A stretch of DNA of 33,225 nucleotides, from contig NZ_JADDJF010000037.1 in the NCBI RefSeq assembly GCF_017811755.1, positions 1 through 33,225 on the forward strand, read 5' to 3'. The position numbers were made by a program, and so were the translations under genes. The notes beneath the pieces are model-generated. The model did no database searches and had not been told where the DNA came from. It was given only the letters and a program-made list of their open reading frames with translations. This DNA comes from Pararhodobacter sp. SW119 (GTDB lineage: Bacteria > Pseudomonadota > Alphaproteobacteria > Rhodobacterales > Rhodobacteraceae). Below are positions 1 through 33,225 of this stretch, in pieces; position 1 is the stretch's first letter, and the number at the start of each line of letters is the position of its first letter.

Positions 1-60
1 GCGGCCGCCTGCTCCACCACGTGTCGCATCTCAGCGCCAAGTCATCAATATAGGGAAATA

Positions 61-134
61 TGGAGGCGGGTACCGGAATCGAACCGGTCTACACGGATTT
101 GCAATCCGCTGCGTAACCTCTCCGCCAACCCGCC
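61..134 (-). tRNA. tRNA-Cys (anticodon GCA)
   Basis: Read on the minus strand, this 74-nt sequence folds as a complete cloverleaf. The 7-bp acceptor stem (GGCGGGT with ACCCGCC) closes on a U discriminator and an encoded CCA end. The T-loop carries TTCGATT, and the anticodon loop reads TTGCAAA, giving GCA for cysteine. No second tRNA is adjacent, and no clear terminator is visible in the 60 bases to its left. Confidence 0.97.
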
Positions 135-377
135 GGAGACCTGTCGTTTAGGCGTTCCACGTTTTCGCGTCAAGCATGCGTCCCGAAGGCCTTTTCCAAT
201 CCGTCTCGATGGGAGTCTCGCGGGTGCGACCTGAGGCGCCGCGACAACGACGGCGGCAAAACTCGCGCGGGCGGGCGTGTCGACTTGCCGGTCACCGGGG
301 CGCAAGGTAGGGTTGTGTTGACGAGGTCGGAGCATCACACCGGAATGCGGCAGGGAATGGAACTGAGGCTGGCAGCC

Positions 378-1514
378 ATGCGCGGTCGGCGCGGTCGTGT
401 GCAGGGCGCGACCGCGTTCTCTCGCACCGGAATCGCGGTTTTGCTGGCTCTGGCCATGGTCCTGACCGCGGCCTGCACCGTGCCGCGCGGTGCCGCCCTG
501 CCCTCCGAAATCCTGCGCGAGACGCAGGATCCCGAGTCCGACGTCCAGGTCGTTGCGGTCACCCGCGCCTCGCTCGCGGAAATCGCGCGTTGGCCGCGCG
601 CCGCGGGTGCGGTTCGCCGCGACTGGTTGGGCAGCGGCCTGCAGACCAACACCCTGCCGATCCGCGCCGGCGACACGCTGAGCATCTCGATCTGGGACAG
701 CCAGCGCGACTCGCTCCTGACCGCCGAGCAGGAGCGCGTGGTCAACCTGCAGAACGTCTCGGTCGCGTCCTCGGGCCGGATCTTTGTGCCCTATATCGGC
801 GAATTCCCGGTCGCGGGGATGAGTTCGGAACAGGCCCGACGCGAGATCCAGCAGCTGATGACGCCGATCGTGCCCGACGCGCAGGTGCAGCTTTCGGTGA
901 CCCCGGGCCCCGCGAACACCGTCGACGTCGTCTCGGGCGTGGCGCGTCCCGGTCGTTACCCCATCGCCGAGGCCAGCCCGACGCTGCTGGGCACGCTCGC
1001 CGAGGCCGGCGGCATCTCGACCGAGTTGCGCAATCCGCTGATCCGCCTGCAGCGTGCCGGCCGCAGCTACGCGATCCCGGCGAGCGAGGTGTTCGCCAAC
1101 CCCGCCAACGACACCATCGTTCGCGGCGGCGACCGGATCGTCGTCGAACCCGACCAGCGCCATTTCATCGCGCTCGGCGCGACCGGTCAGCAACGCGTCG
1201 TGCCCTTCGAGCGCGAGGAGATCACGGCGCTCGACGCGCTGTCCTCGACCGGCGGGCTGATCGACCGGCGCGCCGATATCCGTGGCGTGATGGTGCTGCG
1301 CGAATATCCGCCCTCGGCGATCCGGCCGGACGGCAGCGGGCCCGCCAAGCCCTGGGTGATCTTCTCGCTCGACCTCTCGCGGGCCGACGGGCTTTTCGCG
1401 GCGCGCAACTTCCGGATCGATCCGGGTGACGTCGTGCTGGCGACCGAGGCTTCGCTGCCGATCCTGACGACCGCGATCGCGCTTTTCCGGTCGGTCCAGA
1501 TCCTCGAGAACTGA
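378..1514 (+). CDS. Wza/KpsD-like polysaccharide export lipoprotein
   Basis: Predicted outer-membrane or periplasmic polysaccharide-export protein (Poly_export/SLBB family), 378 aa, the likely exit channel for a capsule or exopolysaccharide. A lipoprotein signal is visible: basic N-terminus, hydrophobic stretch at about residues 18-30, then lipobox LTAAC with the lipidated Cys at residue 33. The export domain begins near residue 94 (IRAGDTLSISIWD) and one or two SLBB-like segments follow. The ATG at 378 is chosen because GAGG lies 9 bases upstream and it places the signal peptide at the very N-terminus; ATGs at 345 and 357 are also in frame. No Wzc kinase or glycosyltransferase is adjacent, so this is an orphan export gene, although a hexose-phosphate mutase and galE lie within 11 kb. 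Family assignment is firm; the polymer is unknown. Confidence 0.88.
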   Translation: MRGRRGRVQGATAFSRTGIAVLLALAMVLTAACTVPRGAALPSEILRETQDPESDVQVVAVTRASLAEIARWPRAAGAVRRDWLGSGLQTNTLPIRAGDTLSISIWDSQRDSLLTAEQERVVNLQNVSVASSGRIFVPYIGEFPVAGMSSEQARREIQQLMTPIVPDAQVQLSVTPGPANTVDVVSGVARPGRYPIAEASPTLLGTLAEAGGISTELRNPLIRLQRAGRSYAIPASEVFANPANDTIVRGGDRIVVEPDQRHFIALGATGQQRVVPFEREEITALDALSSTGGLIDRRADIRGVMVLREYPPSAIRPDGSGPAKPWVIFSLDLSRADGLFAARNFRIDPGDVVLATEASLPILTTAIALFRSVQILEN

Positions 1515-1525
1515 GCGAAACGCGG

Positions 1526-2470
1526 ATGACCTTCGCAGCGGCGATGCTGGTCGCGCTGGCCATCGATACGGCGATCGGCTGGCCAGATTGGCTTTACCGG
1601 CGGATCGGCCACCCGGTCACCTGGATCGGCGCGCTGATCTCGGCACTGGACAGCCGTTGGAACCGCACCGGCAGCCGCAGGTCGGTGCGGCGCGGCGTGG
1701 GCGCGCTCGCCACGCTCCTGGTGATCGCCGTCACCGGCGGGCTGGCGGCGGGCGCGCAGGCTCTGTTGCCGGCGGGCTGGCCGGGGATCGTGCTGACCGG
1801 GGTGCTGGCTTGGCCGCTTGTCGCCTGCAGATCGCTGGGCGCGCATGTCGATGCGGTGGCGCGGCCCCTGGCGGCGTCCGACCTGGCCGCGGCGCGCCGC
1901 GCCGTGGCAATGATCGTCGGGCGCGACCCGGCGCTTCTGGACCATGCCGGCGTCGCCCGCGCCGCGATGGAAAGCCTGGCCGAGAACACCTCGGACGGGG
2001 TCGTCGCGCCGCTCTTCTGGGGCCTGATCGCCGGCCTGCCGGGGATCGCCGCCTACAAGGCCATCAACACGCTCGATTCGATGATCGGACACCGCACGCC
2101 CCGGCATGAAGCCTTCGGCTGGGCGGCGGCGCGTATCGACGATATGGCAAACCTGATCCCGGCGCGGCTGACGGCGCTGCTGTTCGCCTTGGCCAGCGGC
2201 CGACCCGGCGCGGCCTGGCGCTGCGTTCGACGCGACGCCCGCCGGCACCGGTCGCCCAACGCCGGCTGGCCCGAGGCGGCGATGGCCGGCGCCCTGCACG
2301 TGCGCCTGTCGGGCCCGCGCGTCTATGCCGATCGCGTCGCCGATGAACCCTGGATCAACGCCGACGCCCCGGACCCCGACGCCGGTGACCTGATCCGCGC
2401 GCTCGCGCTCTATCGCCGGGCGATGGCGCTGATGGCGCTTCTGCTCGCGCTCGCCCTGATCGGGCTGTAG
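1526..2470 (+). CDS. cobD: Adenosylcobinamide-phosphate synthase CobD/CbiB
   Basis: Integral membrane enzyme (314 aa) that attaches the aminopropanol arm to adenosylcobyric acid in cobalamin biosynthesis. Family motifs appear in order: HPVTWIGALI near residue 28, GRDP followed by ESLAENTSDGVVAP around residues 130-160, NTLDSMIGH, a D-x-A-N-x-x-PAR block, and SPNAGWPEAAMAGAL near residue 250. Hydrophobic segments lie near the start, at residues 60-105, mid-protein, and at the extreme C-terminus. Length is normal. It starts 11 bases after the export lipoprotein stop with only a weak ribosome site, so translation may be coupled, though the two functions are unrelated. No other cob genes are in the window. 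It converges with the mutase gene, leaving a 39-base gap with no obvious hairpin terminator. Confidence 0.93.
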   Translation: MTFAAAMLVALAIDTAIGWPDWLYRRIGHPVTWIGALISALDSRWNRTGSRRSVRRGVGALATLLVIAVTGGLAAGAQALLPAGWPGIVLTGVLAWPLVACRSLGAHVDAVARPLAASDLAAARRAVAMIVGRDPALLDHAGVARAAMESLAENTSDGVVAPLFWGLIAGLPGIAAYKAINTLDSMIGHRTPRHEAFGWAAARIDDMANLIPARLTALLFALASGRPGAAWRCVRRDARRHRSPNAGWPEAAMAGALHVRLSGPRVYADRVADEPWINADAPDPDAGDLIRALALYRRAMALMALLLALALIGL

Positions 2471-2509
2471 CCTTCGTACCGGCGCGCCCTTTCGGCGGCA
2501 GGCGCGACC

Positions 2510-3877
2510 TCATGCCCCCGGCATGATCAGCGCGCGCAGCGCGCCCACCTGGCGCGCCAGAAGCGCAGGGTCGCCCCGCGTCTCCACGTTCAGCCGCAGC
2601 ACCGGCTCGGTGTTCGAGGCGCGCAGGTTGAAGCGCCAGTCGGCGAAGTCGAGCCCCAGCCCGTCTGTCGTATCGACCGCCAGCGCCGCGGGTTCGAAGG
2701 CCTGCCGCACGCGCGAAACCGCCGCCGCCGGATCGGGCAGGCGAAAGTTGATCTCGCCCGAGGACGGATGCGCCGCGCGCAGTTCGGCCACCAGATCCGC
2801 CAGCGACCGACCGCGGCGACTGACAAGCTCGGCGATCAGCAGCCAGGGAATCATGCCGGAATCGCAGCAGGCGAAATCGCGAAAATAGTGATGCGCCGAC
2901 ATCTCGCCGCCATAGACGGCATCGGTTGCCCGAAGCGCCGCCTTGAAATAGGCATGCCCGGTGCGCGTCTGGACCGGCCGTCCGCCATGCGTCGCAATGG
3001 TGGCCTGCACCGCCCAGGTGATGCGCCCGTCATGCGCGATCGCCGCGCCGGGGTCCTGCGCCAGGAACGCCTCGGCCAGAAGCGCCACGGCGTATTCACC
3101 CTCGACGAAGCCCCCGGTGTGATCGAAGAAGAAGCAGCGGTCGAAGTCGCCGTCCCAGGCGACGGCGAAATCCGCCTGCGCCGCGCGCGTGGCCTCGATC
3201 GTCGGGGCGCGGTTCGCCTCCAGCAGCGGGTTGGGGATGCCGTTGGGAAAGGTCGGATCGGGCGCATGATGCATGCGCCGGAACTCCAGTGGCGCGCCGC
3301 GGCGGGCGAGTTCGGCGGCAATCGCGTCAAAGGTCGGCCCCGCGGCGCCGTTGCCGGCATTCACCACGATCCGCAGCGGGCGCAGCGCCTCGACCCGGAT
3401 GAAGGACAGCACCCGTTCGACATAGGCCGCGCGCGCCTCGGCCGCGACCGGACGGCGCGCCCCGTCTCCCCTGCCGGGCCCGAACTCGTCCCGCTCGACC
3501 TGCGCGCGGATCGCGGCCAGTTCGCCCTCGGGGTCCAGCGGCGCGGCGCCGCGCCCGACCAGTTTCAGTCCATTGTATTCGATCGGATTGTGCGAGGCGG
3601 TGACGCAGAGGCCGCCGCAGGCGTCAAAATGCGCGGTGGCGAAATAGACTTCCTCGGTGCCGCAAAGCCCAAGGTCCAGCACCGTGCACCCCTCGGCCAT
3701 CAGCGCCGCGGCCAGCGCATCGGCAAGGTCGGGCGAGGTTTCGCGCGCGTCGTGTCCCAGCACCACCTGGCGCGCGCCCATGACGCGGGCAAAACCCCGC
3801 CCGATCCGTGCCATGATCTCGGCGTTCAGCTCCGATCCCAGGCGGCCGCGAATGTCGTAGGTCTTGAAGCAGTCCAT
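2510..3877 (-). CDS. manB: Phosphomannomutase/phosphoglucomutase (alpha-D-phosphohexomutase)
   Basis: Cytosolic phosphohexomutase (455 aa) interconverting hexose 6- and 1-phosphates, supplying GDP-mannose or UDP-glucose precursors for surface polysaccharide. The start MDCFKTYDIRG at 3877 is typical of the family; an in-frame extension to 4189 has no homology-like content and is rejected. The phosphoserine loop TASHNP is present (CVTASHNPIEYNG), the metal-binding loop reads DGDFDR, and the sugar-binding GGEMSAHHYF and C-terminal phosphate-binding RASNTEP are intact, so the enzyme should be active. The weak ribosome site is GGGG about 6 bases upstream. Whether mannose or glucose phosphate is preferred cannot be told from sequence. 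Placement close to the export lipoprotein fits a polysaccharide role. Confidence 0.92.
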   Translation of the reverse strand: MDCFKTYDIRGRLGSELNAEIMARIGRGFARVMGARQVVLGHDARETSPDLADALAAALMAEGCTVLDLGLCGTEEVYFATAHFDACGGLCVTASHNPIEYNGLKLVGRGAAPLDPEGELAAIRAQVERDEFGPGRGDGARRPVAAEARAAYVERVLSFIRVEALRPLRIVVNAGNGAAGPTFDAIAAELARRGAPLEFRRMHHAPDPTFPNGIPNPLLEANRAPTIEATRAAQADFAVAWDGDFDRCFFFDHTGGFVEGEYAVALLAEAFLAQDPGAAIAHDGRITWAVQATIATHGGRPVQTRTGHAYFKAALRATDAVYGGEMSAHHYFRDFACCDSGMIPWLLIAELVSRRGRSLADLVAELRAAHPSSGEINFRLPDPAAAVSRVRQAFEPAALAVDTTDGLGLDFADWRFNLRASNTEPVLRLNVETRGDPALLARQVGALRALIMPGA

Positions 3878-4228
3878 GTTCAGCCCCGTTTGCCGCCGCC
3901 GGTCGCCTTGGTCTACCCTCCGGCCGCGGGCCGGCACAAGCCACGCGCCGAATAGGCTTGCCGAATCCTGACGGCGGGACGCGCGACCGGGAAAGCCTCC
4001 CGGCGCGCGCAGCGGGGGTCGGTCTTTCATCGGGGCAAGGCCGTACTGCCCCATGCGACCGGATGTCAGGGCGATCCAGCTTCCCCGCTCACCGCCGGAA
4101 CCGAAAGTTTCATTACGGTTAACGGCGGCGGTTTTTCCATTAGATTCTGATGCTTGCGAAAGCGTGCAAATTTGCACGCCCGGGCGCAAAGGCGGCTTCT
4201 CCGGCCTCCGGACGCGGTGCGGCGATGC
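3878..4228. other. Intergenic region with one palindrome and one orphan hairpin
   Basis: This 351-base gap holds no convincing gene; open frames here are mutase-frame extensions or shadows. An imperfect hairpin at 4092-4128 (CCGCCG with CGGCGG, plus ACCG with CGGT inside) is followed by five T on the plus strand, but no plus-strand gene lies upstream to terminate. A perfect palindrome sits at 4162-4179 (separate entry). The mutase promoter should lie here but is not obvious. Confidence 0.6.
4162..4179. repeat. 18-bp perfect palindrome downstream of the VPLPA-CTERM gene
   Basis: GCGTGCAAATTTGCACGC is a perfect dyad 49 bases beyond the stop of the leftward gene ending at 4229. On the minus strand it is followed by only TTT, so it is at best a weak terminator; it may instead be a protein-binding dyad. 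Confidence 0.55.
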
Positions 4229-5755
4229 TCACCCCGCCGCACGACGCCGGTTCAAAATCCGCAGCCCCGGCAAGCCCGCAAGCGCGCCCAGCAGCAGCCA
4301 GATCGCGGCCGGCAGGGGGATCGGTGGAATCTCGGGCCTGTCTGGCGGCCCGCCATCGGGGTCGTCGGGCGTCGGCGGCGTGCCGCCCCCGCCCCCGCCA
4401 CCGGGCGGCGGAAACAGCGTCGGCGGGACGCCCCCACCGCCACCGGGCGGGAACGAGGTCGTCCGCGGCGGCGGGCTCGAGAATATGCCGACACCCGGTC
4501 CCGGCCCGATCATCCCCACCGGCGTCGTCCATTCCACCAGCGGCAGCAACGGCCCGTCGCGGTCGTCCACGACACCCAGCACGCCGCACTCGGCCAGGAT
4601 ATAGCCGTCCTCCAGATCCTCGTCAGGGTAGACACAGATCTCGTCGGCAACACCCAGCACGCCAAGGCAACCGCGCACCTCGTTGGGCTGGTCGGGCAGG
4701 TTGGAATCCGCGGCCATGCTGACCCAGGCCGTGTTGACCCCCGCGGTCACATCCGAATCGAAGATTCCGGGCACATAGGCCCGCTGCACACGCCCCTCGT
4801 CGTCGAAGGCGACATAGACGTCCTGCGTCTGCGCGAAGAAGCCGGTCACCTTGCTCAACCTCCCCAGGAAGACCTCGTCGGGAATGTCGCGCATCCGGCA
4901 GTGCTGAAGTTGCGCTTCGGTAACGCGGGCCTCGGCATCCGCCCGCGCCCGAAACTCCAGCCGAAAGCTGGACACGGGCACCGGAAGGCTCGGTTCCGCC
5001 GCCTCGTCGACAACCACCAGCGTCGCGGTGTCGGACTCCGCGTCCGGCGCCGCCGTCGTTTCCGGCTCGGTCTCGGCCGCATCCGCGCCGGCCTCCTCCG
5101 CCGCGGCGGCCTCCAGTGCCTCCAGCGTCTCGAGGCAGGTGTCGAGCGCCGCCATCGCGGGCGGGTCGATCCTGTCGATGACCTCGCGACCGGTCTCGGC
5201 CGAGGTCGCGCGCAACCTGGGCGCCGTGCCGTCGGCCAGGGCCGCGGCCAATGCCTCGGCCGTGGCGCCCGTCAGCCAGAGGCTGTCGCGGCTCCGCTCG
5301 ACCGTCCCGTCCAGATCCAGCGTGGTGGAGCCGATCTGCAACTCGATCGGGTGCGCCGCGTCCGGTGTGTATTTCAACTGGACACGAAACGCCACCGGCT
5401 GGCCCTGCCGCGCGATCGCCTGGACCGAGCTTGCAGGGCTGCGCACCACCTCATCGAACGAAACCTCGGCCCCATCCGCGCCGATATAACGCGAGTCGCG
5501 GATCTGAATCGGGCGACTGGCCACGCAGGAATAACCCATCTGCGTCGCGAGCAGGCTGACGTTGTCGCCATGGTCGTCCAGAAACTGCTGTGCGATCGGG
5601 GCACCACGACCCGTCGCCCCCTCCGGTGCGGATACCGGCGCCGCCCAGGCGGTGCCGGCCGAAAATGCGGCTCCGGCAAGGACCAGCCCCGTACCCTTCA
5701 GGGATGACCGACGGCGCACTTTCCCGCGCGAGGGTCCTCGTGACGCCAACACCAT
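4229..5755 (-). CDS. Secreted protein with VPLPA-CTERM type exosortase sorting tail
   Basis: A 508-aa exported protein of unknown function. The N-terminus has a basic segment, a hydrophobic core (about residues 22-34) and a likely signal-peptidase site after AWA. Residues about 200-240 are Ala/Glu-rich and acidic. The C-terminal quarter is a Pro/Gly-rich linker with poly-Gly runs, ending in IPLPAAIWLLLGALAGLPG and then RILNRRRAAG. That motif, hydrophobic helix and Arg cluster match the VPLPA-CTERM sorting signals of alphaproteobacteria, which are processed by an exosortase. Scattered cysteines (CVAS, CLET, HCRM, CLG, CVY, ECG) suggest disulfides. Ribosome site GGGAG lies 6 bases before the ATG. 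Exosortase systems usually accompany exopolysaccharide genes, which fits the nearby export lipoprotein; no exosortase gene is in this window. The main domain is not recognised. Confidence 0.8.
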   Translation of the reverse strand: MVLASRGPSRGKVRRRSSLKGTGLVLAGAAFSAGTAWAAPVSAPEGATGRGAPIAQQFLDDHGDNVSLLATQMGYSCVASRPIQIRDSRYIGADGAEVSFDEVVRSPASSVQAIARQGQPVAFRVQLKYTPDAAHPIELQIGSTTLDLDGTVERSRDSLWLTGATAEALAAALADGTAPRLRATSAETGREVIDRIDPPAMAALDTCLETLEALEAAAAEEAGADAAETEPETTAAPDAESDTATLVVVDEAAEPSLPVPVSSFRLEFRARADAEARVTEAQLQHCRMRDIPDEVFLGRLSKVTGFFAQTQDVYVAFDDEGRVQRAYVPGIFDSDVTAGVNTAWVSMAADSNLPDQPNEVRGCLGVLGVADEICVYPDEDLEDGYILAECGVLGVVDDRDGPLLPLVEWTTPVGMIGPGPGVGIFSSPPPRTTSFPPGGGGGVPPTLFPPPGGGGGGGTPPTPDDPDGGPPDRPEIPPIPLPAAIWLLLGALAGLPGLRILNRRRAAG

Positions 5756-6100
5756 TTACACTCCCACCTGATCGCCTGAACTTCCCGTTCGACGCGATCT
5801 AAAACCTGAGGGTGATATAGGCCGAGATCGATAAAGGTTTCAACGATTTTTCGAAAAAATAGTTAAGAATCAAACGCGTATGCAATCCTAGAGTTACTCG
5901 AAAATTTGATATTCTGCCCCAGGTTGCATCTCCCGTGAACCGACATCCGCTCGGCGGGAAACTCTTCCGGTTGCGGTGTATTGTCAGCGTAGCAACGGTC
6001 AGAACATCACCCAGCGGGCACAATCCGCTCCTGCTCAGGAAGGTCGCGCGGGGCCGAGTCGGATACCTGATGGGCGTCGTGCGCATGCTGACATCGCGCG
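5756..6100. other. AT-richer intergenic region
   Basis: 345 bases between two leftward genes. The part from 5800 to 5930 is clearly richer in A/T than the surroundings and holds the likely promoter of the secreted-protein gene. A 110-codon minus-strand frame across this gap lacks a ribosome site and protein-like composition and is not called. No terminator for the aminopeptidase gene could be identified with confidence. Confidence 0.6.
5814..5843 (-). promoter_or_regulatory. Candidate sigma-70-like promoter of the VPLPA-CTERM gene
   Basis: On the minus strand TTGAAA (5843-5838) and TATATC (5819-5814) are 18 bases apart, inside the AT-rich stretch. They would give a leader of roughly 50 bases before the ATG at 5755. 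Assignment is by pattern only. Confidence 0.4.
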
Positions 6101-7888
6101 TCAGATCGGCGCGCAGGCCCCGGCAAGCCAATCACGCGTTCCGGCGCTGACCAGCGGCGACAGCGCCGCCTCGACACGGGCGTGATAGGCGTTCAGCCAG
6201 TCGCGCTCGGCCGCGCTCAGCGCTGCGCGGTCGATCATCCTCGTGTCGATCGGGGCGAGCGTCAGGGTTTCGAACTCCAGCATCCTGCGGCCTTCGCCCA
6301 GATCGGGCGCGACGCGGACAGCGAGCAGGTTCTCGATCCGGATCCCGAAGGCCCCGGCCCGGTAGTAGCCCGGCTCGTTCGACAGGATCATCCCCTCCGC
6401 CAGCGGCAGGTTCGACGCGCGCGAGATCCGAACTGGACCCTCGTGGACCGAAAGCGCCGCGCCGACGCCGTGCCCGGTCCCGTGGTCATAATCTGCCCCA
6501 ACCAGCCACAGCGGATAACGCGCCAGCGCGTCCAGATGCGCCCCCGCCACCCCCTTGGGAAAGCGCGCCCGCGATACGGCGATCATCCCCTGCAGGACCC
6601 GCGTATAGGCCGCGCGTGCCGCGTCGTCGACCTTGCCGGCGGGCAGGGTGCGGGTGATGTCGGTTGTGCCGTCGGCGTATTGCCCCCCGGAATCGACCAG
6701 GTACAACTCGCCCGCCTCCAGCCGTCGATTGGTGTCCTCGGTCACACGGTAGTGCACGATCGCGCCGTGCGGCCCCGTGCCCGAGATGGTCTCGAAACTC
6801 AGGTCCAGAAGGGCGCCGGTGGCGCGACGGCACTCTTCCAGATTCGTCGCCAGTTCGATCTCGCTCGGGCGGTTCAGCGCCACCGAGTCGAACCAGCACA
6901 AGAACTCGCACATCGCCGCGCCGTCGCGCAGATGCGCCGCCCGCATCCCCTCGAGCTCGGCCTCGGTCTTGCACGCCTTGGGCAGAAGGCAGGGGTCCTG
7001 TCCGGCCACCCCCCTGGCCAGAGCCCGGGCCACGAAAACCGGAGCGGTCGCCGGATCATACCGCACCGCGCCCGTCAACGCCTTGAGCGCGGGCGCGAAC
7101 TCCTCGACCGGGCGAAGGGTGACACCGGCCAGCGTGATCCCGTCCAGTTTCGCAGGATCGATGAAAAGATCGATCGCCGCGTTGTCGTGCAGGATGGCAA
7201 AGGCCTGGACGACCGGATTGCGCGGAATGTCCGCCCCGCGCAGGTTCAGAAGCCACGAGATCGAATCCGGAAGCGTCAGCACCACCGCCGCCTGCCCCGC
7301 CTTCCGCAAGCGCGCCGCGATCTCGGCGCGCTTGTCGGCGGAAGAGCGGCCCGCCAGCGCCTCGGGGTGCTGGCGCACGCGTCCGGCCGGCGGCGGCGGC
7401 TGGTCGGACCAGATCGCATCGATCGGGTTGTCCGCGACCGCCCGCAGCGAAATGCCGCTGTCCTTGAGCGCGCGCTCGATCCTGTCGATCTCCTCCGGCG
7501 TGTGCAGCCAGGGGTCGAAGGCGATCACCGCGTTCCGGGGCGCGTGCGCGCGCAGCCATTCCCCGGCGGGGTTTTCGGGCCAGTCCACGGGTGTGTAGTG
7601 ATCGGTGTCGCATTGCGTGCGGACCTGCAGGCGATAGCGTCCATCGACAAAGACCCCGGCGATCCCGGGCAGGACCACCGCAAAACCGGCCGATCCGGTG
7701 AAGCCGGTCAGCCAGGCCAGACGGTCGTCGCGCGCGGCAACGTATTCGCCCTGGAACGCATCCGCGCGCGGCACAAGGAAACCAGTCAGCCCGCGGCGGG
7801 CAAGCTCCTGGCGCAGCGCCGCAAGGCGCGGCGGACCCTGTTCAGGACGGGACGTGGCGGTGAAACTCTGCAGCATGTCTCGGCTCAT
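6101..7888 (-). CDS. pepP: Xaa-Pro aminopeptidase (M24B, aminopeptidase P family)
   Basis: Predicted cytosolic dinuclear-metal aminopeptidase (595 aa) that removes an N-terminal residue preceding proline. Length and plan match the long, three-domain aminopeptidase P form: two creatinase-like N-terminal domains (DGRYRLQVRTQCD and SWLLNLRGADIPRNP are typical) and a C-terminal pita-bread catalytic domain. Metal ligands are visible in order: VDSGGQYADGTTDITRT (two Asp), HGTGHGVG (His), SNEPGYY (Glu) and EFETLTLAP (Glu). The start at 7888 is the first ATG; a second ATG at 7876 gives MLQSF and is equally plausible, since neither has a strong ribosome site. It stands alone, with no obvious operon partner. 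Confidence 0.93.
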   Translation of the reverse strand: MSRDMLQSFTATSRPEQGPPRLAALRQELARRGLTGFLVPRADAFQGEYVAARDDRLAWLTGFTGSAGFAVVLPGIAGVFVDGRYRLQVRTQCDTDHYTPVDWPENPAGEWLRAHAPRNAVIAFDPWLHTPEEIDRIERALKDSGISLRAVADNPIDAIWSDQPPPPAGRVRQHPEALAGRSSADKRAEIAARLRKAGQAAVVLTLPDSISWLLNLRGADIPRNPVVQAFAILHDNAAIDLFIDPAKLDGITLAGVTLRPVEEFAPALKALTGAVRYDPATAPVFVARALARGVAGQDPCLLPKACKTEAELEGMRAAHLRDGAAMCEFLCWFDSVALNRPSEIELATNLEECRRATGALLDLSFETISGTGPHGAIVHYRVTEDTNRRLEAGELYLVDSGGQYADGTTDITRTLPAGKVDDAARAAYTRVLQGMIAVSRARFPKGVAGAHLDALARYPLWLVGADYDHGTGHGVGAALSVHEGPVRISRASNLPLAEGMILSNEPGYYRAGAFGIRIENLLAVRVAPDLGEGRRMLEFETLTLAPIDTRMIDRAALSAAERDWLNAYHARVEAALSPLVSAGTRDWLAGACAPI

Positions 7889-8092
7889 TCTGGTTGCCCG
7901 TTCCTAGATCAACGCGAACCCCTCGCCAAGCCCGGATGAACCGGCAAAGAAGGTGTACGTCGGCAGAGGATCAGATCGCTGAGATTCCCGATTATTCGTG
8001 AATTTGCGAAATTATGCTCAATCTGCGTCGCGCTCAGGGGTGCCCAGCCGCAAACGCATCCGGATCCTCACCTGCCAGGCGCGCTGGCCGGT

Positions 8093-9214
8093 TCATCCTG
8101 CGGCCGGTGGCGCGTCGGGCGCGTCGGGCGCCCACTCGCGCGCGCGGGCGACATGGTCGCGGGCGACGGACAGGGACTTGAGGATCGCATGCACGGTGTC
8201 GCCCGGTTGCAGCGCCAGTTGATCGGCGGCGCGGCGGGTGATGCGGGCCAGGATCTCGTGATCGCCCACGGCGACATGCACCATCACGCCTGGCCCCGTG
8301 CCCGGCAGGATCCGCGTGATCCGGCCGCGAAGGATGTTCTGCGCCGAAAGCCCCTCGGGCCGGGCGCGCGACAGGATCACGTCCTGCGCCATGATCCGCA
8401 CCCGAACACGCGTGCCGACCGCGCCCTCCACCGCCGGCAGGAACAGCGGCCCCGTCGCGGCGTCAAGCCGGCTCAGCCCGTCCGGCAGATGCGCGGCCAC
8501 GGTGGCCGGCAGCATCGCCGCCACTTCGCGGATGCCCATGGCGCGAAGTGCTTCCGGCGCGGCCATCACCTCGGCCGTGGTGCCGGCGCGGACAACACGC
8601 CCCTTCTCGATCACCACCATCCGGTCGGCCAGCATCTGCGCCTCGTTCACATCGTGCGTGACCAGCACCACCGGCATCGCCAGATGCGCGCGCAGCGCGA
8701 TGATCTCGGCGTATAGCTTTTCGCGCGTGGCGCGGTCCACAGCCGAAAACGGCTCGTCCAGAAGCAGCGCCTGCGGGCGGCGGGCCAGCGCGCGCGCCAC
8801 CGCGACGCGCTGTTGCTGACCGCCTGACAACTGCGCGGGCTTGCGGTCCGACAGGTCGTGCAGGTTGACCAGATCGAGGATGCGCGCCGCCTCGGCCCGG
8901 TCGGGCGCGTCCATCGCCGCCATGACGTTCTGCAACGCCGTCATGTGCGGAAAAAGCGCGTAGTTCTGGAACACGAGGCCGACGCGACGGCGATGCGGCG
9001 GCAGGTTCACCCCCGCGGCGCTGTCTAGCCAGATGTGCCCGTTCACGCGCACGCGCCCAACCTCGGGGCGCCACAACCCCGCGATGGTGCGCAAGAGCGT
9101 CGTCTTGCCCGACCCGGAATGGCCGACCAGCGCCAACAATTCGCCCGGCTCCACCCGGAACGCCGCGTCGAGCGGGATGGGCCCCGCCGCCCGCGCCATG
9201 ACCTCCAGCGCCAT
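8093..9214 (-). CDS. modC: Molybdate ABC transporter ATP-binding protein ModC
   Basis: Cytoplasmic ATPase (373 aa) that powers ModB. The nucleotide-binding domain has Walker A GHSGSGKTT (31-39), Q-loop FQNYALFPH (82-90), signature LSGGQQQRVAVARAL (129-143), Walker B ALLLDEP (149-155) and the H-loop VTHD. A C-terminal extension of over 100 residues holds a Mop/TOBE molybdate-binding segment (from about NILRGRITRILPG). The start is the ATG at 9214, whose A is also the last base of the modB TGA, so translation is coupled; a much longer in-frame reading through modB is spurious. It is the last gene of modABC. The Mop domain supports molybdate or tungstate over sulfate. Confidence 0.94.
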   Translation of the reverse strand: MALEVMARAAGPIPLDAAFRVEPGELLALVGHSGSGKTTLLRTIAGLWRPEVGRVRVNGHIWLDSAAGVNLPPHRRRVGLVFQNYALFPHMTALQNVMAAMDAPDRAEAARILDLVNLHDLSDRKPAQLSGGQQQRVAVARALARRPQALLLDEPFSAVDRATREKLYAEIIALRAHLAMPVVLVTHDVNEAQMLADRMVVIEKGRVVRAGTTAEVMAAPEALRAMGIREVAAMLPATVAAHLPDGLSRLDAATGPLFLPAVEGAVGTRVRVRIMAQDVILSRARPEGLSAQNILRGRITRILPGTGPGVMVHVAVGDHEILARITRRAADQLALQPGDTVHAILKSLSVARDHVARAREWAPDAPDAPPAAG

Positions 9215-9882
9215 CAGGACAATCTCCGCCCGACGCGGGACGACAGCCAGAATGTCACCGCGATCGTGAAGAGGCTGATCGCCACCAGCACCGCCGACAT
9301 GATCGCCGCCCCCCGGTCGTCGAAGCCCTGCACCCGGTCGTAGATGGAGATGGCGATGGTCTTGGTCTCGCCGGGGATCGATCCGCCGACCATCAGCACG
9401 ATGCCGAATTCGCCTAGCGTATGGGCGAAGGTCAGCACCATCGCGGTCACGACGCCGGGCCAGGCCAGCGGCAGTTCGACCTTCCACAGCGACCGCCAGG
9501 GCGACATGCCACAGCAGGCGGCCGCCTCGCGCACCTCGGCCGGGACCGCCTGGAAGCCGCGCTGCGCGGGCTGGATCGCGAAGGGCAGGTTGAAGATGAT
9601 CGAAGCCAGCACCAGCCCCTGGAAGCTGAACACAAGCTGGCTGCCGAAAAGCCCCTGCCACAGATCGCCCAGCGGCGAATTGCGGCCGAAAGCGACCAGC
9701 AGGTAGAAGCCGAAGACCGTCGGTGGCAGCACAAGCGGCAGCATCACCAGCGCCTCGACCAGTCCCTTTGAGCGAAACTGGCGATAGGCCAGGAAGCGAC
9801 CCATCAGAACCGATACCGGCAGCAGGAAGACCACGGTCCACCCCGCCAGCCGCAGCGAGAGCCAAAGCGCGGTCCAGTCCAT
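9214..9882 (-). CDS. modB: Molybdate ABC transporter permease ModB
   Basis: Inner-membrane permease (222 aa) of the molybdate importer, normal length. About five or six hydrophobic segments are visible, beginning with WLSLRLAGWTVVFLLPVSVLMG. The cytoplasmic EAA loop that docks onto ModC reads EAAACCGMSPWRSLWKVELPLAWPG, and the family segment VMLPLVLPPTVFGFYLL is present. It starts 4 bases after the modA stop and overlaps modC by one base, so the three genes form one operon. A CysT/CysW-type sulfate permease is the main alternative, but the partner genes argue for molybdate. Confidence 0.94.
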   Translation of the reverse strand: MDWTALWLSLRLAGWTVVFLLPVSVLMGRFLAYRQFRSKGLVEALVMLPLVLPPTVFGFYLLVAFGRNSPLGDLWQGLFGSQLVFSFQGLVLASIIFNLPFAIQPAQRGFQAVPAEVREAAACCGMSPWRSLWKVELPLAWPGVVTAMVLTFAHTLGEFGIVLMVGGSIPGETKTIAISIYDRVQGFDDRGAAIMSAVLVAISLFTIAVTFWLSSRVGRRLS

Positions 9883-9886
9883 GCGC

Positions 9887-10678
9887 TCACGCGCCCTCGG
9901 GCAGCACGAAGCCGTAGCGTGCCATGATTTCGCGCGCCGCCGGTTCGTTCATGTAGGCGTAGAAAGCCTGCGCCACCGCGCCCGCGCCCTTCAGCAGGGC
10001 CATGCGATGGCGCAGCGGTTGGTGCCACTCCTCGGGGATCAGCGCATAGGTGCCGCGCCGCGCGACCTCGGGGGCCAGCGCCAGCGAGTAGGCGATGATC
10101 CCCCCCTCGGCATTGCCCGACAGCGCGAACTGCGCGGCCTGGCTCACGTTTTCTCCCAGCACCAGGACGGGTTGCAGGTCATCCCAAAGTCCCTGCGCCT
10201 GAAGGGCCTCCCGCGCGGCAATCCCGAAGGGCGCATGGTCGGGGTTGGCGATGGCAAACCGCGTGATCCCTCCCGCGTCCAGCAAGGCGCGCACCCCCTC
10301 CAGCCCTTCCGCCGGATCGAGGGGCGATCCGTTGGGCGCCACCAGAACGATCCGGCCAAGCGCGTAAACCCGTCCGCCGTCACGGGTGAACCCATCGCGA
10401 TGAAGCGCCAGCGGCACGGCATCGTCGGCGGCAAGGAACAGCTCGAACGGCGCCCCTTCCCGGATCTGGCGCGACAGATTGCCGGTCGAGCCGAAGGACA
10501 GCCGCACCCGACTGCCGGTGGCGGCGGTGAAGCTCTCCGCAATCTCGGTCAGGGCGAACTGCAGGTTGGCGGCGGCGGCCACGATCGGCGCGCGGTCCCG
10601 AGCGGAGGCGGAAGCGGCGGCAAGCGCAAGGACAGCTGCGGCCGCAAGAAACGTGCGGCGGGCAATGACGCTGATCAT
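9887..10678 (-). CDS. modA: Molybdate ABC transporter substrate-binding protein ModA
   Basis: Periplasmic molybdate-binding protein (263 aa) delivering the oxyanion to ModBC. The signal peptide MISVIARRTFLAAAAVLALAA ends at ASA. It contains ARRTFL, reminiscent of a twin-arginine motif, so Tat export is possible. ModA family features follow: VAAAANLQFALTEIAESF, FGSTGNLSRQI, PFELFLAADD, VYALGRIVLVAPNG and FAIANPDHAPFG. The ATG at 10678 is chosen because GGAGAG lies 7 bases upstream and the signal peptide begins there; the in-frame upstream extension to 10792 crosses the operator and promoter and is rejected. It is the first gene of modABC. Confidence 0.94.
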   Translation of the reverse strand: MISVIARRTFLAAAAVLALAAASASARDRAPIVAAAANLQFALTEIAESFTAATGSRVRLSFGSTGNLSRQIREGAPFELFLAADDAVPLALHRDGFTRDGGRVYALGRIVLVAPNGSPLDPAEGLEGVRALLDAGGITRFAIANPDHAPFGIAAREALQAQGLWDDLQPVLVLGENVSQAAQFALSGNAEGGIIAYSLALAPEVARRGTYALIPEEWHQPLRHRMALLKGAGAVAQAFYAYMNEPAAREIMARYGFVLPEGA

Positions 10679-10693
10679 GAACGACTCTCCGCA

Positions 10694-10739
10694 GATATGT
10701 TTCCCGAAACATATCGCAGGAAGTCCGTCCAGCGGGCAA
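10694..10739 (-). promoter_or_regulatory. modABC promoter overlapped by a perfect 22-bp palindrome (putative Mo-box-like operator)
   Basis: The palindrome at 10694-10715 has 10-bp arms GATATGTTTC and GAAACATATC around CC. On the minus strand the element TTGCCC (10739-10734) is 18 bases upstream of GATATG (10715-10710), so the likely -10 box forms one arm of the palindrome. The ribosome site GGAGAG follows directly. A protein bound here would block transcription, as expected for molybdate-responsive repression of modABC by ModE/MopA-type regulators. The sequence is not identical to the published Mo-box, and no modE gene is in the window. Confidence 0.65.
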
Positions 10740-10963
10740 GCGTTATTTCCGCGCGGGAATATCCGAAGGCGTAGCCCGCTGCACTCGGGCACAGTCCGAT
10801 TGATCTCAGCTTTGCCAGATCCGCCAGGCTACCGCGGCGACGACACCCCCGACGGTGCTTGCCCCGCAGCGGCCACGGCTGCGCACCGCCGAACGCGCCC
10901 CCCTTCCGTGCAAGCGCGTTCGCACAGACCAAACGTATGTCCCTGCCGGCTTCGGCGCGCGCA

Positions 10964-11953
10964 TCAGCTTCCGGCCTGATAGCCGCCGTTGCGATGCCAG
11001 TTCCACGCATCGCCGATCATCTGCTCGAGCGTGGATCGCCGCGGCGCCCAGCCCAATTCCTCGGCCGCGCGCCGGCTTCCCGAAACCAGCCGCGTCGCAT
11101 CGCCGCCCCGGCGCGGCCCGGTCCTGTAGGGAACCTTGCGCCCGGTGACAGCCTCGGCCGCGTCGATCACCTCGCGCACCGAAAAGCCGGTGCCGGTCCC
11201 AAGGTTGAAGACCCGCGACCCGCGACCCGCCGCCAGCCAGTCCAGCCCCAGGACATGCGCCTCCACCAGGTCCATCACATGCACGTAGTCGCGAATGCAG
11301 GTCCCGTCCGGCGTCGCGTAATCGTCGCCGTGGATCACAAGCTCCGGGCGCTGCCCGTCGATCGCCTGCAGGATCAGCGGGATCAGATGCGTCTCGGGTT
11401 GATGCCACTCGCCGATCTCGCCCCCGGGGTCGGCGCCGGCCACGTTGAAATAGCGGAAAATCACCGCATTCAGCCCCTGGCTGGCGCCGAAGTCACGCAG
11501 CATCTCCTCGACCGCGCGCTTCGACGAGCCGTAGGAATTCAGCGGCTGCTGGGGGCTGCCCTCGTCCAGCGTGACGCCGTCATGCTCGCCATAAGTCGCG
11601 CAGGTCGACGAGAAGACGATGCTGCGACAATCGGCCGCCAGCGCCGCCTCGATGAGTCCCAAAGACCCCACGACGTTGTTGCGCCAGTACTTGCCCGGAT
11701 CGGCCATCGCCTCGCCCACCAGGCTGAAGGCCGCGAAATGCACCACCGCCACCGGCCGATAGCGGGCAAACGCCGCATCGAGCGCGGCGCGGTCCGCCAG
11801 ATCGGCCCGGATCAGCGGTCCGTACTTGACCGCCTCCGCCCATCCCGTCGAAAGGTTGTCGACTGTCACGGGTATATGGCCCCGCGCCGCAAGCATCTTG
11901 CAGGCATGCGACCCTATGTAGCCCGCCCCCCCGGTAACCAGCACATGACTCAT
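10964..11953 (-). CDS. galE: UDP-glucose 4-epimerase GalE
   Basis: Cytosolic NAD-dependent epimerase (329 aa) interconverting UDP-glucose and UDP-galactose, an extended SDR. The Rossmann fingerprint TGGAGYIGS lies at residues 7-15, the active-site serine region reads FSSTCATYGE and the catalytic YxxxK is YGSSK. Typical GalE segments FRYFNVAGADPGGEIGEWH, DGTCIRDYVHVMDL and FNLGTGTGFSV are intact. The start MSHVLVTGG at 11953 has GGGGAAG about 6 bases upstream; the longer frame adds only 11 unlikely residues. It stands alone and would feed sugar nucleotides to polysaccharide synthesis, matching the mutase and the export lipoprotein near the left end. Confidence 0.94.
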   Translation of the reverse strand: MSHVLVTGGAGYIGSHACKMLAARGHIPVTVDNLSTGWAEAVKYGPLIRADLADRAALDAAFARYRPVAVVHFAAFSLVGEAMADPGKYWRNNVVGSLGLIEAALAADCRSIVFSSTCATYGEHDGVTLDEGSPQQPLNSYGSSKRAVEEMLRDFGASQGLNAVIFRYFNVAGADPGGEIGEWHQPETHLIPLILQAIDGQRPELVIHGDDYATPDGTCIRDYVHVMDLVEAHVLGLDWLAAGRGSRVFNLGTGTGFSVREVIDAAEAVTGRKVPYRTGPRRGGDATRLVSGSRRAAEELGWAPRRSTLEQMIGDAWNWHRNGGYQAGS

Positions 11954-12123
11954 GCCTACTTCCCCGCCCTTGCGACGACCTGCCACACCGGGGACGCGGG
12001 ACGAAACGGATCGGGCATGCGGGATCTCTTCGCTGGTTGCCGTGGGAACCTGTCAGAATCGCTCAACCGGCGCAATACACTGCCCCATCGAACCACCGGC
12101 CGCCGGATTCGCACGACACGGGC

Positions 12124-13065
12124 TCAGACATTGCCACCCTCGGGCGGTCGCTGTCGCGCGGCCTCGCGTTGGCCGGTCAGCCGCTCCGCCGCCTCGATCA
12201 GCGCGGCAAGGACGGGTGTATGCGTCTCGCGCCAGGGGGCGATCAGACCGACCTGCGGCGCGGCACGCGGGTCCGTTCCCGGCGCGGCCTCGATCGGCAG
12301 CGCGACCAGGTCGGCGCGATTGCCGAACATCCGCGCCGCCTGTTCGGTCACCACCGTCGCCCAGTCGCCGCCCAGCACCTGCGAGACCAGCGCCAGCAGC
12401 GAATTCGATTCGACCGCTGCCTGCACCGACACCCCGGCCTCGGCCAGGTGGCGGTCGATGATCCGGCGGTTCTGCATCGAGCCGATCAGCAGGCACAGCC
12501 GCAACCCGGCCAGGTCGGCCCAGCGCACGCGCCGCGCACCGGCCAGCGGATGGTCGTGCCGCAAAAGCAGCCGGTAGCTTTCCCGATAAAGCGCGACGGT
12601 GCTGACCCGGCCCAAAGGCTCGTTGTCGAGGTAGCTCACCCCGGCATCGAGCTGCAGGCTCTGCATCTCCTCCAGAATCTCGATCGACGTGCGCGAAAGG
12701 ATCTGCAGGCTCAGGTTCGGATGACGCCGCAGGAACGGCGTGACCAGTTCCGCGACCATCGGCAGCGCCGTCGGAATCACCCCCAGCCGCAGCCGGCCGG
12801 TCAGGCCCTTGCGGCGGGCGCGCATCTCGTCGCGCATCTGGCGGCTGTCGGCGACGATCCGCCGCGCCCAGTCAAGCACCCGCTCCCCCTCGGGCGTCAG
12901 CCCCTGAAAGCGCGCGCCGCGCCGGACCAGCTGCACGCCCAGGTCGCCCTCCAGCGCGCGGATCGCGGCGGAAAGCGCCGGTTGCGTCACGCCATGCGCT
13001 TCCGCCGCGCGGCCGAAATGCCGCTCGTTCGCCAGCGCGATGAACATTTCCAGACGATCGAGCAT
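12124..13065 (-). CDS. LysR-family transcriptional regulator (FdsR-like)
   Basis: DNA-binding regulator (313 aa). The winged HTH covers residues 1-60 (LEMFIALANERHFGRAAEAHGVTQPALSAAIRALEGDLGVQLVRRG), followed by a periplasmic-binding-like effector domain. The ATG at 13065 is chosen because GGAGAGG is directly upstream and the HTH begins immediately; an in-frame extension to 13146 is rejected. From memory, the wording of the protein (SRTSIEIL, DAGVSYLDNEPLGRV, MQNRRIID, AVESNSLLALV) resembles LysR regulators next to NAD-dependent formate dehydrogenase (fds) operons, but no fds genes are in this window. It is divergent from the S49 peptidase gene across 98 bases, where its own operator would be expected. 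The target is unknown. Confidence 0.88.
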   Translation of the reverse strand: MLDRLEMFIALANERHFGRAAEAHGVTQPALSAAIRALEGDLGVQLVRRGARFQGLTPEGERVLDWARRIVADSRQMRDEMRARRKGLTGRLRLGVIPTALPMVAELVTPFLRRHPNLSLQILSRTSIEILEEMQSLQLDAGVSYLDNEPLGRVSTVALYRESYRLLLRHDHPLAGARRVRWADLAGLRLCLLIGSMQNRRIIDRHLAEAGVSVQAAVESNSLLALVSQVLGGDWATVVTEQAARMFGNRADLVALPIEAAPGTDPRAAPQVGLIAPWRETHTPVLAALIEAAERLTGQREAARQRPPEGGNV

Positions 13066-13163
13066 GTCCTCTCCGGCGCCCCCGCGGTCAGTGAACGCGA
13101 GCGGCAGCCAAAAGGAAAGCCCCGGGCTTGCTGGTGGCGCGGCCACGTCCTACATGGTGCGCG

Positions 13164-13979
13164 ATGACCCGCGCCCCCTCTCCCTCGCTGACCGATCGGC
13201 TGTTGCGCCGCGCCCCGCGCGTGAATCTCGTGCGTCTGCACGGCATGATCGCCGCGGGCGGGCGCGGCCGCCTGTCGGACGCCACGCTCGCGCCGCTCTT
13301 GGAACGGGCGTTTCGTCAGGGCCGACCGGCGGCGGTCGCGCTCAGCATCAACTCGCCCGGCGGCTCGCCGGTGCAAAGCTCGCTGATCGCCGCGCGCATC
13401 CGCCGTCTGGCCGACGAAACCAGGGTGCCGGTTCACGCCTTCGTCGAGGATTTGGCGGCCTCGGGCGGCTACTGGATTGCCGTCGCGGCGGATGAGATCG
13501 TGGCGGACCGTGTCTCGATCCTGGGGTCGATCGGGGTGATCGCCGGCGGCTTCGGCGCGCCCGAGGCGCTGGCCAAGCTGGGCCTCGAGCGGCGCATCTA
13601 CACCGCTGGCCAGAACAAGAGCCAGCTTGACCCGTTCCGCCCCGAAAACCCCGAGGACGTGGCGCGCCTGAAACGCCTGCTTGATCAGATGCACGGCGCC
13701 TTCATCGACCATGTCCGGGCTCGGCGCGCGGATAAACTGGACGCCGACGCCGATCTCTTCACCGGCCAGTTCTGGCTGGGCGAGGAGGCCGTAAGCCTCG
13801 GGCTGGCCGATGCGCTGGGGCATCCCGTGCCCCATCTGAAGGCCGCCTACGGCCAGAAGGTGCGCATCGTCCCCTATGGCATTCGGCGTCCGTTCCTGTC
13901 GCGCTTCGGCTTGTCGCTGGCCGAGGATGCGCTCATGCTCGCCGAGGAACGCGCGCACTGGGCGCGCTACGGGATGTGA
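13164..13979 (+). CDS. S49 family serine peptidase (SppA/SohB-like)
   Basis: Single-domain S49 peptidase (271 aa) of the ClpP/crotonase fold, probably degrading signal peptides or membrane-protein fragments. The Ser-Lys dyad is visible: Ser100 in AASGGYW and Lys152 in AGQNKSQLDPF, 52 residues apart as in Bacillus SppA. The oxyanion segment INSPGGSP (62-69) is present. No transmembrane segment or signal peptide is seen at the N-terminus, unlike classic SppA, so it may be cytosolic or peripherally attached. The ATG at 13164 lacks a clear ribosome site. It leads a tight cluster, with the small zinc-ribbon membrane protein starting 1 base after its stop. Confidence 0.88.
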   Translation: MTRAPSPSLTDRLLRRAPRVNLVRLHGMIAAGGRGRLSDATLAPLLERAFRQGRPAAVALSINSPGGSPVQSSLIAARIRRLADETRVPVHAFVEDLAASGGYWIAVAADEIVADRVSILGSIGVIAGGFGAPEALAKLGLERRIYTAGQNKSQLDPFRPENPEDVARLKRLLDQMHGAFIDHVRARRADKLDADADLFTGQFWLGEEAVSLGLADALGHPVPHLKAAYGQKVRIVPYGIRRPFLSRFGLSLAEDALMLAEERAHWARYGM

Positions 13980-13980
13980 C

Positions 13981-14169
13981 ATGCTGTTGAAGATCGTCGC
14001 CATCTTCCTGATCTTCATGATCGTCATGGGCGCGGTGCAGAAGCTGCTGCGCGGCCGGCGCGAGGGGCAGCGCAAGGCGATCGACCAGCTTCGCTGTCCG
14101 CAGTGCAAGCGCATCCAGATCTCCCGCGCGCCCGCCCCCTGCGACCGCAGCGATTGCGAGTATCGTTGA
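13981..14169 (+). CDS. Small membrane protein with a four-cysteine zinc-ribbon-like tail
   Basis: A 62-aa protein of unknown function. Residues 4-19 form one hydrophobic segment, residues 21-32 are strongly basic (LLRGRREGQRK), and the tail has cysteines at 39, 42, 54 and 59 in a CPQC...C...C pattern, suggesting one bound zinc. The positive-inside rule predicts a cytoplasmic tail. It starts 1 base after the peptidase stop, and its own TGA shares its last base with the ATG of the antiporter gene, so it is embedded in a translationally coupled trio. The intact frame, this packing and the paired cysteines argue that it is real. Confidence 0.78.
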   Translation: MLLKIVAIFLIFMIVMGAVQKLLRGRREGQRKAIDQLRCPQCKRIQISRAPAPCDRSDCEYR

Positions 14170-15110
14170 TGCTCTATGACTTGCTGCTGGTGGCCGGCGG
14201 GCTGGCCCTGCTGGTCGTTGCGGGCGATGCGCTGGTCAAGGGCGCGGTCAACCTGAGCCTGCGGCTGGGCGTCCCGGCCCTGATCGTCGGGCTGACGGTC
14301 GTGTCGATGGGCACCTCGGCGCCCGAGCTTTTCGTCTCGGTCGAGGCGGTGCTGAAAGGGGCGCCGGCGCTGGCACTCGGCAATGTCGTCGGCTCGAACA
14401 TCGCCAATATCCTGCTTGTGCTGGGCGTGCCCGCGCTGATCGCGGCGGTCCCCGTCGCGCGCGAGTTGGGGCGGGACTGGGCGATCATGATGGGGACGAG
14501 CGCGCTCTTCATCGCGTTGACCTTCACCGGGGCGATCGGGACCTGGCAGGCGCTGGTCCTGCTGGCGGCGCTTCTGGGATTGCTCGTGCTCTGGTACCGG
14601 CGCGCGGTCGATCACCGGAACGACCGGACCGAGGCCGAGGTGCTGGAGGCCGCCGAGGACGGCATGCCGGCGTGGAAGATCGTGGCCTATCTGGCGGTCG
14701 GCGTGGTCGGGCTGCCGGTCGGCGCGAACCTTCTGGTCGACGGCGCGGTGAACATCGCCACGGTCCTCGGCGTCAGCGAGGCGGTGATCGGGCTGACGCT
14801 GGTCGCGGTCGGCACCTCGCTGCCCGAACTCGCCACGACCGTCGCCGCCGCGCTGCGCCGCGAGGCTGGCGTGGCCCTGGGCAACGTGCTCGGCTCGAAC
14901 GTGTTCAACCTGCTGGGCATCATCGGCGTCGCCGGCCTTTTCGGCACGATCCCGGTCCCCGAGGAGATGCTGCGCCTCGACCTCTGGGTGATGCTGGGCG
15001 CCTCGGCCGGCCTGGGGGCGTTCATCTACACGGGGCGTTCGATCGGGCGGGTCTGGGGGGCGGTCTTGATCCTGCTCTACACCGCCTATGTGGTCAGCCT
15101 GTTCTACTGA
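14169..15110 (+). CDS. Calcium/sodium antiporter (CaCA family, YrbG-like)
   Basis: Inner-membrane cation exchanger (313 aa) with about ten hydrophobic segments in two inverted halves. Each half carries the family alpha-repeat: GTSAPELFVS with GNVVGSNIANILL in the first, and GTSLPELATT with GNVLGSNVFNLLG in the second, including the acidic residues that bind the cation. The halves are joined by a short acidic cytoplasmic loop (NDRTEAEVLEAAEDG). The start overlaps the stop of the zinc-ribbon gene by one base. The ion pair is inferred from family membership; K-dependent or other Ca exchangers are possible. Confidence 0.92.
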   Translation: MLYDLLLVAGGLALLVVAGDALVKGAVNLSLRLGVPALIVGLTVVSMGTSAPELFVSVEAVLKGAPALALGNVVGSNIANILLVLGVPALIAAVPVARELGRDWAIMMGTSALFIALTFTGAIGTWQALVLLAALLGLLVLWYRRAVDHRNDRTEAEVLEAAEDGMPAWKIVAYLAVGVVGLPVGANLLVDGAVNIATVLGVSEAVIGLTLVAVGTSLPELATTVAAALRREAGVALGNVLGSNVFNLLGIIGVAGLFGTIPVPEEMLRLDLWVMLGASAGLGAFIYTGRSIGRVWGAVLILLYTAYVVSLFY

Positions 15111-15120
15111 GGAGTGACGC

Positions 15121-15903
15121 ATGACCGAACGGGCACTGATCACCGGCGCCGGCAAGCGGCTGGGCCGCGCGATGGCGCTTTATCTGGCTTCGCGGGGCCA
15201 CGATGTGGCGCTGCACTGCGCCTCCAGCCGCGATGCCGCCGAGCAGACCGCGGCCGAGGCGCGCGACCTGGGCGTCAAGGTCGCGGTGCTGCAGGCCGAC
15301 CTGCTGGACGAGGATGCGACCGAAGCGCTGGTGCCGGCTGCCCGCGACGCCTTGGGCGGGGCCTTGACGGTGCTGATCAACAACGCCTCGATCTTCGAGC
15401 ATGACACGGTCGAAACCGCGACGCGCGAAAGCTGGGACCGGCATATCGGCTCGAACCTGCGCGCCCCGTTCGTACTGACGCAGGGCTTCGCGCGGCAGGG
15501 GCCGACCGGCGCGCGGGACGATCAGGGCGAGCCCATCGCGCGGGGCCTGATCGTCAACATGATCGATCAGCGCGTGCGCAAGCTGACGCCCGAATTCATG
15601 ACCTACACCATCGCCAAGATGGGCCTCTGGGCGATGACCCGCACAACCGCGCAGGCGCTTGCCCCGGACATCCGCGTCAACGCCATCGGCCCCGGCCCGA
15701 CCCTGAAAGGCGGACGGCAAAGCGCGGATCACTTCGCCCGCCAACGCGCCGCAACGGTGCTGGAACGCGGCGCGAACCCGGCGGATATCACCGCGGCGCT
15801 GGGGTATTTCCTCGATGCGCCAGCGGTGACCGGGCAGCTGATCTGCGTCGATGGCGGCCAACACCTCGGCTGGCAGACACCGGACGTGCTTGGCGTGGAA
15901 TAG
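15121..15903 (+). CDS. SDR family oxidoreductase, pteridine-reductase-like
   Basis: NAD(P)-dependent short-chain reductase (260 aa). The cofactor fingerprint is TGAGKRLG (TGxxxRxG), a variant typical of pteridine reductases and FolM-type dihydromonapterin reductases rather than the usual TGxxxGxG; the Arg suggests NADPH. The NNAS motif (residues 90-93) and active-site YTIAK are present. Where classical SDRs have a catalytic Ser this one reads VNMIDQRV, with Asp, again as in pteridine reductases. Ribosome site GGAG lies about 7 bases before the ATG and 10 bases separate it from the antiporter stop. Reduction of dihydrofolate or dihydropterin is a reasonable guess, not shown. Confidence 0.85.
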   Translation: MTERALITGAGKRLGRAMALYLASRGHDVALHCASSRDAAEQTAAEARDLGVKVAVLQADLLDEDATEALVPAARDALGGALTVLINNASIFEHDTVETATRESWDRHIGSNLRAPFVLTQGFARQGPTGARDDQGEPIARGLIVNMIDQRVRKLTPEFMTYTIAKMGLWAMTRTTAQALAPDIRVNAIGPGPTLKGGRQSADHFARQRAATVLERGANPADITAALGYFLDAPAVTGQLICVDGGQHLGWQTPDVLGVE

Positions 15904-16203
15904 GCATTTGGTGAAAGGAACTTGCGCCTTTGTCCACCGGCGTCCGGCCCAGTAACAGCCAGGTAACGAAAGCGTTGGTTTTTCAGTCCCTTGGCCCAGG
16001 AATTAAAATTTCCAAAGCGAAAACAACAGCTTGAAAAACCGCCCAAAAAATAGGCAATGTCACGAAGCCGCGTTGAATCAAGGGATTTCCGTGATAGCCC
16101 ATTGTCTGCCCACAAAGTTATCCACAGAAACCGTGGACAGTTGCGCTCTTGACCTGTTCGCGCTGAAAGTGCAGCCGATTCGAAGAATCAACCTAAGGAT
16201 GCG
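15904..16203. other. AT-richer intergenic region upstream of uvrC with a consensus DnaA box
   Basis: 300 bases with no credible gene; a 128-codon minus-strand frame is unsupported. The stretch 15960-16080 is A/T-rich. TTATCCACA at 16118-16126 is a perfect DnaA box. GATTC-GAA-GAATC at 16177-16189 is a small inverted repeat just before the uvrC ribosome site (AAGGA). No LexA box of the GTTC-N7-GTTC type was found. Confidence 0.6.
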
Positions 16204-18063
16204 ATGACCGACCCCGCCCCGATAGGCCATGCGCTGATCCAGTCCTACCTGCGCACGCTCGACGCCTCGCCCGGCGTCTACCGGATGCTGGATGCGCAGG
16301 CCCGGGTCCTCTATGTCGGCAAGGCGCGCAACCTCAAGGCCCGGGTGTCCAGTTACGCCCGCCCGACGGGCCATTCCGGGCGGATCGCGCGGATGATTGC
16401 CGAAACCGCGTCGATGATGTTCCTGACCACGCGCACCGAGACCGAGGCGCTGCTGCTGGAGCAGAACCTCATCAAGCAGCTCAAGCCCGTCTACAACGTG
16501 CTTCTGCGCGACGACAAAAGCTTTCCGAACATCCTGATCGCCAAGGACCATGCCTTTCCGCAGATCCGCAAACACCGCGGCAAGCGCAGCACGCGGGGCA
16601 GCTACTTCGGCCCCTTCGCCAGCGCCGGCGCGGTCAACCGGACGCTGAACCACCTGCAGCGGGTCTTCCTGCTGCGCACCTGCGCCGACACGGTCTTCCA
16701 GAACCGCACGCGGCCCTGCCTGCTCTACCAGATCAAGCGCTGCAGCGGTCCCTGCGTCGGCCATGTCTCGGCCGAGGATTACGCGGCCCTGGTCACCGAC
16801 GCCGAGCGTTTCCTGGAAGGCAAGTCGACCCGCATCCAGGCCGAACTGGCCGCGCAGATGCAGGACGCGGCCGAGGCGATGGAATACGAGCGCGCCGCGG
16901 CGCTGCGCGACCGCATCCGCGCGCTGACCGCCGTGCAGCAGAACCAGGGCATCAACCCGCGCAGCGTATCCGAGGCCGACGTGATCGCCGTGCATCTGGA
17001 ACGCGGGCAGGCCTGCGTGCAGGTCTTCTTCATCCGCGCCAACCAGAGCTGGGGCAACCGCGACTTCTATCCCCGCACCGGCTCGGGCGCCGAGGAGCCC
17101 GAGATCCTGGAGGCGTTCCTGGCGCAGTTCTACGACGACAAGCCGCCGCCCCGGCAGATCCTGCTGTCCCACCCCATCGACAACGAGGACCTGATCCACG
17201 AGCTCCTCTCGGCCCGCGCCGGGCGCAATGTCGAACTGCGCGTGCCGCAGCGGGGCGAAAAGGCGGAACTGGTCGAGAACGCCGCCCGCAATGCCCGCGA
17301 AAGCCTCGCACGGCGCATGGCCGAGGGCGCGGCGCAGTCGAAGCTGCTGGCGGGCCTTGCCGAGGCGCTGGAACTGGAAGCCCCGCCGCGCCGGATCGAG
17401 GTCTACGACAACAGCCATATCCAGGGCACCAATGCAGTCGGCGCGATGATCGTCGCCGGGGCGGACGGGTTCATCAAGAGCCAGTACCGCAAGTTCAACA
17501 TCCGCGGCACCGACCTGACCCCGGGCGACGACTTCGGCATGATGAAGGAGGTCCTGACCCGCCGCTTCGAACGCCTGCTGAAAGAGGACCCCGACCGCGA
17601 GGGCGAGGCCTGGCCGGATCTTTTGCTGATCGACGGCGGCGCCGGGCAGGTGTCGGCCGTGGCCGGCATCATGGCCGATCTGGGGGTGGACGACCTGCCG
17701 GTCGTGGGCGTCGCCAAGGGCATCGACCGCGACGCCGGCAAGGAGGAATTCCACCGCCCCGGCCGCCGGCCCTTCGCGCTGAAGATGAACGACCCGGTGC
17801 TCTACTTCGTGCAGCGCCTGCGGGACGAGGCGCATCGCTTCGCCATCGGCGCGCACCGCACGAAGCGCGCCAAGGCGACCTCGGCCACGCCGCTCGACGA
17901 GGTGCCGGGCGTCGGCGCGGGGCGCAAGCGCGCGCTGCTGGCGCATTTCGGCTCGGCCAAGGCGGTAACGCGGGCGGGGCTGGCGGACCTGCAGGCGGTG
18001 CCCGGCATATCCGAGGCGATGGCCCGGACGATCTATGATTTCTTCCATCCGGGGAGTGGTTGA
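16204..18063 (+). CDS. uvrC: Excinuclease ABC subunit C
   Basis: Nucleotide excision repair endonuclease (619 aa), which makes both incisions around a lesion in the UvrABC pathway. The N-terminal GIY-YIG domain is at about residues 20-100 ([41 protein letters not shown]). A four-cysteine region appears near 160-185 ([21 protein letters not shown]). The UVR/UvrB-interaction segment follows ([17 protein letters not shown]), then the RNase H-like domain ([27 protein letters not shown]) and C-terminal helix-hairpin-helix motifs ([22 protein letters not shown]). Ribosome site AAGGA is 6 bases from the ATG. The gene is complete. Confidence 0.97.
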
Positions 18064-18091
18064 GCCCGCTGAAGGCCCCGCCGGCGGTGGA

Positions 18092-18107
18092 TGCTCAAGC
18101 TTGAGCA
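18092..18107. repeat. 16-bp perfect palindrome with CTTGAGCA half-sites
   Basis: TGCTCAAGCTTGAGCA lies 29 bases after the uvrC stop. It shares the half-site CTTGAGCA and a following AAT with the palindrome in the GntR/TRAP divergent promoter (23523-23540), so it could be a second site for that regulator. It lacks a loop and T-run and is a poor terminator. Confidence 0.5.
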
Positions 18108-18190
18108 ATCGCGCAATCCCCTGATTTCAAATGGGAACGTTTTTTTCGTCAACCTTCTGGTAACCAGATGGAGCTGCCAACGTGGCGAAA

Positions 18191-18225
18191 AAACAGTACG
18201 GGCGCCGGTCAGGAACCGGCGCCCG
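18191..18225 (-). terminator. Rho-independent terminator of the TRAP/transaminase operon
   Basis: A perfect 11-bp GC-rich stem (18199-18209 with 18215-18225) closes on the 5-base loop CAGGA. On the minus strand it is followed within four bases by six T (plus-strand A-run at 18188-18193). It begins 31 bases past the transaminase stop. Confidence 0.85.
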
Positions 18226-18255
18226 CAAGCCTTTCGGCAGATCGGACCCTGCGCG

Positions 18256-19626
18256 TCAGCCCAGCACTTCGGCCAGCGACTCGGCGGTGGCGGCGACCAG
18301 CTTGTCGGCCTCCTCGCGCGTCAGGCACAGCGGCGGGGCGAAGCCGATGATGTCGCTTTGCGGCATGGCGCGGGCGATGACGCCGCGCCGGGCCATCGCG
18401 CCGACGACCTTGGGGCAGGTCGCGCCCGCCGGGTCGAAGAAGCGGCGGGCATCCCGGTCCTCGACCAACTCGACCGCACACAGCATCCCGTCGCCGCGCA
18501 CCTCGCCCACGTTCTTGTGGCCGCCGACCGCGTCGCGCATGGCGCCGACCAGATAGGCGCCGGTGTCGCGCGCGTTCTCGACCAGGCCCAGCTTGTCGAT
18601 CAGTTCCAGATTGGCGACACCCGCCGCCGCGCCGATCGGATGCGCCGAATAGGTCCAGCCGTGGCCGAAAACGCCATTCTCGTCGGTGCCGCGGGTCAGG
18701 ACGTCCCACACGCGGTCCGAGACGATGGAACCCGACAGCGGCGCATAGGCCGAGGTCAGCCCCTTGGCGATGGTCATGAAGTCCGGCTTCAGCCCGTAAT
18801 GGTCGGAGCCGAACATCGTGCCCATGCGGCCAAAGCCGGTCACGACCTCGTCGGCGACGAGCAGGATGTCGTGCTTGTTCAGGATCTTCTGCACGCCGTC
18901 CCAGTAGCCGGCGGGCGGCGGGACAATGCCGCCCGTGCCCAGGATCGGCTCGCCGATGAAGGCGGCGATGGTGTCGGGGCCTTCGCGCTCGATCAGCGAT
19001 TCCAGTTCGCTCAGCAGCCAGGCGGTGAAGTCGGCTTCGGACATGTCGGTGTCGGGGCGACGGTAGAAATAGGGGGCCTCGGTGTGCAGGATCCGATCCA
19101 GCGGCAGGTCGAACTTGGCGTGGAACAGCTTCAGCGCGGTCAGCGAGCCCGAGATCAGGCCCGAGCCGTGATAGCCGCGCTGGCGGCCGATGATCTTCTT
19201 CTTCTCGGGCCGGCCGAGGATGTTGTTGTAGTACCAGATCAGCTTGACGTTGGTCTCGTTCGCGTCCGACCCGCCAAGGCCAAAATAGACCTTCGACATG
19301 TGGTCCGGCGCGCGGTCCAGGACCATCTTCGCCAGCGTGATCGCGGTTTCCGTGCCGTGGCCGGCATAGGCGTGGTAATAGGCCAGCTCGTGCGCCTGCT
19401 TGGAAATCGCCTCGGCAATCTCGGTCCGGCCGTAGCCGACATTGACGCAATAGAGCCCGGCAAAACCGTCCAGCAGGCGGTTGCCGTCGCGGTCGACGAC
19501 CGTGGCCCCCTCGCCCCCTGTCATGATCCGCTGCGGGGCGTCGCCGCGCGCGAACTGCCCAAGATGGGTCGAAGGGTGAAAGAAGTTCTCGCGGTCCCAC
19601 TGGGCGAGTTGGTCATTGGTGAGCAT
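18256..19626 (-). CDS. Class III PLP-dependent omega-transaminase
   Basis: Cytosolic aminotransferase (456 aa), fold-type I class III. PLP residues are visible: FGLGGSDANE (phosphate cup, about 115-124), GYHG (151-154), Asp259 in VADEVV and the Schiff-base Lys288 in TIAKGLTSAYAPLSG; HGWTYSAHP is also typical. From memory, the N-terminus (NDQLAQWDRENFFHPSTHLGQFARG) closely matches roseobacter amine:pyruvate transaminases of the structurally characterised 3FCR type. The start at 19626 has a purine-rich GGAGG/AGGG leader. The gene lies 106 bases after the TRAP permease and ends at a strong terminator, so it is probably the last gene of that operon. It likely transfers the amino group of an imported amine or omega-amino acid to pyruvate; the substrate is unknown. 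Confidence 0.9.
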   Translation of the reverse strand: MLTNDQLAQWDRENFFHPSTHLGQFARGDAPQRIMTGGEGATVVDRDGNRLLDGFAGLYCVNVGYGRTEIAEAISKQAHELAYYHAYAGHGTETAITLAKMVLDRAPDHMSKVYFGLGGSDANETNVKLIWYYNNILGRPEKKKIIGRQRGYHGSGLISGSLTALKLFHAKFDLPLDRILHTEAPYFYRRPDTDMSEADFTAWLLSELESLIEREGPDTIAAFIGEPILGTGGIVPPPAGYWDGVQKILNKHDILLVADEVVTGFGRMGTMFGSDHYGLKPDFMTIAKGLTSAYAPLSGSIVSDRVWDVLTRGTDENGVFGHGWTYSAHPIGAAAGVANLELIDKLGLVENARDTGAYLVGAMRDAVGGHKNVGEVRGDGMLCAVELVEDRDARRFFDPAGATCPKVVGAMARRGVIARAMPQSDIIGFAPPLCLTREEADKLVAATAESLAEVLG

Positions 19627-19684
19627 GGATTTTCCCTTTCCTCCTGCGGCGCGGACGGCCCGTCGCCCCCGGTCTAGCCCAAGC

Positions 19685-19725
19685 GCGGCGCGGCGGCGAG
19701 TCCCTGCGTTCGGGCGCCGCGCCGC
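19685..19725 (-). promoter_or_regulatory. GC hairpin between TRAP permease and transaminase genes
   Basis: An 11-bp all-GC stem (19685-19695 with 19715-19725) with a 19-base loop occupies the 106-base spacer. It has no following T-run, so it may stabilise the upstream mRNA or set a lower expression level for the transaminase rather than end transcription. Confidence 0.45.
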
Positions 19726-19732
19726 CGGCCGC

Positions 19733-21961
19733 TCAGGACGCGGTGGCCGCCGCGCGCCCCTTCGCCCAGTTGCGCCCCATGATCGCCAGCACGACTGACG
19801 CGGCCAGCGCGATCGCCACCTCGTCATGCGCCACAAGGACGAGGCCGGCGACGGTCAGCACCACCTTTTCCCAGCGCGCCACGGGGGCCTGGAAAAAGCC
19901 GATATAGGCGATGGACAACGCCACGATCGACAGCACCCCCGACGCGATCGCCAGCGTGAAGTCGTAGACCGTGAAGTCGATGAACAGAAGCGCCGGCGCG
20001 TAGATGAACATCATCGGCACCAGCGCCTTGCCCATCGACAGCCGGAACGCGGTCATGCCGGTCTGCATCGGGTCCGACCGCGCGATGCCCGCCCCGGCAT
20101 AGGCGGCCAGCGCCACCGGCGGCGTGATGTCGGCCAGCACCCCGTAGTAGAAGACGAAGAAATGCGTCGCCAGCAGCGGCACACCCAGTTGCTGCAGTGC
20201 CGGCGCGGCGATGGCGGCGAGGATGATGTAGGTCGGCGTCGTCGGGATGCCGGCGCCCATGATGATGCAGGCAATGGCAACGAAGATCAGCGCGAAGAAA
20301 AGCGTGATGTCGGTCTGCGTGATGAAGGTCAGCGGGTTGAGCGCATAAAGCGCCGTGCCCAGCCACGCCGCCCCGTCGATCACCGCGCCCGAGAACTTGA
20401 ACCCCATGCCGGTCAGCGTGGTCACGCCCAGGATGAAGCCGACGCAGGCGCAGGCCGCGGTGATCGAGATCGACTGCTGCGCGCCGGACTCCAAGGCCTC
20501 CTTCAGCTTCCACGGCGTCAGCGCGGTCGCCGCGTCCATCCTCCGCCCCAGCCCCACGGTCTGCAGGATCAGCGGAATGTAGGAACAGACGATGGTCAGG
20601 ATGATGCCCCAGAACGCCGCCAGGAACGGCGTGTAGCGCATCAGCAGCATCGTCACCATGACGATCAGCGGGATGAACAGGTGCCAGGACCGGCCCAGCA
20701 CTTCAAGGAATCGCGGGATCTCGTGGCGGTCCATGCCCGACAGGCCCAGCCGCCGCGCCTCCAGATGCACCATGAAGAGGGTCGAGAGGTAGTGGAACGC
20801 CGCGGGAATGATCGCGATCAGGATCAGTTCGTTATAGGGCACGCCCAGCATCTCGGTCATCACGAAGGCGGCCGCCCCCATGATCGGCGGTGTCACCTGC
20901 CCGCCGCAACTGGCCGAGGCCTCGGTCGCCGCGGCGAAGCGGCCGGAGAAACCCTTGGCCTTCATCATCGGGATGGTGAAGGCGCCGGTGGTCACGGTGT
21001 TGGCGATGGGCGAGCCCGAGATCATGCCGAAGAAGCCCGAGGACACCACCGCGACCTTGGCCGGCCCGCCCGAATACCGCCCTGCGACGATCGAGGCGAG
21101 GTCGATGAAAAGCTGCCCCAGCCCCGATTTCTGCGCCAGCACACCGAAAAGGACGAAATGGAAGACGAAGGTCGCGACCACGCCAATGGCGATGCCATAG
21201 ATCCCCTCGGTCCCCAGATAGAGGTGGTTGACCAGCCGGATGATGTTGTAGCCGCGATGCGCAAGGTCGCCGGGCAGGTAGGGCCCGAAGATCGCGTAGA
21301 TCAGCGCCAGCGCGCCGATCACCGGCAGCGTCTCGCCCATCGTGCGGCGCGCGGCCTCCAGCACGATGATGATCGCGACCATGCCGACGATGTAGTCCAG
21401 CGTCTGCGGGAAGCCGACATTCTGGATGAAGATCGAGTCGAAGAAGACGATCAGGTAGAGCGAGAATCCCGCCCCGGCGATGGCCAGCGGCCAGTCGTAG
21501 AAGGCCAGCCGGTCGCCATGCCCGCCGACCCGGTCGATGGGCAGCGCGGTCAGCCCCAGCACCACGCCCAAGCCCACCAGCCCCCAGCGCGCGGCGTCGG
21601 GTATCTGGCCGGCCAGCGCCTGCGCCAGCGTCCAGCCCAGAAAGACGTAAAGGCCCGCGAAGGCCAGCCCGAAGCCCCAGGCGCGGCCGCGCCGTTCGGC
21701 CCGCACGCGCGGAAACAGCAGGAAGACCAGCGGCATGATGAACGCCATGTGGACCGAGCGGTGCATCACCTCGTTCAAGAGCCCGTAGCCGGCGGTGTAG
21801 ATGTGAAACAGGCTCAGCGTGATGCAGAGGACCGTCACCACCGCCCCGGTGAGCCCGCCGAGGCGGCGGAAGTTGGTCTCCGAATCGTACTTGCGGACCA
21901 GCGCCTCCATCTCGGCGGCAGAGAGCGCGGGGTCGTGCGGCGGCGGCGGGGCTTTGCTCAT
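19733..21961 (-). CDS. TRAP transporter permease, fused DctQ-DctM (4TM/12TM) type
   Basis: Inner-membrane symporter (742 aa) of a TAXI-type tripartite ATP-independent periplasmic system, driven by a cation gradient. An N-terminal cytoplasmic stretch (residues 1-35) is followed by a DctQ-like four-helix part and then a long DctM-like multi-helix part. Family segments include GVLAQKSGLGQLFIDLA, SSGFFGMISGSPIANTVTTGAFTIPMMK (about 310-337), ASCGGQVTPPIMGAAAFVM and IIMGAGIPTTPTYIILA. The length is usual for the fused form. Its ATG overlaps the DUF1850 stop by 4 bases, indicating translational coupling. Confidence 0.93.
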   Translation of the reverse strand: MSKAPPPPHDPALSAAEMEALVRKYDSETNFRRLGGLTGAVVTVLCITLSLFHIYTAGYGLLNEVMHRSVHMAFIMPLVFLLFPRVRAERRGRAWGFGLAFAGLYVFLGWTLAQALAGQIPDAARWGLVGLGVVLGLTALPIDRVGGHGDRLAFYDWPLAIAGAGFSLYLIVFFDSIFIQNVGFPQTLDYIVGMVAIIIVLEAARRTMGETLPVIGALALIYAIFGPYLPGDLAHRGYNIIRLVNHLYLGTEGIYGIAIGVVATFVFHFVLFGVLAQKSGLGQLFIDLASIVAGRYSGGPAKVAVVSSGFFGMISGSPIANTVTTGAFTIPMMKAKGFSGRFAAATEASASCGGQVTPPIMGAAAFVMTEMLGVPYNELILIAIIPAAFHYLSTLFMVHLEARRLGLSGMDRHEIPRFLEVLGRSWHLFIPLIVMVTMLLMRYTPFLAAFWGIILTIVCSYIPLILQTVGLGRRMDAATALTPWKLKEALESGAQQSISITAACACVGFILGVTTLTGMGFKFSGAVIDGAAWLGTALYALNPLTFITQTDITLFFALIFVAIACIIMGAGIPTTPTYIILAAIAAPALQQLGVPLLATHFFVFYYGVLADITPPVALAAYAGAGIARSDPMQTGMTAFRLSMGKALVPMMFIYAPALLFIDFTVYDFTLAIASGVLSIVALSIAYIGFFQAPVARWEKVVLTVAGLVLVAHDEVAIALAASVVLAIMGRNWAKGRAAATAS

Positions 21962-22431
21962 GGTCGGGGCGTTCCGGGACTGGGGGCCGCGCAGGGCCGG
22001 GCAAGGATCTCGAGCGGCGTGCCGGGCCAGCGGGTCAGGGCGATTTCCGCGCCAATCAGATGCAGGCGGTTCGCGGCATCCGGGCTGGCGCGCAAGATCA
22101 GCCGGTCGATGGGGCGGTCCAGCGCCAGCACGTAGCCCGCGCCCTCGCGGCGCGGCGGCGCGCCGCCATGGGTCATGCCGGGGCCGAGGTCGGCAAAACG
22201 CTCGGCGGTCTGGCGGATCGTGCCGTCGGCCGCGACGCGGTAGTCGGCCTGCACCCGGCTCAGCGTCACCGAATGGCGGTAGCTGAGCGTGAAGGCGCGG
22301 GCCGGCGCGGCGGCCAGCACCGCGCCATCGGCCAGCCGCACCACCCGCAGCTCGGCCGGGCAGGCCGCGGCGCCGGTGCCCGCAAGCACCAGCGCCAGAA
22401 AGGCCGCGGCAGTCGCGACTCGGCCGGTCAT
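21958..22431 (-). CDS. DUF1850 protein of the TAXI-TRAP operon
   Basis: A small exported protein (157 aa) with an N-terminal hydrophobic signal (VATAAAFLALVLAGTGAAAC); the Cys could be a lipidation site, although the preceding residues (GAAAC) only loosely fit a lipobox. The body has the DUF1850 pattern: a basic/aromatic FTLSYRHSVTLSRVQADYRV, an E-R-F-A-D-L-G-P-G-M segment and a GGAPP motif. DUF1850 genes are repeatedly found between TAXI-type solute-binding and fused TRAP permease genes, exactly as here, but their role is not known. It starts 1 base after the binding-protein stop and overlaps the permease start by 4 bases. Confidence 0.82.
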   Translation of the reverse strand: MTGRVATAAAFLALVLAGTGAAACPAELRVVRLADGAVLAAAPARAFTLSYRHSVTLSRVQADYRVAADGTIRQTAERFADLGPGMTHGGAPPRREGAGYVLALDRPIDRLILRASPDAANRLHLIGAEIALTRWPGTPLEILARPCAAPSPGTPRP

Positions 22432-22432
22432 G

Positions 22433-23404
22433 TCACTCCAGGATGCCCCGCTCGCGGTAGTACCGCTCGGCCCCCGGATGCAGCGGGATCGAGATCGACT
22501 CGAGCGCCGTGTCGAGCGAGATCTGCCCGCCCATCACATGCACCTGCGACAGGATGTCGGTATTCTCGTAAAGCGCCTTGACCATCGCATAGGCGATGTC
22601 GTCCTCCAGCCCGGCATGCGTGGCCCAGATCGCGCGCACCGCCAGCGTCTGCACGTCCTCGTCGACGCCGCGATAGGTGCCGGCGGGCAGCGTGGCGTTG
22701 GCGTAGTAGGGCTGCACCTCCTGCAAGGCCGCGATCTCGTCGCCCGACAGCGGCACGACGACGATGTCATGGCCGTTCGCCAGTTCGGTGATCGACGCGG
22801 TCGGGATGCCGGCGGTGATCAGCGACGCGTCCAGGTTGCCGTCCTTGATCTTGTCGGCCGACTGCGCGAAGGACGAATAATCCTCGGTCACGTCCTCGCG
22901 CGCCATGCCGTGCGCTTCCAGCAGATCGCCAAGCAGCTGCCACTGCCCCGACCCGGGCGAGCCCGACGACACCGACTTGCCCGCCATGTCGGCGAAGCTG
23001 GAAATCCCGGCGCCGGTGCGCGCGACCAGCTGCACCGTCTCGGGATAAAGCGAACCCAGCGCGCGCAGGTTCTCGGCGGCGTTGTCCTCGAACTGGTTGG
23101 CGCCGTTGTAGGCCGCGTCCAGGATATCGGCGGCGATGAAGGCGGTCTCGATCTCCTCGCGCGCCAGCAGGCCCGCGTTGGCGACCGAGGCGTTGCCGGT
23201 CTCCGCCGTGGCCGAGATGCGCCGCCCCTCAAGTTCGGCATTGTTCGAGATGAGCTGCGCCAGCATGCCGCCCAGCGGGTAATAGGTGCCGCCCGTGCCG
23301 CCGGTGGCGATGCCCACGAAGACGCGGTCCTGCGCCGCCACCGGGCCGGCCAGCGCCAGAACGGAAAGCGCCGCCGCGCAAAGGGCGAATTTGGTGTGCT
23401 TCAT
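22433..23404 (-). CDS. TAXI family TRAP transporter solute-binding protein
   Basis: Periplasmic receptor (323 aa) of the TRAP system. The signal peptide (MKHTKFALCAAALSVLALAG) ends at VAA. The mature protein begins QDRVFVGIATGGTGGTYYPLGGMLAQLI, the diagnostic TAXI start, and continues with AETGNASVANAGLLAREEIETAFIAADI and GSPGSGQWQLLGDLLEAHGM. The start at 23404 has GGAGG 7 bases upstream; an in-frame reading to 24322 crosses the GntR gene and is false. It is the first gene of the operon. TAXI ligands are often glutamate-like or other small carboxylates; with a transaminase downstream an amino-bearing ligand is plausible. Confidence 0.93.
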   Translation of the reverse strand: MKHTKFALCAAALSVLALAGPVAAQDRVFVGIATGGTGGTYYPLGGMLAQLISNNAELEGRRISATAETGNASVANAGLLAREEIETAFIAADILDAAYNGANQFEDNAAENLRALGSLYPETVQLVARTGAGISSFADMAGKSVSSGSPGSGQWQLLGDLLEAHGMAREDVTEDYSSFAQSADKIKDGNLDASLITAGIPTASITELANGHDIVVVPLSGDEIAALQEVQPYYANATLPAGTYRGVDEDVQTLAVRAIWATHAGLEDDIAYAMVKALYENTDILSQVHVMGGQISLDTALESISIPLHPGAERYYRERGILE

Positions 23405-23515
23405 CGGTAACCTCCATGTCGCGGGGCCGGTTGCAGCCGGTGCCGTGACCGGCACCACGCCCCTCCGTCGGCCGCCTGCCGGGGGGCGGATCGCGCACCA
23501 CCCCGAAGGGCGGCG

Positions 23516-23545
23516 TTGACGGATTATGCTTGAGCATAATATTCT
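23516..23545 (+). promoter_or_regulatory. gntR promoter with an 18-bp palindromic operator
   Basis: TTGACG (23516-23521) and TATTCT (23540-23545) are 18 bases apart and point to the GntR gene. Between them lies the perfect dyad ATTATGCT-TG-AGCATAAT (23523-23540), in the only spacer shared with the divergent TRAP operon. A position between -35 and -10 suggests autorepression, and probably control of the TRAP operon, by the GntR protein. Confidence 0.6.
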
Positions 23546-23581
23546 TCCGGTCAAGACGGAAATCGGCGCGGAGGGCCGGCC

Positions 23582-24319
23582 GTGACCACCCCCGACAAAC
23601 CCGCGCCCAAAAGGGCGGCAGGCCGCAAGGCCCTCGCCCCCTGGCGCGCGATCCGCGCCGACATCCTGTCGCGCATCCAGTCCGGCGACTGGGGGCCGGG
23701 GTCGCACCTGCCGAAGGAGGTCGACTTGGCCGCCAGCTACGGCTGCACCCGCAGCACCGTCTCGCGCGCGCTGCGCGACCTGGCCGAGGCGGGCTTTCTG
23801 GAGCGCCGGCGCAAGGGCGGCACGCGCATCGCCGAAAACCCGGTGCGCAAGGCCCGCCTCGACGTGCCGCTTCTGGCCGAGGCGATCCTGCGCGCCGGCC
23901 ACACCGCCACCTGCCGGACGCTGCGCGCCGGGATGCGCCCGCTGCCCGCCGCGGTCGCCCGCCGGCTGGGCCGCCCCGCCGGCCTCCCGGTTTTCGAGGT
24001 CCTCACCCTGCACCTGGCCGACGACCGCCCGCATTTCCTGGAACACCGCTACATCGACCCGCGCCTCGCCCCGGGGGTCGAGGGCGCCGATCTGACCGCG
24101 TCGGGCATCGACGTCTGGCTTCTGCACAACGCCCCCTTCAGCCGGCTGGAGATCGCGCTTTCGGCCGTCCCCGCTCGCGGCGAGGTCGCCGAGGCCCTGA
24201 ACCTGCCCCCGCAAAGCCCCTGCCTGCTGATGGAGCGCGCCTCGTGGCGGCGGGAGCAACCGCTTGGGCTGCTGCTGCTCTACCACGCCGCAGGCGTCCC
24301 GGTCCTGGCGCATCTCTAG
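23582..24319 (+). CDS. GntR-family regulator, HutC/UTRA type
   Basis: DNA-binding regulator (245 aa). The N-terminal winged HTH covers about residues 20-85 (WRAIRADILSRIQSGDWGPGSHLPKEVDLAASYGCTRSTVSRALRDLAEAGFLERRRKGGTRI). The C-terminal UTRA effector domain begins near residue 100 and contains the typical PHFLEHRYIDPRLAPG and LMERASWRREQPLG. The start is GTG at 23582 with GGAGGG about 8 bases upstream. It is divergent from the TAXI-TRAP/transaminase operon and is the obvious candidate regulator; the effector would be the transported compound or its product. Expected action is repression relieved by ligand. Confidence 0.9.
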   Translation: MTTPDKPAPKRAAGRKALAPWRAIRADILSRIQSGDWGPGSHLPKEVDLAASYGCTRSTVSRALRDLAEAGFLERRRKGGTRIAENPVRKARLDVPLLAEAILRAGHTATCRTLRAGMRPLPAAVARRLGRPAGLPVFEVLTLHLADDRPHFLEHRYIDPRLAPGVEGADLTASGIDVWLLHNAPFSRLEIALSAVPARGEVAEALNLPPQSPCLLMERASWRREQPLGLLLLYHAAGVPVLAHL

Positions 24320-24353
24320 CACGCACCCTGCAAACGGCCAGAACGTCCCCCGT

Positions 24354-24401
24354 TTCCCCGCGGGGAATTAAGAGACCGGAAACCCTTTCCCCGCAGGGAA
24401 A
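24354..24401. repeat. Pair of TTCCCCGCGGGGAA-type palindromes downstream of gntR
   Basis: A perfect 14-bp palindrome at 24354-24367 and a one-mismatch relative at 24386-24401 (TTTCCCCGCAGGGAAA) have centres 33 bases apart. They are a short, leaderless member of the palindrome family described for 24831, 25798 and 27096. They lie between the ends of two converging genes. Confidence 0.75.
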
Positions 24402-24446
24402 TCCGCCCCTCCCCCGCGCCTCGTGTTGACTACCGCGAAGCGACCG

Positions 24447-24695
24447 TCAATGCTGTCGAGGCTGCACCAGGTAGCCATTTATCGTGGACTCCCCGAGCGC
24501 CTTCATCGCCTCGAGCCGGTGGAGACCTTCCACCAGAACAAAACGTTCCCCGTCCGCGCGAACCTGGATCGGCACCGTCTGCCCGTCCTGCAGAATGCTC
24601 TCGGCGATCTGGCCAACCTTCTGTGTGTCGAGCGTCTTGGCGCGCTTTACCGGAACGTGGATCGCCTCGATCCGAAGAATCTGCGGTTTGAGCAT
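24447..24695 (-). CDS. Small ParB N-terminal-domain-like protein
   Basis: An 82-aa protein that is almost entirely a ParB/Srx-like fold: an initial IHVPVKRAK, then LDTQKVGQIAESILQDGQTVPIQV and the signature VEGLHRLEAMKALGE (residues 55-69), equivalent to the ParB motif with GxHR. There is no helix-turn-helix or dimerisation domain, so it cannot be a classical parS-binding ParB. Stand-alone ParB-fold proteins may bind nucleotides or act as nucleases or adaptors. The start at 24695 is preceded by GGGAG 7 bases away; an in-frame extension to 24809 is not needed. It lies between a palindrome pair and the first leader-bearing palindrome element, an association worth testing. Confidence 0.75.
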   Translation of the reverse strand: MLKPQILRIEAIHVPVKRAKTLDTQKVGQIAESILQDGQTVPIQVRADGERFVLVEGLHRLEAMKALGESTINGYLVQPRQH

Positions 24696-24830
24696 TCGTA
24701 TCTCCCTCGTCAGAGCATCCCCAGGGATGCTGCCCACCGCTCCGGTCGCTGCGCGCGACTGCGCGGATTGTCGTGGCGCTGCGTTGTCGCGTTGCCCACC
24801 CTTGAGCATTTAGCACCGAACGTCAGACTT

Positions 24831-24971
24831 GTCCGCACTGCCGACCCCGGGCGGCGCCCTGCGTTTCGGCATGGGGCCAGCCCGGCGCGCGCAGGCCGCT
24901 GACGTCTCTGCGGGGAACTCGGGTTAACGATGTCCGATTTCCCCGCGGGGAAATCCGCCCCCCTGCCCCGC
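24831..24971. repeat. Leader plus palindrome element, copy 1
   Basis: A 141-bp sequence repeated at 25798-25938 with no indel and about six mismatches by eye, and partly at 27096 onward. It consists of a GC-rich leader (about 24831-24904), a degenerate palindrome centred at 24910, an 18-base constant spacer containing GGTTAACGATG, and the perfect palindrome ATTTCCCCGCGGGGAAAT (24937-24954), centres 35 bases apart. A further degenerate palindrome is at 24978-24993. It sits 136 bases upstream of the ParB-like gene. Short open frames inside it (RGN/RGE/PHAETQGA in one strand) are products of the repeat. Confidence 0.85.
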
Positions 24972-25170
24972 GACTCGTTTCCCTGCGAGGGCAGGTTCGC
25001 GCCCCGCGCCGGTCAGTCGTCCGAAGCGTGACGCTCTCGACCACCGAGCCGGAGCAGCGACGTGCCCGGCCCGGCCGGACTCTCCCCGGATCGTCAATCG
25101 TTGCGGCGCAGCTTGCGCTACCTCATTGGGCGGCGAGGTTTCCTGTCGCTGGAGCCATCGAGACACCGGA

Positions 25171-25683
25171 TCATGGGTCCTGTCTCAGGATGACACTAAT
25201 CTCGCCGTTCCGTTCCAGACGGGCCTCCTTGACCTTTTCCCAGTCCGAGAGGTTCTCCCTGAGGCGCAGCGCTTCAAGGAGATCGTTTCGGCTGAGATTG
25301 CTGCGCTTCATCGCATCCCAGTCGACCTCGCCATCTCGGACAAGGAGGCTCGTGTTGCCCTTGATCAGCGTGCCGAAAGCGTCCGAACCGACGGCGATCC
25401 GCGAAAACAGCCTGTGAAGAAAGACGATCACGAGGGCCGCGCAGAGTGTCGGCAGGAAGGCAGACTGCCCGGTGATGGCTCGGCTGATGATCGAGCCGAG
25501 CATGACGCCCAGGATCACGTCGTAGGCCGTGTTGCCGCTGATGAAGCGCTTGCTGCCGAGGCGCACGAGCATGACGGCGAACGCGAAGACGACAATCGCC
25601 CGCACCGCCATATGGCGGATGCCAAGTTCGTCTTCGTCCAGCCCGAGGGTCCAGGTCATCCAGATCGCGAGCTCCTCGTACAT
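25171..25683 (-). CDS. DUF421 (YetF-like) membrane protein
   Basis: A 170-aa protein of the DUF421/YetF family. Three hydrophobic segments occupy about residues 25-95 (HMAVRAIVVFAFAVMLVRLGSKRFISGNTAYDVILGVMLGSIISRAI, then FLPTLCAALVIVFLHRLF). The C-terminal cytoplasmic domain carries the family pattern KGNTSLLVRDGEVDWDAMKRSNLSRNDLLEALR and ends KEARLERNGEISVI. The start MYEELAIWM at 25683 has GGAGG 7 bases upstream. The reading frame stays open into the repeat element at 25798, giving a false extension beginning MPKRRAPPG that should not be annotated. Function of the family is poorly known; some members are linked to stress or sporulation. Confidence 0.87.
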   Translation of the reverse strand: MYEELAIWMTWTLGLDEDELGIRHMAVRAIVVFAFAVMLVRLGSKRFISGNTAYDVILGVMLGSIISRAITGQSAFLPTLCAALVIVFLHRLFSRIAVGSDAFGTLIKGNTSLLVRDGEVDWDAMKRSNLSRNDLLEALRLRENLSDWEKVKEARLERNGEISVILRQDP

Positions 25684-25797
25684 ACCAAGCCTCCATTGCC
25701 AGTCACTGGAACGGTAGCGAACCCCCTCGGTTCCCACCGCGTCGATGACGGACGCAGACGCGAATGAGATCGCGCGCATGCAGCGAATGACCGAAAG

Positions 25798-25938
25798 GTC
25801 CGCAGTGCCGACCCCGGGCGGCGCCCTGCGTTTCGGCATGGGGCCAGCCTGGCACGCGCGGGCCGCTGACGTCGCTGCGGGGAACTCGGGTTAACGATGT
25901 CCGAATTCCCCGCGGGGAAATCCGCCCCCCTGCCCCGC
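25798..25938. repeat. Leader plus palindrome element, copy 2
   Basis: Second copy of the 141-bp element, same orientation and no indel relative to 24831-24971. The degenerate palindrome is centred at 25877 and the perfect one at 25906-25919 (centre 25912), again 35 bases apart with the same constant spacer. It lies 115 bases upstream of the DUF421 gene. Confidence 0.85.
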
Positions 25939-26059
25939 CCTGCGCTGGCCGTTCCCGCAATCATGGGGCATCCGCCCCCGCCGCGGAAACGCTTGATCTG
26001 CCGGCCGCGTTGGGCGACCCTGCCGTCAGCGGCAGGCGGGTTGGGCAAGGTTGGTGCGC

Positions 26060-26989
26060 ATGCAACAGCAGATTGATCACCGCGACTGGCTCGCCGCCCT
26101 GCCGCCTGCGCAGCGCGCCGATCTGGCCCGGCGCTCGGATGCGGCGGGGTTGCGGCGTCTGGCCGCGCATCTGGGATTGATCCTGCTCTGCGGCGGGCTG
26201 ATCGCGGCGCAGCTGCCGGGGTGGTGGCTTCTGCTGCCCGTGCAGGGCGTGCTGCTGGTCTTCCTGTTCACCCTGGCGCATGAGGCAACGCATCGCACGC
26301 CATTCGCCTCGGACGGGCTGAACAGCGCGGCCGGGCACGTCGCCGGGTTGGTGCTGGTACTGCCCTTCCAGTATTTTCGGTATCTGCACTTCGCCCATCA
26401 CCGCTGGACGAACATTCCCGGCCGTGACCCCGAACTGGCGCAACCCCGGCCCCGGACGGCGGCGGAATGGGCGCTGCATGTCTCGGGCCTGCCCTACTGG
26501 TGGGCGGGCCTGCGGCTGATGGCGCGGCTGGTGGCCGGGCGGGCCGACGATGACTTCCTGCCCGCCGCGGCGCGGCCCCGTGTGGTCGCCGAGGCGCGGG
26601 CGATGGCGCTGGTCTATGTCCTCCTCGCGCTGAGCCTGATCTGGTCGCCGCTGATCGTCTGGGTCTGGCTGGTGCCGGTGCTGCTGGGCCAGCCGGTGCT
26701 GCGGCTCTATCTGCTGGCCGAGCATGGCGACTGCCCGCATGTCGCCGACATGTTCCTCAACACCCGCACCACCTTCACCAGCCGCGCGGTGCGGTTTCTG
26801 GCCTGGAACATGCCCTATCACACCGAGCATCACGTCGCCCCCACGGTGCCCTTCCACCGCCTGCCCGATCTGCACCTGCTGATGCGTGACCGGCTGGGGG
26901 TGACGGCCGCGGGCTATGCGGCGTTCAACCGCGCCTATCTGGCCCGGCGATGGCCGGGGCGGGCGGCGGCGGGCACCGATCCGGACTGA
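26060..26989 (+). CDS. Membrane fatty acid desaturase
   Basis: Di-iron integral membrane desaturase or related hydroxylase (309 aa). All three histidine boxes are present: HEATH (74-78), HFAHH (110-114) and HTEHH (254-258). Hydrophobic pairs occur around residues 36-75, 92-108 and 190-225. The ATG at 26060 is preferred over in-frame TTG 26051 and GTG 26054 because AAGG is 9 bases upstream of the ATG but abuts the others. The gene stands alone, with repeat elements on both sides. Its lipid substrate and regioselectivity cannot be read from sequence; beta-carotene-type or sphingolipid hydroxylases of the same superfamily remain possible. Confidence 0.88.
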   Translation: MQQQIDHRDWLAALPPAQRADLARRSDAAGLRRLAAHLGLILLCGGLIAAQLPGWWLLLPVQGVLLVFLFTLAHEATHRTPFASDGLNSAAGHVAGLVLVLPFQYFRYLHFAHHRWTNIPGRDPELAQPRPRTAAEWALHVSGLPYWWAGLRLMARLVAGRADDDFLPAAARPRVVAEARAMALVYVLLALSLIWSPLIVWVWLVPVLLGQPVLRLYLLAEHGDCPHVADMFLNTRTTFTSRAVRFLAWNMPYHTEHHVAPTVPFHRLPDLHLLMRDRLGVTAAGYAAFNRAYLARRWPGRAAAGTDPD

Positions 26990-27095
26990 TCCGGTCGGAC
27001 AACTGCAATCTCCGCCGTGCCGACCTTCTGCTCTTGCAGGTTTCCGCGGGTGGGGGCGCTTGCGAACGCCCCAATGCGACGGGGTCCCGCGTGGG

Positions 27096-27407
27096 GGCGC
27101 CCTGCGTTCCGGCATGGGGCCAGCCCGGCGTGCGCACACGACTTGCGTCCCCGCGGGGAACGCAGGTTAACGATGTCCGAATTCCCCGCGGGGAATTACT
27201 GGATCTGAATTCCATTTCCCCGCGGGGAACTCCACCGACCCGTGGCGCCATTTCCCCTCGGAAAACCTCCCGACCGGAGGCATCGTTTCCCCGCGGGAGT
27301 CACCCGGCCGCCCGGCCCCATTTCCCCGCGGGGAAATGCCCCGACCGTGGCGCCCTGTCCCTCGGCGATGTCCACGGCCGCCCGCGCGATTTCCCCGCGG
27401 GGAAATC
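27096..27407. repeat. Leader plus array of eight regularly spaced palindromes, copy 3
   Basis: The leader matches copies 1 and 2 from 27096 on with no net indel. It is followed by palindromes centred at about 27153, 27188, 27222, 27258, 27293, 27328, 27362 and 27397, a steady 34-36-base pitch. Perfect members are 27180-27197, 27216-27229, 27319-27338 and 27388-27407; 27148-27159 is perfect over 12 bases; those near 27258, 27293 and 27362 are degenerate. Spacers of about 15-20 bases differ from one another, except the first, which is shared with copies 1 and 2. The array fills most of the 550-base gap between the desaturase and M20 genes. There is no gene in this gap. Confidence 0.85.
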
Positions 27408-27539
27408 ATCGCCCCCGGTGCCCGCCAATGCCCCCTGCCCCGCGCCACGCCGTGCGGGACTTGCGCCGGGCGGGGCGGGATGGCACCTCTGGCCCCGCGC
27501 CGCCGGTCGGACGCCGGGGGTTGGGAACAGGAGGCCGAC

Positions 27540-28682
27540 ATGCTGGGCAATGCCGACATCATCCGCCTGACCGAGTTCCGCCGCGCGCTGCACCGCCGCC
27601 CCGAGCTTTCGGGCGAGGAGGCCGAAACCGCCCGCGCCGTCGCCGCCTTCCTGCGCCCGACCGGACCCGACGCGGTGGTCGCCGGGCTGGGCGGCCACGG
27701 CCTCGCGGTGATCTACGACAGCGGCCAGCCCGGCCCGACAGTGATGATCCGCGCCGAACTCGACGCCCTGCCGATCGAGGAGACCGGCACCCCCGCGCAC
27801 CGGTCGCAGGTGCCGGGCAAGGCGCATCTCTGCGGCCATGACGGCCACGCGACGATCCTGGCGGGCGTGGGCATGGTCCTGGGCCGCGCCCGCCCCGCCG
27901 CCGGGCGCGCGATCCTGCTCTTCCAGCCGGCCGAGGAGGACGGCTCGGGCGCGGCGGCGGTGATCGCCGATCCGCGCTTTGCCCCGCTGGCGCCGGACTG
28001 GGTCTTTGCGCTGCACAACATGCCGGGCCTGCCGCGCGGCGCCGTCGCGCTGGCCCCCGGCCCGGCGAACTGCGCCTCGCTGGGCTTGCGCGTCGTGCTG
28101 ACCGGCCGCACCGCGCATGCCTCGAACCCCGAAACCGGCGTCGCCCCCACCGCCTGCATCGCCGCGCTGCTCTCCGACCTGCCGCGCCTCGCCCCGGCAT
28201 CGGGCGACGACTTCCGCCTGGTGACGCTTTGCCACACCCGCATCGGCGCGCCCGCCTTCGGCATCTCCCCGGGCGAGGCCGAACTCTGGCTGACCCTGCG
28301 CACCGTCACCGACGCCGCCCTGACCACGCTCGAGGCCGATCTGCGCGCCACCGTGCAGCGCCTCGCCGCGCAGGACGGGCTTGGCTGCGCCTTCACCGTC
28401 CACGACCATTTCCAAGCCTGCAGCAACGACCCCGACGCGACCCGCCACCTGGCCAATGCCGCCCGCGCCGCTGGCCTGCCCCCCGCCGCCTTCGACCACC
28501 CGATGCGCGCCTCCGAGGATTTCGGCCGCTTCGGCCGCCACGGCCGCTCCGCGATGGCGCTGCTGGGCGCCGGCACCGACCTGCCGATGCTGCACAACCC
28601 CGACTACGACTTCCCCGACGACCTGATCGCCCCCGGCGTCGCGCTGTTCACCCAGGTCTTGGACGAAACGCTGGGCCGCTGA
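27540..28682 (+). CDS. M20 family amidohydrolase (hippurate hydrolase/aminoacylase-like)
   Basis: Metal-dependent cytosolic amidohydrolase (380 aa) that cleaves N-acyl or amide bonds. Family features: RRALHRRPELSGEE near the N-terminus, RAELDALPIEE (71-81), metal site CGHDGH (98-103), PAEEDGSGA (130-138), ALHNMPG (157-163), dimerisation-domain TGRTAHASNP (188-197) and a C-terminal LHNPDYDFPDDLI carrying a metal His. The ATG at 27540 follows AGGAGG by 5 bases; the frame stays open upstream through the palindrome array, which is not coding. It is complete and alone between the array and tRNA-Phe. The natural substrate is unknown. Confidence 0.92.
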   Translation: MLGNADIIRLTEFRRALHRRPELSGEEAETARAVAAFLRPTGPDAVVAGLGGHGLAVIYDSGQPGPTVMIRAELDALPIEETGTPAHRSQVPGKAHLCGHDGHATILAGVGMVLGRARPAAGRAILLFQPAEEDGSGAAAVIADPRFAPLAPDWVFALHNMPGLPRGAVALAPGPANCASLGLRVVLTGRTAHASNPETGVAPTACIAALLSDLPRLAPASGDDFRLVTLCHTRIGAPAFGISPGEAELWLTLRTVTDAALTTLEADLRATVQRLAAQDGLGCAFTVHDHFQACSNDPDATRHLANAARAAGLPPAAFDHPMRASEDFGRFGRHGRSAMALLGAGTDLPMLHNPDYDFPDDLIAPGVALFTQVLDETLGR

Positions 28683-28832
28683 GGCGCCCGCCCCGCCCGC
28701 CGGACCACGCCCCGCGCGGGGGTACGCCGCGCCCCCCTGAGCCCCCCGCAGATCGCGCCCGGATTCTGCACAACCCCTCTGGACAGCGCCCAGCGCGTCG
28801 AGTACCAACCGCCTCGCCCCATTTCAGACCCT

Positions 28833-28907
28833 GCCCGGGTAGCTCAGGGGTAGAGCAGTGGACTGAAAATCCTCGTGTCGGTGGTTCGATTCCGCCCCCG
28901 GGCACCA
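28833..28907 (+). tRNA. tRNA-Phe (anticodon GAA)
   Basis: 75-nt cloverleaf with acceptor stem GCCCGGG/CCCGGGC, T-loop TTCGATT, encoded CCA and anticodon loop CTGAAAA (GAA, phenylalanine). The anticodon stem has a U-U opposition at 28:42, otherwise all stems pair. The DNA changes character immediately after its 3' end, so it is a likely integration site. Confidence 0.97.
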
Positions 28908-28982
28908 ATTCCCTTAGGCGTGAGTGAAGGTAGGCCCAATAATCAAAGGAAAACAGCTCCTTCTGCCGAGCGCAGCCATAGA

Positions 28983-29016
28983 TTTGCTACAGTTTTTGCT
29001 ACAGCTTTTGCTACAT
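28983..29016. repeat. Three tandem ~12-bp repeats (TTTTGCTACAG) near the island junction
   Basis: The unit TTTGCTACAG occurs as TTTGCTACAG, TTTTTGCTACAG and CTTTTGCTACAT, 76 bases after the end of tRNA-Phe. Short direct repeats next to a tRNA attachment site resemble arm-type binding sites of tyrosine integrases; this reading is inferred. Confidence 0.55.
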
Positions 29017-29259
29017 CGAACACTACACAATAAGCGCTTCAGGCGTCGATTTCCTTCCCCGACCAGTCCAGAGAATGCTTGAGCGTCCGGCGTCCGTGAC
29101 TCGCGCAGTGGCGCATTGTCTTCGTCGCTTGCCCGCGAGATGGGCTCATCTCCATCGTCGAGGTCGAGTGAAAGATCCTGGGTCAGCGGCTCAGCCCTTT
29201 GCAGTAAATGTTGCACGCTTGAGCGAAACCCCTTGGTTTGCGAGGCCATGTCAGGCAAA

Positions 29260-29285
29260 GGCTCCCGAAGAAATTTTCGGGAGCC
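29260..29285. terminator. Perfect 10-bp hairpin, possible terminator of the island operon
   Basis: GGCTCCCGAA pairs with TTCGGGAGCC around the 6-base loop GAAATT. On the minus strand TTTGCC follows, a weak T-run. It lies 183 bases past the DUF2971-like stop and could end that leftward transcript. Confidence 0.5.
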
Positions 29286-29467
29286 TTGTGAGTTGGAAGT
29301 CGGCTCGGCGGACAAAGCTGCTGTTCGCCGAGGATGCTCGATCGGCGATGCGGTTGCGAGGCTGCCCGTACGAAGTGCGGATTCCCGTCTTTCGGTGGCG
29401 CCGTCCACGAAGGAATGCTGCACGGACTGAGCTACGACTATTCCGGTCGTCGCTTCCGAGGTTTATG

Positions 29468-30223
29468 TTAGCCGCTGAAGGTAGGCGCATCCCATTCGGG
29501 GGGATCGTAGATCTTTGAGCGCTTGATGTCGCCAGTGTAACCAGTCATCTCCCGCAGCCTCGCCTTGTCCGCCGGCCAGTTGGTGCGGTCCCGGTTAGGA
29601 TCGGCCATGATCTGTGTAATCATCTCATGTGGATCAACGGCATAACGGTATAAGCCTTTGTCATCGTATATACCTGCTTTGCCGAAATAAATCAGGCGCA
29701 CCTCACATTCATGCTTGAAGGAACGTCGCTTGAGCAGGAGGCTTTTCGCAAGCCGCGTAGCGCTCAAGTCTAAACGACCACCATTTCGGACGTAGGCCTT
29801 CAGTTCTTCTTCACGCTTATAAAGGACTTTGCCGATAAAGCAGGTGTCCTGCGGCATCCCGGGGTGCTTCTGAACGAGAGCAGCCAAGAGCTTGCGCGGC
29901 GTCGACCGAATCCGAATAAAACGGCAGTCAGGGTCGTTAGCGTAGATGCCCCACATTGCTTCCGACAGGTTCTCACGCGACCAACACTGGCCGACGAAAT
30001 CGTCCCGAAATCCGAATTCGAAGGGTTCATTATTCAGGAGACCTCCAAGCTTGAGTTGAAAATTCTCAAACTTGTCTTTCCATTTGTGAACTTGGCTCAG
30101 CACATTCTCCCGGTCGGCGAAAATATTGATGACATATTCTTCGGGCATGATCCTGTAGACATGCTGGTCAAGCTCGTCCTCCGATAAATTAAGAACACAA
30201 CTCACTTTTTCTGCGCCTCCCAT
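29468..30223 (-). CDS. DUF2971-like protein
   Basis: A 251-aa soluble protein. It carries the pattern of DUF2971: CWSRENLSEAMWGIYAND near residues 80-97 (W-S...MW..Y-x-N) followed by RFIRI, and KRRSFKHECEVRLIYF at 165-180 (K...F..E.E.R). No signal or membrane segment is seen. The ATG at 30223 lies 4 bases after the stop of the upstream transglutaminase-like gene, with a G-run in the 3' end of that gene as ribosome site, so the two are one operon. DUF2971 proteins have no established biochemical activity; several occur among phage-defence and mobile genes. Codon use and GC are clearly lower than in the core genes, indicating recent acquisition. A Tyr- or Trp-rich nucleotide-binding role would be a guess. 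Confidence 0.72.
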   Translation of the reverse strand: MGGAEKVSCVLNLSEDELDQHVYRIMPEEYVINIFADRENVLSQVHKWKDKFENFQLKLGGLLNNEPFEFGFRDDFVGQCWSRENLSEAMWGIYANDPDCRFIRIRSTPRKLLAALVQKHPGMPQDTCFIGKVLYKREEELKAYVRNGGRLDLSATRLAKSLLLKRRSFKHECEVRLIYFGKAGIYDDKGLYRYAVDPHEMITQIMADPNRDRTNWPADKARLREMTGYTGDIKRSKIYDPPEWDAPTFSG

Positions 30224-30227
30224 GATT

Positions 30228-31100
30228 TTAGACCCCCCCCAGCACAATATATTTTGAAAAAGTCGGCGCTACATAGTCATTCCAAACTTGAGCTCCTGTT
30301 AGTTGGTCGCCAGCACCGTTTATCTCCTCAAGTACCACGTCGCTAATCCGCACGCCGGCGGGCACATAGCGAAGTGTCAATTCCTCAATTTTAACCTCTC
30401 GGCTGGGGAAATTGCGGCCGAACTCCTTGAGATGCGGGATGAGCCGGTGGTGAAGCTGCTCGTCAGTCCGCCCCTCGCTTTGCGCATAGAGCTCTCGCAA
30501 TTCAGCGCCGATGACATCATCAATTGTTGGCCTGATCAGCGACGCACCTTCAACTACGACGATCGGTGGCGTAAACCTGTTCATTGCGTCGCCCGGCGGA
30601 TTCTGTAGCCGGATAGTCGGATCAAGAATTTCAAACGGCGGCGCGACAACCCACGCGTGTCCAAGCTCAGCACCAGCGAAGTCTGAGGTGTCGCACATGC
30701 ACTGTCCCCGCCAGAGATCCTCGCACTCAACCTCCATGATCATTGAGCCCTTGAGGCCATAACTCCAGACCCCAAGCCGGTCGAGGATACGCTGCATCAT
30801 CGACGAAGCATGGACGCAACTACGATGCATATTCCTGCGTTCGAATAAATCTGCGAGGAGTTCGGCCAAGCGTGGCACGATGTCGCGAACTCGTTCATCA
30901 TATTCAGCCGTGCGCGGACGCGACTTCACCCATATCGCATACTGGTCCAAGAACTCGCCGTTGTGTCGTTCCTCAGCCAAGAACGCCGGCTGGTCGTAGA
31001 AGCCAAACTTCGCAGTATCAATCCCAAGCCGGCGCAACCTTTGATCCACCGTCGCATGTTCCAGCTTGCGGGCAGCCGCCCGTCGTTTTGCCTCTCCCAA
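30228..31100 (-). CDS. Transglutaminase-like (papain-fold) protein of unknown function
   Basis: A 290-aa protein. I choose the TTG at 31100: GGGGGAG lies 6 bases upstream and the product begins MGEAKRRAAARK, a start common to many small bacterial proteins; the open frame runs further to 31358 but that part has no ribosome site. A plausible Cys-His-Asp triad is visible: Cys95 in MHRSCVHASSMMQRIL, His148 in ELGHAWVVAPP and Asp160 in EILDPTIR, the order and spacing of transglutaminase-like and papain-fold enzymes. The C-terminal third is not recognised. It is the first gene of an operon with the DUF2971-like gene and is divergent from the repeat/RT region. A cysteine protease, amidase or toxin-like activity is possible; the fold call is mine from motif spacing only. 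Confidence 0.65.
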   Translation of the reverse strand: MGEAKRRAAARKLEHATVDQRLRRLGIDTAKFGFYDQPAFLAEERHNGEFLDQYAIWVKSRPRTAEYDERVRDIVPRLAELLADLFERRNMHRSCVHASSMMQRILDRLGVWSYGLKGSMIMEVECEDLWRGQCMCDTSDFAGAELGHAWVVAPPFEILDPTIRLQNPPGDAMNRFTPPIVVVEGASLIRPTIDDVIGAELRELYAQSEGRTDEQLHHRLIPHLKEFGRNFPSREVKIEELTLRYVPAGVRISDVVLEEINGAGDQLTGAQVWNDYVAPTFSKYIVLGGV

Positions 31101-31457
31101 ATTTTGCTCCCCCTGCGTGAGTCTTTCGCAACCAACATCTCCCGCCCCTATGCCACTATTTGTCGGTTGCCAAACGGCGCGAGAAAATTGAGGTCGACCG
31201 CTTAATGTGGTGACTTGGACCGACCATATTAGGGAAGGTGGCAACTTTGAAGTGGGGCCGGGTTCGGCCGCGAAGCGAAGCCGACACCCCTGTCGTTCGC
31301 AGGTTAAAGAGAAGCGAACCAACGCTTTTCGGACACGCCCTACTTTATGGGTTAGCACCTATATATTCCCCTCAGCCCCGCCATTGGCCCTGCTTATCCA
31401 CATATTTACAAGCTCTTGCGTAAGATGGCTTGCGATGCTACAGGATATTGGTCGCTT
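31101..31457. other. Intergenic region with competing hairpins
   Basis: 357 bases without a convincing gene. At 31261-31320 an outer stem GGTTCG/CGAACC encloses a hairpin at 31275-31300 (GCGAA and CGACA pairing across a CCCC loop with TGTCG and TTCGC). An alternative stem GTTCGC (31295-31300) with GCGAAC (31314-31319) would exclude the first. This could be a structured RNA or leader. The promoter of the leftward operon must lie near 31110-31200 but I could not fix it. Confidence 0.45.
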
Positions 31458-31592
31458 TCGGTCGTCGGCGTCATGGTCGGGCTCTCATTGAGCGCGAACG
31501 GGATTGTCGGCGACGCCGGCGGGGCGTTCAGCCTCGCCTGGCGGGTCGAGGGCTCGGTCCGAATTGTGGCCGCGCCTGATCCCCGAGACGGC
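31458..31592. repeat. 135-bp perfect direct repeat, copy 1
   Basis: Identical base for base to 31813-31947, same orientation, start-to-start distance 355 bases. Flanks differ immediately on both sides. Translated in one frame (SVVGVMVGLSLSANG followed by IVGDAGGAFSLAWRVEG) it encodes a hydrophobic segment. Confidence 0.95.
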
Positions 31593-31698
31593 CCGCGTCC
31601 CCCGGCTGGTTGGCGCGCGACCAAGGTTCAGCCCGTCGGGGTCTGTGGGATGGTCGAAGAGCATTTTTGTCGTCGGCCGGGCGGCGTCGCGCAAGGGC

Positions 31699-31725
31699 TT
31701 GACAGAACCAAAAAGCTGCTATGCT
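31699..31725 (+). promoter_or_regulatory. Candidate promoter upstream of repeat copy 2 and the RT gene
   Basis: TTGACA (31699-31704) and TATGCT (31720-31725) are 15 bases apart, shorter than ideal. GAAGGGGG and an ATG at 31742 follow. This is the best -35 element seen in the island. Confidence 0.4.
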
Positions 31726-31741
31726 GAAGGGGGATAGTGCC

Positions 31742-31953
31742 ATGCGCGACAGCGGAACCAAAAACGGACGGAGCTTGCCGCGCGGCTTGCGGCGTGCTTC
31801 GTCTCGACGATCTCGGTCGTCGGCGTCATGGTCGGGCTCTCATTGAGCGCGAACGGGATTGTCGGCGACGCCGGCGGGGCGTTCAGCCTCGCCTGGCGGG
31901 TCGAGGGCTCGGTCCGAATTGTGGCCGCGCCTGATCCCCGAGACGGCATGTGA
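31742..31953 (+). pseudogene. Possible frameshifted small membrane protein gene upstream of the RT
   Basis: A good ribosome site (GAAGGGGG) precedes ATG 31742, but that frame stops after 34 codons (31846). The adjacent frame stays open from 31738 to TGA 31951-31953 and encodes a protein-like sequence (RTELAARLAACFVSTISVV, then a hydrophobic GVMVGLSLSANG and SLAWRVEGSVRIVAAPDPRDGM), yet it has no start codon before the repeat. A one-base shift in the A-run near 31760 would join the two. Repeat copy 2 forms most of it. It may be a decayed gene, a frameshift-dependent gene, or chance. Confidence 0.35.
31813..31947. repeat. 135-bp perfect direct repeat, copy 2
   Basis: Second copy of 31458-31592, ending 70 bases before the reverse transcriptase start. 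A small perfect hairpin (GGGCGAA, C, TTCGCCC) at 31961-31975 separates it from the RT gene. Confidence 0.95.
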
Positions 31954-32017
31954 TCAGCCGGGGCGAACTTCGCCCACAGGCCCCAGGACTGATCTCGAAA
32001 AGCTCGTGAGGGATGCA

Positions 32018-33225
32018 ATGTCCCTGGTTAGGGAAGTCAGGAAGGCTGCGACGCTGCACCAAGCGTGGTTCAGCATTCGAGATAACGCCAGGGCATCCAA
32101 GAGCAGCACGACGAAGAAGGAAGTTCGCGACTTCGAACAGAGGCTGCCACTCCGGATTCGGTCGCTTCAGGACAAGCTGCGGGAGGGCTATCGGTTCGAG
32201 CCTCCGGTCGGGGTTCTAATTCCCAAGAAGAGCGGCGCGGGTAAACGAGGACTGGTTGTCTCCCCGCTTCCTGATCGCGTGGTACAGAGGGCGATCCTCG
32301 ATGTGCTTCAGCGCTATGACAGCGCCGCGCTTCAGTCGGTGATGGAGTGCGCGACTTCCTTCGGCGGCATTCCCGGCCGAGGAGTTCAGGATACGATCAT
32401 CGAGATCGAACGGGCGCGCTTGACGGGTGGGGCTGCCTGGATTGCTGGTTCGGACATCTCTGGTTTCTTCACGAAGATTGACGTGGCCGCAGTCGTGGAT
32501 TTCGTCCGCGGAGCAGTGCAGGACGACGCCTTCACGACCCTCTTCCACAACGCGCTTACGGTAGAACTCGATAACGCCGCGCAGATGTCGCCCAAGGATT
32601 TGGAACTGTTCCCGAGCGAAGGGATCGGGGTGGCGCAGGGCTGCCCTCTGTCGGCCTTCGCGGGCAACATCTTCTTGCGGGAATTTGACAAGGCCATGAA
32701 CGAGGGCCCGGTCAGGTGCCTCCGCTACATCGACGACTTCATCCTGCTCTGCCCGTCTGAGGCGGTCGCCCGATCCGCGTTGGAGAAGGCGAAAGAACTG
32801 TTGAGCGGGCTCGGCCTTGAAATCTACGACCCCGACAAAAACCCGCGCAAGGCCTTCATCGGTCGCTTCGCAGGCTCGATCGAGTTCCTGGGCCATCGGA
32901 TGGTGCCCGGAAAATACCCGCCCACCGAAGGCAATCTTGATAGCTTGCTCCGGGGGATCGACCTCGACATCGACGGATTCCACACTCACATCTGCAAGTT
33001 GCGAGAAGGCAGAGCCACCAGCCGGCGGCAATCATTCGTTGCCACAGTCTCATCAATCGACCAGCGGATACTGTCCTGGTGCGGAGCCTTCTGCGCTTCT
33101 TCCTGCGAGGACACCGCACGTCGCATCGACAGCGAGATTGACAAGAGGATAGCCAAGCTAATCGACATGTATGGCAAGGCAGTGAAGAGACCGCAGGTTT
33201 CGCGTCGAAAGCTGTTCGGAGTTCA
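32018..33225 (+). CDS. Reverse transcriptase (RNA-directed DNA polymerase), 3' end outside window
   Basis: An open frame of 402 codons that reaches the right edge without a stop. RT motifs occur in order: LVVSPLPDRVVQRAIL (79-94), the first catalytic Asp146 in AGSDISGFFTKID, motif 4 GVAQGCPLSAFAGNIFL (204-220), the catalytic box RYIDDFILL (236-244) and FLGHRMVPGK (290-299). Motif 4 reads LSA where retron and group II RTs usually have SP and diversity-generating RTs SQ. The thumb region and a Cys-containing C-terminal part (IDQRILSWCGAFCASSCED) follow; no endonuclease or maturase domain is seen so far. The start ATG 32018 has GAGGG 5 bases upstream. Group II intron, retron, Abi/DRT-type defence RT and orphan RT are the options; I favour an unclassified or defence-type RT. 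Confidence 0.88.
   Translation, partial: MSLVREVRKAATLHQAWFSIRDNARASKSSTTKKEVRDFEQRLPLRIRSLQDKLREGYRFEPPVGVLIPKKSGAGKRGLVVSPLPDRVVQRAILDVLQRYDSAALQSVMECATSFGGIPGRGVQDTIIEIERARLTGGAAWIAGSDISGFFTKIDVAAVVDFVRGAVQDDAFTTLFHNALTVELDNAAQMSPKDLELFPSEGIGVAQGCPLSAFAGNIFLREFDKAMNEGPVRCLRYIDDFILLCPSEAVARSALEKAKELLSGLGLEIYDPDKNPRKAFIGRFAGSIEFLGHRMVPGKYPPTEGNLDSLLRGIDLDIDGFHTHICKLREGRATSRRQSFVATVSSIDQRILSWCGAFCASSCEDTARRIDSEIDKRIAKLIDMYGKAVKRPQVSRRKLFGV

Follow-up and report, generated by a model that had tools for sequence, protein, structure and literature searches.

Palindrome arrays dispersed in the genome of Pararhodobacter sp. SW119 as predicted parS-type sites of a ParB without ParA

REP/BIME repeats are short palindromes clustered in intergenic DNA. 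CTP-dependent clamp loading has been described for ParB and for Noc of Bacillus subtilis, a protein with a membrane-binding N-terminal amphipathic helix and with sites that are rare around the terminus. Orphan ParBs are common, Noc being the studied case (PMC12704722, in part), and the consensus of the Noc sites (NBS) is given as TATTTCCC-GGGAAATA (PMC7383237, in part). For repABC the parS consensus is GTTNNNNGCNNNNAAC; parS sites remote from repABC are few according to the portion of the source drawn on here, which reports no further long multi-parS locus in Rhodobacterales (PMC9040568). We use the plasmid type names of PMC9025767 (in part), among them the DnaA-like plasmids of Rhodobacterales with their ParA-ParB-parS system.

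The palindromes described here, which share the 14-bp core TTCCCCGCGGGGAA, resemble each of these systems in some respects. As in the DnaA-like plasmids, the same class of palindrome lies beside parB, and the ParB is homologous (up to 60% identity) with the same CTP motifs; but the contig of the ParB in question (solo ParB below) has neither a ParA nor a DnaA-like gene, the protein has no N-terminal extension, its gene is surrounded by ordinary metabolic genes, and dozens of the sites are remote from parB. As with Noc, a ParB relative without ParA goes with dispersed sites, and the half-site ATTTCCC/GGGAAAT is common to both; however, our 18-bp site has CGCG between the halves and so departs from the NBS consensus, the sites are clustered at a pitch of ∼35 bp, and the nearest relatives of the protein are plasmid ParBs. 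The NCBIfam Noc model gives 24.1 bits against a cut-off of 315, and the likeness to Noc is one of analogy, not of membership. With repABC parS, including the 3parS locus of pAMI4, our sites share the architecture TTNNNNGCNNNNAA and the occurrence of several copies in a non-coding locus; 3parS, however, has three copies on its own megaplasmid, whereas here 15 stretches of one genome are involved (PMC9040568, in part). The inner 14 bases of our sites fit GTTNNNNGCNNNNAAC, but T takes the outer position ahead of the core in 56 of 67 copies and G in one; the full consensus is found in the plasmid sites of three other genomes (G434, G435 and G437). REP/BIME repeats are alike in being short palindromes clustered in intergenic DNA and unlike in that a site of our type goes with a ParB and has clade-specific variants.

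The first-pass annotation of this DNA knew of no described family of this kind. That stands for dispersed chromosomal sites with a ParA-less ParB, of which we found no report in the open-licence PMC literature, and it does not stand for the site architecture, which is that of repABC GTTNNNNGCNNNNAAC (PMC9040568, in part). What appears new is thus the spread of parS-type sites over a chromosome together with a ParA-less ParB; such architecture and orphan ParBs were known before. In open-licence papers TTCCCCGCGGGGAA was met once, in a paper on maize, and CCCCGCGGGGA in 12 papers under eukaryotic or viral titles.

The window is the whole stretch of 33,225 nucleotides that was analysed (contig C124 of the 4.51-Mb genome, assembled in 192 contigs). 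Its features around the array are as follows.

24354..24400, no strand: two-site cluster, pitch 33; the second site has 1 mismatch
24447..24809, minus strand: 120-aa protein with weak likeness to the ParB N-terminal domain, between two site clusters
24840..24903, plus strand: 'leader' repeat, first copy (repeat search)
24904..24952, no strand: two-site cluster, 3 and 0 mismatches, pitch 35
25807..25870, plus strand: 'leader' repeat, second copy, 96% to the first copy
25871..25919, no strand: two-site cluster, 3 and 0 mismatches, pitch 35
26051..26989, plus strand: fatty acid desaturase, upstream neighbour of the array (domain scan)
27093..27146, plus strand: 'leader' repeat, third copy, upstream of the reported array, 86% to 24840-24960
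27147..27404, no strand: reported palindrome array, predicted ParB/parS-type sites (14-mer matching)
27540..28682, plus strand: M20 family peptidase, downstream neighbour of the array (domain scan)

Matches to TTCCCCGCGGGGAA in the array start at 27147, 27182, 27216, 27252, 27287, 27322 and 27391, with 1, 0, 0, 3, 3, 0 and 0 mismatches, respectively, and a decayed eighth palindrome with 5 mismatches was read by eye at 27356. These starts reproduce the eight palindromes and the spacings of 35, 34, 36, 35, 35, 34 and 35 bases reported before, the remnant at 27356 included; the remnant is still on pitch, as the remark that pitch survives decay had it, and the spacers of the array are indeed not alike. 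The array is therefore real, but three further clusters of the window (at 24354, 24904 and 25871) had been overlooked; a 4-mismatch site at 24979 follows the second of these. The expected excess over shuffled sequence was found as well: the window holds 15 matches at up to 3 mismatches against 4.0 expected (none of 100 shuffles reached as many), and the genome holds 67 exact copies against 0 of the reversed control. Together with the regular pitch, this rules out a chance origin of the palindromes.

The leader that was said to head the array is a local repeat of ∼105 bp (24840-24960, 25807-25927 and 27093-27195) that stands ahead of three of the window's four clusters. Among the 40 of 126 candidates scored in a genome search there was no near-full copy outside the window, only short partial matches. 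Conservation of the leader thus holds locally, and a leader-headed plan as a general rule is rejected, the full leader being confined to the window. The 120-aa protein matches the NCBIfam models for Noc (E 3.8e-6) and RepB (E 6.3e-6), all under the curated cut-offs, and has no Pfam match; a relic is one possibility for it, a modulator of the ParB another. A short tandem repeat, TTTGCTACAGCT (2.8 copies, 28983-29015), lies just past the tRNA gene at 28833-28904.

All 67 exact copies in the genome fall in 15 stretches (the window and 14 others) on 14 contigs. Most are clustered; the exceptions are a lone copy on contig C116, a few singles near clusters and three copies on contig C107, spaced 0.5-1.1 kb apart on either side of the solo parB. 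The palindrome core proposed at first is real, but the conserved unit is longer: 18 bp, ATTTCCCCGCGGGGAAAT, with sharp edges and each outer letter present in 53-56 of the 67 copies. The pitch holds throughout the genome, with 41 of 48 spacings at 33-37 bp (spacings up to 50 bp, sites with up to 3 mismatches, 15 stretches). As a universal rule, a strict 35-bp pitch is rejected: in relatives it is looser, 26-40 bp, with 28 common in Loktanella, figures from a scan that admitted only 28-40 bp for a matched pair.

Taking all arrays together, spacers are closer to those of their own array than to those of others (mean score 0.065 vs -0.110, 61 spacers; 0 of 2000 label shuffles), also when the most repetitive arrays are left out (0.002 vs -0.104, 47 spacers; 0 of 2000 shuffles), which argues that the arrays of this genome grew at least partly by tandem duplication. 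Some arrays show higher-order tandem units, of about 124 bp (locus L059) and 119 bp (L047). After duplication the spacers drifted while the palindromes did not. The five measured spacers of the window array have a mean of -0.079 among themselves and -0.100 against other arrays, and no tandem-copy signal is seen in these five. The same comparison bears on the idea, also raised in the first-pass annotation, of a CRISPR-like array or a structured RNA. The one-sided leader-like repeat, the regular repeats and the variable spacers would fit it, the window's spacers being not alike; genome-wide, however, the CRISPR likeness fails on the likeness of spacers within arrays (the window's own five are uninformative here), the full leader is found only in the window, no cas genes are among the scanned neighbours of the arrays, and at gathering level Rfam has nothing besides two tRNAs. 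We regard either form of this idea as highly improbable.

A candidate for the protein that binds the palindromes is encoded on contig C107:

33329-34294 of contig C107, minus strand: solo ParB, 321 aa (Pfam ParB_N, E 4.6e-7)

One site lies about 10 bp past the stop of this gene, one upstream of it and a third ∼0.5 kb further. The gene is accompanied by genes for a hydroxyacid dehydrogenase, a short-chain dehydrogenase, a glutathione transferase and a DUF1801 protein; C107 (55 kb) returned neither a ParA nor a DnaA-like match. The CTP motifs GxRR and EN..R are invariant in all 58 rows of our ParB alignment, the solo ParB among them. It is without the N-terminal extension of its ParA-linked relatives: extension and ParA are both present in 41 out of 41 compared relatives (two of which repeat others; ParA at least 68% identical to the query), and the motif RRGPMA of the extension is kept in all 41 rows (one reads RRSPMA). 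In the stretches that carry the ParB of our genome and of three other genomes, G075, G104 and G287, none of the frames contains RRGPMA (the start codons of the truncated ParBs of G104 and G287 are uncertain).

The genome has three ParB-family matches, the third weaker than the two listed, which are the solo ParB and a 35% relative on contig C90; neither of these two is a canonical plasmid ParB of this clade. Other candidates for the cognate protein were rejected: the C90 ParB, the palindrome of which is GTTTCGCGCGCGAAAC; the repABC RepB, whose RepB-domain matches on contig C79 have no such sites around them; and the true chromosomal ParB (contig C127, beside rsmG and parA), which has no such sites within 1.5 kb. 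The C90 protein (L171) is a second plasmid-type ParB, with five copies of its different palindrome nearby.

In other genomes the same palindrome adjoins partition genes. Relatives of the solo ParB were found in 195 of 394 family genomes (E ≤ 1e-10) and in 531 of 72,556 plasmid records. Three annotated plasmids have the order DnaA-like gene, ParA-type ATPase, ParB; a fourth begins with a gene labelled hypothetical that nevertheless matches the DnaA-like query. Judged by these genes, the relatives of the solo ParB are the partition proteins of DnaA-like plasmids. 50 out of 58 ParB rows have at least one perfect palindrome of at least 14 bp with a CCGCGG centre near the gene (in stretches of 2.5-16 kb), and the main half-site variants TTCCCC, GTCCCC, TTACCC and TTATCC account for 20, 21, 4 and 4 rows, with one tie. 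Mapped on the ParB tree, these four variants require 6 changes, whereas shuffled labels need 21.9 on average (0 of 200 shuffles). Because the palindrome flanks parB of DnaA-like plasmids and its variants follow the ParB tree, we take it for a parS-type partition site, and our palindromes are very probably sites of this ParB family, a prediction made from sequence. The first-pass reading of a dyad-binding protein thereby gains indirect support, since the palindrome is of parS type and a gene of the same family is flanked by sites on C107.

In the tree the solo ParB falls among plasmid ParBs with a TTCCCC site. The G075 ParB is placed beside those of G178 and G064, with the same core and mostly CC..GG flanks, and the G104 ParB among GTCCCC plasmids; the G287 ParB sits on a long branch of uncertain position, which does not fit its site class. 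On the best 58-row tree, truncation corresponds to four changes for the four ParBs concerned, at least two of them forced by well-supported branches. A sister group of DnaA-like plasmids (L198-L203) uses CTTATCCGCGGATAAG and TTACCCGCGGGTAA sites and offers a natural series for changes of ParB specificity.

Sites were then counted in the 394 genomes of the family sample with the 12-mer TCCCCGCGGGGA (reversed control mostly 0-3, at most 8). It occurs in 120 of the 394, and reaches 15 copies or more in G104 (90), our genome (70), G287 (66), G075 (34), G129 (18), G122 (17), G018 (16), G078 (16) and G306 (15). According to a table compiled by hand, 58 of the 62 genomes with at least 3 copies have a ParB match, vs 195 of 394 overall (Fisher p 1e-15, relatedness uncorrected), as do nine out of nine with at least 15 copies (Fisher p 0.0016, relatedness uncorrected); the four of the 62 without a match are G035, G143, G250 and G358. 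The four site-richest genomes of the 394 (90, 70, 66 and 34 copies) are the four where a truncated ParB was found, the only ones from which it is known. No ParA match was seen in the stretch around the truncated ParB in our genome, G075 and G104; in G287 its neighbour is a distant ParA-like gene (29%) that also matches MerR weakly. The canonical-operon genomes examined for high counts (G129, G122, G018, G078, G306 and G068) have 10-18 sites, many of them near parB. One further genome, G317, has a ParA-less ParB of a distant branch, without such sites nearby.

A species collection was scanned for pairs of exact sites separated by 14-26 bases, which gave 16 stretches, nearly all labelled as Rhodobacterales and two as Rhizobium/Rhizobiales. 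Outside the 394 genomes, exact sites number 63 in Loktanella sp. RGIG994, 23 in Loktanella B1Sed10_179 and 15 in an uncultured Litoreibacter. The last has a canonical operon, and in all three the only ParB found intact is a canonical plasmid ParB with nearby GG..CC-flanked sites; the dispersed Loktanella sites that were read have mostly CC..GG flanks. An intact solo ParB was not found in RGIG994 or B1Sed10_179 (both are metagenome drafts, so the gene could be missing), and as they stand the two Loktanella genomes count against a strict link with the sites. RGIG994 has a broken ParB copy (L140, G434:C12:25654-26484) with internal stops and one palindrome inside.

One array illustrates how a site may begin. 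The gene betC (choline sulfatase), present in 16 of 18 genomes of the genus, ends in RFPRGE-stop, and in our genome the string encoding this end is the palindrome (L048 4854-5145, contig C24). In the nearest congeners with betB in the stretch (G014, G004 and G008, 87-89% identity) the 14-mer is off by two or three bases, while some more distant congeners are one base away. From the stop to a conserved betB word there are 28-32 bases in G014, G004 and G008 vs 307 in our genome; the extra ∼275 bp holds seven sites (one with 4 mismatches) and is missing from these three near congeners. This shows that a palindrome site can arise inside a gene, and it qualifies the earlier statement that the palindromes are not coding, which does not extend to all sites. 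At this end of betC, two Loktanella genomes carry 2-3 sites, counting the one in betC itself; their pitch and flanking letters are different. Because flanks and pitch differ, separate growth from one coding seed is favoured, and shared descent of that array is the less likely alternative.

The distribution of the sites is patchy, with 0 exact copies in 17 congeners. Patchiness, the higher-order tandem units and the broken ParB of a site-rich Loktanella would suit relics of an integrated DnaA-like plasmid, or repeats that spread like BIME/REP elements without host function. But palindromes have stayed intact while spacers drifted, the copies are spread over 14 contigs with no plasmid genes among the scanned neighbours, and arrays occur at the same betC end in Loktanella, which together make such an origin doubtful.

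The scanned neighbours of the arrays are metabolic and transport genes. This would agree with the solo ParB being a transcriptional or silencing regulator like KorB or VirB, for which the arrays would be long-range operators of the neighbouring genes, and the part of PMC12704722 used here names relatives of ParB that have a regulatory role. By our own gene calling, however, several arrays lie between convergent genes (L047, L055, L056 and L059), and the scanned neighbours have no obvious pathway in common; we consider regulation unlikely, if somewhat less so than a relic. On contig C182 a seven-site array lies beside a 1354-aa frame (L059 5248-9312, minus strand) with caspase-like domain, M15 peptidase and GDSL lipase matches.

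Some arrays may lie towards the origin. The array on C127 is 41 kb from the true chromosomal parB of our genome, which adjoins parA and rsmG. In G075, where the main chromosome is one contig, the region matching the C127 parB is at ∼3.515 Mb; gene order between C127 and G075 is kept only near the origin (one contig compared). We sampled G075 by 60 grid stretches and 12 fill-ins (1.44 of 4.15 Mb), the fill-ins being picked once the grid was known, in order to locate the origin. In the grid stretches by themselves, sites do not lean significantly towards the origin (mean distance 680 vs 1043 kb; 1395 of 20000 permutations); grid and fill-ins together give 398 vs 885 kb (98 of 20000 permutations, with fill-ins picked after the grid). 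19 of the 34 copies of G075 were placed, five of them from a stretch chosen for holding an array. Such a lean, if real, would not be expected if the sites were copies of a plasmid centromere in the chromosome, there to titrate incoming DnaA-like plasmids of their own compatibility class or to mis-partition them. The sites are identical to those of plasmid operons in related genera, and the matches listed for our genome contain no canonical plasmid ParB of the clade, as plasmid interference would have it; decoys, however, need no solo ParB, yet the four richest of the 394 genomes have one. Interference, too, seems improbable to us, on a par with a relic.

Our main reading (probability roughly 0.7) is that the window array consists of parS-type sites for the solo ParB of C107, multiplied in the genome and predicted to be loading stations for coating of the chromosome. 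ParB dimers would load at each palindrome, bind CTP, close into a clamp and slide off; CTP-dependent clamp loading is the natural inference because the GxRR and EN..R motifs are invariant. Each cluster would then be a loading station coating the adjacent chromosome, with clustering raising the loading rate. Since 33-37 bp are not whole helical turns, we infer that room for neighbouring dimers is a likelier reason for the pitch than phasing. With ParA and the N-terminal extension gone, a role in the usual partition is unlikely. ParB assemblies may instead serve to mark the chromosome or to organise it, in the manner of Noc in Bacillus. This landmark role, argued by analogy with Noc, is put forward tentatively, and it is favoured over regulation, plasmid interference and a relic. 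Several of the arrays would have grown by tandem duplication that kept the 18-bp palindrome while spacers drifted.

It is conceivable, though we hold it as a conjecture, that plasmid ParBs were captured by Rhodobacterales chromosomes more than once, lost ParA together with the N-terminal extension and acquired 34-90 sites across the host genome, giving an independent Noc-like system with arrays that grow by tandem duplication from seeds arising in coding sequence (such as the RFPRGE end of betC), even in the same gene in two genera. Noc, the studied ParB that turned into a chromosome-wide factor, represents one Firmicutes lineage; if the conjecture is true, the Rhodobacterales would hold repeated conversions of a plasmid partition protein into such a factor. 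Array-less congeners and plasmid relatives would then make the steps from centromere to chromosomal landmark directly testable, and intergenic palindrome arrays that can be mistaken for CRISPR or REP elements would be accounted for.
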